From: Collinsella aerofaciens
GTDB lineage: Bacteria; Actinomycetota; Coriobacteriia; Coriobacteriales; Coriobacteriaceae
Direction of reading: 5' to 3'
NCBI RefSeq assembly: GCF_005845035.1
Contig: NZ_SPFO01000001.1
Coordinates: 1-64,000 of the forward strand
Length of the DNA: 64,000 nucleotides
Shown here piece after piece: positions 1 to 64,000 of this stretch; position 1 is the stretch's first letter; each line of letters starts with the position of its first letter. Below the pieces are notes generated by a model. It saw only the letters and a program-made list of their open reading frames with translations. It had not been told where the DNA came from and did not search any database. The position numbers were made by a program, and so were the translations under genes.

Positions 1-52
1 ACGGTGGCCATTATTCGGTGACCGGGATTGGTCAAAATAGTTTGACTATTAG

Positions 53-427
53 CGGCTAAAATCGCCCGGCGCTAACAACGTTATTCGAGGCTATCGTGCA
101 GACGATTCCTATTTCTCGTTTGCAAGACAGTTTGTCAACGGCATGATTTCGCTCAGGCAATTGCAGCGCATTATGTTTTTGGGGGATTTGGGCATTCAAT
201 ATGCGCTTATGAGTGAGCGTGCGTTCTCGGCGATTAAGTTTCGCGATTGGAAGCAGGCCTCGGGAGCTGAGTTTTATCCCAAACGATTTGAGCGAGAACA
301 GAACGCTCGACGAAAGTACCTGGATACTGTAAACGGATTTGACTCTGATGGTGTCGACATTAGGGATTTGATGGCAGGGAGGGTTGATTTAAATGATCCA
401 AGAGTTAACGGATCGTGGGCCGAGTAG
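53..427 (+). pseudogene. 5'-truncated DUF3990-like fragment
   Basis: The frame reads open from position 53 and carries GYRADDSYFSFARQFVNG followed by a run of the type SLRQL, then LGDLG and SERAF, which I recognise as the C-terminal half of DUF3990 proteins. The first in-frame ATG (143) lies inside this conserved block, and a stop at 50-52 closes the frame just upstream. The N-terminal half is therefore missing or shifted to another frame beyond the window edge. The 3' end overlaps the next gene by about 35 bp, an arrangement often seen when DUF3990 and HTH proteins are paired. Family function is unestablished. An ADP-ribosyltransferase-like toxin role is only my inference. A short protein starting at 143 cannot be excluded. 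Confidence 0.6.
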
Positions 428-1091
428 GACATACCCCGTCTACTACCTTGAGGATGCAATGAACAACCTCGGCGACTGCTTTGACTATGCCGTTAACGAT
501 TATGGGGCAGAAGGATCGGAAGTTGCTGAACTCTTTTGCCTGAGCGGCGTAGCCCGCGAGTTCGAATGCGGCAACGCATGGGTAGTGTCGGGAAAATCGG
601 GCGTTGAGCTGTTCGCGCTTATCGCCGAAAGGTCGGGCTATCAATCAAGGCCGATGCCAAATCGAACCTACCGATTCGAAAAGACACCGGAATATTGGAC
701 AGGCTGGATATTGGCATACCTTCAGTGGCGCCTAGGAGAGTCTTTCGAAGATTTGCTGCATGTCGTTCCATTCGATGTGCTACGCAGCCTGTACTACCCC
801 TGGCACGAAGCCTCGGAGGAACGCGTGGCTCGTCTCGTCTGCGATATGGCGAAGAAAGCGTCCAGGCAAACCAAACTTGCGTTAGCAAGAAAGAGGCTCA
901 AGAAAACCCAACAAGACCTGGCATACGAATCGGGTGTGTCACTCCGCTCAATCCAAATGTACGAGCAGCGCCAGAGAAACATCAATGAAGCTTCGGTTAC
1001 AAGCGTAAGAGCCATAGCAAAAACCCTCCACTGCAACATCGAGGACCTCCTAGAACCAGTCTTCGAATACAAAGAAACCAGCGCCGCCTAA
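393..1091 (+). CDS. HTH (XRE-like) protein paired with DUF3990
   Basis: 232 aa. The N-terminal part (about 20-80) has the pattern YLEDAMNNLGDCFDYAVN and a later VVSGKSGVELF segment, which I associate with proteins encoded beside DUF3990 genes. The C-terminal 70 residues (about 158-222) form a helix-turn-helix of XRE type: LALARKRLKKTQQDLAYE followed by SLRSIQMYEQ. The fusion suggests an antitoxin-like or autoregulatory partner of the upstream gene. The ATG at 393 overlaps the upstream frame, which fits translational coupling; an alternative ATG at 459 would remove the conserved YPVYYLED segment, so 393 is preferred. Since the upstream partner looks truncated, this may be an orphan. The function is inference; the HTH is directly visible. 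Confidence 0.72.
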   Translation: MIQELTDRGPSRTYPVYYLEDAMNNLGDCFDYAVNDYGAEGSEVAELFCLSGVAREFECGNAWVVSGKSGVELFALIAERSGYQSRPMPNRTYRFEKTPEYWTGWILAYLQWRLGESFEDLLHVVPFDVLRSLYYPWHEASEERVARLVCDMAKKASRQTKLALARKRLKKTQQDLAYESGVSLRSIQMYEQRQRNINEASVTSVRAIAKTLHCNIEDLLEPVFEYKETSAA

Positions 1092-1229
1092 ACCAAGCAC
1101 ACAGCCGATGCCCGCCTCTAGGAAGTGCTCCAGCCTAGCAAGAGCCCCTACCAATAAAAAGCCAAACTATCAGCCCGGCGCCTTTCCAGAGCGTAGGTCC
1201 CTGTAGCCGCTGCCGGCGAAGTTAACATA

Positions 1230-1356
1230 GGGGAGGCCAGGGGGCTTTGCCCCCAAATCTTTCCGCAGGACGGCAGGACCCCCGCCGCACGAAGTGCGCA
1301 GCGGGGGTCCTGCCATGTCCGAGGACGATTTGGGGGCAAAGCCCCCTGGCCTCCCC
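1230..1356. repeat. Palindromic element, family A copy 1
   Basis: A 127-nt element with perfect 30-bp outer arms (1230-1259 and 1327-1356), a 14-bp inner stem (1272-1285 and 1301-1314) and a small CGCAC-gaa-GTGCG tip. Between the stems sit TTTCCGCAGGACGG on the left and CATGTCCGAGGAC on the right. The same loop sequences recur in copies at 2273, 6690 and 15729, whose stems are unrelated. It lies between the convergent 3' ends of the HTH gene and thrB and may also terminate transcription, but no strong T-run follows. Confidence 0.85.
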
Positions 1357-1377
1357 GGCGAGTATACGGGACGGCGA

Positions 1378-2259
1378 CTACAGGTATTCGATCTGGGCGC
1401 CTTCCGTGTCGCACGTCAGAATGTGCGTGTCACACTTGGGGAACTGCTCACGCAGCTTGACCTGCAGGAACTTTGCCACGATGGTGTCGTCGGTCACAGC
1501 CATGAGGGTCGAGCCCGAGCCGCTAATCCAGATGGTCTTAGCGCCGCCGTTAAGGCAGGTGTCGCGCACGGCGTTGTAGTCGGGGATCAGGCGGCGACGA
1601 TAGGGCTCCTGGATGCGGTCGTCGTTGGCGGCGGCAATCAGGTCCAGGTCACCAGTCTCCAAGCCGCGCGTCATGCCGGCGATGCGGCCCATCTGCCACA
1701 CGGCGGTGGAGAGTGGAATCTCCTGCGGCACGACCTTGCGTGCCTCGCTCGTGTGCACCTCGTAAGGTGGAATCACGGTAATAAAACGCAAACGATCGCT
1801 CACCTCGTAGCGCAGGCACTGGGGGAGCGAATCGGTCGGCGTAAAGGAGCAGACGGCGCCGCCCAGGATAGCGGGGGCGACGTTATCGGGATGGCCCTCG
1901 ACCTCGGTGGCGATGCGGACGAGCTCGGCGCGGTCGACGGTATGGCCCGTCAACGCGGCGGCAGCCATGATGCCGGCGACGACGCAGGTGGAGCTGGAGC
2001 CCAGGCCGCGGGCGACGGGCACGTCGGTCTGGATGTCGATGGCAACGGGAAAAGCCGGCTCGCCCCATGCGGCCAGCGCATCGACAAAGCTCACATAGAC
2101 CAGGTTGTTCTCGTTTTGGAACTCTTCGGGGCAGCCCGTGATGGTGAGCTTGTCGGCGCGCTCAAAGGTAAAGTGCGAGTAGAGGCTGACGGCCATGCCG
2201 AGGGTATCGTAGCCAATGCCCAAGTTGGCGCTTGTTGCTGGGACGGTGATCTTGATCAT
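1378..2259 (-). CDS. thrB: Homoserine kinase
   Basis: 293 aa. Phosphorylates L-homoserine to O-phosphohomoserine with ATP, the step before threonine synthase. GHMP-kinase signatures are clear: an N-terminal PATSANLGIGYDTLG segment (7-21), the ATP-binding PVARGLGSSS loop at 81-90, and a C-terminal SGSGSTLMA motif. Length matches the family. The start ATG is preceded by GGAGGACTC-type sequence on the minus strand. It is read leftward, downstream of thrC, but a thrC terminator and a family-A palindrome lie between the two, so it probably has its own promoter or depends on readthrough. Confidence 0.96.
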   Translation of the reverse strand: MIKITVPATSANLGIGYDTLGMAVSLYSHFTFERADKLTITGCPEEFQNENNLVYVSFVDALAAWGEPAFPVAIDIQTDVPVARGLGSSSTCVVAGIMAAAALTGHTVDRAELVRIATEVEGHPDNVAPAILGGAVCSFTPTDSLPQCLRYEVSDRLRFITVIPPYEVHTSEARKVVPQEIPLSTAVWQMGRIAGMTRGLETGDLDLIAAANDDRIQEPYRRRLIPDYNAVRDTCLNGGAKTIWISGSGSTLMAVTDDTIVAKFLQVKLREQFPKCDTHILTCDTEGAQIEYL

Positions 2260-2272
2260 GTGAGTCCTCCTG

Positions 2273-2384
2273 GCGTGCCTGGCTGTTTAGTTCGCTGCTC
2301 GGGCAGTCCTGCGCAAGACGGAAAGCACATTAAGTGCTTTCCTTTGCGTGCGGAACTCGCGACGAACTAAACAGCCAGGCACGC
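2273..2384 (-). repeat. Palindromic element, family A copy 2 (divergent)
   Basis: Perfect 22-bp outer arms (2273-2294 and 2363-2384) enclose an inner stem GGAAAGCAC-attaa-GTGCTTTCC (2320-2342). Read on the minus strand, the left internal segment has TTCCGCA followed by CGCAA, and the right has TTGCG followed by CAGGAC. This repeats the TCCGCA-[helix]...[helix]-AGGAC layout of the other copies with a different intervening helix. The outermost internal loop is larger here, so this is the least certain member. It ends 13 nt before the thrB start codon. Confidence 0.68.
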
Positions 2385-2425
2385 TATGCACGTTCGTCAT
2401 CATCCCGGTAGGTATCTGATAAAAG

Positions 2426-2452
2426 AAGGTGCGCCGGCTTTCGCCGGCGCCT
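2426..2452 (-). terminator. Rho-independent terminator of thrC
   Basis: Hairpin GCGCCGGC-tttc-GCCGGCGC extended by AAGG/CCTT. On the minus strand it is followed by CTTCTTTTATC. It lies immediately downstream of the thrC stop codon. Confidence 0.85.
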
Positions 2453-2462
2453 TATAAGGGGT

Positions 2463-3980
2463 TTAGTTGGTTGCTATCTTTTTTGCAGCCTGCTCTACGT
2501 AGCTGGCCATCTCATCGACGTCGCAGACGTCTTCGAAGCGGACGGGCTTGGACTCGAGCTCGGCGAGCTGTGCCGGGGCGACCGTGTTGGTTGCCTGCTC
2601 GAGCACGTGCATGGCCTCAAAGTCGTCCTCGGGAACGTCGAGCCCCAGGGCGTCGCAGCAGGCGCGCGGGAACTTGTAGGGGCTGGCGGTCGAAAGCAGC
2701 ACACGGGCCTTGGCGCCCTCGGCGGGAGCGACCTTTTCAAAGACGTGATAGCCGCAAGCAGTGTGCGGGTCGATTACGTAGCCGTTCGCATCCCAGCAGC
2801 TCTTGATGGCAGCGCGGACTTCGTCTTCGCTGGCCCAACCGCAGCCAAAGACGCTCTGAATCTTTGCCAGCAGGTCGGCGGGAACCTCGTAGCGACCAGT
2901 CTGTGCCAGCTGCTCCATAAGGCCGGCAACGAGTTCGCAGTCGCCATCGGACAGGAAGTACAGCATGCGCTCCAGGTTAGAGCTGATGAGGATATCCATC
3001 GACGGCGAGATGGTGGTGAAGAACGGACGGTTGCGGTCGTAGACGCCGGTGGTCAGGAAGTCGGCGAGCACGTTGTTCTTGTCGCTGGCCACGACGAGTT
3101 TGGCGACGGGCAGACCCATGCGCTTGGCGTAGTAGCCGGCCAAGATATCGCCAAAGTTGCCGGTGGGCACACAGAACTCCACGGCGTCGCCGGCCTCGAT
3201 GGCGCCGGCGCGCAGCAACTGCGCATAGGCGGCAAAGTAGTAGACGACCTGCGGTACCAGACGGCCGACATTGATGGAGTTGGCGCTCGAAAGCACCGTG
3301 CCAGCAGCCTCCAGGCGCTCGGCAAGCTCCTTATCGGCAAAGATGCGCTTGACGGCACTCTGGGCATCGTCGAAGTTGCCGCGGATGCCGCAGACGGCGA
3401 CGTTATCGCCCTCCTGTGTGGACATCTGCAGGTTCTGGACGCGGCTGACCTTGCCCTCGGGATAAAAGACGGTGATGCCCGTGCCCGGAGCGTCGGCAAA
3501 ACCGGCGAGTGCGGCCTTGCCGGTGTCGCCCGACGTGGCGGTGACGATCATGATGCGCTCGGCGCCGCCGTCCTTGGCGGAAGTGCGGGCCATCAGACGG
3601 GGGAGCATCTGCAGGGCGACGTCCTTGAAGGCGCTTGTGGGGCCGCCAAAGAGCTCCATCACATAGGTCTGAGGGGCGTCGGCGCTCGGCGCGGCGTCGA
3701 GTTTGACGAGCGGCGTGACCTCTTCACTCGCAAACGTGCCGCGGTATGCCTCGTCGATACACGCCGAAATTTCTTCGGCCGTGTAATCATTCAGTAACAT
3801 TCCCAACACATCTTGAGCGATTTCAAAGTACGATTTATCTGCAAGCGAGCTGATATCGACCTGCTGGGTGCCGAGCTCGTCCGAGACAAACAAACCCCCG
3901 TCGGGAGCGATGCCGGTGCGGATTGCCACCTTACTTGAGCACGATAAAGTGCGTCCTCGTGTACTATGATAAGTTCCCAT
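2463..3980 (-). CDS. thrC: Threonine synthase
   Basis: 505 aa from the ATG at 3980. Converts O-phosphohomoserine to threonine with pyridoxal phosphate. The N-terminus has the STRG and PDGGLFV motifs typical of the bacterial enzyme. The PLP lysine is K119 in FGGPTSAFKDVALQMLP, and the phosphate-binding region ATSGDTGKAAL follows. The longer frame to 4025 adds 15 residues with no family similarity. The 3980 start has GAGGAG about ten bases upstream and begins MGTYHSTRG, so it is preferred. The gene is divergent from lysC across about 100 bp, so the two share a promoter region. No T-box or attenuator is visible in that gap. Confidence 0.95.
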   Translation of the reverse strand: MGTYHSTRGRTLSCSSKVAIRTGIAPDGGLFVSDELGTQQVDISSLADKSYFEIAQDVLGMLLNDYTAEEISACIDEAYRGTFASEEVTPLVKLDAAPSADAPQTYVMELFGGPTSAFKDVALQMLPRLMARTSAKDGGAERIMIVTATSGDTGKAALAGFADAPGTGITVFYPEGKVSRVQNLQMSTQEGDNVAVCGIRGNFDDAQSAVKRIFADKELAERLEAAGTVLSSANSINVGRLVPQVVYYFAAYAQLLRAGAIEAGDAVEFCVPTGNFGDILAGYYAKRMGLPVAKLVVASDKNNVLADFLTTGVYDRNRPFFTTISPSMDILISSNLERMLYFLSDGDCELVAGLMEQLAQTGRYEVPADLLAKIQSVFGCGWASEDEVRAAIKSCWDANGYVIDPHTACGYHVFEKVAPAEGAKARVLLSTASPYKFPRACCDALGLDVPEDDFEAMHVLEQATNTVAPAQLAELESKPVRFEDVCDVDEMASYVEQAAKKIATN

Positions 3981-4083
3981 ATAACACTGCTCCTCGGATG
4001 CCTTGGTCCCAATCGGTGAAACCATGGTATCAGAGCGCGCAAAACAGGTTTGCAGAGGCTTTTAGAAAGGTAACCTCAAGCCC

Positions 4084-5472
4084 ATGATTAAGATTGCCAA
4101 GTTTGGCGGCTCGTCGGTCGCCGACGCCGAACACTTTAAGAAGATCAAGGCCATCGTCGATGCCGACCCTGCCCGCCGTTTTGTGGTGGTTTCCGCCTGC
4201 GGCCGCCGCTTTAAGGGCGACACTAAGGTAACCGACCTGCTCTACCTGGTTAACGCGCACGTTAAGTATCACGTGTCGTGCGAGGAACTACTCGAGGACA
4301 TCGGCCAGCGCTATTTTGATATCGCTGACGAGTTGGAGCTCACCTATCCCATCCGCGAGGAGTTCGCGGCCTTTGCCGAGCGCGCCCGCTCGGGCGGCTA
4401 CTCTACCGAGGAGCTCGTGAGCCGCGGCGAGTACTTCACCGCTCGCTTGATGGCCGAGTACCTGGGCCTGCCGTTCCTGGACGCCGCGACGGTTGTGGCG
4501 TTCCATCACGACGGTACGCTCAGCATGAATCGCACCTCCGAGCTGGTGCAGGAGTACGGCCAGCAGGGCGGCTTTGTTATGCCCGGTTTCTACGGCGCGA
4601 CGCGAGAGGGCCAGATCAAGCTGCTCGACCGTGGCGGCGGCGATATCTCGGGCTCGATCCTGGCCAAGTGCCTGGGCGCCGACCTGTACGAGAACTGGAC
4701 CGACGTCTCGGGCTTCTATTCCGCCGATCCGCGTATTGTTCCCGAGGCTCAGCCCATCGCCCGCGTTACCTACGAGGAGCTGCGCGAGCTTTCGTACATG
4801 GGTGCAAGCGTCCTGCACGAGGAGGCCGTGTTCCCCGTGCGTGAGGCGGGTATTCCGCTGGTCATCAAGAACACCAATGCGCCGCAGGACCCCGGCACCA
4901 TCATTAGCGAGACGGCTGACGAGGGCGAGGCAGAGCCCATCATTACCGGCGTGACCGGCAAGCGCGGTTTTGTCGCCATCAACGTCGCCCGCGACCGCAC
5001 CAAGCCCCGCGTCGGCTTTATGCGCCGTGCGCTTTCGGTCTTCGAGCGCTATGACGTCTCCGTCGAGCACATGCCCACCGGTGTTGACCGCTTTGGCGCC
5101 GTGGTGCAGGAGCAGGACGTTCACGATTCGCTGTACTCGCTCGTGGGCGACATTCAGCAGGAGGTCGAACCGCTCGAGATCGAGGTTGTCGAGGGCCTGG
5201 CGCTCATCGCTACCGTCGGCCGTAACCTGCGCGGCCGCGCAGGTATCTCGGGCCATCTGTTTGGTATGCTTGGCCAGGCCGGCGTGAGCGTGCGCATGAT
5301 TTCGCAGAGCTGCGACGAGATCAACATCATTATCGGCGTCGAGGAGAAGGACTTCGACCTGGCGATTCAGACCATTTACCGTGCCTTCTCCGATGCGAAC
5401 GGCATTGTGAAGGTCTCCGACTTGGAGGCCCCCGCGCCGGCCGATCCCACCCTGGCCGCGCTCAAAAAGTAG
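4084..5472 (+). CDS. lysC: Aspartate kinase
   Basis: 462 aa. Phosphorylates aspartate, the entry step to lysine, threonine and methionine. KFGGSSVAD at residues 6-14 is the kinase signature. Residues to about 290 form the amino-acid kinase fold, including an LLDRGGGDISGS segment and FYSADPRIVPEA. The C-terminal about 160 residues hold two ACT-type modules (GFVAINVARDRT..., LALIATVGRNLRGRAGISG...), so allosteric feedback by lysine or threonine is expected from family knowledge. The inserted segment GRRFKGDTKVTDLL is typical of a monofunctional subgroup. A short gap separates it from asd, and the adjacent thrC supports the pathway assignment. Confidence 0.95.
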   Translation: MIKIAKFGGSSVADAEHFKKIKAIVDADPARRFVVVSACGRRFKGDTKVTDLLYLVNAHVKYHVSCEELLEDIGQRYFDIADELELTYPIREEFAAFAERARSGGYSTEELVSRGEYFTARLMAEYLGLPFLDAATVVAFHHDGTLSMNRTSELVQEYGQQGGFVMPGFYGATREGQIKLLDRGGGDISGSILAKCLGADLYENWTDVSGFYSADPRIVPEAQPIARVTYEELRELSYMGASVLHEEAVFPVREAGIPLVIKNTNAPQDPGTIISETADEGEAEPIITGVTGKRGFVAINVARDRTKPRVGFMRRALSVFERYDVSVEHMPTGVDRFGAVVQEQDVHDSLYSLVGDIQQEVEPLEIEVVEGLALIATVGRNLRGRAGISGHLFGMLGQAGVSVRMISQSCDEINIIIGVEEKDFDLAIQTIYRAFSDANGIVKVSDLEAPAPADPTLAALKK

Positions 5473-5645
5473 CGACTGCTCGATAGATTTTTGGGTCATG
5501 TCTCAAAAATCTACGGCGGGGCGTTTCGTTTCGGTTTCGTTTCGACGGGGCGGGTTTCATGCCCGCCCTGTTCTTGTATAAACTGGCAACAATAATCGGC
5601 CTGCTCGGCGTGCGGGCAAAAGCCACAACCTTTAAAGGGGGAAGC

Positions 5646-6671
5646 ATGAAACAGTACACGGTTGCTATTTTGGGCGCGACGGGAGCCGTGGGCACCCAGA
5701 TGCTCGAGTGCCTCAACGAGCAGGAGTTCCCGGTCGGCAAGCTCAAGCTGTTGGCAAGCGCACGCTCCGCGGGCAAGACCGTTGAGTTCCGCGGCGAGCA
5801 AATCGTGATCGAAGAGGCTTGCCCCGAGGCCTTTGAGGGCTGTGACATTGTGCTTGGCGCTGCCGGCGACGATATCGCCAAGGAATTGCTGCCCGAGGCC
5901 GTAAAGCGCGGCGCCGTCGTGGTCGACAACAGCCACGCCTTCCGCATGGATCCCGAGGTGCCGCTGGTCGTGCCCGAGATCAATGCCGACGATATCAAAT
6001 GGCATCACGGCCTTATCGCCAATCCCAACTGCGCGACCATCATCGGCCTGGTTCCCACGTGGCCGCTGCATCAGCTCGCCGGCGTGAAGCGCATGATCGT
6101 CTCGACGTACCAGGCGGCTTCGGGTGCTGGCGCTCCCGGTATGGCCGAGCTTGAGGCTCAGCTGGCCGCTCTGGGCCGTGGCGAGGAGATTCCCGAGCCG
6201 CGCGCGTTTGCCGCCCAGCTCGCGAGCAACCTGATTCCGCAGATTGGCGGCGTCAAGGAGGAGGGCTTTACCTCCGAGGAGATGAAGCTGCAAAACGAGG
6301 GCCGCAAGATTATGCACCTGCCCGAGCTGCGCGTGAACTGCACCTGCGTGCGCGTGCCCGTGCTGCGTTCGCACTCCGAGAGCATTACGCTCGAGTTTGA
6401 GCGCGACATTACGGTGGAAGAGGCCCGTGCTGCGCTGGCTGCCGCTCCGGGCGTGAAGCTGGTTGACGACATGAGCGCCGAGGATGCGCACGACCGCTTC
6501 CCCATGCCGATGGACACCTCCGACCAGGACCTGATTTGGGTCGGTCGCGTACGCCGCGACATCTCGAACCCCGAGGCTGCGCGTGGCATCACCTTCTGGT
6601 GCTGCGGCGACCAAATCCGTAAGGGCGCGGCAACCAACGCCGTCCAGATTGCTAAGCTGCTCTGCGAGTAG
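5646..6671 (+). CDS. asd: Aspartate-semialdehyde dehydrogenase
   Basis: 341 aa. Reduces aspartyl phosphate to aspartate semialdehyde with NADPH, following lysC. An N-terminal Rossmann motif GATGAVG (10-16), the catalytic cysteine C129 in NPNCATI and the downstream SYQAASGAGAPG-type segment (here TYQAASGAGAPG) are all present. The frame extends upstream to 5559, but the ATG at 5646 begins the typical MKQYTVAILGATG and has AAAGGGGGAAGC just before it, so it is chosen. It is separated from lysC by 173 bp containing a purine-pyrimidine-rich stretch and no convincing terminator, so co-transcription is possible. Confidence 0.96.
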   Translation: MKQYTVAILGATGAVGTQMLECLNEQEFPVGKLKLLASARSAGKTVEFRGEQIVIEEACPEAFEGCDIVLGAAGDDIAKELLPEAVKRGAVVVDNSHAFRMDPEVPLVVPEINADDIKWHHGLIANPNCATIIGLVPTWPLHQLAGVKRMIVSTYQAASGAGAPGMAELEAQLAALGRGEEIPEPRAFAAQLASNLIPQIGGVKEEGFTSEEMKLQNEGRKIMHLPELRVNCTCVRVPVLRSHSESITLEFERDITVEEARAALAAAPGVKLVDDMSAEDAHDRFPMPMDTSDQDLIWVGRVRRDISNPEAARGITFWCCGDQIRKGAATNAVQIAKLLCE

Positions 6672-6689
6672 TGTGACCTGTCCGGCGGG

Positions 6690-6807
6690 GGCCGGGCTTA
6701 GTTTTCAGAACGTCCTCGACCATGTGTGGCGCCTTGTCCTGCTCCTTCGGAGCCGCGGACAAGGCGCCACACTGGTCTGCGGAGTGTTCTGAAAACTAAG
6801 CCCGGCC
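6690..6807 (-). repeat. Palindromic element, family A copy 3
   Basis: 118 nt, just downstream of asd. Perfect 22-bp outer arms (6690-6711 and 6786-6807) and a 15-bp inner stem (6725-6739 and 6757-6771). Read on the minus strand the left internal segment is ACTCCGCAGACCAG and the right is CATGGTCGAGGAC. The 4-bp helix next to the GCA/GA loop is GACC:GGTC here and GGAC:GTCC in copies 1 and 4, a covarying change. Stem sequences are unrelated to those of the other copies. Confidence 0.83.
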
Positions 6808-7021
6808 TCCGCCTGCGGTGACGCTGCTGCGAGCGGCCTGCGATGGGGCCGTTGTTGGTTGGGGCCGCTGGGCTGATATGGGGGCGCGTGACTGTTGCGG
6901 GCCCTGGTCCCGGCGGCGGCCCCGGCGCTGCGCGCCTGCTGCCTTGGGTGACTTTGGGGTCGATTGGGGTTGTCTGCACAATTCGCGGTATTATGGTGCG
7001 GAGTTTTGAAAGGAGCCGCTG

Positions 7022-7600
7022 GTGGTCACGACGACGTTTGCTTCGCCTTTGGGCGAGATTTTGCTTGCCGCTGATGGCCGTGGTTTGACAGGGCTTTGGT
7101 TTGAGGGACAGGAGCACTTTGGCTCTACGCTTCTCAAAGAAGATGCAGAGCATGTTGAAGGTACCGATGCGGTTTCCGGTATTGGTGGCATGTCTTCGGC
7201 GAATCCGGCCCATGGTGCGGCTTCTTCGGTGCTTGAGCGTTCGTGGGCTTGGCTGAATGCTTATTTTGCAGGGCAGGAGCCTCGGTATACGCCGCCGTTA
7301 CATATGATCGGTACGGCGTTTCAGCGTGAAGTTTGGTACGAGCTGCTTTCTATTCCGCGTGGCGAGGTTGCCACGTATGGCGAGATCGCCCAGCGTGTTG
7401 CGGCTCGGCATCGTGTACCGGGAAACGATGACCCCGTTGTGTCTCCCCGTGCCGTGGGGGCCGCGGTCGCGCGTAATCCCATTTCGATTATCGTGCCGTG
7501 CCATCGCGTGGTGGCGGCCGACGGATCGCTCAACGGATATGCCGGCGGGCTTGATCGCAAGGAGTGGCTGCTGCGGCTTGAGGGCGCGTACGAGGTGTAG
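7022..7600 (+). CDS. ogt: Methylated-DNA-protein cysteine methyltransferase
   Basis: 192 aa from a GTG with GAAAGGAG seven bases upstream. Repairs O6-alkylguanine by transferring the alkyl group to its own cysteine. The acceptor is C160 in IIVPCHRVVAADGSLNGYAGG, with the helix-turn-helix region FQREVWYELLSIPRGEVATYGE before it. Compared with a minimal Ogt there is an insertion (about 45-68) and an extra loop (PGNDDPVVS, 133-141). It stands alone between two palindromic regions; nothing in the sequence shows an adaptive (Ada-type) regulator beside it. Confidence 0.93.
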   Translation: MVTTTFASPLGEILLAADGRGLTGLWFEGQEHFGSTLLKEDAEHVEGTDAVSGIGGMSSANPAHGAASSVLERSWAWLNAYFAGQEPRYTPPLHMIGTAFQREVWYELLSIPRGEVATYGEIAQRVAARHRVPGNDDPVVSPRAVGAAVARNPISIIVPCHRVVAADGSLNGYAGGLDRKEWLLRLEGAYEV

Positions 7601-7639
7601 CGCTCGAGCACTTTGCATAGCCAAGATGCCGTGAAAGAA

Positions 7640-7685
7640 CGGGACACGCTTTCCGAATGGCGTCCCAAGCGGAAACCGTGTCCCG
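7640..7685. repeat. Palindrome after ogt
   Basis: CGGGACACG...CGTGTCCCG arms enclose TTTCCG...CGGAAA and a TGG-cgt-CCCA tip. A third related segment (TGGGACGCCGTTTCCGG, about 7703-7719) follows. It may be a terminator for ogt or a degenerate member of another palindromic family. I found no second copy in the window. Confidence 0.6.
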
Positions 7686-7744
7686 GAATATAGCCTCAGA
7701 GTGGGACGCCGTTTCCGGTTGAGACCGCCTGCCTGGACATCGAT

Positions 7745-7957
7745 CTACGCCCGCTCCTGCAGGGCGTAGATCGATTTATCCATGTTGAACAGGTAAGCCA
7801 CGACGCAGACAATAAAGAACATCGGCAAGTTACCAAAGCCGAAGACTTCGCAGCCAATAAGGATGGGTGCGAGCAGCGTATTGGTGGCGCTGCCAAAGAC
7901 GGCTGCGTAGCCCAGTGCGGCGCAGAGCTCGACGGGCATGCCGAGTTGAGCCTCGTT
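7745..7957 (-). pseudogene. ClC chloride channel C-terminal fragment
   Basis: Reading leftward, the frame gives NEAQLGMPVELCAALGYAAV, then GSATNTLLAPI, EVFGFGNLPMFFIVCVVAYLF and a short tail. This is the C-terminal membrane end of ClC-family voltage-gated chloride channels. No upstream ClC sequence exists: the similarity stops at about 7957, where it meets the Abi fragment in another frame. It is a deletion remnant. Confidence 0.75.
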
Positions 7958-8319
7958 ATGGCGACATCTGGGTAACAGAAAGGCCCGCGTTCCTCAGAGG
8001 CAAGATAGGCAATTCTGCTTCTGAGGTAGATCTCAATTCTGCCGACCGCACTGCCGACCGCATCAAACATTAACTGCCGGAGGGCTCGGTCAAATTCATA
8101 CGTGTAGATGATGGTTTCGAATGTTGTGCCTTCGCGAAAGATGGTAATCCCGGACTTGCATTTGGTTTTGTAGGGAAACCAGTAGGCCGACAGTCTGTAG
8201 TGGTTGGCTTCGACCAAAGCTCGCTCGAGTTCGCTTTGATCAGAGCACTTAAGACCCTTGTTTTCTGTCAATAGTGCTATTTGTTCGTTGATGGATATCC
8301 GCGACTTCTGGTATTTCAT
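7958..8319 (-). pseudogene. Abi_2-family N-terminal fragment
   Basis: About 120 residues starting MKYQKSRISINEQIALL and containing LVEANHYRLSAYWFPYK, TFETIIYTYEFDRALRQL and GRIEIYLRSRIAYLAS, the N-terminal portion of Abi_2 (AbiD/F-like) abortive-infection proteins, which are normally about 300 aa. After PDVAITRL the frame runs into an out-of-frame reading of the ClC fragment, so the 207-residue frame is a chimera, not a real product. It shows that a phage-defence gene was lost here by deletion. Confidence 0.72.
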
Positions 8320-8489
8320 TAAGCCTCTTGATAGAAAAAGAGCTGGAGTTGCGCATCGTTGAGAGGCTTTCCAGCTTTAGCAAAACAAACTTATAAGATG
8401 CGACGGGCCGCGTCAAGATAATTGCCGGACGGCCTAGGAGGCGGCTGGTTGGCTGGCTTAAAACCTAGCGCGTGAAATGACGCTCCACG

Positions 8490-9128
8490 CTATTCAGCGC
8501 GCTTGATAGGATGACGAACCACAGTCTTAAGTTTCTCCGGTGCGCATTTGCGTGGATCGGAGAGATAGATTTCGTGATGTAAACGGGTGTCTGAGAGGTC
8601 GGGGACATAGCCCTGCTCGGTCGTGTATTCATGCATAGCGTCTACGGTCGCCGGCTCGCTGTCATAAGGTCCGGTATGCATACATTGAACGCAGAGACCC
8701 TCGTCAACTTTAAGCAGCTCGACGGCAGAAAAGTCCAGTTTCTTTTTGGTCGTGGCTTCCGCGACTGCCCAGCCAAAGTCATCTCGGGTGACGAAATCGG
8801 GCAGGCGGATGCACGAGATAAAGTTGAAATCGTCCTTGCGTACATAATCGATGTCGCCGCTCGGGGAGTCTTGCCACCAGAAACCCTCGAGCGGCGGTAC
8901 CACAAAGTCGAAATAGCCCTCGATACTCCTTGAACCTTTCTTCGACATCTTGACGGTATAGGCGATGCCGTAAAGCAGCGGCAGGGCGTTTTGATACTCG
9001 CCACCTTCGGTATTTGGGTCGCCTTTTCCGCGAACGGCAACGTAGCTCATAGGCGGGACAGTTACGATACTCGGCTTGCTTGCAGGTTTGTAGAGCTCCT
9101 TGCATTCCTTCTTAAAGTCGAACGCCAT
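8490..9128 (-). CDS. GyrI-like small-molecule-binding protein
   Basis: 212 aa. Recognisable as a GyrI-like effector-binding domain protein: a start MAFDFKKECKELY, then VPPMSYVAVRGKGDPN, FDFVVPPLEGFWW and a C-terminal HEIYLSDPRK. Such domains bind small hydrophobic ligands; E. coli SbmC/GyrI protects gyrase. No DNA-binding domain is fused, so it is a stand-alone sensor or binding protein. AAAGG lies upstream of the ATG. A perfect SOS-type palindrome sits 57 bp upstream (9185-9198), suggesting LexA control, which would parallel the LexA-regulated E. coli sbmC. The exact function is unknown. Confidence 0.82.
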   Translation of the reverse strand: MAFDFKKECKELYKPASKPSIVTVPPMSYVAVRGKGDPNTEGGEYQNALPLLYGIAYTVKMSKKGSRSIEGYFDFVVPPLEGFWWQDSPSGDIDYVRKDDFNFISCIRLPDFVTRDDFGWAVAEATTKKKLDFSAVELLKVDEGLCVQCMHTGPYDSEPATVDAMHEYTTEQGYVPDLSDTRLHHEIYLSDPRKCAPEKLKTVVRHPIKRAE

Positions 9129-9184
9129 GTTGGCCGCCTTTCTGCGTATTGGCCTGCTTAGATAGCGGAATCATATCATAGAAA

Positions 9185-9198
9185 CGAACAGCTGTTCG
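9185..9198. promoter_or_regulatory. SOS (LexA)-type box
   Basis: CGAACAGCTGTTCG is a perfect 14-bp palindrome fitting the Gram-positive/actinobacterial LexA consensus CGAAC-N4-GTTCG. It is 57 bp from the start codon of the leftward GyrI-like gene, within the expected promoter. Confidence 0.65.
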
Positions 9199-9298
9199 AA
9201 TGATTTGGCTGACAGATTGAGATGTGTGCGTTGTGTTTGGCGGTCGGCCTGACCCCGTCGATGATTTCTCTGCCTCCCCGGCGCCTCATCTATAGCTT

Positions 9299-9351
9299 CC
9301 ATTTCCCCATATAAAACCCGCCAAAATAAACCTGTCCCTTTTTGGTCGGTG
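9299..9351 (-). repeat. Palindromic element, family C copy 1
   Basis: On the minus strand: imperfect stem CCGACC-AAAA / TTTT-GGCGG with loop AGGGACAGGTTTA, followed by the conserved tail TTTTATATGGGGAAA. It has the same loop and tail as copies at 15267, 19724, 20938, 56976 and 61845. It lies upstream of the ABC exporter genes. Confidence 0.72.
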
Positions 9352-9399
9352 CGAAATGGGTAATACTAAAGAGTTATCCGACCAGATGGGAACCGATCG

Positions 9400-10101
<702 letters not shown>

Positions 10102-10106
10102 CGCCC

Positions 10107-12872
10107 ATGGACCAAGACCGCCAAAACAGCCTACGCCGCGACGCGCAGAACACGGAGCGCGAGCAGGATTTTACGACCTACCGCACTGCCCAAAGCTCAA
10201 ACGATATGGTGCCGACGGTTTTTCGCCGTGGCATCTACCGCACAATCCGAGGCAGTCTTAAGCGCTTCTTGTCAATCGTGGTCATCACCGCGCTTGGCGT
10301 GAGCGTGATGTGCGGCCTTAAGGCGGGTTGCGAGGACCTGTGCGATTCGGTTGACGCCTACTTCGACCAGCAAAATGTCTATGACATTAACGTGCAGTCG
10401 ACCTATGGCCTGACTGACGATGATCTCGCCGCCATCCAAGAGGTCGATGGTGTCGAGACGGCCGAGGGCATCTACACCGAGACCGCCTACACCGCCGTGG
10501 GCACAACGCGCGAGCGCGTGGTCGTGCAGAGTCTCTCCAAGGAGAACATCGATCAGCCGGTGCTCGTGAACGGCGATTTGCCCGAGAGCGCCGATGAAGT
10601 CGCGGTGACTTCGAAGTTCCTGAAGGCATCGGGCAAGAAAATCGGCGATACGGTGAGTTTTGCCGCCAATGACGCGAGCTCGTCCAATCAAAGCGCCAAG
10701 GACCAGTTTGCCGCGGGCGATTACACCATTACGGCTGAGGTCCTCGACCCCACTGATGTAAGTTCTGACTCGACAGTCAACGCCTTTCGCGCTGCTTCGG
10801 CGGCGGACTATAAGTTCTATGTGAGCGAGGACGCCGCGACATCTTCTTCCTACTCCGCGGTCCACGTGATCGTCGAGGGAGCCAAGAGCCTCAACTCCTA
10901 TTCGGATTCCTACGCGGCAAAGATCGATGAGGTCAAGGGCAATATCGAGAAGATCCGCGAGGAGCGTGAGAAGGCGCGCGCTCAGGAACTGACGGTCGAC
11001 ACGCCGGCAAGCTTGGATGCGGCCGAGCGCCAGGCGAATATGCTCTTTGGGATTGAGCAGGACAACATCAATCGCATGGCAGAGGGCAGCGAGGAGCGCG
11101 TGCAAGCGCAGGCCGACCTGGATCAGCGCCGCGCCGCCGCCGACCAGCAGTTTGCCGATGCCCGCGCCGAGCTTTCCGATCTGGGCGAATGCACCTGGTA
11201 CATCCAGGACCGCGGCAATATCGCAAGCTACTCGAGCGTGGAGAGCGATAGCTCGTCAATTGAAGCCATCGCCACGGTGTTCCCGTTCATCTTCTTTATC
11301 GTCGCCGTGCTCATCAGCCTTACCACCGCCACGCGTATGGTCGAGGAGGAACGCACACTCATCGGCCTGTATAAGGCGCTCGGTTATTCGCGCGGACGCA
11401 TCCTGTCCAAATACGTGGACTATGCGCTGTGGGCCTGTCTGATCGGCGGCGTGCTCGGCAACATCATCGGATTTGTGGGCCTGCCGCTGTTCCTGTTTAC
11501 GGTGTTCGACGACATGTACTCACTGCCCCAGATGCTGCTTTCGTACGACATCGTGTCCTCGATCGTTTCGGTGGCGCTGTTTGCCGTGGGCGTGGTGGGC
11601 GCCACGATTATCGCCTGCCGCCACGAGATGGCCGAGACCCCGGCCTCGCTTATGCGTCCCAAGGCCCCGCGCGCTGGCTCGCGCATTCTGCTCGAGCGCA
11701 TCGGCTTTATCTGGCGCCGCATGGGCTTTTTGAACAAGGTCGCTGCACGCAACCTTTTCCGCTATAAAAAGCGCGCCTTTATGACCATCTTTGGCATCGC
11801 GGGTTGCACCGCGCTTGTGATCTGCGGTATGGGTATTCGCGACACGTCGGTCGCGCTTTCGCCCAAGCAGTACGGGCATATCACGCGCTATGACTTGCTG
11901 GCGGTCGCCAACCCCGATGACTTTACGCAGACGTGCGCGGCGTTGGATGAGCGCAGCGCGGCCAATGATTCCAACGTGACCGTAACTTCGACGCTGCCGA
12001 TCATGACTGACAACGTTACCTTTACGTTTGGCGGCAAGAGCGAGACCGTGCAGCTGATCGTGGTGCCCGATGACCGCATGAACGATCTGGACGACTACGT
12101 GTGCCTCGAGGACGAGTCCAAAGAGCCGCTGTCTTTGCGTGACGGAGACGTGTATCTGAGTAAGAGTTCACAGCTGGTGCTGGGGATTCAGCCGGGCGAT
12201 ACGGCACACGTCCAGGATTCGTCGCTCAATGTCGCCAAGGTCAAAGTCAGCGACATTTCGCTTAACTATCTGGGCAACACGCTTTACATGACGCAGGGCA
12301 CCTATGAGCGCGCGTTTGGTCGAAGCGCACGCCTTAACGGCGTCTTTGTGCTGCTTAAGGGCTCGTCGGCCGACCAGATTGCGTTTAGCAAGAATCTTAA
12401 GAGTGACGGTTGGCTTACGATTTCGAGCACGGCCGAACATTGGCAGAACTACGAGGCGAACTTTACGATTATCAATTCCGTCGTGGTGCTCGTGACCTTT
12501 ATGGCGGCGTGCCTATCGTTTGTGGTGGTGTTTACGCTGTCCAACACGAATATCTCCGAGCGCGAACGCGAGCTGGCGACCATCAAGGTGCTGGGCTTCC
12601 GCCGTGGCGAGGTGCACCATTACGTCAACAAGGAGACGTTGATCCTCACGGCGATCGGCGCTGCGCTGGGCGTGCCGCTGGGTGGCTTGCTGGCCGAGAG
12701 CTTCACGTACATCCTGCAGATGCCGTCGCTGTACTTTGATGTTGAGGTCGAGCCGCTAAGCTACGTGCTCGCCGTGGTGCTTTCCTTCGGCTTTACGATC
12801 ATCGTCAACCTCGCTACCAACCGAACTCTCAACAAGATCGACATGGTCGGCGCCCTCAAGAGTACCGAGTAA
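10107..12872 (+). CDS. FtsX-like ABC permease
   Basis: 921 aa from the ATG at 10107; an overlapping GTG at 10095 is an alternative. A first membrane segment (about 37-57) is followed by a large extracytoplasmic domain with a charged helical stretch (about 290-355, ERQANMLFGIEQDN... RAAADQQFADARAEL). Next comes an FtsX block with three segments (IATVFPFIFFIVAVLISL onward). A MacB-type periplasmic region precedes the final FtsX block, which contains ERERELATIKVLGFRRGEV. Two FtsX cores in one polypeptide is the ten-helix type used by Gram-positive exporters. Its 3' end is part of the R repeat copy 1. Confidence 0.92.
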   Translation: MDQDRQNSLRRDAQNTEREQDFTTYRTAQSSNDMVPTVFRRGIYRTIRGSLKRFLSIVVITALGVSVMCGLKAGCEDLCDSVDAYFDQQNVYDINVQSTYGLTDDDLAAIQEVDGVETAEGIYTETAYTAVGTTRERVVVQSLSKENIDQPVLVNGDLPESADEVAVTSKFLKASGKKIGDTVSFAANDASSSNQSAKDQFAAGDYTITAEVLDPTDVSSDSTVNAFRAASAADYKFYVSEDAATSSSYSAVHVIVEGAKSLNSYSDSYAAKIDEVKGNIEKIREEREKARAQELTVDTPASLDAAERQANMLFGIEQDNINRMAEGSEERVQAQADLDQRRAAADQQFADARAELSDLGECTWYIQDRGNIASYSSVESDSSSIEAIATVFPFIFFIVAVLISLTTATRMVEEERTLIGLYKALGYSRGRILSKYVDYALWACLIGGVLGNIIGFVGLPLFLFTVFDDMYSLPQMLLSYDIVSSIVSVALFAVGVVGATIIACRHEMAETPASLMRPKAPRAGSRILLERIGFIWRRMGFLNKVAARNLFRYKKRAFMTIFGIAGCTALVICGMGIRDTSVALSPKQYGHITRYDLLAVANPDDFTQTCAALDERSAANDSNVTVTSTLPIMTDNVTFTFGGKSETVQLIVVPDDRMNDLDDYVCLEDESKEPLSLRDGDVYLSKSSQLVLGIQPGDTAHVQDSSLNVAKVKVSDISLNYLGNTLYMTQGTYERAFGRSARLNGVFVLLKGSSADQIAFSKNLKSDGWLTISSTAEHWQNYEANFTIINSVVVLVTFMAACLSFVVVFTLSNTNISERERELATIKVLGFRRGEVHHYVNKETLILTAIGAALGVPLGGLLAESFTYILQMPSLYFDVEVEPLSYVLAVVLSFGFTIIVNLATNRTLNKIDMVGALKSTE

Positions 12873-13228
12873 CCTGCCTGGGATTCAAGCTGTAGCGAGC
12901 TGTAACGTACCACAACCGCATTTTTGCATAAACCGCCCCGCCGATTGCATATTTCGGCGGGGCGGTTGCTTTTTGCCCGCGGGTACCCCAGGGGGCGGCG
13001 TGCAAATTCCGGAGTATTCAGCATCCCGGAGCCCGCGGGTGCGGGAGCGGGCGCACAAAACAGCGCTTAAAGTCCTGATTCTGAACCCCCAACGCCTCAA
13101 GAGTCGCTCGTTTTTTACAGGATGCGGCCCATGGCGCCTGCCTTTCGCCCAAAATCCAGTATGCAGGTGCCCTCGGCTGCTGAATACTCCAAAAAATGCA
13201 CGCCGCATCCTACCCCAGGCACCCGCAG
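12849..13228 (+). repeat. ~380-bp dispersed repeat, copy R1
   Basis: This segment matches 15309-15691 at roughly 80% over its full length, starting inside the last codons of the FtsX gene (ALKSTE-stop) and running to GGCACCCGCAG. It contains the terminator at 12931 and an imperfect inverted repeat GCGGCGTGCA...GGAGTATTCAGCA (12995-13023) with TGCTGAATACTCC...TGCACGCCGC (13178-13206). A smaller hairpin GGCGCCTGC/GCAGGTGCC lies inside it. Short frames read on both strands without conserved starts, so I treat it as non-coding. Confidence 0.85.
12931..12974 (+). terminator. Terminator of the ABC/FtsX operon
   Basis: Fourteen-bp stem AACCGCCCCGCCGA / TCGGCGGGGCGGTT with a 9-nt loop, followed by GCTTTTTG. 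The equivalent in R2 (15394-15430) keeps pairing through G-U wobbles. Confidence 0.85.
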
Positions 13229-13255
13229 CTACTCTGCGAGTGCGTGGCCTAATAG

Positions 13256-13325
13256 TAAGTTGCGGTGGAATAGTTCCCGTTTATGGCTCTGCTATGCCAA
13301 ACGGGAACTATTCCACCGCAACTTA
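13256..13325. repeat. Palindromic element, family B copy 1
   Basis: Perfect 27-bp arms (13256-13282 and 13299-13325) starting TAAGTTGCGGTGGAATAG and enclosing a 16-nt tip ATGGCTCTGCTATGCC. It shares the AGTTGCGGTG base and the ATAG position with 14469 and 21987. Confidence 0.85.
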
Positions 13326-13507
13326 TCGAGAGGGCTCTTGGTTGTTATTTGCACTGACATTTGTCATGAAATGGCAGGTCGTTAGGGGTTGCTACTGGTA
13401 GTTGCGGTAGGGTTGGGGCAGATTCTAACTAGAAATGGTGGTCGTTACCGGTTGTTTTCGGCATACTCGCCTCATTCGATTACGGTCACCACATGAAAGG
13501 AACCACC

Positions 13508-14428
13508 ATGGACCTTGCGATGGCACAGCGTCTCGTCGATCGCCGCAAAGCTGCCGGTCTTTCTCAGGAGGCCCTTGCTGCCCAACTGGGCGTAAGTCGC
13601 CAGGCTGTCAGTAAATGGGAGCGCAGTGAGTCCTCACCCGATACCGATAACCTTATTGCGCTCGCCGCACTGTATGGCGTGTCGTTGGACGAGCTGTTGT
13701 ATGGGGAAGCGGCTAGCGATGCCGACGACCTTGAGGACGGCAGTGCCGACACCGAGACGGCGGATGTGGCTGACGAGGCTGAGGATTCTGCCGAGCACGC
13801 CGATTGCGGCGACAAGCCACTTGTCGATATTTCCCTCGCGCGCGGTATCCACGTCATTGATCCCAATAAAGGCGAGGAAGTACATGTTGGCTGGAGCGGC
13901 ATCCATGTGACCAACGACCGCAAGGGTGAAGAGGTGCACGTGGGGCCGGGCGGCGTACATATTGACACGCTAGAGGACGACGGGCACAGCGTGCACACCA
14001 ATGCCGATGGCACCGTGGTTATCGACGGCGAACAATTCTCCAGCTGGAAAGAGGCACGCGACAAGCTCGACCATCATGGCAAGCATTTCCACACCAAGCT
14101 CGGTCGCGCGTGGAATAAGTTCCCCTTTCCCGTGCTTGTCGCCCTCGCCTATCTGGCACTCGGCATTATTTGCGGCGTGTGGACTACGGGACTTTTCCTC
14201 GTCTTTTTGATTCCCGTCTACTACGCGCTTGGCGATTTCATCGACCGACGTCATCTGTCAAAGCTTGTCGACGCCGTCTACCCGGCAGCTGCCATAACTT
14301 GGTTCCTCTACATGTGGCTCTGCCTGGGACAGCCCCATCCCGCATGGGTCATCCTCATCACGATTCCCATCGTAAAAGCGCTTATGCACTGGTGCCGCAA
14401 ACAATGGAAGCACCGCAAACAGGCCTAA
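13508..14428 (+). CDS. XRE-family regulator with acidic repeats and membrane tail
   Basis: 306 aa. Residues 1-64 form an XRE helix-turn-helix: ALAAQLGVSRQAVSKWER, then DNLIALAALYGVSLDELL. An acidic linker (about 70-110) follows, then a short repeated unit GIHV...KGEEVHVG occurring twice (about 117-150) with a related third turn GGVHIDTLEDDG. The C-terminal about 100 residues have several hydrophobic segments (FPVLVALAYLALGIICGVW, TGLFLVFLIPVYYALG, AAAITWFLYMWL). It is probably a membrane-tethered DNA-binding protein. The ATG at 13508 is chosen because AAAGGAACCACC precedes it; an upstream ATG at 13493 would consume that site. Target and signal are unknown. Confidence 0.85.
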   Translation: MDLAMAQRLVDRRKAAGLSQEALAAQLGVSRQAVSKWERSESSPDTDNLIALAALYGVSLDELLYGEAASDADDLEDGSADTETADVADEAEDSAEHADCGDKPLVDISLARGIHVIDPNKGEEVHVGWSGIHVTNDRKGEEVHVGPGGVHIDTLEDDGHSVHTNADGTVVIDGEQFSSWKEARDKLDHHGKHFHTKLGRAWNKFPFPVLVALAYLALGIICGVWTTGLFLVFLIPVYYALGDFIDRRHLSKLVDAVYPAAAITWFLYMWLCLGQPHPAWVILITIPIVKALMHWCRKQWKHRKQA

Positions 14429-14468
14429 ACCGCCAGCGCCACTCATCCGACACCGCCCGTCCCTTCCA

Positions 14469-14535
14469 AGTTGCGGTGATATAGGGACTGTTTTGAGGCT
14501 CCAAAGCGCCAAACAGTCCCTATATCACCGCAACT
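14469..14535. repeat. Palindromic element, family B copy 2
   Basis: Perfect 25-bp arms (14469-14493 and 14511-14535) beginning AGTTGCGGTGATATAG and a 17-nt tip TGAGGCTCCAAAGCGCC. The base is identical to copy 3, while the upper stem (GGACTGTTT) is different and fully compensated. Confidence 0.85.
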
Positions 14536-14598
14536 AACAAACAATTGGGTCAGTTCCGGCACGGAGATAAGCATTGAGCTGACTGCGCGCCAAGAAAA

Positions 14599-14738
14599 GG
14601 GCCTATTTACTACGTTTAGCCCGAAGGGGCCGACCATACCCGCCTTTTTCGAAAACTGGCAAGCTTTCTACCTGCGGTTTTATTTTTACAATCTTTGTCA
14701 TGGTCGAGGGTGTGGTAGCAAACGTAGTAGATAGGTCC
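14599..14738. repeat. Long-loop inverted repeat
   Basis: A 19-bp arm (14599-14617, GGGCCTATTTACTACGTTT) is matched at 17 positions by the reverse complement of 14720-14738, enclosing about 100 nt. The interior carries partial secondary pairing (GACCATACCC with GGGTGTGG). There is no reading frame of note. This and the family B hairpin account for most of the gene-free stretch 14429-14865. Confidence 0.55.
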
Positions 14739-14865
14739 ATTTTGTGGCAACGGATCATTCAAGCTCAATCTCGAAGGCTGAAGAGAGCCTCTCATCCACG
14801 CCTGCGAGCGAAAACCAAATAGAATGAAAGGCAAATGGAAAGCCCGTTTGACGAGCGGAGAACAT

Positions 14866-15186
14866 ATGCGCGACGTAGCCGAAAGCGACTGGAAGCTGTT
14901 TAAGAAAATGCTTCCTCAATGGCAAGAACGTTATATGGAAAAGCTCATCGGCCGGTACGTTGAGATGCTGAACGGCGACAGCGAAGCGTCCAGTAGATTT
15001 TGGGCGCTAGAAGAGCGTATCAATAGGGATAAGCTGTCCTCAGGAGTGCTGGTGAACGACCTTCGCCGCAGTACAATGCACCGTGAGATAGCCAATTTGC
15101 TTATCGACAGCGTGATTACCCTCGACGATCTTGACGGTTTTACCGAAGACATTAAAAGCTATGCGCAACACTGGACTGGCCAGTAA
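14866..15186 (+). CDS. Conserved hypothetical protein
   Basis: 106 aa from the ATG at 14866, preceded by GCGGAG six bases upstream; the frame extends to an ATG at 14824 without ribosome-binding support. The sequence MRDVAESDWKLFKKMLPQW, then ERYMEKLIGRYVEML, FWALEERINRDK and a C-terminal DLDGFTEDIK belongs to a small helical family common in gut Actinobacteria and Firmicutes, sometimes labelled multidrug transporter without basis. It has no membrane segment, signal peptide or metal site. I recognise the family but not its function. Confidence 0.78.
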   Translation: MRDVAESDWKLFKKMLPQWQERYMEKLIGRYVEMLNGDSEASSRFWALEERINRDKLSSGVLVNDLRRSTMHREIANLLIDSVITLDDLDGFTEDIKSYAQHWTGQ

Positions 15187-15250
15187 GAGCACTGAACGAC
15201 AGACATCCCCAGCAAAGCGGGGCAAACGCCGGGCCACCTAATGGTTGTCC

Positions 15251-15304
15251 GGCGTTTGCCCAGATTAACCTGCCAAAGATGAACCTGTCCCTTTTTGGCG
15301 GGTT
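15251..15304 (-). repeat. Palindromic element, family C copy 2
   Basis: On the minus strand: AACCCGCCAAAA stem, loop AGGGACAGGTTCAT, closing CTTTGGCAGGTT, then the tail AATCTGGGCAAAC. On the plus strand it is followed directly by a second hairpin formed by the ftsX-end remnant of R2 (ACTCGGCGCT/AGCGCCGAGT). Confidence 0.75.
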
Positions 15305-15308
15305 ACTC

Positions 15309-15691
15309 GGCGCTTTTAAGAGCGCCGAGTAACCCGTTCTGGGATTCAAGCTGTAGCGAGCCACCGACGCGCCCACAGCCACTAAATTGCATAAACCGTC
15401 CTGCCGATTGCATATTTCGGCGGGGCGGTTGCTTTTTGCCTACGGGTAACCCAGGGGGCGGCGTGCAAATTCCGGAGAATTCAGCATCCCGGAGTCCGCG
15501 GGTGTGGGAGCGGGCGCACAAAAGCGCATTGAAAGCCTGACTTTGAGCTCCGGCGCCTCGAGGACCGCTCATTTTTTTGCAGAATGCGGCCCGCGGCGCC
15601 TGTCTCTCGCCCAAAATCCAGTATGCAGGCACCCTCGGCTGCTGAATACTCCCAAAAATGCACGCCGCATCCTACCCCAGGCACTTGCAGC
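15309..15691 (+). repeat. ~380-bp dispersed repeat, copy R2
   Basis: The second copy of R1. It starts GGCGCTTTTAAGAGCGCCG, which translates as GAFKSAE-stop, matching the GALKSTE-stop end of the FtsX gene, although no FtsX gene precedes it. It keeps the terminator-like hairpin (15394-15430) and the GCGGCGTGCA / TGCACGCCGC inverted repeat. Together with family A copy 4 and C copy 2 it fills the gene-free region 15187-15872. Confidence 0.85.
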
Positions 15692-15728
15692 AAGAAGACG
15701 AATAGCCTCGGCCTCCCCGGTTACCGCA

Positions 15729-15849
15729 GGAGGCCCCAGGGCTTACCTCCCAAATCTTTCCGCAGGACGGAAGGACCCCGCCGCGCGAAGCGCGCAGCGG
15801 GGTCCTGACATGTCCGAGGACGATTTGGGAGGTAAGCCCTGGGGCCTCC
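15729..15849. repeat. Palindromic element, family A copy 4
   Basis: Perfect 28-bp arms (15729-15756 and 15822-15849) with internal segments TTTCCGCAGGACGG and ACATGTCCGAGGAC, identical at the core to copy 1. The arm GGGCTTACCTCCC replaces GGGGCTTTGCCCCC with full compensation on the other side. It lies just past the 3' end of the leftward pfk gene. Confidence 0.87.
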
Positions 15850-15872
15850 GATGGGAGCAGTTCCAGCCGGGG

Positions 15873-16952
15873 CTATTCGTCGCCGAAGCTGATGCCCAAC
15901 GCCTTGGCCTCGCGTACCAGGTCGCTCTGGGGATCGACATACTTGAGCTTGCCGGCGACCTCCTCGAGCGGCATGTGGCACATCTTGCCGTCACGCAGGG
16001 CAATCATGTAGCCAAACTCGCCGCGCAGGCAGCCGAGCGCTGCCTCGACGCCGCACTGGGTCGCAAAGATGCGGTCCTGGGCGTCGGGCTGGCCGCCGCG
16101 CTGCGTGTGGCCGGGGATGGCGACGCGGGTCTCGCGACCAGTCTTGGCTTCGATCTCCTTGGCGATGTCGTAGACAATCGACGGACTCGTGCGCTCGGCG
16201 AGCTTTTTCTTGTACTCCTTCTTGGACAGCGCCGCGTCCTCCTTAGAGATGGCGCCCTCGGCGACGGCCACGATGGTAAAGCGGCTGCCGGTTTCCATGC
16301 GATGCTCGATGGTCTTGATGACGTTATCCATGTCGTAGGGGATTTCGGGAATCAAGATGACATCCGCACCGCCCGCGACGCCGGCGTACAGCGGAATCCA
16401 GCCAACCTTGTGGCCCATGATCTCGATGACAAACACGCGGCCGTGGCTCGAGGCGGTAGTGTGGATGTCGTCGATGCATTTGGTGGCGACGTCGATGGCG
16501 CTCGTAAAGCCAAACGTCAGCTCGGTGCCCCAAGTGTCGTTATCGATGGTCTTGGGCAGGGCGATAACGTTGAGGCCCTCTTCGCGCAGGCGGTTGGCGG
16601 TCTTGGTGGAGCCGTTACCGCCCAGCATAAACAGGCAGTCGAGTTGCAGCTTATGATAGGTGTGGACCATCGCCGGCACCTTCTCGACACCATCGGCTTC
16701 GGGGGTATCCAGGCGCTTGAACGGCGTGCGGCTCGTGCCCAGGATGGTGCCGCCGCGGGTGAGGATACCGCTAAAATCGGCGGGCGTCATGACGCGGAAC
16801 CTGCTGTAGATAAGGCCCTGGTAGCCGTCCTCAAAACCATAGATCTCGATAGGTTCTTCGCTATTGGTCATAAGCGTTTTGACGATGCCGCGCATGGTGG
16901 CGTTGAGCGCCTGGCAGTCGCCGCCACTGGTAAGAAGACCGATCCTGAGCAT
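15873..16952 (-). CDS. pfkA: 6-phosphofructokinase
   Basis: 359 aa. Phosphorylates fructose 6-phosphate in glycolysis. The N-terminal loop is TSGGDCQALNATMRG; substrate and catalytic motifs PKTIDND (133-139) and the HGRVFVIEIMGHKVGWIP segment are present, as is PGHTQRGGQPDAQDR. At the phosphoryl-donor loop it reads GGNGS (111-115): glycine at the position that allows ATP, but asparagine where the ATP enzyme of E. coli has Asp103. K134 stands where PPi-type enzymes carry lysine. Donor preference therefore cannot be read off with certainty. AAGGA lies upstream of the ATG. Confidence 0.9.
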   Translation of the reverse strand: MLRIGLLTSGGDCQALNATMRGIVKTLMTNSEEPIEIYGFEDGYQGLIYSRFRVMTPADFSGILTRGGTILGTSRTPFKRLDTPEADGVEKVPAMVHTYHKLQLDCLFMLGGNGSTKTANRLREEGLNVIALPKTIDNDTWGTELTFGFTSAIDVATKCIDDIHTTASSHGRVFVIEIMGHKVGWIPLYAGVAGGADVILIPEIPYDMDNVIKTIEHRMETGSRFTIVAVAEGAISKEDAALSKKEYKKKLAERTSPSIVYDIAKEIEAKTGRETRVAIPGHTQRGGQPDAQDRIFATQCGVEAALGCLRGEFGYMIALRDGKMCHMPLEEVAGKLKYVDPQSDLVREAKALGISFGDE

Positions 16953-16990
16953 GATGAATCCTTCCGGGCAAGTTATAACATGCGCATAAG

Positions 16991-17023
16991 TTTACCCCCG
17001 CACACTGTTGATACGGGGGTAAA
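16991..17023 (-). terminator. Hairpin downstream of Ntn-hydrolase gene
   Basis: TTTACCCCCG and CGGGGGTAAA pair over ten bases around a 13-nt loop, in the 139-bp gap between the leftward Ntn-hydrolase gene and the pfk start. The T-run on the minus strand is short, so termination is plausible but not strong. Confidence 0.5.
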
Positions 17024-17091
17024 ACGTGTTAGCTCAAGCGTATGGAAATGTAAGCAACGTCAGGGAACGTAAGGTCGACGGGCCTGGCTCC

Positions 17092-18177
17092 TTACAGTGC
17101 GAAGGCATCGACGTTGCCCCAGTGGCGGCGCAGCGTAATAGCGGCGGCGGGTTCGGTATTGTCAAAGACGACCGACCATTGCGTATTGCTGGTGATGTCT
17201 TCCGGATTGGGCTCTTGGGCTGCGGCGCGAAGGGCCTTCCAAGCGACTGCCTCGTCCTGGGCACCGGCGTGGGCGTCAAGGACATCGGCGATTGCGACGG
17301 CGCGCTCTTTACCATGGCCCAGCTCACCATTCTTTTGGTTGGGCAGCACTTCGTCGCCATAGCAGGCGTAGAAGTTCGTAACCTGGCGTACAGGAGTTGC
17401 TTTGAAAGCGCGGTCCGGATCGTGCGGATCCCACTCCACCACCCGCGCGTCACCGGCGGCGTCGTTGATAAAGAAGTGGTAATCGCGTCCTGCCATGGCG
17501 TGCATGTCGTAGGCGGAAAGCAGGTCGACAGCTTCTTGCGTGGTGGCGGCACGGTCGAGCACCAGACGGATGGCGAGCGAGGTATTGATGACGGGGCGTT
17601 GCGTGTCCTGGTCACAGGGCTTGGAATCCAGGGTGAGTACGGCAATGGACACGCCGCATTCGTTAACACCGTCGAGCTGGGCAAACGGGCCCATGAGTGC
17701 GGCGGCGCGTCCGCCGACGGAGTCAAGCGGAGTGTTATCACCCAGGTTGTTAAGGGCAGCAAACCCGATGGAGGTATAGCCGTCGCGTGGGTGATTGCGC
17801 ACCAGCAGCGCCGAGGCGTCGTCCTTAAAGTCGTAATTGCGACCGGTGCGCACGCGGCCTTCGGCATCTACGGCGACAAAAGCGCTGCAGGCAAACTGGG
17901 GCGCCCGGACATGTACCGGCACACCGGGCAGCACCTGCGCCACCACGGCATCGATGTAGGCCTGGTCGTCGCGCACGCCAGCGGCGATGATGCGATCAAG
18001 ATCGTAGTCGTAGGCGATGTCGATTGCGTACAGGTCATAGCCATCCGCGTAGCAGGTCAAGCGTTTGAGCGACGCGACGGACTTGATTTGCTTGCGGTAA
18101 ACGATGCCGATGGCAGCGGCAAGGCCGACGGTGACTCCTGCGACACCGCAGGCGATGGCAATGTTACGTGGCTTCAT
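17092..18177 (-). CDS. Membrane-anchored linear-amide (choloylglycine-type) hydrolase
   Basis: 361 aa. An N-terminal hydrophobic segment (8-26) anchors or exports the protein. C97 in QFACSAF followed by TGRNYDF (111-117) matches the Ntn-hydrolase signature of the choloylglycine/acid ceramidase/C45 group, where a cysteine becomes the nucleophile; later motifs DGVNECGVSIAVL and NTSLAIRLVLD fit. True bile salt hydrolases carry the cysteine at residue 2, whereas here about 95 residues precede it and would need removal by processing, as in acid-ceramidase-like members. The substrate is therefore an amide of unknown type. GAGAGGAGCC lies before the ATG. Divergent from the M18 peptidase gene. Confidence 0.82.
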   Translation of the reverse strand: MKPRNIAIACGVAGVTVGLAAAIGIVYRKQIKSVASLKRLTCYADGYDLYAIDIAYDYDLDRIIAAGVRDDQAYIDAVVAQVLPGVPVHVRAPQFACSAFVAVDAEGRVRTGRNYDFKDDASALLVRNHPRDGYTSIGFAALNNLGDNTPLDSVGGRAAALMGPFAQLDGVNECGVSIAVLTLDSKPCDQDTQRPVINTSLAIRLVLDRAATTQEAVDLLSAYDMHAMAGRDYHFFINDAAGDARVVEWDPHDPDRAFKATPVRQVTNFYACYGDEVLPNQKNGELGHGKERAVAIADVLDAHAGAQDEAVAWKALRAAAQEPNPEDITSNTQWSVVFDNTEPAAAITLRRHWGNVDAFAL

Positions 18178-18338
18178 GACGGCTCCTCTCGTCCTGTTAG
18201 CGCAATTGTCGCAAAAGGAGCGCGGGCATGATGGCTCAACTTGGTGAGTGGTGCGGAATTAAGCACGGAATGAAGAGTGCGGTGCTGGCGCGGCGGGGTA
18301 TGCTGGAGGGGACCATCAACCCAGCGAAAGGGGAGAGC

Positions 18339-19724
18339 ATGACGGATCAGGAAACGCCCGAGCGCGTGCACGTGACGGCCGACGATATCGAGGCCGCCAA
18401 CGACCTTGTCGACTTTATCGAGGCATGCCCCAGCATGTTCCATACGGCGGCGACCATTATGGCCGAGCTCGACGAGGCGGGCTTTACCTATCTGCCCGAG
18501 AACGCGGCGTGGGATATCGAGCCGGGCGGGCGTTATTACACGCAGCGTAACACCTCGAGCGTTGTTGCCTTTAAGGTGGGCGAGGACCTGGCTGCTACGT
18601 GGGGCGAGGACGGCGTTGCCGGCGACTACCATTTTCAGCTGACGGCGTCGCACAGCGATTCGCCGACGTTTAAGGTCAAGGCTGTGCCTGAGCTCGATGG
18701 CGCAGGTGAGACGTTGCGCCTGAACACCGAGGCATATGGCGGCATGATCGACTACACCTGGTTTGATCGTCCGCTGGCGCTGGCCGGTCGCGTGCTGGTG
18801 CGCGAGGGCGACCGTATCGAGAGCCGCTTGCTTGCCACCGAGCGCGAAGTCGCTATCATTCCGAGCCTTGCCATCCATATGAACCGCGGCGTCAACGAGG
18901 GCTTTGCTCCCAACCGGGCCGTCGACCTGTGCCCGCTCATCAGCGCCGGCGAGCTGAAACAGGGCGACTTTGACGCCCTGATCGCCGACGAGCTGGACGT
19001 TGGGCCCGAGCAGATCCTGGGCCGCGATCTGTTCCTGGTCAATCGTCAGGATGCGCGCATTTGGGGCTGGGCCGACGAGTTTATCTCGACGCCCAAGCTC
19101 GACGACCTGGCATGCGCCTACACCTCGCTGCAGGCATTTTTGGGTGCCGAGAACGCGCACGACGTTTCGGTCTTCTGCTGCTTTGATAACGAGGAGGTTG
19201 GCTCCGAGACCAAGCAGGGCGCCATGTCGACGTTCTTGGCCGATGCACTGCGCCGCATTAACGGCTCGCTGGGCTTTGACGACGAGTCGTACCATCGTGC
19301 ACTTGCCGCATCGATGCTTGTAAGCTGCGACAACGCACATGCCGTGCACCCCAACCACGCCGAGAAGTGTGACGCCCGCAACCAGGTGGTGCTCAACGGC
19401 GGTATTGTCATCAAGGAGGCCGCCAACCAGCACTATTGCACCGATGCCTTTAGCCGCGCGGTGTTCCAGGCCATCTGCGATGACGCCGACGTGCCCACGC
19501 AGGCCTTCGCCAACAAGAGCGATATGGCCGGCGGCTCCACGCTCGGTAACCTGTCCAATATGCAGGCGAGCATGCATGCCGTGGACGTGGGCCTGCCGCA
19601 GCTTGCCATGCACTCGAGCTACGAGACCGGCGGCGTGCGCGACGTGATGTACGCCATCCGCGCCCTCACCGCCTTCTACGAGCGCAACCTAACCATCAAC
19701 GGCGCCGAAAGCGTGGAGCTCTAA
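18339..19724 (+). CDS. M18 family aminopeptidase
   Basis: 461 aa. A cytosolic dodecameric zinc aminopeptidase of the aspartyl aminopeptidase family, removing N-terminal residues from peptides. Metal and catalytic motifs: TASHSDSPTFKVK, FCCFDNEEVGSETKQGA and the C-terminal LAMHSSYETGGVRD. The frame opens at 18228, but the ATG at 18339 has AAAGGGGAGAG directly upstream and begins MTDQETPERVHV, so it is chosen. Several M18 proteins in gut Actinobacteria look like this; substrate preference for acidic residues is family knowledge only. Confidence 0.93.
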   Translation: MTDQETPERVHVTADDIEAANDLVDFIEACPSMFHTAATIMAELDEAGFTYLPENAAWDIEPGGRYYTQRNTSSVVAFKVGEDLAATWGEDGVAGDYHFQLTASHSDSPTFKVKAVPELDGAGETLRLNTEAYGGMIDYTWFDRPLALAGRVLVREGDRIESRLLATEREVAIIPSLAIHMNRGVNEGFAPNRAVDLCPLISAGELKQGDFDALIADELDVGPEQILGRDLFLVNRQDARIWGWADEFISTPKLDDLACAYTSLQAFLGAENAHDVSVFCCFDNEEVGSETKQGAMSTFLADALRRINGSLGFDDESYHRALAASMLVSCDNAHAVHPNHAEKCDARNQVVLNGGIVIKEAANQHYCTDAFSRAVFQAICDDADVPTQAFANKSDMAGGSTLGNLSNMQASMHAVDVGLPQLAMHSSYETGGVRDVMYAIRALTAFYERNLTINGAESVEL

Positions 19725-19775
19725 AACCTACCAAAAAGGGACAGGTTCATTTTGGCAGGTTTTATCTGGGAAAAT
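19724..19775 (+). repeat. Palindromic element, family C copy 3
   Basis: Begins at the M18 stop codon. AAACCTACCAAAA stem, loop AGGGACAGGTTCAT, closing TTTTGGCAGGTTT and tail TATCTGGGAAAA. Confidence 0.78.
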
Positions 19776-19866
19776 GCCTCAATGCCAACAGCTGGACAGA
19801 ATTGTTATGACACCGCAGGTTGGGCAAACGTCAGCGAGCGATGTCCAGAGCGAACAAGTCGGCATG

Positions 19867-19908
19867 AAAAAGGCGAGGCATTGACCTTCTGGTCGTGCCT
19901 CGCCTTTT
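19867..19908. terminator. Bidirectional terminator
   Basis: AAAAAGGCGAGGCA / TGCCTCGCCTTTT with a 15-nt loop, between the convergent M18 and 2-hydroxyacid dehydrogenase genes; A- and T-runs on both sides. Confidence 0.88.
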
Positions 19909-19981
19909 GAATGGCAAATTGTCGCTCTGGGCGGCGCGCAGCGTCGACCGGTCCGCCGTTCGTTAGAACGGCGGAACAAGA

Positions 19982-20917
19982 TTAGTGCTCGATCCAACAA
20001 CGTAAAGTTTCGCCGGCTTGCAGGTGACGCAGGTTCTCTGCGGCGATGTCGACAACGTTGTTGAGCGTGGCGGCTAGGTGGAACCAGCCGGAGACGTGTG
20101 GCGTGATGAGCATGTTGGGCGCATCCCACAGTGGGCTTGTTTCAGGCAACGGTTCGGGGTCGGTGACGTCGACCGCGGCGCCGGCGAGATGTCCCGACTC
20201 CAGGGCGGCAACCAAGTCGTCGGCGACCACAAGGTCGCCGCGGCCGCCGTTGGCAAAGAAGGCGCCCGGTTTCATCGCGGCGAAGAACTCGGCGTTCGCC
20301 AGGCCGCGGGTCTCGGGTGTGCTGGGCATAAAGGATGCGACGATGTCAGCCTCGGCCAGGCGCTCGGACAGGGCATCCATACCGTCCATGTCCTCAAACA
20401 CAATGGGGTAGACGAGCGGGTGGCGCTTGATGCCGCGGACGTGCGCACCCATGTTGCGGCAGAGCGTGGCAAAGTGGCCGCCAATGTCGCCCGCGCCCAG
20501 CACCAGCACATTGGCGTTTTTGAGCGAGGTGACCGGCCCCAAATCCTCCCAGCGATGCTCGCGCTGCAGGTCCTGGTAGCCGGGCAGGCGCTTCATCATG
20601 GAAAGGACCATGGCAAACATGTGCTCGCTCACGGCCTGACCGTAGGCGCCGATCGAGCAAGACAGCTTGGCTTCAGCCGGCACGGTGCCGGCGGCCAAGT
20701 AATCGTCATAGCCGGCGGTCTGCAATTGCAACAGCTGGAGATGCTCGCATGCGGTAAGCAAGGCAGGGTCTATGTTGCCCAAGATCACGTCGGCATCGGC
20801 GACCTGCTCGTGCGTGGCGGCGTCGGCGCTCGTGTAGATAAAGTCCTCGCCCGGAGCACTCGACTCAAGAATTGCGCGATGGCGGTCATTGACGGGCAGC
20901 AAAACCAGGATGTTCAC
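19982..20917 (-). CDS. D-isomer-specific 2-hydroxyacid dehydrogenase
   Basis: 311 aa from a GTG at 20917 preceded by GAGAGGACC. Interconverts a 2-keto acid and D-2-hydroxy acid with NAD(P)H. The Rossmann motif is VLGAGDIGGHFATLC; the catalytic arginine region reads FFANGGRGDLVVADDL, the acidic residue lies in AAVDVTDPEPLPE and the histidine in ITPHVSGWFH. The longer frame to 21031 adds 38 unrelated residues overlapping a family C repeat. The substrate cannot be told; phosphoglycerate or glyoxylate-type reductases share the fold. No biosynthetic neighbours. Confidence 0.9.
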   Translation of the reverse strand: MNILVLLPVNDRHRAILESSAPGEDFIYTSADAATHEQVADADVILGNIDPALLTACEHLQLLQLQTAGYDDYLAAGTVPAEAKLSCSIGAYGQAVSEHMFAMVLSMMKRLPGYQDLQREHRWEDLGPVTSLKNANVLVLGAGDIGGHFATLCRNMGAHVRGIKRHPLVYPIVFEDMDGMDALSERLAEADIVASFMPSTPETRGLANAEFFAAMKPGAFFANGGRGDLVVADDLVAALESGHLAGAAVDVTDPEPLPETSPLWDAPNMLITPHVSGWFHLAATLNNVVDIAAENLRHLQAGETLRCWIEH

Positions 20918-20937
20918 TAGCGGTCCTCTCCGCTCGA

Positions 20938-20990
20938 CTTGCCAAAAAGGGACAGGTTTATTTTGGCAGGTTTTATCAGGCAAAACGTTT
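20938..20990 (+). repeat. Palindromic element, family C copy 4
   Basis: CTTGCCAAAA stem, loop AGGGACAGGTTTAT, closing TTTGGCAGG, tail TTTTATCAGGCAAAAC. It lies upstream of the leftward hydroxyacid dehydrogenase start and downstream of the leftward map gene. Confidence 0.76.
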
Positions 20991-21046
20991 AAATAAAACG
21001 CCGGATGCAAGACGAGCGTGCCCGTCAGCATCCGGCGTATCCACGG

Positions 21047-21934
21047 CTACCAGCTCAGCAGCTCGTAACCATCCTCGGTCACCACGAGTTGTACCTCGCA
21101 CTGGGCCGAATCGCTGCCGTCCTTGGTACGCACGCACCAACCGTCGCCCTTGCTGATCTTGATGTCGGGCGCTCCGGCGTTGACCATGGGCTCGATGGTA
21201 AAGACCATGCCCGGAGCCATGATGGTGTCCACATCGGGCGCCTCGGTGGTAAAGCCCACAAACGGGTCCTCGTGGAACTCCTTACCGATGCCGTGTCCAC
21301 CGTACTCGCGCACCACGCTAAAGCCGGCGTCCTCGACCGTCTTTTGCACGGCCTCGGCCATCACGGACAACGGCAGCCATGGCTTGACGGCTGTCAGGCC
21401 CGCCTCCACGCTGGCGCGGGTGACGTCGACCAGGCGCTGGCGCTCGGCCGAGACCTCGCCGATACAGAACATGCGGCTCGAGTCGCTAAAGTAACCGTCC
21501 AGGATCGTGGAGCAGTCCACGTTGATGATGTCGCCCTCGTGCAGCACATCCGCATCGCAGGGGATACCGTGGCAGACGACGTCGTTGATCGAGGTGCACA
21601 CGCTCTTGGGATAGCCCTCGTAGTTGAGGTCGGCCGGCGTGCCGCCGTGCTCAACGGTGTAGTCGTAGATCATCTGGTCGATCTGGTTGGTGGTCATGCC
21701 CGCGGCGATGTGTTCGCCTACGTAATCGAGCACGCCCACGTTGATAGCGGCCGAGCGCTTGATGCCCTCGATATCGGCGGGTGTCTTGTAGAGCGTGCGA
21801 GGCAGAACCTCCCAGCCCTCTTCCCACAAGCGCTCGAGGCGCTCATCAAAGGCGCTATGGCATTTCTTGTATTTCTTGCCGCTGCCGCACCAGCAAGCGT
21901 CGTTGCGGCCAGGCACGGGTCCTTTGTCATACAT
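21047..21934 (-). CDS. map: Methionine aminopeptidase with SEC-C motif
   Basis: 295 aa. Removes the initiator methionine. Residues 8-27 are a zinc-binding SEC-C motif, CWCGSGKKYKKCH with C14, C16, C25 and H26, thought to dock near the ribosome. The peptidase domain follows: HGIP, then metal ligands in DIINVDCSTILDGYFSDSS, the histidine in YGGHGIGKEFHEDP, and glutamates in MVFTIEPM and the C-terminal SAQCEVQLVVTEDG. The fused form is usual in several Gram-positive lineages. Upstream GAAAGGAAG gives a good ribosome-binding site. Monocistronic by spacing. Confidence 0.95.
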   Translation of the reverse strand: MYDKGPVPGRNDACWCGSGKKYKKCHSAFDERLERLWEEGWEVLPRTLYKTPADIEGIKRSAAINVGVLDYVGEHIAAGMTTNQIDQMIYDYTVEHGGTPADLNYEGYPKSVCTSINDVVCHGIPCDADVLHEGDIINVDCSTILDGYFSDSSRMFCIGEVSAERQRLVDVTRASVEAGLTAVKPWLPLSVMAEAVQKTVEDAGFSVVREYGGHGIGKEFHEDPFVGFTTEAPDVDTIMAPGMVFTIEPMVNAGAPDIKISKGDGWCVRTKDGSDSAQCEVQLVVTEDGYELLSW

Positions 21935-21986
21935 GGCTAACTTCCTTTCATCCGCAGCTAGTATAGCCCACCCACGCGTCCATAAA

Positions 21987-22053
21987 AGTTGCGGTGATAT
22001 AGTTCCGATTTAAGCGGTTTAACAGCATAAATAGGAACTATATCACCGCAACT
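21987..22053. repeat. Palindromic element, family B copy 3
   Basis: Perfect 20-bp arms (21987-22006 and 22034-22053): AGTTGCGGTGATATAGTTCC and its complement, with a 27-nt AT-rich apical part. The base matches copy 2 exactly; the upper stem matches copy 1 more closely. It lies between map and the radical SAM gene. Confidence 0.85.
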
Positions 22054-22094
22054 GATGGAGCGGGATGGCGGGCACTAGCTGCTGCGTGGTTTTG

Positions 22095-22871
22095 CTAGTA
22101 GCTCACCTGGCAAGGGATGCCGAGGACGCGCACGCGCGCAGCAATGGCGTCGAGCACCTCGGGCGCCGCTTTGGCAAGGCCGGCGACCGGTGTCTCGCGC
22201 GCTACCGTGTAGATGGTCGCTTCTTGTGGGCGAATGCGCTCAAGCGCCGCGAGCCAGGGGGCAACGTACTCCTCGCCGGTGTTGTCGATGAGCTTGCCCT
22301 GATACTCGCCGGTCAAAAAGATCGTCTGGATAATAACGTGACCGTCAAAGCTTGCGAACGTTTCGATCTGGTGCTCGACGTCGTAGGGGCCAACAGGCTG
22401 GTCGAGCAGCTGGATAAACGTCGGGTCGACGGTATCGAGCTTGAGGATGTTGTCGTCGACCATCATGAGCGCGTCGTGCACCTGGGGGCGGTCGGCGCGC
22501 GTGCCGTTGGAGAGCACGGCGATCTTGGAGTTTGGGGCAAGCTCGTCGCGCAACGCGACGGCGCCGGCGATGGCCTGCGGAAACTCCGGTGCGGCAGTGG
22601 GCTCGCCGTTGCCTGCGAAGGTGATCACATCGGGGAGCTCGCCCTCGGCTGCCATCTCGCGCAGCTTTGCCTCGAGCGCGTCGAGTACCACGGCAGCTGT
22701 GTTGTACGGCTCATGACAGGGGCGCTCGGCGTTGAGGCCGTTTTCGCAGTAAATGCAGTCGAACGTGCAGATTTTGCCGCTGGCCGGCATCATGTTGACG
22801 CCGAGCGAGAGACCAAGGCGACGGCTGCGAACGGGCCCAAAGATGGGGCTGGCATTCAAAAACGTAGACAT
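22095..22871 (-). CDS. Radical SAM protein (COG0731-like)
   Basis: 258 aa. The CxxxCxxC cluster is C35, C39, C42 in KICTFDCIYCENG, preceded by GPVRSRRLGLSLGVNMMP, a signature I associate with the COG0731 Fe-S oxidoreductase group. SAM-binding elements ITFAGNGEPTAAPEF and VLSNGTRAD follow. The chosen ATG at 22871 has GAGGAG nine bases upstream; an ATG six bases earlier is too close to it. A much longer open frame to 23465 is antisense to the hydrolase gene and is rejected. The reaction is unknown for this group. Confidence 0.87.
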   Translation of the reverse strand: MSTFLNASPIFGPVRSRRLGLSLGVNMMPASGKICTFDCIYCENGLNAERPCHEPYNTAAVVLDALEAKLREMAAEGELPDVITFAGNGEPTAAPEFPQAIAGAVALRDELAPNSKIAVLSNGTRADRPQVHDALMMVDDNILKLDTVDPTFIQLLDQPVGPYDVEHQIETFASFDGHVIIQTIFLTGEYQGKLIDNTGEEYVAPWLAALERIRPQEATIYTVARETPVAGLAKAAPEVLDAIAARVRVLGIPCQVSY

Positions 22872-23096
22872 AGGCATATGCTCCTCAAGACAATTGTGCC
22901 TAAGCATAGCATCGGCTCCAAAGCAAGGTGCGGGCTCTTGCTTTACAAGTTTCGTTTTTTCACGTCGCTCATTATGCCGTGCCATGAAAAGCCTCGGGTC
23001 GGGTAAAGTTAATCTGTTAACAAGGCGTAAGGCAATGCGGGTCCATCCAACCGCACTGACGTGCAACTGGATGAGCATTGATGATGGGGGCGCAAC

Positions 23097-23894
23097 ATGG
23101 ATTTTACGGTAGAGAATGCGGGCACCACGATTGCCTGTCGCGAATATGCCGGCTCGGATGTGTCGCCTGATACTCCTGCCTTGGTGTGCGTGCACGGCGC
23201 TTGTGTCGACGGCACATTTTTTGACGGTATCGCTTGTGAGCTCAGTCGCAACTACCGCGTAATTGCCTACGACCGCCGCGGCTGCGGTGACAGCAGCGAT
23301 GCGGCAGACGACAGCTATGATCTTGCCGCTCAGGCCGCCGACCTGCAAGCCGTGATCGAACACGTTGGCGCTCCGACAAATGTGCTTGCGCACAGCGCCG
23401 GTACGTTGGTGGCGCTGGAGCTTCTTCGCACCGAACCCCATCTCGTCGCCCGTGCGATTCTGCATGAGCCGGCTGTGTCGGCCGAAGGCGTCGGCATGGG
23501 CACAGCTCCGGTTTTGCTCGATATGATTGCGGCTGGAAAGGTTTCAAGGGCGCTCCGGCTTTTCTTGGGAGCCCTTGGCGACTTGGACCCCGAGGCTCCC
23601 GGGACGACCGAAGCGGAAGTCAAACATGCCCTGCGCAATGGTCGTTGCTTTATGGCGAACGAATATGGAACAAATATGACATATGCTCCCGACTGGGAGC
23701 GCGCCCGCGCGTCAAAGGCGGTGTCGGCCGTGTTTTTGGGCGAGCTTTCGGTCGACACACCCCGCGAGGCTGGTACGCGAGCGGCTGCCGAATATCTCGA
23801 TTGCCCCCTTGTGACGATCCCGGGCGCGCATAACGGTCTGCGCGATCGCCCCGTTACGGCGGCAAACGCCGTTCGCGATGTCTTGGAGCGTTAG
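23097..23894 (+). CDS. Alpha/beta hydrolase
   Basis: 265 aa, cytosolic. Fold landmarks: oxyanion loop VCVHGACVDG (31-39), DRRGCGDSS, the nucleophile S100 in LAHSAGTLVALELL, and the catalytic histidine in TIPGAHNGLRD near the C-terminus. This is the general esterase/lipase/dehalogenase-like fold; the substrate cannot be predicted. The ribosome-binding region GATGGGGGCGC is weak. Transcribed away from the radical SAM gene and separated by 200 bp from the signalling gene downstream. Confidence 0.88.
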   Translation: MDFTVENAGTTIACREYAGSDVSPDTPALVCVHGACVDGTFFDGIACELSRNYRVIAYDRRGCGDSSDAADDSYDLAAQAADLQAVIEHVGAPTNVLAHSAGTLVALELLRTEPHLVARAILHEPAVSAEGVGMGTAPVLLDMIAAGKVSRALRLFLGALGDLDPEAPGTTEAEVKHALRNGRCFMANEYGTNMTYAPDWERARASKAVSAVFLGELSVDTPREAGTRAAAEYLDCPLVTIPGAHNGLRDRPVTAANAVRDVLER

Positions 23895-24105
23895 CACGCT
23901 CGATGACCTGCGGGGAGAGGGGCTGTTAGCGTTTCGTCATTGTTAACGAATGCGTCCATAACCGCGCGCCCGCGGCTCCATTACCGCCGTTTGCCAGGTC
24001 ATAAAAATGCAACGATAATCGCGCGTTTGCCTTCAGCTGTTAGATGTTACCCTTGTACCAATTGATATGCACCGTTGCCGTGCGTAACGATAGAAAGGGC
24101 CCCAT

Positions 24106-25986
24106 ATGCTCAATAATCACGAGGTCAATCTAACCGACGAGGAGGCTGCCGCTGAGGTCGCCCGCGTCGCGAAGACCTACCCCGTGGTGCGTTTGCTGTC
24201 GGCCGATCAGATTAAGAGCGAGCCTAACTGCCTGCTCGCCGGCAATCGGTGCCCTTGTCTGCGCCAGTCAAGTCTTGAGGCCTTGGCAGGTTCCGATGAT
24301 GTATCGGAGCAGCTGCTCAATGATGGTACCGAGTACCGCGCTCGCCTGCGCCCTCTGAAGGTCGAGGGCGAGCCTCACGTCCTGCTGATGGTGCGTCCGA
24401 TCGATGAGCAAGAGGCTGCAGAAGAGGACCTTGTCTACACCGACGTGCTGACGAGTGTGCGCAATCGCCGATATTACGAGGAAAAGCTCCGTAGCGCCCG
24501 CATGAATGCCGGCGTTGCGGTGATCGACCTTGATGATTTTAGGGTCTTCAACGATACGTGTGGCCGCCATGCCGGCGACCTTGCGCTCGGTGCTGTGGCG
24601 ACAGCCATACACAGCGGAATTCGTTCGACTGACGAGCTTGTACGCTATGGCTGCGACAAGTTTGTGGTCGTCATGCCCAATATTCCCTCCGATGACTTCA
24701 CCCGTCGCCTGCACCAGGTATCCGATGCCGTTCATGCCACGATTGTTCCGGGCCATGAGTACGTGAGCTTGACGGCATGTGTTGGTGGCGTTCGCATTCA
24801 TGGCGAGACGATCGATGAGGGAGTTGGCCGCGCTGTCCAGTTATTGAGCCGCGCTAAGGCAAAAGCCGGTACGGTCGTGACCGACGCCGATTCCATCGAA
24901 GCCTTCCAAAGCGAAAAGCCTTTGGTGCTTATTGTCGATGACTCCGACATGAACCGAGCCATTCTCAACGAGATGCTCAAGGACGAGTATTGCATCCTCG
25001 AGGCCGACAACGGTCGTACGGCGCTCGACATGGTCGACCGCTATGGCGATGAGTTGTCGCTCGTGCTGCTGGATATTGTCATGCCGGGCATAAGCGGTTT
25101 TGAGGTGCTGGCCAATCTGTCGCGCCGATCGGGTATCGACAATCTGCCTTTCATCATGATTTCGAGCGAAGATTCCGATGATATGGTTCTGCGCGCGTAC
25201 GAGCTGGGCGCCTCGGACTATATCAACCGCCCGTTTGACTCCCGTGTCGTGCGCCGCCGTGTAAGCAACACCATCCGCCTATACGCCAAACAGCGCCGCC
25301 TGACGAGCCTGCTGTCCCAGCAGTACAACGAGCGCGTCAAGAACAGTCGCATGCTCATTGACATCATGGCCGGCGTCATGGAACTTCGCAACGGCGAGAG
25401 CGGCAGACACGTTACGAACATCGAAAAGCTGACCGAGCTGCTGCTTGGCTGTCTGGTCCAGCGTAGTGGCACGATCTCCCTCGACAATGAGGAACGCTCT
25501 ACGATTGCCCTGGCTTCGGCGCTGCACGATATCGGCAAGATGTCGATTGACGATGCGATTCTCAACAAGCCCGGACGCCTTACGCCCGAGGAGTTCGAGA
25601 TTATAAAGACGCATACCACGATCGGCGCCGACATGCTGCTTGAGCTGGGTAGCCATCACGCCGGCAATGCGCTTATGGAATATGCGTACCAGATTGCGCG
25701 TTGGCATCACGAGCGCTGGGACGGCAAGGGTTATCCCGATGGTCTTAAGGGCGACGAAATTCCCATTGCCGCACAGGTGGTTTCGGTGGCCGACGTGTAC
25801 GATGCCCTGACGAGCGTGCGCGTGTACAAGGACGCTATCCCGCACGAGGAAGCGATCCAGATGATTCTGGACGGTAAGTGCGGTACCTTTAACCCGTTGC
25901 TGCTCGATTGCCTGCTCGAGGTGCAAGACCAAATTGCCGAGACGTTGGCACGCCCCGCTGACGTCGTCGCGTTTCCCACGATTTAG
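24106..25986 (+). CDS. Degenerate GGDEF / receiver / HD-GYP signalling protein
   Basis: 626 aa, no membrane segment. After an N-terminal region of about 105 residues, residues 110-265 form a GGDEF fold whose active-site loop reads GCDKF (182-186), so cyclase activity is unlikely. Residues 272-390 are a response-regulator receiver: acidic pair D278/D279, phosphoacceptor D323 in LLDIVMPG, but arginine (R375) where the conserved lysine normally precedes PF. Residues 410-610 form HD-GYP: H435, HDIGK (474-478) and HHERWDGKGYP (534-544), all intact, so c-di-GMP or cyclic dinucleotide hydrolysis is predicted. AGAAAGGGCC precedes the ATG. An Hpt gene follows. Confidence 0.92.
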   Translation: MLNNHEVNLTDEEAAAEVARVAKTYPVVRLLSADQIKSEPNCLLAGNRCPCLRQSSLEALAGSDDVSEQLLNDGTEYRARLRPLKVEGEPHVLLMVRPIDEQEAAEEDLVYTDVLTSVRNRRYYEEKLRSARMNAGVAVIDLDDFRVFNDTCGRHAGDLALGAVATAIHSGIRSTDELVRYGCDKFVVVMPNIPSDDFTRRLHQVSDAVHATIVPGHEYVSLTACVGGVRIHGETIDEGVGRAVQLLSRAKAKAGTVVTDADSIEAFQSEKPLVLIVDDSDMNRAILNEMLKDEYCILEADNGRTALDMVDRYGDELSLVLLDIVMPGISGFEVLANLSRRSGIDNLPFIMISSEDSDDMVLRAYELGASDYINRPFDSRVVRRRVSNTIRLYAKQRRLTSLLSQQYNERVKNSRMLIDIMAGVMELRNGESGRHVTNIEKLTELLLGCLVQRSGTISLDNEERSTIALASALHDIGKMSIDDAILNKPGRLTPEEFEIIKTHTTIGADMLLELGSHHAGNALMEYAYQIARWHHERWDGKGYPDGLKGDEIPIAAQVVSVADVYDALTSVRVYKDAIPHEEAIQMILDGKCGTFNPLLLDCLLEVQDQIAETLARPADVVAFPTI

Positions 25987-26010
25987 TTCGAACAAAGGAG
26001 TTTTTAACCC

Positions 26011-26367
26011 ATGATTTCCATGCGTGAGGCGTATGAGAAGATCGGCGCTAATTATGATGACGCGTGCGCTCGGCTGATGGGCGAGGAAATGCTTGCCCGC
26101 TTTGCCCTCAAGTTTTTGGATGACGAGAGCATGGACAAGCTGGAGGCCGCCATGGCGGCGGGAGACGCCGAAGGTGCGTTTATGGCAGCGCACACGCTCA
26201 AGGGCGTGAGTCAGAACCTGGGATTCGATAATCTGTACGAGCCGGCGGTCGTGGTGACCGAAGCGCTGCGTGGTGCCGATGCCGTTGACGGCGCTCTCGA
26301 GGGAATGCATGCGCTGCAGCAGCAATATGCGGCCACGATGTCAGCCCTGCGCGAGGCGGCTGAATAA
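26011..26367 (+). CDS. Hpt domain phosphotransfer protein
   Basis: 118 aa, a single Hpt four-helix bundle. The phosphoacceptor is H61 in AAHTLKGVSQNLGF, with the HTLKG core intact. It starts 25 bp after the stop of the GGDEF/receiver/HD-GYP gene with AAAGGAG upstream, so they are co-transcribed. The natural partner is the receiver domain next door, although no histidine kinase lies in the window; phosphate would come from a kinase elsewhere. Confidence 0.9.
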   Translation: MISMREAYEKIGANYDDACARLMGEEMLARFALKFLDDESMDKLEAAMAAGDAEGAFMAAHTLKGVSQNLGFDNLYEPAVVVTEALRGADAVDGALEGMHALQQQYAATMSALREAAE

Positions 26368-26408
26368 GAGCTTGCGGGCCTTGGGCTGCGTGCCGGCCAC
26401 ATATAGGT

Positions 26409-26453
26409 AAAAGGGCGCCCCGCCGGACCATGTGGTCGGCGGGGCACCCTTTT
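26409..26453. terminator. Bidirectional terminator
   Basis: Long GC stem AAAAGGGCGCCCCGCCG / CGGCGGGGCACCCTTTT with inner CCA/TGG pairing, between the convergent Hpt and amidotransferase genes. Confidence 0.9.
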
Positions 26454-26472
26454 GTGTTGTGCTGTCCGTAAA

Positions 26473-27282
26473 CTAGCGAGCCTGCTTAACCTTTGCCGCT
26501 GCCTCGACAAACGACTTCCACAGGTTAAAGTCGGTCTCGAGCGTCTTCCACGTGTACTCGGGGTGCCATTGCACGCCTAGACAGAATGGCTGGCCTTCGA
26601 CTTCGATGCACTCGGGAACGCCGTCGGTTGCCTTGGCGACCAAGCGCGTGCTTTTACCCAGACGGTCGACGCAGCAGTGATGTGCCGAGTTGGTCTGGAT
26701 CAGCCTGTGCCCGCCAACCGCGCGCTCCAGCAGCGAGCCCGGCACGACCTCGACGGGGTGCACGGGATCGTTGAGCACGTGGGTATGGCGCCACTGCGTG
26801 CGGCCCTCGCGCGCACCCAGGCTCGGCACGTCCATGCACAGGGTGCCGCCGGTGGCGACATTGAGCAGCTGCGTGCCTCGGCAAGTGGTAAAGAGCGGCT
26901 TCTTGGCGCGAAGCACCTCGTTAACCAGCTTAAACTCAAAACGGTCGCGAATCTCGCAGCACAGCGTGGGGTCGTAAGGACGCTCGTCGCCCCAGCGTTT
27001 GGGGTTGACGTCCGGGCCGCCGGGAATAGCGATACCGTCAGCGATTTCCACGTAATGACGGATAACATCGACGTCTTCGGTAATAGACATCTGCAGCGGC
27101 AGGCCACCGGCGGCAAGGATGGCATCGACAAAGACACTTGCGATTTCCTCGTTGGGGGAGAGCGTCTCGCTCAAAAACGGTTTTGCCTCTTCCCAACGCG
27201 ACGCGACGAGGATGAGCGGACGGTCGGCGGGGGCGACGTCGACGTACGGGGTGTAGGACGATGAGGTGCGAGTTCCAATCAT
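26473..27282 (-). CDS. Gamma-glutamyl-GABA hydrolase-like (class I amidotransferase) protein
   Basis: 269 aa. Similar to PuuD/peptidase C26: oxyanion segment IAIPGGPDVNPKRWG, nucleophile C134 in FTTCRGTQLLNV, and histidine-glutamate pair in GVQWHPEYTW. It hydrolyses gamma-glutamyl amides in known relatives. Its gene is the last of the leftward cluster behind the amino-acid ABC importer, 87 bp from the ATPase, so release of glutamate or a related amino acid from a gamma-glutamyl compound linked to uptake is a reasonable inference. The upstream ribosome-binding site is weak. Confidence 0.88.
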   Translation of the reverse strand: MIGTRTSSSYTPYVDVAPADRPLILVASRWEEAKPFLSETLSPNEEIASVFVDAILAAGGLPLQMSITEDVDVIRHYVEIADGIAIPGGPDVNPKRWGDERPYDPTLCCEIRDRFEFKLVNEVLRAKKPLFTTCRGTQLLNVATGGTLCMDVPSLGAREGRTQWRHTHVLNDPVHPVEVVPGSLLERAVGGHRLIQTNSAHHCCVDRLGKSTRLVAKATDGVPECIEVEGQPFCLGVQWHPEYTWKTLETDFNLWKSFVEAAAKVKQAR

Positions 27283-27369
27283 GGGCGTGGCTTTCGAATC
27301 TAAAGGTGACAGGGCGCATGAGAGACGTGGGGCAACACTTCCGATGGATTTGTCCCACGGGGCGGCTGG

Positions 27370-28134
27370 TTAGTGGCCCTTGATGGAGTTGAGGAAGTCC
27401 TGGGCGCGCTTGGTCTGGGGATGGTCGAAGAACTCGTCGGGCGTGCCGGTTTCCACGATCTGGCCGTCGGCCATAAACACGACGCGGTCGGCCACGCGGC
27501 GGGCGAAGTTCATCTCGTGCGTGATGACGATCATCGTCATGCCCTGCTGGGCCAGACGGACCATGACCTCGAGCACCTCATTGATCATTTCGGGATCGAG
27601 GGCGCTCGTGGGCTCGTCAAAGAGCATGGCCTTGGGCTGCATGGCAAGCGAACGGGCGATGGCTACACGCTGTTGCTGACCGCCCGAGAGCTGTGCGGGC
27701 ACCTTATCGGCCTGTTCGGCCACGCCCACGCGGCTCAGCAGGTCCATGGCGCGCTCACGAGCTTCCTCCTTGGACACGCCCAGCACATCGACCGGCCCCA
27801 GCATGACGTTCTGCAGTACGGTCATATGTGCGAACAGGTTGAACTGCTGAAACACCATGCCCAGTTCGGCACGCATGCGGGCAAGGTCCTTGCCTTCCTG
27901 CGGCAGGGGGTCGCCCTCGATGAGGATCTCGCCCGAGTCGATGGTTTCCAGACGGTTGATGGTGCGGCACATGGTCGACTTGCCCGAGCCCGAGGGTCCA
28001 ATCACAACGACGACCTCGCCGCGGTCGACCGAGAGATTGATGTCGTTGAGGACGTGCAGATCGCCATAGTGCTTATCGACGTGTCTGAGCTCGATCAGCG
28101 GCTGATTGCCGGTGGAAGAGGTGCTCTGTGCCAT
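27370..28134 (-). CDS. Polar amino-acid ABC transporter ATPase
   Basis: 254 aa, GlnQ/GluA-type. Walker A GPSGSGKST, Q-loop MVFQQFNLFAHMTVLQNV, signature LSGGQQQR, Walker B AMLFDEPTSALDPE and the switch histidine in VITHEM are all intact. Downstream of and co-oriented with two permeases and a binding protein. AAGGAG precedes the ATG. Cytosolic motor of the importer; glutamate, aspartate or glutamine are the likeliest substrates by family. Confidence 0.95.
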   Translation of the reverse strand: MAQSTSSTGNQPLIELRHVDKHYGDLHVLNDINLSVDRGEVVVVIGPSGSGKSTMCRTINRLETIDSGEILIEGDPLPQEGKDLARMRAELGMVFQQFNLFAHMTVLQNVMLGPVDVLGVSKEEARERAMDLLSRVGVAEQADKVPAQLSGGQQQRVAIARSLAMQPKAMLFDEPTSALDPEMINEVLEVMVRLAQQGMTMIVITHEMNFARRVADRVVFMADGQIVETGTPDEFFDHPQTKRAQDFLNSIKGH

Positions 28135-28170
28135 GGTGCTCGGCTCCTTATGACTCGAAATGGTAAAGCG

Positions 28171-29004
28171 TTAGCGGATGATGGTCGCGCCGGTCTTGTG
28201 CGAAACATAGACAGCGGCCTTGTTGATCGCGACGTTGATGAGGATGTAGATGACCGCGATAACTAGGTAGACCGACACGAGGGCGTCGTAGTTGGTAATG
28301 AGCACGCGGGCGTTTTGCATGAGGTCGGGGTAGCTCACCACGTAGGCAACGGTGGTGTCTTTGACTACGACCACAAGCTGCGAAATCAAGGACGGAATGA
28401 TAAACCGAATAGCCTGCGGCAACACGATTTTAAAGGTGATTTTAGCTTTGGAGAGACCGAGTGCCTGGGCTGCCTCGACCTGACCGCGCGGCACGGCGTT
28501 GACGCCGGCGCGGAAGATCTCGGCCAGCACGCCGGCCGCAGCGAGCGCGACAGGCAGCGTGAGCATCCAAAACGACGGTAGCGCGATCTTGTACTGGGGC
28601 AGCACCAAAAAGAAGAAGTAGATAAACAGCAGGCTCGGCACGCCACGGAAGAAGTCGGTGAGCACGCGGCAAACCAGCTGCAGCGGCTTAATGTCGCTGG
28701 TACGGCCGAGCATAAGGGCTAGGCCCAGCATCAGCGCGATGGCGCCGGCGGTGAGTGCGACTTTAACGGTGCCCTCAAAGCCGGCAAGCAAGAACTTCCA
28801 GGTGGTGAGGTGCGTAAAGAAATACCAATAGTGGACCGAAAGCTGACCGGTCACATAAAAGCGCTGCAGTACCAGGATGGCGAGCGCGGCGACAGCAACA
28901 AGCGAGATGGCGGTGCCGATGCGAATCTTGGCGCGCATCTTGGGGCCGGGAGCCTCGTAGAGCGCGTCGCGCATGGTGAGCGCGGAGGTGGAGTGCTTGC
29001 TCAT
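28171..29004 (-). CDS. Polar amino-acid ABC transporter permease (second)
   Basis: 277 aa. An N-terminal extension and a first membrane helix (about 28-50), then the HisM/GluD-like core: DFFRGVPSLLFIYFFFLVLP and the EAA loop EAAQALGLSKAKITFKIVLPQA. Its ATG overlaps the stop of the other permease by four bases (ATGA), indicating translational coupling and a heterodimeric pore. Confidence 0.93.
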   Translation of the reverse strand: MSKHSTSALTMRDALYEAPGPKMRAKIRIGTAISLVAVAALAILVLQRFYVTGQLSVHYWYFFTHLTTWKFLLAGFEGTVKVALTAGAIALMLGLALMLGRTSDIKPLQLVCRVLTDFFRGVPSLLFIYFFFLVLPQYKIALPSFWMLTLPVALAAAGVLAEIFRAGVNAVPRGQVEAAQALGLSKAKITFKIVLPQAIRFIIPSLISQLVVVVKDTTVAYVVSYPDLMQNARVLITNYDALVSVYLVIAVIYILINVAINKAAVYVSHKTGATIIR

Positions 29005-29660
29005 CGGAGGATCCTCACCTTCTTATCGATGTAGTTGCCAATGTGGCTCACCACAAAGGCTGTGCCCAGGTAGCCGAGCGCCGAGATAAAGAACGCGGCG
29101 ACGCCGCCGAGCGAGCGCGTGTTGATGTAGCTCACTACGCCGGTGAGCTCCTGCGGTTTAAGCGGCACCTGGCTGCCGAGCGCGGTAGTGAGCATGACGG
29201 CGATAAAGAGGTTCGTCATGGGCAGCACGCTCGAGCGCAGCGCCTGCGGAATCACGATCTTGGCGAGGATACGGCTGAAGCTCATGCCCAGCGAGCGGGC
29301 GGCTTCCACCTGGCCGACGCCGACGGTGTTGATGCCGCTCATAAAGTTCTCGGAGCCAAAGGCCGAGCCCAAAAGAACCGTGGCGACGATAACGCAGGCG
29401 CGGTAGGGCAGAACGACCTTAAGCGGCGGCAGCGCATAGACGACGATGATGAGCAGCGCGATGCCGGGGATGTTACGGAAGACCTGAACATACAGGTCGC
29501 CAAAGACGCGCAGCGGCTTGAGCGGCGACACGCGCATCACGGTGACGGCGACGGCCAGCACCATGGCGATGACAAACGACTCAAGCGTCATGCCCCAGGT
29601 TGCTAGCAGCGCGTCGATATAGTTCTGGCCATAGAGCGACCAGAGCTCGGAGAGACTCAT
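29001..29660 (-). CDS. Polar amino-acid ABC transporter permease (first)
   Basis: 219 aa, about five membrane helices. The GluC-like core has YVQVFRNIPGIALLIIVVY and the EAA loop EAARSLGMSFSRILAKIVIPQA. GGAGG lies before the ATG. It pairs with the next gene, with which it overlaps by four bases, in one importer. Confidence 0.93.
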   Translation of the reverse strand: MSLSELWSLYGQNYIDALLATWGMTLESFVIAMVLAVAVTVMRVSPLKPLRVFGDLYVQVFRNIPGIALLIIVVYALPPLKVVLPYRACVIVATVLLGSAFGSENFMSGINTVGVGQVEAARSLGMSFSRILAKIVIPQALRSSVLPMTNLFIAVMLTTALGSQVPLKPQELTGVVSYINTRSLGGVAAFFISALGYLGTAFVVSHIGNYIDKKVRILR

Positions 29661-29798
29661 GCGGACCTCCCGCCGGTAAGGAAAGGGGCTCCCGTGTGTA
29701 TGGAAGCCCCGACAACTCAGTGAGGAAACAGTTTAGCGCAATAAAGCGAATCGTGCGTTTCCGTATGGTTTCGTTGCGGCCGTTACCAGGCTCGCTGC

Positions 29799-30794
29799 CT
29801 AGGCGCCGATCTCGGGCAGCTCGGGAACGTTGGTGTCGCCCGTACGGTCGCCGATGCAGATCTGCCACAGCTCGGTCCAGGTGCTGTCGTCCTCAATCTT
29901 CTTAAGGAAGTCATTGACGAAGGCGACGCCGTCGGAATCGAGCGGCAGGCCGATGCCGTAAGGCTCCTTGCTGCCGAAGGGCTTGCCGGCGATCTTGTAC
30001 TTGCCGGGCTCACGAACCAGGGCGCTCTGCTGCATGTTGTTATCGATGACGTAGGCATCAACGCGACCCTGCTGGAGTGCCTGGCGGGCCTCCTCGTCGG
30101 TCTTGAACTCCTGCTGGCTGGCCTTGGGAGCGAACTCCTCCAGGATGGCGGGGCCGTTGGAGCCGGACTGGACGGCGACGTTCTTGTCGGCCAGGTCGTC
30201 GACGCCCTTGATGTCGTCGTTATCGGCGAGCACCAGGATGGCTTGCTGGGTGTAGTAGTAGGGACCGGCAAAGGAGACGAGCTTCTTGCGCTCGTCGGTG
30301 ATGGTGTAGGTGGCAAAGACGGCGTCGACCTGGCCGTTCTGCAGGACGGACTCGCGCGTGTCCGAGGTCACCTGGGTGATCTCGACCTTGTTCTCGCCCA
30401 GAATGTAGTTGGACAGGAGCTGTGCGATACCGGCATCGAAGCCACGGGTCTGACCGTCTTTTTCGTTGAGGAGGGAGAAGAGCGTGGAGGTCTGAACGCC
30501 ACCGATCTTAAAGACGCCGGCGTCCTTGACGGCCGTCGCCCAGGTGCTGGCGGCGATGGCGTCGTCATCGGCCTTGGGGCCGTTGTCGACGAGCTTGTCG
30601 AATGCCTTGGCGTCGAGCGTGGTGGAAGCCTCGGTATCCTCGGAGCTCTTGGAAGAGCCGGCGGCGGAACCCTTGTCGGCCTCGGCGCTGGTGTCGGAGC
30701 AGCCGGCAAGACCAAGGCCGGCGACGGTTGCGAAAGTGGCGGCAACGAAGCCGCGACGGTCGAGAACGACCTGCTGGGAGAGGTTCTTGCTCAT
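29799..30794 (-). CDS. Amino-acid ABC substrate-binding lipoprotein
   Basis: 331 aa. The N-terminus has twin arginines (R13-R14) in DRRGFVAATFATVAGLGLAGC with the lipobox cysteine at C32, so export by Tat and lipid anchoring are predicted. A Ser/Glu-rich linker follows. The mature part is SBP family 3: GFDAGIAQLLSNYILG, QVTSDTRESVLQNGQVDAVFATYTITDERKK in succession, and PYGIGLPLDSDGVAFVNDFL. First gene of the leftward importer operon; a 138-bp gap to the permease. GAAAGG before the ATG. Confidence 0.93.
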   Translation of the reverse strand: MSKNLSQQVVLDRRGFVAATFATVAGLGLAGCSDTSAEADKGSAAGSSKSSEDTEASTTLDAKAFDKLVDNGPKADDDAIAASTWATAVKDAGVFKIGGVQTSTLFSLLNEKDGQTRGFDAGIAQLLSNYILGENKVEITQVTSDTRESVLQNGQVDAVFATYTITDERKKLVSFAGPYYYTQQAILVLADNDDIKGVDDLADKNVAVQSGSNGPAILEEFAPKASQQEFKTDEEARQALQQGRVDAYVIDNNMQQSALVREPGKYKIAGKPFGSKEPYGIGLPLDSDGVAFVNDFLKKIEDDSTWTELWQICIGDRTGDTNVPELPEIGA

Positions 30795-30910
30795 GGTAGA
30801 ACACCTTTCTCAATAAAATCCCTAGCGGTTGAGTAGAGTTATACCCTATCGCGCTCAAATGGGTCAACAGGAAATAACTCAGAAACATACTTACCTTATG
30901 GGTTATTCTA

Positions 30911-30945
30911 CCTACTAAAAAGGGACAGGCGCCTTTGTGGTGGTT
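30911..30945 (+). repeat. Palindromic element, family C copy 5 (degenerate)
   Basis: CCTACTAAAA-AGGGACAGGCGCC-TTTGTGGTGG: loop core AGGGACAGGC kept as in copy 6, but the left arm has mismatches to the right one. Upstream of the binding-protein gene. Confidence 0.6.
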
Positions 30946-30978
30946 CTTGCAGATGTGGCGGCCTGCCTTGCTGCTTTG

Positions 30979-31194
30979 TCTCAATCTGTAACAGGTAGAC
31001 GGGAAAATGGGTTCTTACTGTTACAGATCGAGATTTTCTCTTCAGGGGAATTCGAATGTCTCAATCTGTAACATCTGGACGGACAAAAGGTTTCTAACTG
31101 TTACAGATCGAGACAAACGTTCTTAGCTCCCGACGTTTGTCTCAATCTGTAACAGTTAGACGGGAATTCGGGCCCTAGATGTTACAGATTGAGA
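30979..31194. repeat. Three tandem 55-nt hairpins, family D
   Basis: Units at 30979-31033, 31059-31113 and 31140-31194 are each exactly 55 nt. Each starts TCTCAATCTGTAACA, ends TGTTACAGATCGAGA (TTGAGA in the third) and encloses 25 nt with the shared pattern GACGG and a later GG..CT. Spacers are 25 and 26 nt and unrelated, the second being a small hairpin CAAACG...CGTTTG. With copy C5 this accounts for the gene-free stretch 30795-31252. Confidence 0.88.
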
Positions 31195-31212
31195 TAATCG
31201 CGTCGCGAAAAT

Positions 31213-31252
31213 AAAAACCTCCGCGGGGGTGCTTCCCTTGCGGAGGTTTTTT
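31213..31252 (-). terminator. Rho-independent terminator of dxs
   Basis: AAAACCTCCGC / GCGGAGGTTTT with a 16-nt loop, immediately after the dxs stop codon; on the minus strand it ends in TTTTTATTTT. Confidence 0.9.
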
Positions 31253-33034
31253 CTACTCGTTCAGCAGACGTACGGTTTCGGCGGCTATGTTCTCGACCGT
31301 CATGCCGTTCTGAGCGAGCAGCTCGTTGGGGTCGTAGCGGTCGGGGAAGCCCTTGGCGATGCCGAAGGTGCGCGTGCGCACAGGCGTGCAGGCCAGATAG
31401 CACGCGACGCGCTCGCCCCAGCCACCGTCCAAGATGCCGTCCTCGAGGGTGACGACAACGCGATGCTCGGCGGCAAGGCTATCGAGGAACTCGCGGTCGA
31501 GCTCGGTTGCAAAGCGCGGGTTGACGAGCGTGGCCTCGATGCCGTACTCGGCAGCCAAGCGGTTTGCCACGCGCTCGCCCAGCTCAAAGAAATCGCCGAG
31601 CGCGAGCACGGCTACGTCGCGGCCCTGACGCACCACGTTGTAGCGCGCGACGCCGTAATCGGCGTCCTCGGCGGGAGCCAGATCGGGGCGGCTTACCAGG
31701 CCGATGCCTGGTACGCGGATCGCCACGGGATGCTCGCGGTGGTCGAGCGACCAGCTCAGCATGGACAGATATTCCTCCATGCAGGAAGGCGCCAGGTAGC
31801 GCATGTTGGGAAGAGCGCCCAGCATGGAAATATCAAAGAACGAGAGGTGCGTCTCGGATGTGGTGCCAAAGATCGACGCGCCAAACACCAAGATGGTTGC
31901 GGGGGCGTCGTTGAGGCACAGGTCGTGCCACAGTTCGTCGTAGGCGCGCTGCAAAAACGTCCCGTACACACCAAAGACTGGCTTGGCGCCCGAGCGCGCA
32001 AGCGCGGTGGCAAAGGTCACGGCGTGTTCCTCGGCAATGCCCACATCGACGAACTGTTTGCCGGCGGCAGCGCGAAGCTCGGGCGTAAAGCCCATGATGT
32101 AGGGTGTGGCGGCCGTGATGCCCACGACCTGCTGATCGCGCTTGATGGCGGCGCTGAGCGCCTCGCCCGTAATGTCGGCATAGGTGCGCGGCGCAGGCTC
32201 GCTCGGATGGCCCGGGCAGAGCTTGCGTCCAGTTGCCATGTCAAACGGACCCACGTGATGCCAGTGTTCGGGGTCGCTCTGGGCCGGCTCAAAGCCCTTG
32301 CCCTTGGCGGTGGAGACGTGCAACACGATGGGATGATCGATATTGCGCAGTTCCTTCAGCGTGTCGACCAGGGCCAACACATCGTTACCGGCGTCCAGAT
32401 AGCGGTAGTCGAGCCCCATCGCGCGGAAAACGTTGCGCTCACAGGTGCCGTTGCTGGCGCGCAGCTCGGCCAGATTGCGATACAGGCCGCCATGGTTCTC
32501 GGCAATGGACTGGTCGTTATCGTTGACGATGATGATCAGGTTGCTATCGAGTTCGGCGGCATTGTTAAAGCCCTCAAACGCCAAGCCGCCCGAAAGCGAG
32601 CCGTCGCCAATGATGGTGATGACGTTGTACGCATCGCCCGCCAGGTCACGAGCGTGCGCCAGGCCGCAGCCCAAGCTCACCGAGGTCGAGGTGTGACCCA
32701 TGGCGAACAGGTCGTGCTCGGACTCGTCGGGATTGGCAAAGCCAGAAGCCTCACCATAACGCTCCGGATCGATATAAGTGTACGCGCGCCCGGTCAGCGC
32801 CTTGTGGGCGTAGGTCTGGTGCGAAACGTCAAAGACAATCTTGTCGATGGGGGAGTTAAACACGCGATGAAGCGCGACCGTAAGCTCAACGACGCCCAGG
32901 TTGGGGGCAACGTGCCCGCCGACGGCGGCGGAGCTTTCGAGGATTGCCTGACGGATCTCGCCGCAGAGCAGCGGAAGCTCGGCGCGGTCGAGAGCCTTGA
33001 CGTCCTCGGGCGTTGTCGTTTGCGTAAGCAGCAT
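31253..33034 (-). CDS. dxs: 1-deoxy-D-xylulose-5-phosphate synthase
   Basis: 593 aa. Condenses pyruvate and glyceraldehyde 3-phosphate to DXP, the first step of the MEP isoprenoid pathway. Thiamine-diphosphate motif GDGSLSGGLAFEGFNNAAEL; the histidine-rich VFDVSHQTYAHKALTGR region, GHTSTSVSLGCGLA and the pyrimidine-domain DVGIAEEHAVTFATALA are intact. It is a little shorter than the usual 620-640 residues, with loss at the N-terminus rather than in the motifs. Single gene; spacing to the ribosome-binding GGAG is long. Confidence 0.95.
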   Translation of the reverse strand: MLLTQTTTPEDVKALDRAELPLLCGEIRQAILESSAAVGGHVAPNLGVVELTVALHRVFNSPIDKIVFDVSHQTYAHKALTGRAYTYIDPERYGEASGFANPDESEHDLFAMGHTSTSVSLGCGLAHARDLAGDAYNVITIIGDGSLSGGLAFEGFNNAAELDSNLIIIVNDNDQSIAENHGGLYRNLAELRASNGTCERNVFRAMGLDYRYLDAGNDVLALVDTLKELRNIDHPIVLHVSTAKGKGFEPAQSDPEHWHHVGPFDMATGRKLCPGHPSEPAPRTYADITGEALSAAIKRDQQVVGITAATPYIMGFTPELRAAAGKQFVDVGIAEEHAVTFATALARSGAKPVFGVYGTFLQRAYDELWHDLCLNDAPATILVFGASIFGTTSETHLSFFDISMLGALPNMRYLAPSCMEEYLSMLSWSLDHREHPVAIRVPGIGLVSRPDLAPAEDADYGVARYNVVRQGRDVAVLALGDFFELGERVANRLAAEYGIEATLVNPRFATELDREFLDSLAAEHRVVVTLEDGILDGGWGERVACYLACTPVRTRTFGIAKGFPDRYDPNELLAQNGMTVENIAAETVRLLNE

Positions 33035-33262
33035 CGTTGTGGGTTACTCCATGCGAATCGTGCGCCGGCACTCCCTCGGCCGGCACAATTGCACAAGACA
33101 GTCTCGCACATTTTGGCGTTTGATATGTGACGGCGGCGCGGTAATTCGCCAACTGGTGGGGCAAAACGTTTTGTCCGATGCCATACTGATATGTTCCATG
33201 ATGTTTTTATCGATTGTGCACAGGCCGTGGCTTGTCGCCGTGAGTCGCTGGAAGGAGGCAGC

Positions 33263-33820
33263 ATGTCCGATGCCGTTCGTGCCGAAAAAATCGCGCACGA
33301 GGTCGACTATGCCGCCCGCCAGCTGGCCCAGGCGGGCCGCTTGGACCTGACCCACGAGTTTATCCAGCATGGCGACGTGACGGTCTATGCACATGTGACT
33401 TCAGTAGCGCGGGTGAGCCTGTCCTTTGCCGAGCGCTTGGGCCGTGCTGGCATTTCGGTCGACCGTGCTTCGTTGTTGCGCGGGGCCCTGCTGCACGATT
33501 ACTTTCTCTATGACTGGCACGATCCCGACCCAAGCCATCGGCTGCATGGCTTTCGCCACCCGTTTTTTGCCCTGGCACGTGCGGAGGAAGATTTTGAGCT
33601 GACGCCGCGCGAACGGAATATTATCGTGCGGCATATGTTTCCGCTGGTGCCGGTGCCGCCGACGTGTCGTGAGGCTTGGATTGTATGCCTGGCAGATAAA
33701 TGGTGCGCTCTGCGCGAGACAGTCTCCGGTCGTCTGCGGCGCAAAGGCGGCGCGAACGATTCGAACGAGGGCTCGAGTGACGGCACGAGCAAAGATTCGA
33801 GCGAAAAGAGGAGAGGGTAG
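33263..33820 (+). CDS. HD domain protein
   Basis: 185 aa from the ATG at 33263, which has AAGGAGG upstream; the frame extends to 33191 without support. An HD-type metal site is seen in HVTSVARVSL, LLRGALLHDYFLYDWH and the later RHMFP. The family includes small phosphohydrolases acting on nucleotides or phosphoesters. A Ser/Asp-rich C-terminal tail follows residue 160. It is directly followed by the CmpB-like gene (3-bp gap), the two probably forming an operon. Confidence 0.85.
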   Translation: MSDAVRAEKIAHEVDYAARQLAQAGRLDLTHEFIQHGDVTVYAHVTSVARVSLSFAERLGRAGISVDRASLLRGALLHDYFLYDWHDPDPSHRLHGFRHPFFALARAEEDFELTPRERNIIVRHMFPLVPVPPTCREAWIVCLADKWCALRETVSGRLRRKGGANDSNEGSSDGTSKDSSEKRRG

Positions 33821-33823
33821 ACG

Positions 33824-34843
33824 GTGGAAACCGCGATCGATATGGCGTTTGGCGACGCGACGCTTGCCGCCTGTCCGCTCTCGGCGTCGGTGCTCTCGTT
33901 TGCCTTCTACGGTTTTTGCGGTTGGGCATGGGAATCGACAGTATGCGCCATTCTCAACCACGGACGCTTTGCCAACAGCGGCTTTTTGCTGGGGCCGTGC
34001 TGCCCCATCTATGGCGCGGGCGGCATTGCCTGCTGGCTGCTGTTGCGCGGAATTCCTGACGCGTCGACCCAGTTTGTCGCCGCAGCGCTCGTATGTAGCG
34101 TGATTGAGTACAGCGTGGGCGTGCTGTTGGAAAAGACAACAGGCGCACGCTTTTGGGATTACTCGCACCTGCCGTTTAACTTGCACGGACGTATCTGTCT
34201 GTACTGGGCCTGCGCGTTTGGCTTAGGCGCGTTGTGTATTTGCCGCGTGGTGGAGCCGGCGGTGTTGGGCCTGCTTGCCCATCTGCCGGTGCTGATTGTG
34301 CGGCTGTCCGCCTTTATCGTCGCGGTCGCGATGATGGTCGACGCGGTGTGCTCGTTGGCGAGCTGGCGGCGTCTGTCCGATCAGCTGGAGCGTGTGCGCG
34401 CCGACCTTGCCGACCGCATTAATGAGTCGCTTGCCGATGCCTCGGACTCAATGCTCGAGCGCATTCCCGAATCGACGATTGACTCGGTGGCGCAGACGCA
34501 TATCCGTAGCCGTGCCGTTAACGCGTGGCTGGCCGAGCTGGGTGACGCCGCGCTTGACGCCCTGCGCGAGAAGGCTTCGATGCCGACGTTTATCGCGGAT
34601 GGTGCTCGCGGCCTGGCGCTTGCCGCCCGCCGCGTGGCCGATGCCGCGCCGAGCATGCCGCGTCCGTCGCTCAGTCGTCGCCTTGCCGGCAAGCGCATGA
34701 GCCGTCCGGTGCCAAGCGTGTCGCTCAGCCGACGCGACCTGCGCTTCTTCAATGCCTTCCCGCGCTTGCGCATTAACCGCTACGAGGGCGTCATCCGAGC
34801 TACCGACCTCCGCGACCGCGCCCGCGAGCTGTTTCGGCGCTAG
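33824..34843 (+). CDS. CmpB-like putative ABC transporter membrane protein
   Basis: 339 aa from a GTG with GAGGAGAGGG upstream (ATG at 33842 is an alternative). The first 165 residues contain a PF06541-type membrane domain: FYGFCGWAWESTVCAIL, GFLLGPCCPIYGAGG, ARFWDYSHLPFNLHGRI and CLYWACAFG. The C-terminal about 170 residues are cytoplasmic and helical, rich in Arg and Ala. The Pfam name suggests an ABC permease, but no ATPase is linked and the function is not established. Follows the HD gene with a 3-bp gap. Confidence 0.83.
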   Translation: METAIDMAFGDATLAACPLSASVLSFAFYGFCGWAWESTVCAILNHGRFANSGFLLGPCCPIYGAGGIACWLLLRGIPDASTQFVAAALVCSVIEYSVGVLLEKTTGARFWDYSHLPFNLHGRICLYWACAFGLGALCICRVVEPAVLGLLAHLPVLIVRLSAFIVAVAMMVDAVCSLASWRRLSDQLERVRADLADRINESLADASDSMLERIPESTIDSVAQTHIRSRAVNAWLAELGDAALDALREKASMPTFIADGARGLALAARRVADAAPSMPRPSLSRRLAGKRMSRPVPSVSLSRRDLRFFNAFPRLRINRYEGVIRATDLRDRARELFRR

Positions 34844-34970
34844 CCGGGACGGGCACGCTCACGGCTCCCTTGCTCGCGTATTTCCCGTCCGTTTCGCGTC
34901 CGTTGCCGTGCCGTTTCCAAGATTGCGGCACCGTTTCCATTCGACAACGCAGCGTTTAACAACGCCGTAT

Positions 34971-34984
34971 CTGGTCTACACCAG
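34971..34984. promoter_or_regulatory. Palindrome upstream of amt
   Basis: CTGGT-CTAC-ACCAG, 57 bp before the amt start codon. The position and symmetry suit an operator, but the recognising factor is unknown. Confidence 0.35.
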
Positions 34985-35041
34985 TTGCCCCTCGGCCGCA
35001 TTATGGGCGCCGACAACGTTCATGCGATCAAGGGGGAGCGA

Positions 35042-36319
35042 ATGTACGATACGGGATCGACAACGTTTATGCTCATCTGCACTATGCTCGTGTTTTTAAT
35101 GACACCGGGTCTGGCGTTTTTCTATGGCGGCCTGTCCAGGCGCAAAAATGTCATCAACACCATGCTCATGTGCTTTGGCGCCATTGGTCTGGTTGGTGTG
35201 CTGTGGATTGTTGCCGGCTGGTCGCTGGCCTACGGCGGCGACGGTTCCAGCCCGTTTATTGGAGGCCTTGACCAGCTACTGTGCCTTCCGGTGCTCAACC
35301 AGGTGCTGCAGGCGGCCGAGGGCAATGCCACTGACAGCGCCGTCTACCCTCAGATCATCAACATCGCCTTTCAGATGGCATTTGCCATGATCACTGCTGC
35401 TATCGTCACGGGCAGCCTGGCCGGCCGTGTTAAGTTTGGTGCCATGACGGCCTTCCTGGGCATTTGGCTGCTTGTGGTCTATGCGCCGCTTGCCCACATG
35501 GTTTGGGGCGGCGATGGCTCCTTTATCGGTGACATTATCGGCGCACTCGACTTTGCCGGCGGCGACGTGGTGCACATTTCGTCCGGTCTTACGGGCCTGA
35601 TTCTCTGCTTAATGCTCGGCCGTCGTCGTGGCTTTGGCATGGTGAGCTACCGTCCGCATAACGTGCCGTTTGTGGCGCTGGGCGCCGGCCTGCTTTGGTT
35701 TGGCTGGTTTGGCTTTAACGGCGGCAGCGAGTTTAAGGCCGACGCCGTGGCGGCACTCGCCATCCTCAACACCGTGACGGCCAGCGCGGCGGGCATGGTC
35801 TCGTGGCTTGCCGTCGAGCGCGTGCACACCGGTCGCCCCACGCTGGTGGGTGCCAGCACCGGTTTGGTTGCGGGCCTTGTGGTGGTCACGCCGGGTGCGG
35901 GATTTGTCGAGCCGTGGGCGGCGCTGGTTATGGGCTTGATCGTATCGCCTGTCTGCTACCTGGCCATCAGCCATCTTAAGACCAAGTTCGGCTACGACGA
36001 TGCGCTCGACGCGTTCGGTTGCCATGGTATCGGCGGCATCCTGGGCGGCGTGCTCACGGGCCTGTTCTGCGTGCCGGAGCTCTCGTGGACCGGTAAGGGT
36101 GGTCTGTTCTACACGGGCGACGTGTCGCTGCTCATCTCGCAGATTTTGGGCATTGTGGTGACGGTCGCTATTGTGCTGGTGCTCGACTTGGTAATCGCCG
36201 CGGTGGTCAAGGCGCTGTTCCACGGCAGTCTGCGTGTGGACGAGGCAGACGAGGCGCTGGGCCTGGATGCGAGTCAGCACGGCGAGAGCGCCTACCCTTC
36301 GTTCTCCGGACTCGATTAG
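35042..36319 (+). CDS. amt: Ammonium transporter
   Basis: 425 aa from the ATG at 35042 with AGGGGGAG upstream. Eleven-helix Amt/MEP/Rh channel: TPGLAFFYGGLSRRKNV at the start, PLAHMVWGGDGSF, the signature region FAGGDVVHISSGLTGL, LLWFGWFGFNGGSE and, later, DAFGCHGIGGILGGVLTG with the pore histidine. It moves ammonium or ammonia into the cell. Its 3' end is followed by a PII gene, the usual amt-glnK arrangement, though a palindrome sits between them. Confidence 0.96.
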   Translation: MYDTGSTTFMLICTMLVFLMTPGLAFFYGGLSRRKNVINTMLMCFGAIGLVGVLWIVAGWSLAYGGDGSSPFIGGLDQLLCLPVLNQVLQAAEGNATDSAVYPQIINIAFQMAFAMITAAIVTGSLAGRVKFGAMTAFLGIWLLVVYAPLAHMVWGGDGSFIGDIIGALDFAGGDVVHISSGLTGLILCLMLGRRRGFGMVSYRPHNVPFVALGAGLLWFGWFGFNGGSEFKADAVAALAILNTVTASAAGMVSWLAVERVHTGRPTLVGASTGLVAGLVVVTPGAGFVEPWAALVMGLIVSPVCYLAISHLKTKFGYDDALDAFGCHGIGGILGGVLTGLFCVPELSWTGKGGLFYTGDVSLLISQILGIVVTVAIVLVLDLVIAAVVKALFHGSLRVDEADEALGLDASQHGESAYPSFSGLD

Positions 36320-36427
36320 CAGCTTCCCCAAGCACCGCACCTCGGCCTTCAATCGTCGTTTGCGTACCTTAAGTACGCGGCACTCCTCTTTCAGGCCGAT
36401 CTGCGGCACTTGGGAAACCTGCTAAGA
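36319..36427. repeat. Complex palindrome between amt and PII genes
   Basis: Nested imperfect arms: TAGCA/TGCTA, TTCCC/GGGAA, AAG/CTT, then CCGC/GCGG and CGGCCT/AGGCCG, with an inner GCGTAC-cttaa-GTACGC. Asymmetric loops separate the stems. It could attenuate transcription into the PII gene or stabilise the amt message. No T-run. Confidence 0.7.
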
Positions 36428-36533
36428 CCTGTTAGTTGCACTTATCTGATCTACAAGGTTGGTCTGTGGCACCTGGAAAACCCGTGCCATGTGAGGGACA
36501 ATTCATTTCTTTTTTTGAAGAGAGGAATTCACT

Positions 36534-36872
36534 ATGAAGAAGATTACGGCGATTGTTCGTGCCGAGAAGCTTGAGGTTCTTAAAGACGCGCTGTTTGCTG
36601 CCGATGTCCGCGGCATGACTATCAACCAGGTGCAGGGCTGCGGTGCGCAACATGGCTGGAAGGAATACGTGCGCGGCAACGAGTTGCTTGTCAACACGAT
36701 CCCTAAGGTGCAGTTCACCCTCATCTGCGCCGACGAGCACGTCGACGGCATTGTCGAGATTATCTCCAACGCCGCCCGCACCGGCGCCGTTGGAGACGGC
36801 AAGATTTGGGTCGAGCCGGTCGAGGAAGTTATCCGCATTCGTACCGGCGAACACGGTCCCGCCGCGGTGTAG
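36534..36872 (+). CDS. glnK: PII signal-transduction protein, atypical T-loop
   Basis: 112 aa, collinear with E. coli GlnB. MKKITAIVRAEKLEVLKDAL begins it and the C-terminal motif KIWVEPVEEVIRIRTGE is intact. In the T-loop, residues 46 and 51, tyrosines in E. coli, are valine and leucine (EYVRGNELLVN), so uridylylation or adenylylation at Tyr51 is impossible. R47 and K58 are kept. Binding of ATP/ADP and 2-oxoglutarate and blockage of Amt are expected; the modification layer is absent. AAGAGAGG lies before the ATG. Probably co-transcribed with amt. Confidence 0.92.
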   Translation: MKKITAIVRAEKLEVLKDALFAADVRGMTINQVQGCGAQHGWKEYVRGNELLVNTIPKVQFTLICADEHVDGIVEIISNAARTGAVGDGKIWVEPVEEVIRIRTGEHGPAAV

Positions 36873-36946
36873 AATCGACCGTCTACCATCCGCAACGTTA
36901 AAATGCTGCAATGAGGCACAAGACTTGCGTTGTGGATGGACGGATT

Positions 36947-37609
36947 ATGGGTCGTAATAAATATCCCGAGGAGACTGTCGCGAAGATTCTCGATGCGGCG
37001 CTGGAGCTATTCTGCGTACAGGGTTATGAGGGGACGAGCATTCAAGACATCGTCGACCGCCTCGATGGCATGACCAAGGGTGCTGTCTATCATCACTTTA
37101 AGAGCAAAGAGGAGATTTTCAACGCCGCATTTGATCGGGCAACGGCTCCGATTGCTGAGCACCGTCGCGCGACACTCGGTGCTGGCAATATGACGGGAGC
37201 TCAAAAGCTCAAACGACTTTATGCGCCCGAGTCCATCGTTCCGCAAATCGAGCTATGGGCTCGCATGCATCCTGCGGCAGATCCGGTAAAAAGCTCGCGG
37301 CTGCTGGCGATGCAGTACCAAGGTTCGTTTGACGAGTCGGCCGATGGCAATCTCTTGCCAGTAATCGAGGAGGGCATCGCCGACGGCTCCATTGCGTGCG
37401 AATGCCCGCGCGAAGCAGCGGAGGCCGTATCGTTGTTAGCGAATCTTTGGCTGCTGCCATTGTTCCGTCCGCTCGAGCCCAAGGAGCGAATGCTTGCTCG
37501 CGCACAATGTTTGGCGCAGATGGCGGCCGCGGTGGGGCTTGATTTGGGTAATGAAGTGCTCCAGACAACGGCCCAGATTTGGGACGTATGGAACCGTGCC
37601 GGGTGGTAA
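36947..37609 (+). CDS. TetR-family repressor
   Basis: 220 aa from the ATG at 36947; the frame opens at 36911 but the ATG gives the typical MGRNKYPEETVAKILDAALE start. Helix-turn-helix: SIQDIVDRLDGMTKGAVYHHFKSKEEIF (about 26-53). The ligand domain is unassigned. The adjacent MFS gene, with two operator-like palindromes between them that share the ACC/ACT-AAC-GGT/AGT spacing, indicates that it represses that exporter and itself. Confidence 0.9.
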   Translation: MGRNKYPEETVAKILDAALELFCVQGYEGTSIQDIVDRLDGMTKGAVYHHFKSKEEIFNAAFDRATAPIAEHRRATLGAGNMTGAQKLKRLYAPESIVPQIELWARMHPAADPVKSSRLLAMQYQGSFDESADGNLLPVIEEGIADGSIACECPREAAEAVSLLANLWLLPLFRPLEPKERMLARAQCLAQMAAAVGLDLGNEVLQTTAQIWDVWNRAGW

Positions 37610-37610
37610 T

Positions 37611-37631
37611 ATAGATACCAACGGTATGTAA
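37611..37631. promoter_or_regulatory. Operator-like palindrome, site 1
   Basis: ATAGATACC-AAC-GGTATGTAA. It has the same AAC centre as the perfect palindrome at 37674 and differs from it at a few positions. It lies at the 3' end of the tetR gene, upstream of the terminator. Confidence 0.6.
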
Positions 37632-37642
37632 TTGATTTGTGA

Positions 37643-37664
37643 GGGTAGCCACGGCTGCCCTTTT
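37643..37664 (+). terminator. tetR terminator
   Basis: GGGTAGCC-ac-GGCTGCCC with one G-U pair, followed by TTTTC. Confidence 0.65.
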
Positions 37665-37673
37665 CAAGTCATT

Positions 37674-37698
37674 AAATACATACTAACAGTATGTATTT
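37674..37698. promoter_or_regulatory. Operator for TetR, site 2
   Basis: A perfect 25-bp palindrome AAATACATACT-AAC-AGTATGTATTT, 13 bases from the MFS start codon, overlapping where the promoter and ribosome-binding region should be. Binding here would block exporter expression. Confidence 0.78.
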
Positions 37699-37710
37699 GG
37701 GGGCAGGCTT

Positions 37711-38973
37711 ATGGCTGGGATGCGAAGAATTAGCGTTTCATTGGCGCCAAAAACAGTGCGATCTATCAGGCTATTTGGTCTTCTTGTTGCACAGCTGTGT
37801 GCGTATTCGATGCTGTCGGCACTGTGCTTTGCGTGCCCGCTTTACTTGTTCGATTGCAGCGGCTCCTCAACGTTATATGGCGCCGTCGCGGCGATAGCGT
37901 TCATACCGGGCGTGCTCGCGACTCCGGTTGGCGGGATTTTGGCGGATCGGGGAAGACATCGCGGGGTTCTTGTGGTACTCGGCATTGTTCTGATGGCTGC
38001 ATCACTGCTGTTTATCCCCATGAAGCGTTCGCTGCCTCTTGCGGTTGTCGTGGCAGCAATGCTTTGCGTCCAATATGGCATCCAATCGCTGCTGAAACCG
38101 ATGCTTCAAATTGAGGCGGTGCGCATGACGGGCCAAGAAAAGGTTGAGCGTGCCACTGCGTTGGTCTCGCAGATAATCATGATGAGCAATATCTTGGGGC
38201 CTGTAGTCGGGACGGCAGTCTATGGGTGCTTTGGTATCGATACTCTATGCGAAACCGCGGCGTTGACGTTTACGATTTCAGCCCTGCTGTTCGGGGGCGC
38301 ACTCAAGCAAAATGCCTCATCTGAAACGATGGGAGACGGCGCGACTCGTACGACACGCCGAAACGATTTTCGGGAGTTGATTCGGTATCTGTCTCAAAAC
38401 TCATCATTGCTCGTTGTGTTTTTGATTGCGGCTATTTTGAACCTTGCGTTAGTTGGGTTAACGATTGGTGCTCCCGTTATTGTTGCAAAGCATCTCGGAA
38501 TGCAGTCATCCTTTGTTGGGATTATTGAGGTGGCTATGGGCTTAGGTGGTCTTGTCGGCAGTGGTTTGGTCGGTATTTGGCCGCATCGTTTTTCCTTCAA
38601 GGGCATATGTCGATATGTTGCGATGATCTGTTTAGGAGTCGTACCGATTATTGTCACGCTACTGAGCGGTCCTAACGAATTTGCGTTTGTCGCGCTTGCG
38701 GCTGGCTCGGCATGGGTCATGGCGTGGGCAAGCGTTACATCGGTTGAAGTCGTTTCATTCGTTCAGCGGTCAGCGCCAAAGGAACTCTGCGGAAAAGTGC
38801 TGGCACTCGTTTACATGGCGCTTTCCTGCGCAACGCCTATTGGCCAATTGGTTTACGGGCTCGCATATGATCGATGGACTCCGGCGATTGTATTCGCAGG
38901 AATGTTGGCGGTGCTGACGTTGATGACAGCGCTGTTTTATCGGCTGAAAAGTCGCTTATGGCGAATGTCTTAA
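37711..38973 (+). CDS. MFS transporter
   Basis: 420 aa, twelve predicted hydrophobic segments. Motif A-like GGILADRGRHRGVLVVLG after helix 2; the second half repeats with GGLVGSGLVGIWPHRFS. It resembles drug/macrolide exporters of the major facilitator group. It is under a TetR regulator with two operators, so inducible efflux is expected; the substrate is unknown. Third-position GC appears lower than in neighbours, particularly in the second half, which suggests horizontal acquisition. Confidence 0.88.
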   Translation: MAGMRRISVSLAPKTVRSIRLFGLLVAQLCAYSMLSALCFACPLYLFDCSGSSTLYGAVAAIAFIPGVLATPVGGILADRGRHRGVLVVLGIVLMAASLLFIPMKRSLPLAVVVAAMLCVQYGIQSLLKPMLQIEAVRMTGQEKVERATALVSQIIMMSNILGPVVGTAVYGCFGIDTLCETAALTFTISALLFGGALKQNASSETMGDGATRTTRRNDFRELIRYLSQNSSLLVVFLIAAILNLALVGLTIGAPVIVAKHLGMQSSFVGIIEVAMGLGGLVGSGLVGIWPHRFSFKGICRYVAMICLGVVPIIVTLLSGPNEFAFVALAAGSAWVMAWASVTSVEVVSFVQRSAPKELCGKVLALVYMALSCATPIGQLVYGLAYDRWTPAIVFAGMLAVLTLMTALFYRLKSRLWRMS

Positions 38974-39081
38974 GGCACTGGGGCACCGTGAATTTGTGGA
39001 GGCAGTGGCACGTCGCGCCGGGACGCCATTGTTTGGGCACGCCCGTTCTCGTCTACAATATCGTGCAGACGAAGGAGAGGC

Positions 39082-39945
39082 ATGCCCATGATCAAGATGT
39101 TTGCGAGTGACTTAGACGGAACGCTGCTGAACGCCCTGCACGAGGCGGATGGGACCATCCGCCGCGCCATTCGCGAGCTGACCGAGGCTGGCCTGCATGT
39201 GGTTCCCGCGACCGGACGCTCGACGCTGCCGATCGGCGAGCATGGCTTTACGGGCCTGGCGCTTGACGCCTGCTGCTCCAATGGATCAATCGTGCGCGAC
39301 AGTCATGGCGAGGTGCTCAAAACCTGGACCATCGATCCGCAGGTTACCGAGGAGCTGCTCAAGGCATTCCCGGGCATTTGCTTTGATTGCTCCACACCCG
39401 ATGGCATGTTCTCGAGTGGGTCGTTCGAGATGCACCAGGCGGGCTTTAAAAAGGACAGCCCCATCAAGCGTATTGTGATGCGCGGCATGCGTGTGCGCGG
39501 CGGGTATCACGAGGAACAGTATTTCGACCAGTCGATCGGCGACATCCTGCGCCACGATGTGTGCAAGATCAACTGCCGCGTGACCTCGCCCGAGCTGGAG
39601 CGCGACCTTAAGGCGTATTTGGCCGAGCGCTCGGACCGCGTGGTCAACGCGCCGTTCGATCCGGTGATGTTCGAAATCACGGACGTGGCGTGCAACAAGG
39701 GCGAGAGCGTGGCCTGGCTGGCGGGCTACTACGGCATTGCCGAGAACGAGGTCGCGGTCTACGGCGACGGCGGCAACGACATCGCCATGCTCAAGCGTTT
39801 CCGCCACAGCTACGCGACCAAAAACGCAAGCGATGCAGCTAAGGCCGCCGCGAGCGCGACCATCGGCAGCTGCATGGTCCACGCCGTCCCCAAACACATG
39901 CTCGCCACCATGCGCAAGCAAAACTCCCGCACTGTCATCGAATAA
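39082..39945 (+). CDS. Cof-type HAD phosphatase
   Basis: 287 aa. D10 and D12 in SDLDGTLLN start the HAD site, with TGRS in motif II, K near 205-210 in DVACNKGESVAWLAGYYG and the acidic motif IV VYGDGGNDIAML. The cap domain lies between residues 85 and 190. Such proteins hydrolyse sugar phosphates, nucleotides or cofactors such as FMN or PLP. AAGGAG precedes the ATG. The gene ends directly at a family C hairpin. Confidence 0.92.
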   Translation: MPMIKMFASDLDGTLLNALHEADGTIRRAIRELTEAGLHVVPATGRSTLPIGEHGFTGLALDACCSNGSIVRDSHGEVLKTWTIDPQVTEELLKAFPGICFDCSTPDGMFSSGSFEMHQAGFKKDSPIKRIVMRGMRVRGGYHEEQYFDQSIGDILRHDVCKINCRVTSPELERDLKAYLAERSDRVVNAPFDPVMFEITDVACNKGESVAWLAGYYGIAENEVAVYGDGGNDIAMLKRFRHSYATKNASDAAKAAASATIGSCMVHAVPKHMLATMRKQNSRTVIE

Positions 39946-39974
39946 TGTGACAAAGGGACAGTCCCTTCGTCACA
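39946..39974. repeat. Palindromic element, family C copy 9
   Basis: TGTGACAAAGGGAC-AG-TCCCTTCGTCACA directly after the HAD stop codon. Stem sequence is different from the main C copies but the AAAGGGACAG core is shared. Confidence 0.72.
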
Positions 39975-39992
39975 GGGGTCTGTGTGCTTGGA

Positions 39993-40012
39993 ATACGAAC
40001 ATATATTCGTAT
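39993..40012. promoter_or_regulatory. AT-rich palindrome upstream of the small peptide gene
   Basis: ATACGAA-CATATA-TTCGTAT followed by ATATAACT, which could serve as a -10 region. It may be an operator for the peptide transcript. Confidence 0.45.
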
Positions 40013-40099
40013 ATATAACTAGGCTCTGGTAGAATCGGTATCGTTGACGGCAGTTCCATGTGCCGGGCAACGCCCTCCATCTGATGGGAGGTGATGCCC

Positions 40100-40225
40100 A
40101 TGACCGATCTGATTGATTTTGTGAGACTTCTGACCGCTTTGGTCTCGTTCTTCACAGCGCTCGTCGGGCTTTCCGAGGCACTCAAGCAACGTTCGAAGCA
40201 ACGTAAAAGGGGTCGCCGCCGCTAA
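40100..40225 (+). CDS. 41-residue hydrophobic/cationic peptide
   Basis: 41 aa from the ATG at 40100, which has GGGAGGTG eight bases upstream; an ATG at 40094 is too close to that site. Residues 4-27 form one hydrophobic helix (LIDFVRLLTALVSFFTALVG), and the tail is KQRSKQRKRGRRR with ten basic residues. The ribosome-binding site is inside a hairpin CCTCCAT-ctg-ATGGGAGG, and a terminator overlaps the 3' end. Size, topology and sequestered start resemble type I toxins or small membrane-active peptides. An antisense RNA is not identified. Function is inference. Confidence 0.6.
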   Translation: MTDLIDFVRLLTALVSFFTALVGLSEALKQRSKQRKRGRRR

Positions 40226-40239
40226 GGCGTTGACCCCTT
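40207..40239. terminator. Terminator overlapping peptide 3' end
   Basis: AAGGGGTC / GACCCCTT arms with GCC/GGC inner pairing, spanning the last codons of the peptide gene. The T-run is short (CTTAATCC). Confidence 0.6.
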
Positions 40240-40376
40240 AATCCAAGCAACGGCGCTGTCCAGCTTTCCAGAACTTGGGCTGCCGTCGACACTATTCTAC
40301 CCACGAATGACATTTTGGACAATCGGTAATGCCGCTCTAAAAGCCTGGCACAACCGGCACAACCTAGGCGGTCGCT

Positions 40377-40411
40377 GGATGTGACAAAGAGGCTGCCCCT
40401 TCGTCACATCC
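40377..40411. repeat. Palindromic element, family C copy 10 (variant)
   Basis: GGATGTGACAAAGaGGc-TG-ccCCTTCGTCACATCC. The stem resembles copy 9 (GTGAC/GTCAC) while the core is altered. It lies in the 275-bp gap before the second TetR gene, which otherwise shows nothing I can assign. Confidence 0.65.
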
Positions 40412-40500
40412 CAAATATTGCCTTTACGTGTTGATGCACACGGTGTGCAATAATACTCGCACTGTGCAATAGCGCACAGGCTGAGTAACAAGGAGGACGC

Positions 40501-41211
40501 TTGTCCCAGCTCGAGAAATGCGATCGCCGGTCCCTTCGCTCGCAGCGTGCCCTTCGCCAGGCGCTTGCCAGCGAGCTTGCCGAAAGCGGCGATCTTTCGC
40601 GCATTAACGTCGCGTCGCTCACCGAGCGCGCCGGTCTTACGCGCCGCACGTTCTATTCGCACTACCGCGATATCCCCGACTTTATCAGCCAGATCGAGAA
40701 CGGCCTGCTTGCCGAGATTCGCGAGCGGGTTGAGCTTATCACCGCAGCTCAATTACCCGATCTTTACCGCAATATCGACGAGCTCGAGCCGGCACCCGGT
40801 TCGGTTGAGCTGCTTCGCTATCTTGCGGCTAATCGCGACCTTATCGGGGCCCTGCTGGGCCCGGGCGGCGACCCCGCCTTTATTAAAAAGATCATCGATA
40901 CCGCACGCGAGGCCGTGGTGCCGCGTGCACAGACGGGCATTTTGGGCTTGGCGCTGGGCACCTTCTTTGACTACTACGTCACCTATGTCGTGAGTGCCGA
41001 GGTCGGCATGATCCAACGTTGGTTTGAGCGTGACCTTTCCGAATCGCCCGAGACCATGGCGCGCATTATGACGGTCATCGCTTTTGTGCGCCCTGGTGAC
41101 CTGTACGGCCAACCCATCGATATCAACGTGCCGGAATACGGCATGAAGCTATTGAATCTGCAGCTCGAGGATGCGGTCGACACCACCGCAACCGTCGAGT
41201 CCAACAACTAA
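40501..41211 (+). CDS. TetR/AcrR-family regulator
   Basis: 236 aa from a TTG start with AAGGAGGA upstream. Helix-turn-helix: INVASLTERAGLTRRTFYSHYRDIPDFI (about 35-62). The C-terminal domain has an Asp/Pro-rich loop and hydrophobic helices typical of TetR_C-type ligand domains. It is 11 bp upstream of the giant activase gene with the same orientation, so the two are likely one transcript and it may regulate that gene. Confidence 0.88.
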   Translation: MSQLEKCDRRSLRSQRALRQALASELAESGDLSRINVASLTERAGLTRRTFYSHYRDIPDFISQIENGLLAEIRERVELITAAQLPDLYRNIDELEPAPGSVELLRYLAANRDLIGALLGPGGDPAFIKKIIDTAREAVVPRAQTGILGLALGTFFDYYVTYVVSAEVGMIQRWFERDLSESPETMARIMTVIAFVRPGDLYGQPIDINVPEYGMKLLNLQLEDAVDTTATVESNN

Positions 41212-41222
41212 GAGGAGAGACA

Positions 41223-44200
41223 ATGAGCAAACTCGTCGAGGGCATTAAGGACCGAATGGTCGCTGCCGCGCGTGAGGCTGCACCCGCCGTGGTGGACGCC
41301 GCGCAGAAGGCGGCGACCGCGGCTGCCGAGAAAGTTGCTGAGGCAGTTGCCGATGCCAAGAACGTGGCAGGGGAGACGTCCGTCGTCAGCGAGCCCGCCA
41401 CCGCCGCTGAGCCCGTAGCCGCCGCCCAGGCCCCCGAAGGCGCGATCTTCAACCCCGAGAACGCCCGCGGCAACCTGCACCTGGGCATCGACGTGGGCTC
41501 CACCACCGTCAAACTTGCCGTGCTCAACGACGACAACCAGATCGTCTACGCTAAGTACCAGCGCCACCACACCGACGTTCGCGCCTGCGCCCGCGACCTG
41601 TTCGAGGGCGCTGCGACCGTGCTGCCGACGGCCCAGATGACCTGCGCCATTACCGGCTCGGGCGGCCTGCTGCTGTCCCAGTGGCTCGACCTGGAGTTTG
41701 TCCAGGAGGTCATCGCCAGCAAACGCGCCGTCGAGACCCTTATCCCGGCCACCGATGTTGCCATCGAGCTGGGTGGCGAGGACGCCAAGATCATCTACTT
41801 CGATAACGGCATCGAGCAGCGCATGAACGGCACCTGCGCCGGCGGTACGGGCGCGTTCATCGATCAGATGGCCACCCTGCTGCACACCGACGCGAGCGGC
41901 CTTAACGAGCTCGCGGCCAACGCCACCACCATCTATCCCATCGCCAGCCGCTGCGGCGTCTTTGCCAAGACCGACGTCCAGCCGCTGCTCAACGAGGGTG
42001 CCCGCCCCGAGGACGTGGCCGCTTCCATCTTCCAGGCCGTCGTGACCCAGACCATCTCGGGCCTGGCGTGCGGCCGTCCCATTCGCGGCAACGTCGCCTT
42101 CCTGGGCGGCCCACTGCAGTACCTCTCCGAGCTGCGCCACCGCTTCTACCTCACGCTCAACCTGGACGAGGAGCACCGTATCGTGCCCCAAAACGCCCAC
42201 CTGTTTGTGGCGAGCGGCGCCGCCATGGCGCACGAGTCCAACAAGCTCAGCACGTTCCCGCAGCTCATCGAGGCCATCGATGCCCTGGGTGACACGCAGG
42301 GTGCCGAGGTCGAGCGTCTGGATCCGCTCTTTGCCACCGACGAGGACTTTGCCGAGTTCAAAACCCGCCACGACCAGGAAGTCGTCCCCAAGGGCAAGCT
42401 CGAAGGCTACACCGGCCGCGTGTTCATCGGTATCGACGCCGGCTCCACCACCATGAAAGCCGCGCTCGTGGGTGAGGACGGTCAGCTGCTGCACACCTGG
42501 TACGGCAACAACAACGGCGACATCCTGGGCACGGCCAAGGTCATCATGGCCGATTTCTACAACCACATTCCCGCCGGCTGCACCATCGGCCACGTGACTA
42601 CCACGGGCTACGGCGAGGCGCTGCTCATCGAGGCCCTCAAGGCCGATTCCGGCGAGATCGAGACCGTTGCGCACCTGCGCGGCGCCAAGGCATTCCTGCC
42701 CGGTGTCGAGTTCATTCTGGACATTGGCGGCCAGGACATGAAGTGCCTGCGCGTCAAGGACGGCGTTATCGAGCACATCATGCTCAACGAGGCCTGCTCG
42801 TCGGGTTGCGGTAGCTTTATCGAGAGCTTCGCCGTCTCTATGAACATGGACGTGCGCGCGTTCGCCGATGCCGCCATCCATGCCAAGGCCCCGGTCGATT
42901 TGGGCAGTCGCTGCACGGTCTTTATGAACTCGCGCGTCAAGCAGGCGCAAAAGGAAGGCGCCACGGTGGGCGACATCGCGGCCGGCCTGTCCTATTCCGT
43001 CATCAAGAATGCCCTGTTCAAAGTCATTAAGCTGCGCGACCCCAAGGAGATCGGCAGCCAGGTGATCGTCCAGGGCGGCACCTTTATGTCCGATGCCACG
43101 CTGCGTGCGTTTGAGCAGCTCACTGGCGTTCACGCCGTGCGTCCCGACATCGCCGGCTGCATGGGCGCCTATGGTGCGGCCTTGCTCGCCCGCGATCGCG
43201 CCGGCGCCGACGGCACCTCGACCATCCTTTCGGCCGAGGACATCGCGCACCTTACCGTGACGCAAAAGCACGTCCGCTGCGGTCGCTGCTCCAACAACTG
43301 CCAGCTCACCGTCAACGATTTTGGCGGCGGTAGGCGCTTCATTACCGGTAACCGCTGCGAGAAGGGTGCCGGCCACAAAAAGCAAAAGACCGAGGCCCCC
43401 AACCTCTTCAAAAAGAAAAACGAGCTGCTCTTTAACCGCGAGGTGCTGAGCCCCGACGAGGCCCCGCGCGGCACCGTCGGCATCCCGCGCGCGCTCAACA
43501 TGTACGAGAACTACCCCTTCTGGCACGCGTTCTTTACGCGCTTGGGCTTTAGCGTACAGCTGTCCGACCAGTCGAGCAAGAAGACCTACCAGGCGGGCAT
43601 CGAGTCCATGCCGTCCGAGAGCGTGTGCTACCCGGCAAAGATGAGCCACGGCCATGTGATGAACCTCATCGACCGTGACGTCGACTTCATTTGGATGCCG
43701 TGCGTGCGCTGGGAGCGCAAGGAGGATCCGACCGCCGGCAACTGCTACAACTGCCCCATCGTCATGAGCTACCCCACGGCGCTGGCGCTCAATATCGACG
43801 AGATTCGCGAGCAGAACATCGAGTTCCTGTATCCGTTTGTGCCCTATCACGACAAGACCGAGCTCAAGCGCCGCCTGTACCAGGTGCTCGCCGTCGACCG
43901 CGTGGCCGATGCTGAGGCCGGTCGCGGTCGCGTGCGCGGTCCTAAAATCACGCGCTCCGAGGTTGATGCCGCCGTCAACGCCGCCTTCGAGGCCGATGCG
44001 CGCTTCCACGAGGATATCCAGACCATGGGCGAGGAGGCCCTTAAGTGGGTCGAGGACCACGGCGGCCACGGCATCGTACTCGCCGGCCGTCCCTACCATA
44101 ACGACCCCGAGATCAACCATGCCCTGCCCGAGCTTATCTCGAGCTTTGGCTTTGCGGTCTTTACCGAGGATTCGCTCGCGCATCTGGTGAAGCCCGAGCG

Positions 44201-46004
44201 CCCCATCCGCGTCGTCGACCAGTGGATGTACCACAGCCGCCTGTACGCCGTCGCCCGTTTTGTGACGATGCGCAACGACCTGGACCTGATTCAGCTCAAC
44301 TCTTTCGGCTGCGGCCTGGACGCCCTGACTACCGACCAGGTGCAGGAGATCCTGGAGGCCAGCGGCAAGATCTACACCGTGCTCAAGATCGACGAGGTGT
44401 CCAACCTGGGCGCCGCGCGCATCCGCATCCGCTCACTCATGGCGGCGCTCAAGGACCAGGAGGCCGAGCGCTTGGCCGAGGCCACGGCCGCGGGCGAGGC
44501 CTACGAGCAGGGTGATGCCGCGCCGGTGACTCCCTCCAAGGATGCTCCCGCGTTCGCGAGCCGCAAGTACACGTTCGAGGCGCAGCGTGGAAGCGCCTCG
44601 ACCGCGTGGCCCAAGGTGCCCTTTACCGAGCAGATGCGCGAGGAGGGCTATACCATCCTGTGCCCGCAGATGGCGCCGATCCACTTTGACCTGGTCAAAG
44701 AGGTGTTCCGCGGTGCCGGCTACAACTTGGAGCTGCTGCCCTCGACCGATCACGACGCCGTCGAGGCCGGCCTGCGCTATGTGAACAATGACATTTGCTA
44801 TCCGTCCATTTTGGTGACCGGCCAGATTATGGAGGCCATCGAGAGCGGCCGGTACGACTTGACCAAGACGGCCGTGGTTATCAGCCAGACCGGCGGCGGC
44901 TGCCGTGCCACCAACTACATCGCGCTCATCCGCAAGGCCCTGTGCGAGAGCGGCCACCCCGAGATCCCGGTAATCTCGCTTTCGGCCGTGGCACTCGGCG
45001 AGGACAACCCCGGCTTCAAGATTACGCCGGCGCTGCTTAAGCAGGCAGTCTACGCGGTGCTCTTTGGTGACGTGATGATGCAGATGCTCTACCGCTGCCG
45101 TCCGTACGAGGCAACGCCCGGTGCCGCCAACGCGCTCTACGAGGAGTACATGGCGCGCGCCCGCAAGCTGGCGCCTAAGTTCAACCGCCACAACTACACC
45201 AAGCTGTGCCGTGAGGCCATCCGCGCGTTCGACACCATGCCGCTCGTGGGCGAGGGTACCAAGCCGCGCGTGGGCGTGGTCGGCGAGATCTTGGTCAAGT
45301 TCCACCCCACGGCCAACAACCACGTGGTCGACGTGATCGAGCGCGAGGGCTGCGAGGCCGTGGTGCCGGGCCTGCTCGACTTCTTCCTGTACTCCATGAG
45401 CAATGCCGAGCTGCAGAAGGACGAGCTGGGAAGCTCTGCCACAACGCGTGCGGGTATGCAGGCGCTCATCAAGCTGGTGGACTGGATGCGCACACCGGTG
45501 GAGGAGATGCTCGAAAAGTCCCGCCGCTTTGAGGCACCCGAGCGCATCGGCACCATGGCCGACAAGGCCCGCACGGTGCTTTCGGTGTGCAACAACATGG
45601 GCGAGGGCTGGCTGCTCACGGCCGAGATGCTCGACCTGATCGACCACGGCGCGCCCAACATCATCTGCACGCAGCCCTTCGCGTGCCTGCCCAACCACGT
45701 GGTGGGCAAGGCTGTAATCAAGGAGCTGCGCCGCCAGCACCCCGAAAGCAACATCGTCGCGGTGGACTACGACCCCGGTGCGTCCGAGGTCAACCAGCTC
45801 AACCGCATTAAGCTCATGATCAGCGTGGCCAAGGAAAACATGCGCGCCGGTAAGGGCTTTAAGCTCGAGAAGGTGGCGCCGCTCGCGATGGACGAGGTCA
45901 CCGGCCAGATGCGTGCCCATGATGGCTGCGTGAGCTGTGGCTCGGCCAGTGAGGAGGCCGTTGCATCGGTCGCCAAGCGTCTGGGACGTGGCATTAAGAA
46001 GTAG
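41223..46004 (+). CDS. Giant acyl-CoA dehydratase activase-like protein
   Basis: 1593 aa. An Ala-rich helical N-terminus (1-75) is followed by two BadF/BadG-type ASKHA ATPase modules: phosphate-1 loops LGIDVGSTTVKLAVL (about 87) and IGIDAGSTTMKAAL (about 403), each with a cysteine in NGTCAGGTGAF (about 202) and NEACSSGCGSF (about 523) that can bridge a [4Fe-4S] cluster. A cysteine cluster CGRCSNNC (about 686) precedes a DUF2229-type region and a long HgdB-like C-terminal part with several CxxC-type motifs (CYNCP, CVSCGS). Activases reduce 2-hydroxyacyl-CoA dehydratases or benzoyl-CoA reductases; no such partner genes are in the window. Cytosolic. GAGGAGAGAC precedes the ATG. Confidence 0.9.
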   Translation: MSKLVEGIKDRMVAAAREAAPAVVDAAQKAATAAAEKVAEAVADAKNVAGETSVVSEPATAAEPVAAAQAPEGAIFNPENARGNLHLGIDVGSTTVKLAVLNDDNQIVYAKYQRHHTDVRACARDLFEGAATVLPTAQMTCAITGSGGLLLSQWLDLEFVQEVIASKRAVETLIPATDVAIELGGEDAKIIYFDNGIEQRMNGTCAGGTGAFIDQMATLLHTDASGLNELAANATTIYPIASRCGVFAKTDVQPLLNEGARPEDVAASIFQAVVTQTISGLACGRPIRGNVAFLGGPLQYLSELRHRFYLTLNLDEEHRIVPQNAHLFVASGAAMAHESNKLSTFPQLIEAIDALGDTQGAEVERLDPLFATDEDFAEFKTRHDQEVVPKGKLEGYTGRVFIGIDAGSTTMKAALVGEDGQLLHTWYGNNNGDILGTAKVIMADFYNHIPAGCTIGHVTTTGYGEALLIEALKADSGEIETVAHLRGAKAFLPGVEFILDIGGQDMKCLRVKDGVIEHIMLNEACSSGCGSFIESFAVSMNMDVRAFADAAIHAKAPVDLGSRCTVFMNSRVKQAQKEGATVGDIAAGLSYSVIKNALFKVIKLRDPKEIGSQVIVQGGTFMSDATLRAFEQLTGVHAVRPDIAGCMGAYGAALLARDRAGADGTSTILSAEDIAHLTVTQKHVRCGRCSNNCQLTVNDFGGGRRFITGNRCEKGAGHKKQKTEAPNLFKKKNELLFNREVLSPDEAPRGTVGIPRALNMYENYPFWHAFFTRLGFSVQLSDQSSKKTYQAGIESMPSESVCYPAKMSHGHVMNLIDRDVDFIWMPCVRWERKEDPTAGNCYNCPIVMSYPTALALNIDEIREQNIEFLYPFVPYHDKTELKRRLYQVLAVDRVADAEAGRGRVRGPKITRSEVDAAVNAAFEADARFHEDIQTMGEEALKWVEDHGGHGIVLAGRPYHNDPEINHALPELISSFGFAVFTEDSLAHLVKPERPIRVVDQWMYHSRLYAVARFVTMRNDLDLIQLNSFGCGLDALTTDQVQEILEASGKIYTVLKIDEVSNLGAARIRIRSLMAALKDQEAERLAEATAAGEAYEQGDAAPVTPSKDAPAFASRKYTFEAQRGSASTAWPKVPFTEQMREEGYTILCPQMAPIHFDLVKEVFRGAGYNLELLPSTDHDAVEAGLRYVNNDICYPSILVTGQIMEAIESGRYDLTKTAVVISQTGGGCRATNYIALIRKALCESGHPEIPVISLSAVALGEDNPGFKITPALLKQAVYAVLFGDVMMQMLYRCRPYEATPGAANALYEEYMARARKLAPKFNRHNYTKLCREAIRAFDTMPLVGEGTKPRVGVVGEILVKFHPTANNHVVDVIEREGCEAVVPGLLDFFLYSMSNAELQKDELGSSATTRAGMQALIKLVDWMRTPVEEMLEKSRRFEAPERIGTMADKARTVLSVCNNMGEGWLLTAEMLDLIDHGAPNIICTQPFACLPNHVVGKAVIKELRRQHPESNIVAVDYDPGASEVNQLNRIKLMISVAKENMRAGKGFKLEKVAPLAMDEVTGQMRAHDGCVSCGSASEEAVASVAKRLGRGIKK

Positions 46005-46032
46005 CTGGCCTGCTATGGGCTGGATATGAGAC

Positions 46033-46069
46033 AAACGGGTGGTAGCCGTACCGGCTACCACCCGTTTTT
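46033..46069 (+). terminator. Activase terminator
   Basis: AAACGGGTGGTAGCC / GGCTACCACCCGTTTTT around a 5-nt loop, about 30 bases after the stop codon. Confidence 0.92.
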
Positions 46070-46089
46070 GCTGGACATATGTTGCGCAA

Positions 46090-46310
46090 ATGACCTTGCT
46101 ACAGCCTTCCGTGGGCTTGCCCGATTTTTGGGCCGGTTTGGGCTTTGAGGACAAGTTACTGCAGGCCCAAGGCGATTTTTCGCTCAACGCGGGCCAGCAC
46201 AGCGTGACCTATCTGCCAAACGACGAGATGATCGCTGCGGACTGCCCATCGCCACCTACGAGATGGAAGCCGAAAAGTACATCTACCGCGTGTACAAGTA
46301 CAAGCTGTAG
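46090..46310 (+). pseudogene. Frameshifted gene remnant
   Basis: One frame gives LLQAQGDFSLNAGQHSVTYL and PNDEMIA; after about 46243 the coherent reading moves to the next frame as CGLPIATYEMEAEKYIYRV, then YKYKL and a stop at 46308. The first frame instead becomes Arg/Ser/Pro-rich. I do not recognise the parent protein. Together with the terminator it occupies the 496-bp gap before the next gene; 46311-46500 shows no further feature. Confidence 0.5.
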
Positions 46311-46500
46311 GGCTGTGCTTAGGTTTGACCAATGGAGTATGAAAACACGCCGTTCGCCGATGCCCCCTCCGCGAGTGGCAGCCATATGGTTTGATGTTAG
46401 AAACATATAGTTGTCGCCAGCCTGCTGGCGACGTTCCCCCTGATATCGGAGGTTCCAGGTATGTTTCGTGCTCCGTTAAACAACTATCGGTTGGGCTAGC

Positions 46501-46950
46501 ATGGGTCGCCGTGCTATTTCGATAGCCCTTGCAGTGGTCTGCCTGGCTGTGCTCCTGGGCGCTACGGGGCTGTTTGCTATAAGCCGAGAAACGTCCTATA
46601 TGCAGGAATGCGCTTCCGAAGGGTTTGCCATTGACGGTTACTATCGGGACGACAAGACGAGTCGGGAAACCCTGGCCTTTCTTGAAGAGGATAACCATCG
46701 GTGGCAACTGGTCGACAAAGACGGCAGCTGCGTTGACGGGCAGTTTAAGCGTACGGATGACCCCAACATCCTGATATTAAAGAAGGAAAACGGCGAAGAA
46801 TTCGGTACGGTTCACGTTGCGTATATATCGCGCCGGCGCGATCAGGGGCAGATCTACCTAATTAGAAATACTAAGGTGACCCGATTTTATCTTGTGAGCA
46901 CCGATCCGGCGTTTACAGTGGAGTCTGGCGATGTCGATCTGGACAGTTGA
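46501..46950 (+). CDS. Small membrane-anchored protein, unknown
   Basis: 149 aa. One N-terminal hydrophobic segment (6-27, SIALAVVCLAVLLGATGLF) without a lipobox, then an extracytoplasmic domain: EGFAIDGYYRDDKTSRETL, a beta-rich middle HRWQLVDKDGSCVDGQF and an acidic end ESGDVDLDS. Two cysteines (about 38 and 79) could form a disulfide. Ribosome-binding sequence is weak (GGTTGGGC). The middle is less GC-rich than its neighbours. No family recognised. Confidence 0.65.
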   Translation: MGRRAISIALAVVCLAVLLGATGLFAISRETSYMQECASEGFAIDGYYRDDKTSRETLAFLEEDNHRWQLVDKDGSCVDGQFKRTDDPNILILKKENGEEFGTVHVAYISRRRDQGQIYLIRNTKVTRFYLVSTDPAFTVESGDVDLDS

Positions 46951-46970
46951 TTCACGGCAATAAAACAGCG

Positions 46971-47006
46971 AGCGGGGTGCGGGTGTGAACTGCACCCCGC
47001 TATTTG
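46971..47006. terminator. Hairpin between convergent genes
   Basis: AGCGGGGTGC / GCACCCCGCT with an 11-nt loop and ATTTGC after it; likely terminates one or both of the flanking genes. Confidence 0.65.
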
Positions 47007-47075
47007 CTCGTGTCCGTATCGCGTCTGCGCCTCGTCGTAACTTGCGTCCGCGCGAGCATTCGTCCCGCGCCGGCA

Positions 47076-48215
47076 TTACTCCACATCAAACTCCATGCGA
47101 TCGAGTTCGGGCACGTTGAGGTCAATGAGCTTGCGGGCGACGTGACGGTCGTGCGCCCCAAGCGTCTCGCTTGTCGTCACGTGAGCGACAACCTCGCGCT
47201 CGACCATGCCCTCTTCCTCGCCTTCGACGGCCGAGGTCTCGACGGCGACGGTGTAATCCTTAAAGCCCGGCAGTACCGCCGCGAGTTCGCGCGTGGTCTC
47301 GGTGACGCCGTAGCCGTCCTGAACGCCGGCCTGCGCCGAGCCAATGGAGCCTGCGGTCATAACGATGCAGGGGATGGCAAAGATGACCGTTCCCACGATG
47401 ATGCGGCGGCGCACTTTGCGTGACAGCTCGTCGACCTCGGCATTTTCCTCGGCTGTCACAATGCCGTCGCCGTTGAGGTCGCGCTTGAGCGGCACGCGCA
47501 AAAGAAGCAGCACGGCTTCGGCAGCCAGCGCGATAAAGACCACGTTGATGCTAAACTCATAAAGCGCCGAGAGAAACAGTGACCCGCTTGCGATGGCGAT
47601 GCCGTAGCCCGCCGCGCACAGGGGCGGCATGAGCGCGGTCGCCACGGCCACGCCGGCGATGAGCGTGGCGGGTTCCTGGTCGCGCGAGTTGCCCAGCCCG
47701 CCTGCAAAGCCGCCTGCGAGTGCGACGGTAAGGTCCCAGACGGTGGGTGTCGAGTTGTCGATGATGGCGGCCGTGGTGGTGCCAAGGGGCGAGAGCTTAA
47801 AGTACAGCGTGGACGTGACCAGGCAAAAGGCCATCTGCAGCGCAAGGCTGGCGACGGCTTCGACGGTAATCTCGCGGTCGAGCGTGGCGATGCCGTATGC
47901 CATGGCAAGGACCGAGCCCATGAGCGGGCAGATGAGCATGGCGCCCACGATGGCGATGTCCGAATCGATATCGAGGCCGATGCTCGCGATCAGCATGGCG
48001 ATGATGAGGATGCATAGGTGGGAGCCAGTCAGACGCGCCCCGTTTACAAAACGCTTGCGGATCACGTGATAGGGCGCGCGTCCCCCGCGAATGTTGAACG
48101 CGCGCTTTAAAAAGCGACCAGCCTGCTCGGCAGCCTCACTATGGGCAGGGCGGATGCCGTGGCGCCGGTGATGGCGTTCGCGTAGTCGCTTGATCTGTTG
48201 TTTGTCGAGTTCCAT
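47076..48215 (-). CDS. DUF389 membrane protein
   Basis: 379 aa from the ATG at 48215, with GAGGTGG upstream; the frame reaches 48341 but those codons have no support. About seven hydrophobic segments (LTGSHLCILIIAMLIASIGL..., DIAIVGAMLICPLMGSVLAMAYG..., TLIAGVAVATALMPPLCAAGYG). DUF389 family core is recognised from GAMLICPLMGSVLAMAYGIA and the VATALMPPLCAAGYG loop. A charged insert GDGIVTAEENAEVDEL lies near residue 270. The function of the family is not established; a transport role is guessed from topology. Confidence 0.88.
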   Translation of the reverse strand: MELDKQQIKRLRERHHRRHGIRPAHSEAAEQAGRFLKRAFNIRGGRAPYHVIRKRFVNGARLTGSHLCILIIAMLIASIGLDIDSDIAIVGAMLICPLMGSVLAMAYGIATLDREITVEAVASLALQMAFCLVTSTLYFKLSPLGTTTAAIIDNSTPTVWDLTVALAGGFAGGLGNSRDQEPATLIAGVAVATALMPPLCAAGYGIAIASGSLFLSALYEFSINVVFIALAAEAVLLLLRVPLKRDLNGDGIVTAEENAEVDELSRKVRRRIIVGTVIFAIPCIVMTAGSIGSAQAGVQDGYGVTETTRELAAVLPGFKDYTVAVETSAVEGEEEGMVEREVVAHVTTSETLGAHDRHVARKLIDLNVPELDRMEFDVE

Positions 48216-48522
48216 GTCCACCTCGTTCCAGCGCGGTCCGCGCAACGCGCCCGTTGTCCTAACTCTACACCGTGGCGGGCGAGGTGTCTGTTGGATGCGG
48301 AATCCGATAGGACGGATGACGCGGGAGCAAATGCAAATCACAGGCTCAATTCCATCACGCGAAAATATGATGCACCAGCTCCTTCAAATGTGACGAAATT
48401 GTGAAGCACAGGAGCATGAATTTCAAAAAATACGCTGGTCGCCAATGTTGCGCAACAGAATTCAAAAATCAGCTCCTACATTTTGAAGCGTATGGATACA
48501 TCCGTGTCAAAGGGAGAAAGCC
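48216..48522 (+). promoter_or_regulatory. AT-rich leader region of the surface protein gene
   Basis: A 307-bp gene-free stretch, markedly more AT-rich than its surroundings from about 48340. AGGAGC (48411) and GCTCCT (48473) can pair across about 60 nt, but I see no recognisable riboswitch or clear promoter hexamers. AAAGGGAGAAAGCC precedes the downstream ATG. Confidence 0.4.
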
Positions 48523-51500
48523 ATGGCAAACTACAGTCCACAACACTTTGAGCCTCGGGCTAAGGCCGTCAACGTCAAGGGCGTTGCCAACCGCGCCGTC
48601 GCAACCGTTTTGACGGCGGGCCTCATTGCTCAGCCGCTCATGTCGCCGCTGGCGGCAATCGCCGCACCGTCAACCGATAACGGCGATTCTGTTCAGGGGG
48701 GGGGTAGTTCTGTAGAGAATACCGTTGCCGCCGGTAACCAAGCGGTCGTAAAGACGGCTGCCCAGCTGGCCGAGGAGTCGGCAAAGCAGCTCAAGGACGC
48801 TCAGGCCGCCTACGATGCCGCCCAGAAGAAGGCCGACGCGGCGGGCCAGGCTCAAAAGCAGGCGCAGCAGCAAAAGAATCAGGCCTCGCAGGCTGTGAGC
48901 GACAACGAAATCGAGCAGAACGCAGCAGAAGTCGCCGCGCTCCAGGAGAAGATTGACGAGCTCAAAGCCGCCGTCGAAAAGACCGAGCAGCAGCAGAAGA
49001 AGCTGGGCGACCTGAACGATCAACTCGATCAAGCCAACAAGAGTGTCGAGGACAAGACCCAGGCGCTCAAGGACGCCAAGGCAAAGCAGGATGAGGCCAA
49101 GAAGGCCCTCGATGATGCCCAGGCCAAGCTCAAGGCCATGGGTATGGACGAGTACGAGGCCGCCAAGAAGGCCGTCGAGGACGCGCAGGCAAAGCTCGAT
49201 GACGCCAATAAGGCCGTTACTACTGCACAGGCCAATCTGGACCAGGCCAAGGCTGCCGAGGCCAGCGCCCAGCAGGAAAAGCAGAATACCGAGGCCGCTC
49301 TGACTTCCGCCCAGGCCAAGAAGCAGGAGACTGCCGCTGCGCTCGCAGCCGCAACCACCGCGCGCGATAACGCCCAGCAGAAGCTCAGCCAGGCGCAGGC
49401 CGCGCTCGATGCCGCGACCTCGGGCACGGGTATCGACCTGAACGCGCTCGAGGCTGCCAAGGTCACTGCCGCCAGCGAGCTCGCGACCGCGCAGGCCGCG
49501 CTCGATGCCGCGACGACTGCAGACGCCACCGCACAGGCGAACCTGCAGGCTGCGCAGACTACCGTCACCGCCGCGCAGGAGAAGGCCAACGCCGCCAACG
49601 CTGCCGTGGCATCTGCCCAGTCTGCATACGATGCTGCAAATAAGGAGTACAAGGACGCGGCCAGTAAGCGTGACGCTGCGAAGACGGCATACGAGCAGGC
49701 TCAGCAGACCGAGGCCGACAAGAAGGCGGAGTACGACCGACTTGTCGAGGTCCGCCAGCAGAAGCGCGACGAGTTCGATCAAGCCCGTGCTGAAGTAGCC
49801 GCCGCACAAAATGCCTATAACACCGCGAATGCCGAGGTCGAGAAGCTTAACCAGCAGATTGCCGACCTCAAGTCGAACATGACCGTAGACCAGAATGTCA
49901 TCAGTCAGGGCATGTTCGGCTTCATGAACTACATCATCGGAGGCAGCCAGTTCACGGCAACGCAGAAAAAGAATGCCCAAGATGCCGTGTCGATGCTGAC
50001 CGGTGCTGAGGACAAGGCCGAATGGTATGACCAGTACGTCGATCAGGACATGTCTCGCGACACCAATCCGCTTTCCCTGGAGCAGATGCGCAACGCCCTG
50101 ACCTATCTCGATACCCAGAATAACCTCCGCAAGGCGAACGGTCAGTCTGAGCTTAGCGTCAGCCTCCGCATGACTGCGGCAGCCGCCCTCAATACATCAT
50201 ATTCATCGAATATCTGGGGGCACTCGAACTGCTATTTCGATCAAGGTGAGAACCTTGCAGGCGGCGGCGGGGCATACGCCGGAGGCGAGACCGAGGATAC
50301 TCTCGGCTGGCCATATACCGGTCTCTACACCCAGGAGAAAGAGGCATTCGATAAGTACGTCGCGCAGTATGGCGACGAACTCGGTAGCCATCGATATGAT
50401 TCCTACTATATCTACCAGCACTACAACAGCATCTACCATGAGTGCGGGCACTATCTCAACATCATCGATGCCGGCGCGAAGGCTATCGGCATCGCGACAG
50501 GTAGCGGTAAGAACACCGATTCCGAGGTAACCGTTTTCGACTATAGCGGAAGCAAGGGACAGATGGATTTCACTGTCTCCGAGTTCAAGAAGCTCCTCAA
50601 CGACTACATCGATTCCGCCTACAACGCAGGCGGTACGCAGGAGCAGAAGGAGCAGCTGAAGCAGCTTCAGAACAAGCTGGCAGATGCGCAGAAGAACTTC
50701 GGGGCTGCTGGAACGGCTTATTCTAACGCATTGGATAAGCAAGAAAGCGCTCGCGACGCCTATACCGCGGCCGACACGAACGTGAACGCCGACAAGGGCG
50801 AGTACGAGAAGGCTCAGTCCGCTACTGCTGCCGCCAAGTCCGCCTATGACGCTGCCGAAGCCGAGCTTAAGATCATCGACGTCAAGACGCCCCAGACCAA
50901 GCTCGACGCCGCCAAGGGCGAGGCCACTACTGCCCAGGCAGCTCTCGATAAGGCTAACGCCACGCTTGCTGACAGCAAGACGAAGGCAGCCGATTCCGCT
51001 GCTCGAAAGGCGAAGGCTCGCAGCGCCCGCTATGCCGCCAAGGCAAAATCCGACCAGGCCAACGAGGCGTATGACAACGCTACCGCTTCGGTCAAGGACC
51101 TTGCCGCCAAGTGCGATGCCGCCAAGACGGATCTTGCGAACAAGCAGGGCACGCTTAACGATGCCAAGAAGGCCGACGATGCCGCCCAGGCAGGTGTAGA
51201 CAAGGCCAAGGCAGCAGATGCCCAGGCCGCGACCGCTCTTTCGGGCGCCAAGCAGGCAGTTGCCGCCAAGACGCAGGCCCTGTCCGACGCACAGGCGAAG
51301 GCCAAGGCCGCCGAGGACGAGCTGGCCACCGCAAACAAGGCCTTCGAGCGCTTCGCCGGTGCCCAGAAGGCGGTCGACGACGCCAGGGCCGCCTATGACG
51401 CTGCCGTCGCCGGTGTCGCCGATGCCCAGAAGCAGCTCGAGGCCGCCAACGAAGCCGTCGTCGATGCGAACTTCGAGATCGTCAAGGCCAAGGCCGAGCT

Positions 51501-51978
51501 TGCCAGCGATGAGGCACTCAAGGCCGATCTTGAGGCTGTCGACCACAAGGCCTCCCTTGCCGCGGGCACGACGGGCAACGAGAAGCTTGTCAAGCTGAAC
51601 GCTGCCTACGCTCGCTATAAGGCCGCCGTCGATGCCGCTGCTGGTCTCAAGGCTGCTCTGAGCGATGCCGATGCCAAGCTGTCCGATGCCAACGACGCCT
51701 ATGCCGCCGCGCTTGCCGAGCTTGGCGATGCCAAGGATGCCCTGGCTGCCGCGCAGGCCGAGTACGACGAGTATCATCCCAAGGCTGAGCCGCAGGCCAA
51801 GGCTCAGGTTGCGCAGGCTGCTGCAAAGGCTCCTGTCGCCAAGAAGAAGGCAACGTCGGCCGCGCTCGCCCAGACTGGCGACAATTCCGCTCTTGCGGGC
51901 GAGGTGTTCGTCATCGGCGGTATCACCCTCGTGGCCGCTGGTGTGACGCTGAGCGATCGTCGTCGCAAGCAGATGTAG
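48523..51978 (+). CDS. LAQTG-anchored coiled-coil/CAP surface protein
   Basis: 1151 aa. A long signal peptide (to about residue 47, TVLTAGLIAQPLMSPLAAIAA) is followed by a coiled-coil region (about 80-465) of Ala/Lys/Asp/Gln heptads such as KDAQAAYDAAQKKADAAG. A CAP/SCP domain (about 515-680) carries NIWGHSNCYFDQGENLAGG and HECGHYLNIIDAGAKAIGI. A second coiled coil (about 710-1105) precedes the sorting signal LAQTGDNS, a hydrophobic stretch and DRRRKQM. It is a sortase-anchored stalked surface protein, plausibly adhesive or host-interacting. A run of nine G lies just after the signal peptide. Confidence 0.9.
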   Translation: MANYSPQHFEPRAKAVNVKGVANRAVATVLTAGLIAQPLMSPLAAIAAPSTDNGDSVQGGGSSVENTVAAGNQAVVKTAAQLAEESAKQLKDAQAAYDAAQKKADAAGQAQKQAQQQKNQASQAVSDNEIEQNAAEVAALQEKIDELKAAVEKTEQQQKKLGDLNDQLDQANKSVEDKTQALKDAKAKQDEAKKALDDAQAKLKAMGMDEYEAAKKAVEDAQAKLDDANKAVTTAQANLDQAKAAEASAQQEKQNTEAALTSAQAKKQETAAALAAATTARDNAQQKLSQAQAALDAATSGTGIDLNALEAAKVTAASELATAQAALDAATTADATAQANLQAAQTTVTAAQEKANAANAAVASAQSAYDAANKEYKDAASKRDAAKTAYEQAQQTEADKKAEYDRLVEVRQQKRDEFDQARAEVAAAQNAYNTANAEVEKLNQQIADLKSNMTVDQNVISQGMFGFMNYIIGGSQFTATQKKNAQDAVSMLTGAEDKAEWYDQYVDQDMSRDTNPLSLEQMRNALTYLDTQNNLRKANGQSELSVSLRMTAAAALNTSYSSNIWGHSNCYFDQGENLAGGGGAYAGGETEDTLGWPYTGLYTQEKEAFDKYVAQYGDELGSHRYDSYYIYQHYNSIYHECGHYLNIIDAGAKAIGIATGSGKNTDSEVTVFDYSGSKGQMDFTVSEFKKLLNDYIDSAYNAGGTQEQKEQLKQLQNKLADAQKNFGAAGTAYSNALDKQESARDAYTAADTNVNADKGEYEKAQSATAAAKSAYDAAEAELKIIDVKTPQTKLDAAKGEATTAQAALDKANATLADSKTKAADSAARKAKARSARYAAKAKSDQANEAYDNATASVKDLAAKCDAAKTDLANKQGTLNDAKKADDAAQAGVDKAKAADAQAATALSGAKQAVAAKTQALSDAQAKAKAAEDELATANKAFERFAGAQKAVDDARAAYDAAVAGVADAQKQLEAANEAVVDANFEIVKAKAELASDEALKADLEAVDHKASLAAGTTGNEKLVKLNAAYARYKAAVDAAAGLKAALSDADAKLSDANDAYAAALAELGDAKDALAAAQAEYDEYHPKAEPQAKAQVAQAAAKAPVAKKKATSAALAQTGDNSALAGEVFVIGGITLVAAGVTLSDRRRKQM
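48696..48704 (+). repeat. Poly-G tract (9 G) in surface protein gene
   Basis: Nine consecutive G encode the GGG of VQGGGSSVE. Loss or gain of one G brings a stop within a few codons (TAG at about 48718 or immediately after the run), so slippage would switch the protein off. Confidence 0.85.
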
Positions 51979-52045
51979 CGTTTCGAGCGTAGTTTCTGCA
52001 ACGAACTTCGGTTCATAGCAGGAGCGCTTCGATGGCTTAACCGAT

Positions 52046-52087
52046 AAGGCCGGCGCGCTGTCATGCGCAGCGCGCCGGCCTTTCTTC
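52046..52087 (+). terminator. Surface protein terminator
   Basis: AAGGCCGGCGCGCTG / CAGCGCGCCGGCCTTT, 7-nt loop, about 70 bases after the stop codon. Confidence 0.88.
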
Positions 52088-52103
52088 GTTTCGATATCAA
52101 AAA

Positions 52104-52138
52104 GCCCGGTCGGTAGCCGCGAAAGCTACCGACCGGGC
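52104..52138 (-). terminator. OPT transporter terminator
   Basis: GCCCGGTCGGTAGC / GCTACCGACCGGGC with a 7-nt loop; on the minus strand followed by TTTTTGATATC. Confidence 0.88.
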
Positions 52139-52179
52139 AAATCGTAGGCAATATGGTTGCTGTCGAGCAGCTGCTCAGC

Positions 52180-53883
52180 TTAGCCCAGCAGGCTTAAGCC
52201 AACGGAGACAAACGCCAGGATAACGCCGACGATGGACTCGCCGCCGAGCAGGCCGCTGGCAACGACCAGACCCTGTTCCTGGAAGGCGGCGTCCTTGGCA
52301 GCCCTCTCTTCGTCGGAAAGACCAGCGGTGGCGTCGCGGTGGGCGGACCACTTGTCGTAGGCGAGCTTGACGCAGGAGCCCAAGAAGGCCGTGAGCGACA
52401 TGTAGAACGGCAGGTACACGCCTAGGCCGATCATCATGGCCGGAATGCCGAGCCAGTACATGACGATGCCGGCGATAAAGCCACCAACGAACCACGGCAC
52501 GCTCGGGATACCCGAGACCATGGTGGCGACCACACTTGCCTGCGCGGCAACGAAGCTCTTGTCGGGACCAAAGGCGTCCGGACCATAGGCGGTGACGAGC
52601 GCGACCATGACGGCGGCGGCGACCAAGGCGCCCACGATGCCGCCGATGGCCTGGCCGATCCACTGCGCACGCGAGTTGGTGCCCAGCACAGCGCCAGCCT
52701 TAAAGTCGTTCATGACGTCGCCCGCAAGGCCGCACGCCACGGCCACGATGCCGGCGATAAAGAACAGCTTGACCTGCGCGAGCTGCGCGAAGGCCGCCAC
52801 GATGAGCATGACGATGAGGCCAAAGATCTCCATGGGGTCGATACCCGTCTGGCCGCAGCTCTGTGCGCTCATGATGGTGGTGACAAAGGTGAACAGCGTG
52901 ACGATGACGGCCGGAACGGGGCCAAGGTCGAGCGCGATGGCAACGATTACGGCGATGGCGGCAGCGCCCAGGCCGATGATGCCGGCGTCGAGCTTAAGGG
53001 AGCCCGAGATGAGCGACTGCTCGTCGGTGTCGGTGGAGCTGTCGGCAGCAAGACCGCGGACGATGCCGGCGACCTGCGGCAGGATGTCCTTGAGGACGAC
53101 GGCGACGCCAAAGCCCATCATAAGGCCCATACCCAGGGACTTGACGATGCCCTGTGCGGTTACGACGTCGAACAGGCCGGCAGCGGTGCCGCCGACGATG
53201 ATGCCAAAGTTGCCCAGCAGCGCGCCGGCAAACCAGAAAGCGACCGGGGCGAAGCCCACGAGGAAGCCGACGGAGAGCAGCATGGGCGAATTGTAGATGC
53301 CAAAGGTTACGCCGGGGATGTTGAGCGTGCACAGCATGCTGGGCACAATGCCCAGGGCATCGCGCAACACGCTGTAGATGCCGGCGAGGGCCATGGAGCC
53401 AAAGAGCTGCTTGCCGGTCTTGCCGCCGGCCTCGGTTGCGCGCAGGGTCTGAGCTGCGGCGTTGCCGGTGGGGAACTCAAGCGCGGCGTCTACGATAAAG
53501 TGGCGGTGGATGAGTGCCGTTGCCAGCAGGCCCAGAATGGTGCCGGCGAGCGCCACGATAAACATGTCGAGCCAGCTAATCTGGTCGGCATAGCCCAGCA
53601 TCCAAGCGCCCGGGATGGTAAACGCCAGACCGCCGGCGACCATGGCGCCCGCGGACATGATGGTGTGGGTGACGTTGGCCTCGTTGAGGCTGGCGTTGCC
53701 CATGAGCTTAAGGAAGAACAGCGAGATGACGGCAGCGAAGACGATCGGCCAGGGGAGTGCGCCCATCTTGAGGGCGGTGTAGGCCGAGCTTGCCGTGATG
53801 ATCACGCAGCCGAGGACGCCGATGACGACGCCACGCAGCGTGAGTTGCCCGCGCATCGAGGCGCGGTTCAAGGGATTGCTCAT
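52180..53883 (-). CDS. OPT family oligopeptide transporter
   Basis: 567 aa, about 13-15 hydrophobic segments. The OPT family is recognised from RGVVIGVLGCVIITASSAYTALKMG at the N-terminus, LEFPTGNAAAQTLRA, and DFKAGAVLGTNSRAQWIG. Bacterial members are proton-coupled importers of peptides or metal-chelate complexes; the substrate here is unknown. AAAGGAG precedes the ATG. It is a single gene, next to the divergent coaX, with a good terminator. Confidence 0.93.
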   Translation of the reverse strand: MSNPLNRASMRGQLTLRGVVIGVLGCVIITASSAYTALKMGALPWPIVFAAVISLFFLKLMGNASLNEANVTHTIMSAGAMVAGGLAFTIPGAWMLGYADQISWLDMFIVALAGTILGLLATALIHRHFIVDAALEFPTGNAAAQTLRATEAGGKTGKQLFGSMALAGIYSVLRDALGIVPSMLCTLNIPGVTFGIYNSPMLLSVGFLVGFAPVAFWFAGALLGNFGIIVGGTAAGLFDVVTAQGIVKSLGMGLMMGFGVAVVLKDILPQVAGIVRGLAADSSTDTDEQSLISGSLKLDAGIIGLGAAAIAVIVAIALDLGPVPAVIVTLFTFVTTIMSAQSCGQTGIDPMEIFGLIVMLIVAAFAQLAQVKLFFIAGIVAVACGLAGDVMNDFKAGAVLGTNSRAQWIGQAIGGIVGALVAAAVMVALVTAYGPDAFGPDKSFVAAQASVVATMVSGIPSVPWFVGGFIAGIVMYWLGIPAMMIGLGVYLPFYMSLTAFLGSCVKLAYDKWSAHRDATAGLSDEERAAKDAAFQEQGLVVASGLLGGESIVGVILAFVSVGLSLLG

Positions 53884-54075
53884 ATATAACTCCTTTGCGT
53901 ATATCCGCTTCCCCCGGGAGCGCCGCTACGGATACGGCGCGGGAAGTCGGGTTACCAAGGGCCGCCGCGTGAGCTCGCGCGCGGCCGCGCATCAGTATAG
54001 CCGCAAGTTAGTCATTTTGGGATGACTGGTTTAGGTAGGCGATATACTGCTGGGCAGACGAAAGGAGCGCCGACG

Positions 54076-54927
54076 ATGCTAAATGGGTGCGCATATATAT
54101 TGACGGTCGACGTGGGCAACACGTTCATTCGCTTTGGCCTGTTTGCCGAGGATTCGGCCGCGGCGCAGGAGTGCCCGCTCGCGACGTGCGAGATCACCAC
54201 GCCGCCGAGCATCACGGCCGACGAAGCGCACATGCGACTTGCGCAGGTCATGGTCGCGCTCGCCGCCGATGCAGGTGTGCCCGGGGTGCTCGTACCCGCC
54301 GCGGCCGTGCTGAGCTGCGTGGTCCCGGCGCTCGAGCGCCCGTGGAAGGCAGCACTTTCCCGTACCTGCACGGGGCGCGTGCTCACCGTGGGGCCGGGCC
54401 TCAAGACCGGCATGCCCGTGCACTACGACGATCCGGCCGAGATCGGCCCCGACCGCATTGCCGACGCCGTGGCTGCCCGCGCTGTCTACGGCTCGCCGTG
54501 CATCGTGATCGACCTGGGCACCACGACCAATATCGAGGTCATCGACGCGCACGGTACCTTTGTCGGCGGCGTTATCGCGCCGGGGCTGGCGCTCGGCGCC
54601 CGTTCGCTCTCGGCCGCTGCGGCGCGCCTGCCTCAGGTTGAGCCCTCGGCGCCGACGCATGTTATCGGCCGCAACACGCGTGAGGCCATGCGCTCGGGCG
54701 TGGTTCTGGGCGAGGTGGCCCGCATCGACGGCATGCTCGACATGGTGCTCGCCGAGATGCGCGCGACCAAGGCCGCGGGGGAGGGCGATGTGCCCATCGT
54801 CATTACCGGCGACGATGCCGAGGCACTTGCGGCCCTTGTCGGTCATAGCCTGACGGTCGATGACGCACTGACGCTTCGCGGCCTGGCCGAGCTCTACCAC
54901 ATCAATCAAAAGCCCCGTCGCGCGTAG
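54076..54927 (+). CDS. coaX: Type III pantothenate kinase
   Basis: 283 aa from the ATG at 54076 preceded by AAAGGAGCGCC. Phosphorylates pantothenate, first step of CoA synthesis; type III enzymes are insensitive to CoA feedback. ASKHA motifs: DVGNT (12-16), GPDRIADAVAARAVYG, VIDLGTTTNIEVID and FVGGVIAPGLALGARSL. A longer frame to 54022 lacks a ribosome-binding site. It is close to the dCMP deaminase gene (82 bp) and may share a transcript. Confidence 0.95.
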   Translation: MLNGCAYILTVDVGNTFIRFGLFAEDSAAAQECPLATCEITTPPSITADEAHMRLAQVMVALAADAGVPGVLVPAAAVLSCVVPALERPWKAALSRTCTGRVLTVGPGLKTGMPVHYDDPAEIGPDRIADAVAARAVYGSPCIVIDLGTTTNIEVIDAHGTFVGGVIAPGLALGARSLSAAAARLPQVEPSAPTHVIGRNTREAMRSGVVLGEVARIDGMLDMVLAEMRATKAAGEGDVPIVITGDDAEALAALVGHSLTVDDALTLRGLAELYHINQKPRRA

Positions 54928-55009
54928 CGATGGGGCGGTGGGACAAAAACGTTTCCACCTTCCACCTGCTACAATGGGTCAAACTGTTGCGATTACGGAG
55001 GTGTCTGCC

Positions 55010-55534
55010 ATGTCGGACGATCTTCATCAAACTGCGTCGGGCAAGCGCCGCGACGTTATTAGCTGGGATGAGTTCTTTATGAGCGTGGCCATCGCCGCGC
55101 AGCGCCGCAGCAAGGACCCCAACACGCAGGTGGGCGCGTGCATCGCCAACACCAACCACCGCATCCTTTCGGTGGGCTACAACGGTACGCCCTCGGCGCT
55201 CAACGACGACTTTTTCCCGTGGGGCACGAGCGACGACCCGTTGCAGGACAAGCACAACTACGTGGTGCATGCCGAGGCCAACGCCGTGCTCAACTACCGC
55301 GGCTCGCTCAAAGACCTTGAGGGTTCCACGGTCTACGTCACGCTGTTCCCGTGCCACGACTGCGCCAAGATCCTGGCGCAGGTGGGTGTGGGCGAGGTCG
55401 TCTACCTGGACAATAAGTATGCCGACACCGATGACGGCCGTATCAGCCGCCGCATTCTCGACTCCTGCGGCATCAGCTACCGCCAGGTCATCGTCGATGT
55501 CCAGATTGGTACCGGGGGACAGGCTCGACAGTAA
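55010..55534 (+). CDS. dCMP deaminase
   Basis: 174 aa. Deaminates dCMP to dUMP for thymidylate synthesis; ComEB/CMP-dCMP deaminase family. Zinc site HAE (87-89) with PCHDC (114-118, C115 and C118); KDPNTQVGACI and the GYNGTP substrate loop are seen. The ATG at 55010 has CGGAGGTG upstream; the 24 codons before it are not conserved. Downstream gap of 171 bp has no recognisable feature. Confidence 0.93.
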   Translation: MSDDLHQTASGKRRDVISWDEFFMSVAIAAQRRSKDPNTQVGACIANTNHRILSVGYNGTPSALNDDFFPWGTSDDPLQDKHNYVVHAEANAVLNYRGSLKDLEGSTVYVTLFPCHDCAKILAQVGVGEVVYLDNKYADTDDGRISRRILDSCGISYRQVIVDVQIGTGGQARQ

Positions 55535-55705
55535 TATGCGTTGTCGCTATCTGACGACGAATGCAGTTCAAAGAGCCCCGTCCCAAATTGACTACTCGTG
55601 AAAGTCGCGTCTGCGCGCATGGACGGCTCGTGAGCGGGTACATGGCTGTAGTAACATAGCTTCTGTCCGCGGGCGTGCCCGCGTTATTGTGAGAAAGGAG
55701 CCCCT

Positions 55706-55984
55706 GTGGCTGTTAACGAAGAGCTGCTTAAGAAGGTTCTTGAAGAGATCCGCCCCAACCTGCAGGCCGATGGCGGCGATATGGAGTATGTGGGCGTCGA
55801 CGACGAGGGTGTTGTCAAGCTTGAGCTTCAGGGCGCCTGCGCCGGCTGCCCTATGAGCGCACTGACCCTGTCCATGGGTATCGAGCGTATCCTCAAGGAG
55901 CATGTGCCCGGCGTTACCCGTGTTGAGCAGATCAATGCCTCCGGCGAGACCGACGACCTGTACGACGAGTACGCGCCGTTCTAA
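55706..55984 (+). CDS. NifU C-terminal domain protein
   Basis: 92 aa from a GTG with AAAGGAG upstream. A stand-alone Nfu-type domain: ADGGDMEYVGVDDEG and the cysteine pair C45/C48 in GACAGCPM, which ligates a [4Fe-4S] cluster between two subunits. Functions as an iron-sulfur scaffold or carrier. No suf or isc gene is adjacent. Confidence 0.94.
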   Translation: MAVNEELLKKVLEEIRPNLQADGGDMEYVGVDDEGVVKLELQGACAGCPMSALTLSMGIERILKEHVPGVTRVEQINASGETDDLYDEYAPF

Positions 55985-56093
55985 GATTCGAAAGCTGCGG
56001 ACGGCATACTCCGCATAGACGTTACGCCCAAATATGCGGCTGCGAGCGCAAGGCCCGCGGCCGCATTTGTATGTAGGGAGCAGGGGGACCGAT

Positions 56094-56915
56094 ATGCTCA
56101 ACGACCTCTACCATATGCTTGATCCCGTCGCCATTTCGGCGGGGCCCATCACCATCTACTGGTACGGCTTGGCCTATGTGGTCGGAGCTTTGCTCACGGC
56201 GGTCGTCATGTATCGCACGCAGCGCCGTTGGGGTTTTGACATCACGATTGATGACCTGACGAGTGTCGTGGTCGGCGTGGTCTTTGGCCTCATTATCGGT
56301 GCGCGCCTGTTCTACGTCGTCTTTTACGGTGATGGCTACTACTGGGCGCACCCTCTCGAGATCTTTGCCACCAACGAGGGCGGCATGAGCTTCCACGGCG
56401 GTTTGGTGGGCGGCATTATCGGCGGCATCATCGTATGCCGCATGTATAAGCTCGACGCATGGACTTTGGCAGACCTTGCCGTCATCGGCGCGCCGCTGGC
56501 CTTGTGCCTGGGCCGTTGTGCCAACTTTGTCAACGGAGAGCTGTGGGGCAAGCCGACCGATCTGCCATGGGGCGTGGTCTTTGGCGGGACTGCGGGCGAT
56601 ATGCCGCGTCACCCCTCCCAGCTCTACGAGGCATTTCTTGAGGGTATCGTGCTCTTTTGCATTCTGCAGGTGCTCAGCCGCAAAAAGCCGCTATTGCCCC
56701 AAGGCACGTTTATGGGCGTGTTTGTGATGGGGTACGGCATCGTCCGCTTCCTCGTCGAGTTCGTGCGCGTGCCCGATGCACAACTGGGCTATCTGCTGGG
56801 TGGCGTCATCACCATGGGCCAGCTGTTGAGCCTGCCGCTCGTCTTCGCCGGCCTGGCGCTCATCATCTTCGCCCGACACCGCAATCGCCCCCAGCGCATC
56901 TACCTCGACGCCTAA
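56094..56915 (+). CDS. lgt: Prolipoprotein diacylglyceryl transferase
   Basis: 273 aa from the ATG at 56094, with GGGGGACC upstream. Transfers diacylglycerol to lipobox cysteines of prolipoproteins such as the amino-acid binding protein of this window. Membrane protein of about seven helices with the signature LGRCANFVNGELWGKPTDLPWG and HPSQLYEAFLEG. The C-terminus is a short basic tail. The gene ends in a family C hairpin. Confidence 0.95.
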   Translation: MLNDLYHMLDPVAISAGPITIYWYGLAYVVGALLTAVVMYRTQRRWGFDITIDDLTSVVVGVVFGLIIGARLFYVVFYGDGYYWAHPLEIFATNEGGMSFHGGLVGGIIGGIIVCRMYKLDAWTLADLAVIGAPLALCLGRCANFVNGELWGKPTDLPWGVVFGGTAGDMPRHPSQLYEAFLEGIVLFCILQVLSRKKPLLPQGTFMGVFVMGYGIVRFLVEFVRVPDAQLGYLLGGVITMGQLLSLPLVFAGLALIIFARHRNRPQRIYLDA

Positions 56916-56950
56916 CCACCACAAAAGGGACAGGCACCTTTGTGGCGGTT
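56914..56950 (+). repeat. Palindromic element, family C copy 6
   Basis: Starts at the lgt stop codon: AACCACCACAAA-AGGGACAGGCACC-TTTGTGGCGGTT. The loop is the family one; the stem is entirely different from copies 1-4 and still paired. Confidence 0.78.
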
Positions 56951-56975
56951 TGCTGGGCAACGATGACAGAACCGT

Positions 56976-57029
56976 AACGTTTCCCCAGATAAGACCTGCC
57001 AAAATAAACCTGTCCCTTTTTGGCAGGTT
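56976..57029 (-). repeat. Palindromic element, family C copy 7
   Basis: On the minus strand: AACCTGCCAAAA stem, loop AGGGACAGGTTTAT, closing TTTTGGCAGG and tail TCTTATCTGGGGAAACG. It lies 44 bases from copy 6, in the opposite orientation. Confidence 0.78.
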
Positions 57030-57049
57030 TCTAGAAAGGCTTTCGGACT

Positions 57050-59233
57050 GTGAAGGATTCCGACCTCTCCACAACGGCTGCGCGCGACGCCGCTCGCATC
57101 GTCTGGTTTAAGCGCTACCCCGCCAAGCAGACGCTCATCGCTTTTTTGCTCGCGCTGTTGGCGACCACGGCGTTTTCCATCGATCCCGCCCCGGTGTCGA
57201 GCAACGCAGTCTTGGCGATTGACCCCAAAGCCTCGGGCATGCTGTACGTGTGCTACGAGGTGCTCCTCTCGTTTGCCGGGCATACCGACGCGGTCATGTT
57301 GCTCGCGCTTGCCTGCCTGCTCACGCTGCCGTTTCGCTACGTCTTCTTTGGCCGCGGCGACGCCTGGCGTCCCTCGGTCATCCTGCCATCGCTGTTTTTT
57401 GCCATCTGTATGGTGTTTGGCCGCAGCTACGACCTCACCGACTCTGCCGAGATTGTGCTCGGCGACAAGGCCCGCATCATCTGCGCCTGGATCGGCGGCG
57501 CGGGCTGGATGCTCTTAGCGGTCGTTGCCTTCTACCTCGCTTTTGAGTGTCTGGATTGGCTAAGCTCTCGGCGCATTCCGTTTTTCGAAGCGCACTTTGG
57601 CCGCGTATGGCGCGTGGCTCACGCCGTGCTCTCGGTCCATCCCTTTGCCGGGCCCTTCCTGGTGCTTATGATCGCCTGGGCGCCCACGCTCATCGCCTCG
57701 CTGCCCGGCCTTTTTATGGGAGACACGGGCGCGCAGATTCGCCAGTGGTTCAACTACCCCAACGGCACGAGCGACTACCTGCGTCTGCTCAACCCCAATG
57801 TGTTGCTCAATGGGCATCACCCCGTGGTGCACACGGCCATCATCGGTTCGTGCGTGCAGCTGGGCCTTTCGCTGTTCAACAGTGCTAACGCCGGCCTCAT
57901 CATCTACACCTGCACTCAGTTCGTCATCACGGCCGCCTGCATGGCCTATTCCATCTCGTCGCTGCGCAAGCTGGGCGTGAGCCTGCCGGTCCGCGGCGTT
58001 ATCTTGCTGTTCTTTGCGTTTATGCCGATGTTCTCCAACTACGCGGCGCTGCTCACCAAAGACGTGCTGTTTGCCGACGCGTTTTTGGTGCTGCTGGTGC
58101 AGACTGTGAAGCTCGTGGCTTGCGGTCTGCCCCGTCGCGATGCCAATGCCGAGCGTGCGGGCGAACAGAGGCCTGTGCTCTTTGCGCGCCACGACTGGCT
58201 GCTGCTTGCTCTGGGCGCCATGGGTTCCACGTTCCTGCGCAACGGCGGCTTGGTGTTTCCCCTGGCGGCATGCGTAATCGCGGCGGCGTTTTGTGCCTGG
58301 GACGTGCATGTGGCTCGTCGTGCGGCCAAGCAGACGGGTACTGCGCCAGCGGGCGTCACCCCGCGTTTCCGCTGGGTGGGAGTTCTTGCGGTGCTCGCAC
58401 TCTGCCTTGTCTCTAATATGTACTTCACCAAGGTCTTTATGCCGGCGCACGACATCACGCCTGGCTCCAAGCGCGAAATCCTCTCGATTCCGTTTCAGCA
58501 GACGGCCCGTTTTGTCCAAAAGCACGACGGCCTCAATTCGGGCGTCAATCCCACGGTCAAGGAAGACGGCACCATCGTGGAGGCTCCTTGCGATGGCTTG
58601 GTGACTGACGAAGAACGTGCCGTGATCGATCGGGTGCTCCAGTACGAAAACTTGGGCCGTCGTTACAATCCCGACAAGTCCGACGCCGTTAAGAATTGCT
58701 TTAACGAGTACGCATCGCAGGAGGACATCAAGGCCTATTTTGAGGTGTGGGCCCAGATGTTCAAAAAGGATCCCGAGTGCTATATCTCGGCGCTTATCAA
58801 TAACTACTATGGATACTTTTATCCGAGCGCGCGCGATGCCTGGGTTTACAGTACGGCGCGCAGTGCCGAGATTATGGCACGCCCCGATAATCTCAAGTAC
58901 TTCGACTTCCATCCGGTTGACAGCAACGTGGTGCGCTGGTGCGACCACCTGATCAATCTGTGCCGTGTGGCGGTGCAGCGCATCCCGTTTATCTCGCTCA
59001 CCATGAGCTCGGCCACCTATGTGTGGATCATGATCGCCGTGGTGGTCTACCTGCTGCGTCGTCATTCATGGCGTGCGCTGGCGATCTGGGTGCCGCTGTT
59101 GGGCGTGCTCGCCGTGTGCCTGATTGGCCCGTGCAACGGCTCGACTTACATGCGCTACCTGTATCCGGTCATCGCCTGCATGCCCTTCGCCATCGGCGCC
59201 ACCGTCACCCGCAGCGACTTCCTCTGGTTCTAA
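57050..59233 (+). CDS. DUF6020-type polytopic membrane protein
   Basis: 727 aa from a GTG preceded by GAAAGG. About 11-12 hydrophobic segments plus a long extracytoplasmic loop (about 480-640) before the last two. The segment LFMGDTGAQIRQWFNYPNGT, then NGHHPVVHTAIIGSC and NYAALLTKDVLFADAFLVLL resembles DUF6020/glycosyltransferase family 39-like proteins, where an acidic residue in the first loop and the TKDVLF motif are conserved. A lipid-linked sugar transferase activity is an inference from topology. Single gene. Confidence 0.82.
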   Translation: MKDSDLSTTAARDAARIVWFKRYPAKQTLIAFLLALLATTAFSIDPAPVSSNAVLAIDPKASGMLYVCYEVLLSFAGHTDAVMLLALACLLTLPFRYVFFGRGDAWRPSVILPSLFFAICMVFGRSYDLTDSAEIVLGDKARIICAWIGGAGWMLLAVVAFYLAFECLDWLSSRRIPFFEAHFGRVWRVAHAVLSVHPFAGPFLVLMIAWAPTLIASLPGLFMGDTGAQIRQWFNYPNGTSDYLRLLNPNVLLNGHHPVVHTAIIGSCVQLGLSLFNSANAGLIIYTCTQFVITAACMAYSISSLRKLGVSLPVRGVILLFFAFMPMFSNYAALLTKDVLFADAFLVLLVQTVKLVACGLPRRDANAERAGEQRPVLFARHDWLLLALGAMGSTFLRNGGLVFPLAACVIAAAFCAWDVHVARRAAKQTGTAPAGVTPRFRWVGVLAVLALCLVSNMYFTKVFMPAHDITPGSKREILSIPFQQTARFVQKHDGLNSGVNPTVKEDGTIVEAPCDGLVTDEERAVIDRVLQYENLGRRYNPDKSDAVKNCFNEYASQEDIKAYFEVWAQMFKKDPECYISALINNYYGYFYPSARDAWVYSTARSAEIMARPDNLKYFDFHPVDSNVVRWCDHLINLCRVAVQRIPFISLTMSSATYVWIMIAVVVYLLRRHSWRALAIWVPLLGVLAVCLIGPCNGSTYMRYLYPVIACMPFAIGATVTRSDFLWF

Positions 59234-59397
59234 CTTGGTGCATTGAGGTCGGGTTTCTTTGCACCAAAGGGGCCATCATCACGACGCCTTCATTTTGGGG
59301 TTTATCTCGCAGGCCAGTAGGTATATCATAACGACGTTTGTTTATATTGCCCGAGCATCTGCGCTGGGCTTTAGGTCGAAACCGATAGGAGACACGT

Positions 59398-60204
59398 ATG
59401 TCCGGACACTCTAAGTGGGCCACAACCAAGCATCGTAAGGGCGCGCAGGACGCCAAGCGTTCCGCCCTCTTCTCCAAGCTCAGCCGCAACATCACCGTTG
59501 CTGCCCGTCTCGGCGGTGACCCGCTGCCCGAGAACAACGCCAGCCTCGCCGCTGCCGTTGCCAAGGCCAAGGCTCAGTCCATGCCTAAGGACAAGATCAA
59601 GTCCGCTATCGACAAGGCTTTTGGTTCGGGTGCCGACGCTGCCGTCTACGAGAACATCGTGTACGAGGGCTACGGTCCCGCCGGTGTCGCCGTCTACGTC
59701 GACTGCCTGACCGACAACCGCAACCGTACCGCCGCTGATGTCCGTTCCGCCTTCTCCCACGCTGGTGGCAACCTGGGCACCTCCGGCTCCGTCGCCTTCC
59801 AGTTTGAGCGCAAGGGCCAGATCGTCGTCGCCAAGGAGATCCTGGACGAGAACGCCAAGAAGGAGACCATGATCGCCAACGGTGCTGCCGGTGACGAGGA
59901 TGAGTTCATGATGGCCATCGCCGAGGCCGGTGGCGAGGACTACGAGGACGCCGGCGAGGAGTGGATCGTCTGGACTACTGCCAACGAGGTTATGGCTGTC
60001 TCCAAGGCGCTCGAGGAGCAGGGCGTCCAGGTCAAGGGTTCCGAGACCACCATGGTCCCGACCACCCCGACCGAGGTCTCCGGCGCCGACGCCAAGAAGG
60101 TCCAGCGCCTCATCGATCGCCTTGAGGAGCTTGACGACGTCCAGGATGTTTACAGCACCATGGACATGACCGACGAGGTCATCGCTGCCCTCGAGGAGGA
60201 GTAG
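59398..60204 (+). CDS. yebC: YebC/PmpR family protein
   Basis: 268 aa. MSGHSKWATTKHRKGAQDAKR at the start and ALAAAVAKAKA-like SLAAAVAKAKAQSMPKDKI are family signatures, as is VYEGYGPAGVAVYVDCLTDN. YebC proteins act as DNA-binding regulators in some species and, by recent work, help ribosomes at proline stretches. In many genomes ruvC follows; here it does not, and a terminator follows instead. AGGAGACACGT precedes the ATG. Confidence 0.95.
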   Translation: MSGHSKWATTKHRKGAQDAKRSALFSKLSRNITVAARLGGDPLPENNASLAAAVAKAKAQSMPKDKIKSAIDKAFGSGADAAVYENIVYEGYGPAGVAVYVDCLTDNRNRTAADVRSAFSHAGGNLGTSGSVAFQFERKGQIVVAKEILDENAKKETMIANGAAGDEDEFMMAIAEAGGEDYEDAGEEWIVWTTANEVMAVSKALEEQGVQVKGSETTMVPTTPTEVSGADAKKVQRLIDRLEELDDVQDVYSTMDMTDEVIAALEEE

Positions 60205-60273
60205 CGCCCGCACGGGTTAAGCCGTGTATATCTGGGCATAATGAAGCGAGCATGCAAGCCTCGTGGAATAGAT

Positions 60274-60315
60274 GAGCCGGATCCGCGTGCGTAGAGCACC
60301 GGACCCGGCTCTTTT
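60274..60315 (+). terminator. yebC terminator
   Basis: GAGCCGGaTCCG / CGGAcCCGGCTC with a 14-nt loop, followed by TTTTATAA. Confidence 0.85.
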
Positions 60316-60370
60316 ATAATGATGCGAACCGTTCTGCATTTCGAGAGCCGAGATTTGAAGGGAGCGCCAC

Positions 60371-60916
60371 GTGCGCGTACTCAAACGAGCCCTAGCGATT
60401 GTGTATCTTGCCGCCGCCATCGTGGCGCTGGGTACGCTTGTCTGCCAGTTTTGGGGGGCGTATACGTATCGCTTTATGCTGCTGATGCGCGACCCCATGC
60501 CGCGCATTGTCGTGACGGCATGCGGCGGAGTTGTGGCGATCGGCGTGCTGGTAAGCTTTTTCCGCCTGATGTTTGCTCGTCGCGAGCCGTCCTGCGTGCA
60601 TCCGGCGGGGGAGCGCAATATCGAGGTTACCCTTGCGGCGCTTTCTTCGTGCGCCAGGGCTGCTGCCGAGCGCGACGACCGCGTGATGGTCGAGCATGTC
60701 GAGGCCCGCGTCCAAGGCCCCGACGATTCGCACGTCCGATTTAAGGTCGAGGCTATCGCGCTTGACGATAAGGACGTGGCATCTCTGGCTACCGCGATGC
60801 AGCAGCGCATCGAGGAAGCTTGCGACACCATGCTCGGCACGCCGGGTACGACTACGCGCGTCCGTTTTTTGCCGTCCAAGACTACCGTCCAGACCGTGGA
60901 GGTTTCCGGTGAGTGA
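60371..60916 (+). CDS. AmaP-like alkaline-shock membrane anchor
   Basis: 181 aa from a GTG with GGGAGCG upstream. Two N-terminal hydrophobic segments (8-28 and 45-65), then a cytoplasmic domain resembling the Asp23/AmaP fold (NIEVTLAALSSCARAAAE... RFLPSKTTVQTVEV). In staphylococci AmaP anchors Asp23 to the membrane. It is first in a three-gene cluster with DUF2273 and Asp23 and overlaps the next gene by 8 bases. Confidence 0.83.
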   Translation: MRVLKRALAIVYLAAAIVALGTLVCQFWGAYTYRFMLLMRDPMPRIVVTACGGVVAIGVLVSFFRLMFARREPSCVHPAGERNIEVTLAALSSCARAAAERDDRVMVEHVEARVQGPDDSHVRFKVEAIALDDKDVASLATAMQQRIEEACDTMLGTPGTTTRVRFLPSKTTVQTVEVSGE

Positions 60917-61286
60917 TACCAATCAAGATAAGACCGCTCGTACGCCGCGCCTGACGATTGACCAGAGCGCCACGCCGGCGAGCGAACCTGTTGATTCCAA
61001 AGCAGAGGCAACCGAGTTGCAAGACGCGGCCGCCGCGGATTTTGACGAGGCTATGGGTCTCATCAAGGGTACGGGCGCTGCCATCTGGAGCTATGCTGTG
61101 CGCCATCCCAACACCACGCTCGGCGCCGTCGCTGGCTTTGTCCTCGCCGTGTTGGTGCTCACGTTGGGCCTGTGGGACACGCTCGTCATTGCATTCTTCG
61201 TGCTGATCGGCGCTGTGATCGGCCAAATTCGCGACGGCGAGAACGGGATCGTCAACTTCTTCGGCCGTCTGTTTAGCGGCCGCTAA
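60909..61286 (+). CDS. DUF2273 small membrane protein
   Basis: 125 aa from the GTG at 60909, with GGAGG seven bases upstream, overlapping amaP. A charged N-terminus (1-60) precedes HPNTTLGAVAGFVLAVLVL and LWDTLVIAFFVLIGAVIGQIRDGENG, the DUF2273 core of two hydrophobic segments. The N-terminal extension is longer than the usual about 60-residue family. Almost always found with asp23 and amaP, as here; its task in the cell envelope is unknown. Confidence 0.87.
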   Translation: MSDTNQDKTARTPRLTIDQSATPASEPVDSKAEATELQDAAAADFDEAMGLIKGTGAAIWSYAVRHPNTTLGAVAGFVLAVLVLTLGLWDTLVIAFFVLIGAVIGQIRDGENGIVNFFGRLFSGR

Positions 61287-61330
61287 TATGTATTCGACTG
61301 TCGCATCCGCGGCAGGCATAAGGAGGAACC

Positions 61331-61846
61331 ATGGCTTTTAATACGAAGGTCGATGTAGCCGATACCGAGCTCGAGGCAGACGAGACCGTGACCGCCGAGG
61401 CCGAGGACGTAACGCTCGAGGACGAGGCGCTCGTCGAGGCCGAGTCCGATGCGGATGAGGACGACGAGGAAGCGGACGAGTCCGAGGACTCGCTGACCTA
61501 TTCCAACGGTGTGATCGAGAAGATCGTTGCCATGGCCACTCGCGAGGTTCCGCACGTTCTGGGCATGAAGGGTAACCTCATGCACTTTGTGCAGGAGCAG
61601 TTTGGTGCCGAGAATCTGACCAAGGGCGTGACGGTCGAGGTCACCGATGACAATCGTGTGGTCGTCAACATCTCCGTCATTATCGAGTACGGCGCCTATG
61701 CGCCCGCGATCTTCGACGATGTCAAGGCACGTGTCACCGAGCGCCTTGCCGCGATGACCGGCCTTGAGGTGGCGGGCGTCAACCTGCGTATCGAGGACGT
61801 CATCACCCCCGAGGAGTACGAGCACCGCACCAGCCAGCACGAATAA
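61331..61846 (+). CDS. Asp23/Gls24 family envelope stress protein
   Basis: 171 aa. A strongly acidic N-terminal extension (10-55, Glu/Asp runs) precedes the Asp23 domain: YSNGVIEKIVAMATREVPHV, VTVEVTDDNRVVVNISVII and VAGVNLRIEDVI. It is expected to coat the inner membrane face with AmaP. AAGGAGG precedes the ATG. Last gene of the cluster; ends directly at a family C hairpin and a terminator. The acidic extension is not typical of Firmicute Asp23. Confidence 0.92.
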   Translation: MAFNTKVDVADTELEADETVTAEAEDVTLEDEALVEAESDADEDDEEADESEDSLTYSNGVIEKIVAMATREVPHVLGMKGNLMHFVQEQFGAENLTKGVTVEVTDDNRVVVNISVIIEYGAYAPAIFDDVKARVTERLAAMTGLEVAGVNLRIEDVITPEEYEHRTSQHE

Positions 61847-61895
61847 CCTTCCAAAAAGGGACAGGTTTGTTTTGGCAGGTTTTATCTGCGAAAAC
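61845..61895 (+). repeat. Palindromic element, family C copy 8
   Basis: Starts at the asp23 stop codon: AACCTTCCAAAA stem, loop AGGGACAGGTTTGT, closing TTTTGGCAGGTTTT and tail ATCTGCGAAAAC. Confidence 0.78.
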
Positions 61896-61898
61896 ATT

Positions 61899-61942
61899 AA
61901 ACGGCCGACCGCGTAAGCAAAAGCGTGGCCGGCCGTTTTTTG
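61899..61942 (+). terminator. amaP-DUF2273-asp23 terminator
   Basis: AACGGCCGACCGC / GCGTGGCCGGCCGTTTTTT with a bulge; directly after family C copy 8. A small TATGCC/GGCATA hairpin follows at 61943-61966. Confidence 0.85.
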
Positions 61943-62054
61943 TATGCCCCCCGATGTAGGCATACCGCTCGTCTAACTAGGGGTTGCAATCGTCGCGTTC
62001 CGCGTTACCCTAATGGGCGCATTGTTTCCAAATCGTTAACGAGGAGTTGCCGTA

Positions 62055-63077
62055 ATGGCCGACGAGCACGAAACAGAAAGCAAGGCATGGGCGATTGAGG
62101 CCGCCGCTGCAGAGGCGGCATCGCGTGCTGCCGAGGAGGTGCATCGTCCTCCCGTGGTGCCGATGGAGCGCGTGGTCGATCGCACCGATATCGAGCGCGG
62201 CGAGCGTGCCGGTCAAAAGCGCAGCCAGGAGCCGGGCTTCCCGCGCTTTTTTGCCGAGCTCAATCTGGGTCTGATTCTTACGGCCTTTGCCATCGTTGCG
62301 TTTAAAACCCCTAATCACTTTGCTTTTGGCGGCACCTCGGGCGTGTCGGTCATTCTGTCCACGCTGTTCCCGACTCTGCCCGTCGGCGTCTTTATGTGGA
62401 TTATCAACGCGGTTCTCGTCGTTTTGGGCTTTATCTTTTTGGAGCGCAAGGCAATCCTGTGGAGTGTCTTCGCCTCGTTTGCGCTTTCGGCCTACGTCTC
62501 GCTGTTTGAGCTCTTCATTCCGACCGATGTCTCGATGACGGGCGATATGTGGCTCGACCTGTGCTTTGCCGTCATCTTGCCGGCGCTCGGCAGCGCTATT
62601 GTCTTTGACATCGGCGCCTCGACGGGTGGCACGGACATTCTTGCCATGATCCTCAAGCGCCGCACCACGCTCGAGATTGGCCGCGCCCTGCTGCTGGTCG
62701 ATATCGGTATCGTGACCATCGCGGCCTTCTTGTACGGCCCGCGTGTCGGTCTGTATTGCGTGCTCGGCCTGTTTGCCAAGACGCTTGTGGTCGACAAAGC
62801 CATTGAGAGCATTCACCTGCGCAAAGTCTGCACGGTCATTTGTTCCGAGCCCCTTAAGGTCGAGGAGTTTATCGTCAAGCATCTCAACCGCACGGCGACC
62901 ATCAGCCGCGGCTACGGTGCCTTCTCGGGCAAGTGTGTGACGGTGATCATGAGCGTGCTGAGCCGTCGCGAGGCCGTGCAACTGCGCCGCTATGCGCGCG
63001 AAGTCGATCCAGGTGCCTTTATCACGATCGTCGACAGCTCCGAGATCGTCGGCAAGGGCTTCCGCGGAACGAACTAG
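62055..63077 (+). CDS. YitT family membrane protein
   Basis: 340 aa. An Ala/Glu-rich cytoplasmic N-terminus (about 1-65) is followed by five hydrophobic segments (FFAELNLGLILTAFAIVAF, FGGTSGVSVILSTLF, VGVFMWIINAVLVVLGF and others), typical of the YitT/DUF161 fold, and then a C-terminal DUF2179 domain (about 255-335, VCTVICSEPLKVEEFIVKHL...). Family function is unresolved. GAGGAGTTGCCG lies upstream of the ATG. Confidence 0.92.
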   Translation: MADEHETESKAWAIEAAAAEAASRAAEEVHRPPVVPMERVVDRTDIERGERAGQKRSQEPGFPRFFAELNLGLILTAFAIVAFKTPNHFAFGGTSGVSVILSTLFPTLPVGVFMWIINAVLVVLGFIFLERKAILWSVFASFALSAYVSLFELFIPTDVSMTGDMWLDLCFAVILPALGSAIVFDIGASTGGTDILAMILKRRTTLEIGRALLLVDIGIVTIAAFLYGPRVGLYCVLGLFAKTLVVDKAIESIHLRKVCTVICSEPLKVEEFIVKHLNRTATISRGYGAFSGKCVTVIMSVLSRREAVQLRRYAREVDPGAFITIVDSSEIVGKGFRGTN

Positions 63078-63227
63078 CGCGGACACACTCATCAAACAAT
63101 CGAAAAGCGCCTCGCGCGTTGCAAATACGTCATCTAAGAGCATTTGTCCTCACATTGGGTGATAATGATGCCAAAGACATCGTTTGCGATCCAGGTGATT
63201 CGCTCTAGATACGAAGGGATGATTTCG

Positions 63228-64000
63228 ATGTTCTGTTCGCAGTGTGGCGCTCCTATGGGCGATAACGACAAGTTCTGCGGTGCGTGCGGTGCTCCTAATG
63301 CTGGTGCTGCAGCTTCCACCCCTCAGGGTCAACCTCAGCAATTTGTCCCTCAGCCTCCCATGAACGCGTCCAAGGGCTGTGTGGCTCAGGCGTTTGAGGA
63401 TATGACCAAGACTCCGGGCGTGCTGCAGCGCGTGTGCCAGATTGCTTTTTTGCCGGCGCTTATCTGTGTCGTGTCGGTACTCGTGTTGTTTATTCCCGTT
63501 ATTGGCGGTATTGCAGCTGCCATCGGCTTTTTGGCTGCCTACGTGGCGAGCGTGTGCGGTTCGGGCTTTGGCATCGAGTGGGGTCGCGATCTGTCGCTTA
63601 AGATCGATGACGGCATGGAGCGTCCGTTGATGCGTTCCACGTCGTTTGGCCTCGGAGTCTTTTCGAGCGTTATTTCGGTCGTGCTCGAGGTTATCGCTGC
63701 CATTCCCGTGATCGGTGTAGCGCTTTCGCTGGTGGAGGGCGTGGTAATTGGCGCTGCGGGCTCGTATTCTTATTACGGCTCTTATGCGCTCGAGGCTGCG
63801 CTGTTTGGCTCGCTTGGCTTGCTCGTTCTGGCTATGATTGTCACGGCGGTCCTGGGGGTCTTCTTTAAGATGTTCGCCGACATTGCCGTGATGCATTTTG
63901 CGGTGACCGGTCGCGTCGAGAGCGCGTTTTCGCTCGATAAGGTCTGGGCGGCCTTTAAGAACAACAAGACCAAGCTGTTCTGCGCTTCGTGGCTTCCCGA
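63228..64000 (+). CDS. Zinc-ribbon membrane protein (DUF4013-like), partial
   Basis: 257 codons visible; the 3' end lies beyond the window. The N-terminus is a double-CxxC zinc ribbon: C3, C6, C17 and C20 in MFCSQCGAPM and KFCGACGAPN. A Pro/Gln-rich linker follows, then about five hydrophobic segments arranged as in DUF4013 proteins (LPALICVVSVLVLFIPVIGG, GFLAAYVASVCGSGF, FSSVISVVLEVIAAIPVIG). The start at 63228 has GAAGGGA upstream; an in-frame ATG three codons earlier is too close to that site. Function unknown. Confidence 0.85.
   Translation, partial: MFCSQCGAPMGDNDKFCGACGAPNAGAAASTPQGQPQQFVPQPPMNASKGCVAQAFEDMTKTPGVLQRVCQIAFLPALICVVSVLVLFIPVIGGIAAAIGFLAAYVASVCGSGFGIEWGRDLSLKIDDGMERPLMRSTSFGLGVFSSVISVVLEVIAAIPVIGVALSLVEGVVIGAAGSYSYYGSYALEAALFGSLGLLVLAMIVTAVLGVFFKMFADIAVMHFAVTGRVESAFSLDKVWAAFKNNKTKLFCASWLP

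What the first reader, a model, noticed from the sequence alone, without database searches (positions are those of the whole stretch)
40020..40240. Tiny hydrophobic-cationic peptide with a sequestered start
A 41-residue peptide has one membrane helix and a tail with ten basic residues. Its Shine-Dalgarno lies in a hairpin CCTCCAT-ctg-ATGGGAGG, and a terminator overlaps its end. An AT-rich palindrome and possible -10 precede it. These are the hallmarks of type I toxins; the 275-bp gene-free stretch downstream could hold an antisense RNA.
Basis: partly seen in the sequence, partly recalled or inferred. Interest (0 to 1): 0.6.

Follow-up and report, generated by a model that had tools for sequence, protein, structure and literature searches.

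The report
SOS-controlled toxin gene with antisense RNA
This 41-residue membrane peptide belongs to a previously unnamed family of small toxin-like genes in Collinsella and related gut bacteria, each paired with a conserved antisense RNA gene that probably keeps it silent; this copy probably also answers to the DNA-damage alarm, and sister copies sit on plasmids.

Summary
Confirmed and extended. The ORF (40100-40225) and its buried Shine-Dalgarno are real. It is one of three copies in the genome and part of a family in 21 of 44 congeneric genomes (Collinsella) and 11 of 153 sampled genera of the class; I found no credible member outside the class and no Pfam or NCBIfam match above cut-off. What is conserved is a ~260-bp module: sense promoter, SD hairpin, peptide frame, hairpin at the stop codon, and a downstream block that on the minus strand carries a promoter and a ~90-nt structured RNA ending in that hairpin. 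Across 15 lineages the mRNA leader and the 3' block covary as a fold-back pair (0/20000 permutations); antisense-SD pairing shows no such signal. The AT-rich palindrome is a LexA-type box (CGAACATATATTCG), like those before recA, lexA and a Y-family polymerase in the same genome. Sister copies lie on circular plasmids near parA. Genomes without it show an exact empty site between two 30-bp repeats. Best reading: an undescribed type I toxin-antitoxin family of Coriobacteriia, this copy probably SOS-inducible. Toxicity and transcription are untested.

The parts
39946..39974 (.). left copy of the ~30-bp palindromic repeat that bounds the cassette (TGTGACAAAGGGACAGTCCCTTCGTCACA)
   Evidence: empty sites in other genomes keep one copy only; coordinates
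39996..40009 (.). LexA/SOS-type box CGAACATATATTCG, inside ATACGAACATATATTCGTAT, overlapping the sense -35 region
   Evidence: same motif class before recA, lexA (3 boxes) and a Y-family polymerase in this genome; kept in all chromosomal type-A copies
40030..40035 (+). sense -10 TAGAAT (preceded by TG, 40027-40028)
   Evidence: conserved TGRTAGAAT in types A and B; coordinates
40043..40099 (+). 5' leader; 40065-40099 is the SD-sequestering hairpin; leader also complementary to the 3' block
   Evidence: the transcript start is inferred from the -10
40086..40093 (+). Shine-Dalgarno GGGAGGTG
   Evidence: conserved
40100..40225 (+). 41-residue hydrophobic-cationic peptide, putative type I toxin
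40207..40239 (.). hairpin over the stop codon; bidirectional or minus-strand terminator (minus tail CCCCTTTTACG)
   Evidence: z -4.3, 5 compensatory pairs, U-rich minus-strand tail in the intact copies of both types and in the divergent L044
40200..40289 (-). predicted ~90-nt antisense RNA (5' hairpin domain + terminator), putative antitoxin
   Evidence: block conserved outside the ORF; own covariance model 100 bits
40249..40287 (+). 3' block: on the + strand complementary to the leader (fold-back), on the - strand the 5' hairpin of the antisense RNA
40294..40322 (-). antisense promoter: -35 TTGTCC (40322-40317), 17 bp, -10 TAGAAT (40299-40294)
   Evidence: only sigma-70-like hit in 39940-40500, 0.4 expected; -10 conserved in nearly all copies
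40380..40408 (.). right copy of the ~30-bp palindromic repeat
   Evidence: coordinates

Best explanation
A type I toxin-antitoxin module. The + strand gene makes a small membrane toxin. Its mRNA buries the Shine-Dalgarno in a hairpin, and its leader is also complementary to a block beyond the stop codon, so that a full-length transcript can close on itself. From the other side a promoter at 40294-40322 makes a ~90-nt antisense RNA that runs over the 3' block and ends in the hairpin at the stop codon; it would pair with the 3' end of the toxin mRNA (perfect complementarity), stop its use and expose it to RNase III. In this chromosomal copy the sense promoter carries a LexA box, so DNA damage should raise the mRNA above the antisense RNA. 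Plasmid copies lack the box and probably act as addiction modules. Shown here by sequence: frame conservation, antisense unit, covariation of SD hairpin, terminator and fold-back, LexA-type box, plasmid location, cassette gain or loss. Inferred: toxicity, transcription, antisense action, SOS induction.
For: Family in 21/44 congeneric genomes, up to 4 copies, and in 11/153 genera of the class, with the same anatomy in very different sequences. pN/pS 0.43. Antisense promoter, conserved in nearly all copies together with hairpin and U-rich terminator. Terminator: 5 pairs changed on both sides, 14 cells, 0/500 shuffles reach the cell count. Swap test over 15 lineages: leader x 3' block cognate -47.8 v. 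-37.8 kcal/mol non-cognate, 0/20000 permutations; SD hairpin -23.3 v. -20.7, 0/20000; ORF controls no signal. Non-Watson-Crick positions lean to G-U over A-C, 25:10, p 0.008, as for pairing of the sense RNA. LexA-type boxes before recA and a Y-family polymerase and three before lexA. Plasmid copies near parA and replication genes. Precise empty sites.
Against: No expression or toxicity data. No Pfam/NCBIfam membership; closest is TisB at E 0.11, not significant. The SD is predicted buried in every form folded (unpaired probability 0.13 full length, 0.06 with the 3' block blocked), so the step that opens it is unknown. Cognate antisense-SD pairing shows no signal. Copies exist whose antisense half is cut off by an IS110-type insertion, one with an intact toxin (L046). 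The permutation tests do not correct for relatedness except through the ORF controls.
Confidence: 0.82

Rival explanations
1. A small regulatory or membrane-stress peptide (non-toxic effector) whose translation is limited by an antisense RNA; the same anatomy but no killing or stasis.
For: Toxicity is untested; some copies carry Pro or Ser in the helix with the frame open (L040, L045).
Against: Plasmid copies next to partition genes, antisense unit kept where the toxin 5' half has decayed, and the hydrophobic helix plus charged tail are the pattern of type I toxins (PMC7472228, PMC8309996).
Confidence: 0.1
2. The inverted flanks are terminal inverted repeats of a non-autonomous mobile element (MITE-like) that happens to carry a small ORF.
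For: The 5' ends of the two transcripts share sequence (GACGGCAG...GGGCAGCGCC); copies are at different loci and the cassette is gained or lost precisely.
Against: Gain/loss boundaries are the outer 30-bp palindromes, not the inverted flanks; the pairing is kept by compensatory change over many genera with a G-U bias of the sense strand; the frame is under purifying selection.
Confidence: 0.05
3. Spurious ORF over a structured non-coding RNA locus.
For: Overlap of frame and terminator shapes part of the tail (AAA/AAG codons are the antisense U-tract).
Against: pN/pS well below 1 inside the frame, including outside the terminator (residues 1-31: 0.43); start, SD and length kept in divergent members with quite different codons.
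Confidence: 0.03

Closest known systems
par locus of pAD1 (RNA I/RNA II, Fst), Enterococcus faecalis; Fst/Ldr family
   Same: Plasmid and chromosomal copies; convergent promoters; shared terminator hairpin at the 3' end of the toxin gene; SD buried in a 5' stem-loop; one membrane helix with charged C-terminus (PMC7472228).
   Different: No sequence match to the family; no W between helix and tail and no PXXXG-type signature; a second antisense contact at the start site (DRa/DRb) found no support in the swap test; instead a covarying leader-3' block pairing.
tisB/istR-1, Escherichia coli
   Same: LexA-controlled small membrane peptide with an RNA antitoxin (PMC8309996).
   Different: IstR-1 is listed as trans-acting and binds a standby site (PMC8309996); here the antisense RNA overlaps the 3' end. 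Profile match to TisB only E 0.11.
hok/sok of plasmid R1
   Same: Plasmid-borne copies; mRNA whose 5' and 3' ends pair (fold-back; from own knowledge) and whose activation needs 3' processing (PMC8309996).
   Different: Sok acts on the mok leader, here the antisense covers the 3' end; no overlapping leader ORF identified; unrelated peptide.
BsrG/SR4, TxpA/RatA, YonT/SR6 of Bacillus subtilis; MsoT1/MsoA1 of Microcystis
   Same: Antisense RNA overlapping the 3' end of a small hydrophobic toxin gene (PMC5848175, PMC12390103).
   Different: Different peptides and phyla; no LexA box recorded for them in what was read; a leader-3' block fold-back is not known there to me.

Membership tests
type I toxin-antitoxin systems (general kind) | small hydrophobic peptide with one membrane helix and charged end | tested here: met
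type I toxin-antitoxin systems (general kind) | antisense RNA gene opposite the toxin gene | tested here: met
   conserved promoter, RNA block and terminator on the minus strand; transcription itself not seen
type I toxin-antitoxin systems (general kind) | translation limited by mRNA structure at the SD | tested here: met
   kept hairpin, cognate arms pair better than swapped ones
type I toxin-antitoxin systems (general kind) | peptide toxic, antisense RNA neutralises it | not testable with these tools
   needs expression assays
Fst/Ldr superfamily | sequence signature: W between helix and charged tail | tested here: not met
   no W in the 17-member alignment; no Pfam/NCBIfam hit to the family. 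Fst of pAD1 itself lacks the W (PMC7472228), so this alone is not decisive
Fst/Ldr superfamily | convergent promoters with shared bidirectional terminator | tested here: met
   the + strand U-tract is weak in types A and B
Fst/Ldr superfamily | direct repeats giving antisense pairing at the start site | tested here: inconclusive
   GGYGnTGCCCA occurs at the start and in the 3' block, but cognate pairing is no better than swapped or shuffled
TisB | profile match to TisB_toxin (PF13939) | tested here: not met
   2 of 17 members at best E 0.11
TisB | LexA box in the toxin promoter | tested here: met
   (sequence only)
Hok/Gef | mRNA fold-back between 5' and 3' ends | tested here: met
   needs a sense transcript that reaches the 3' block, not shown
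Hok/Gef | Hok peptide family | tested here: not met
   no Pfam match
Hok/Gef | overlapping leader ORF (mok) | not tested
   not searched for systematically

The most novel reading that the evidence does not exclude
A new family of type I toxin-antitoxin modules, the first in Actinomycetota, in which the antisense RNA carries the same 5' sequence as the toxin mRNA and so competes with the mRNA's own leader for the 3' block: freeing the leader arm lets it close the SD hairpin. The chromosomal copies answer to LexA while plasmid copies serve plasmid maintenance.
Probability: 0.4. Interest if true: 0.8.

Novelty: new variant of a known kind. Interest (0 to 1): 0.66.

Why it matters
Type I systems were reported only from Proteobacteria, Firmicutes and Tenericutes, with Cyanobacteria added in 2025 (PMC12390103). 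A conserved family in Coriobacteriia, common in human gut Collinsella, would widen that range, give plasmid-maintenance and SOS-response parts for a poorly tractable group, and show antisense control, 5'-3' mRNA closure and LexA control in one 300-bp module. It also explains a set of 'hypothetical proteins' in RefSeq (e.g. WP_022094649.1, WP_255413117.1).

Tried and rejected
Antisense RNA pairing with the SD/start through direct repeats, as in par of pAD1: considered from the repeat GGYGnTGCCCA, not supported. A clean switch from open to closed SD on antisense binding: folding gives SD buried in both forms, only slightly more with the 3' block blocked. MITE with terminal inverted repeats: boundaries do not fit. 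Phage origin: no relative in phage records or viral contigs. Rfam: no match in the window. Solved structures: nothing. A protein match in another class of the phylum (G666, 183-residue frame) was not counted as a member because the frame is too long; it was not studied further. Structure prediction was not run: a 41-residue helix would add little.

Full report
Observation. The ORF at 40100-40225 (+) encodes a 41-residue peptide with a hydrophobic stretch from about residue 8 and nine basic residues in its tail. The SD lies in a long hairpin, and a strong hairpin covers the stop codon (z -4.3). No RNA family of Rfam and no tRNA lies in the window. The peptide has no Pfam or NCBIfam match.

Family. 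The genome has three copies: this one, one on contig C5, and a decayed one at C11:206347. Among 44 genomes of the genus 21 have 45 copies; named relatives are Collinsella aerofaciens and Collinsella sp.. Type A (this one) has the LexA-type box; type B lies on circular plasmids of 23, 27 and 30 kb near parA/parG/dnaB, and the C5 copy of this genome is in DNA with patches of similarity to those plasmids; type C has lost the 5' half of the toxin gene but keeps the antisense unit. A profile with the divergent member L044 found members in 11 of 153 genera of the class, in three families of the order. The DNA of 20 such regions shows the same order of parts with little sequence identity left in the peptide (20-46% outside the genus); a few of them (L118, L126, part of L129) lack a canonical start or leader. 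A wider sample of the phylum gave no credible member outside the class. Phage and viral collections gave none.

Selection. Among intact genus copies pN/pS is 0.43 over 190 pairs; L001 v. L004 0.05/0.27. The frame is therefore kept as protein, including residues 1-31 outside the terminator overlap.

Antisense unit. The only sigma-70-like site in 39940-40500 is on the minus strand (TTGTCC-17-TAGAAT, 40322-40294). Its -10 and the following block GTCGACGGCAGCCCA...TGGGCAGNGCCGTTG are conserved in nearly all copies, better than the ORF, and run into the hairpin at the stop codon, whose minus-strand tail is U-rich in the intact copies of both types and in L044. The Lys/Arg codons of the toxin tail are thus also the U-tract of the antisense terminator. 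A covariance model of this RNA finds the window site at 100 bits and the plasmid copies at 96-99 bits; the model was built with the window copy and close relatives, so this shows position and extent rather than independent proof.

RNA structure. RNAalifold on 18 modules predicts pairing of the leader with the 3' block: 27 pairs, 97.9% of cells paired, 2 compensatory pairs. The terminator has 5 compensatory pairs. In the genus these rest on few events, so I tested 15 lineages across the order: the leader binds its own 3' block far better than those of others (0/20000 permutations), the two arms of the SD hairpin likewise (0/20000), whereas antisense x SD, leader x antisense and two ORF controls show nothing. 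Deviations are G-U more than A-C (25:10, p 0.008), which favours pairing in the sense RNA over a mere DNA inverted repeat; the counts are not independent. The leader arm that pairs with the SD arm is the same that pairs with the 3' block, so the two are exclusive. Folding does not show a simple open/closed switch. Model (inferred): antisense pairing with the 3' end removes the 3' block and leaves the leader arm to close on the SD, with RNase III removing the duplex, similar in effect to what PMC12390103 recalls for BsrG/SR4 and TxpA/RatA.

LexA control. CGAACNNNNRTTCG occurs at six places in the 2.3-Mb genome, among them before recA and a Y-family polymerase (these two were recognised from their sequences); lexA has three boxes. 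The box of this module, CGAACATATATTCG, overlaps the -35 region and is kept as CGAAC(ATAT/AAAC)ATTCG in every type-A copy, at the same distance from the -10. A copy in another family of the order (L118) has the identical 14-mer at a like distance, though its start codon reads ATA. Plasmid copies lack it.

Cassette. Eight congeneric genomes examined have the flanking TetR gene without the module; in six of them the HAD gene is also in place and the two are joined at one copy of a ~30-bp palindrome, of which the occupied site has two (39946-39974, 40380-40408). One of these (G009) is 99% identical in the TetR stretch and has no copy at all. The module is thus gained or lost as a unit.

Knowledge. 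The layout (convergent promoters, shared terminator, buried SD, plasmid and chromosomal copies) is that of par of pAD1 (PMC7472228); SOS control recalls tisB and dinQ (PMC8309996); antisense at the 3' end recalls B. subtilis systems (PMC5848175). The peptide meets none of their sequence signatures. PMC12390103 states that type I systems were known only from Proteobacteria, Firmicutes and Tenericutes before its cyanobacterial case; searches here for Coriobacteriia or Collinsella found no such report, within an open-access library only.

Verdict. A real, undescribed, type I-like module; toxicity, transcription and induction remain to be shown.

Noticed in passing
L012, L046 (and decayed L026); G014:C1:1299236-1303264: IS110-type insertion at the same point near the 3' end of the toxin gene in several genomes, parting toxin from antisense unit; the L012 toxin then carries P12 and S18 in its helix, while L046 is intact.
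   Followed up: partly
G000:C11:206347-206439; L003, L014, L022, L023, L027, L028, L042, L043: Type-C copies have lost the toxin leader and start but keep the antisense promoter and RNA block: possible solitary antitoxins.
   Followed up: partly
window 39946-39974 and 40380-40408: Palindromic repeat TGTGACAAAGG..CCTTTGTCACA flanks the cassette; single copies mark empty sites.
   Followed up: partly
window 9185-9198: A perfect LexA-type box CGAACAGCTGTTCG between a GyrI-like gene and an ABC transporter ATPase: possible further SOS gene.
   Followed up: no
G000:C19:18461 and C8:21462: LexA-type boxes before a GyrB/ParE-like gene and between RarA-like and dGTPase-like genes.
   Followed up: no
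G049 (four copies): L044, L114, L115, L116: One small genome has four intact paralogues with compensatory leader/3' block changes among them.
   Followed up: partly
L013, before the truncated toxin copy: Long palindrome TTATAGCTGGCTATATTATA..TATAATATAGCCAGCTATAA replaces the module's 5' half.
   Followed up: no
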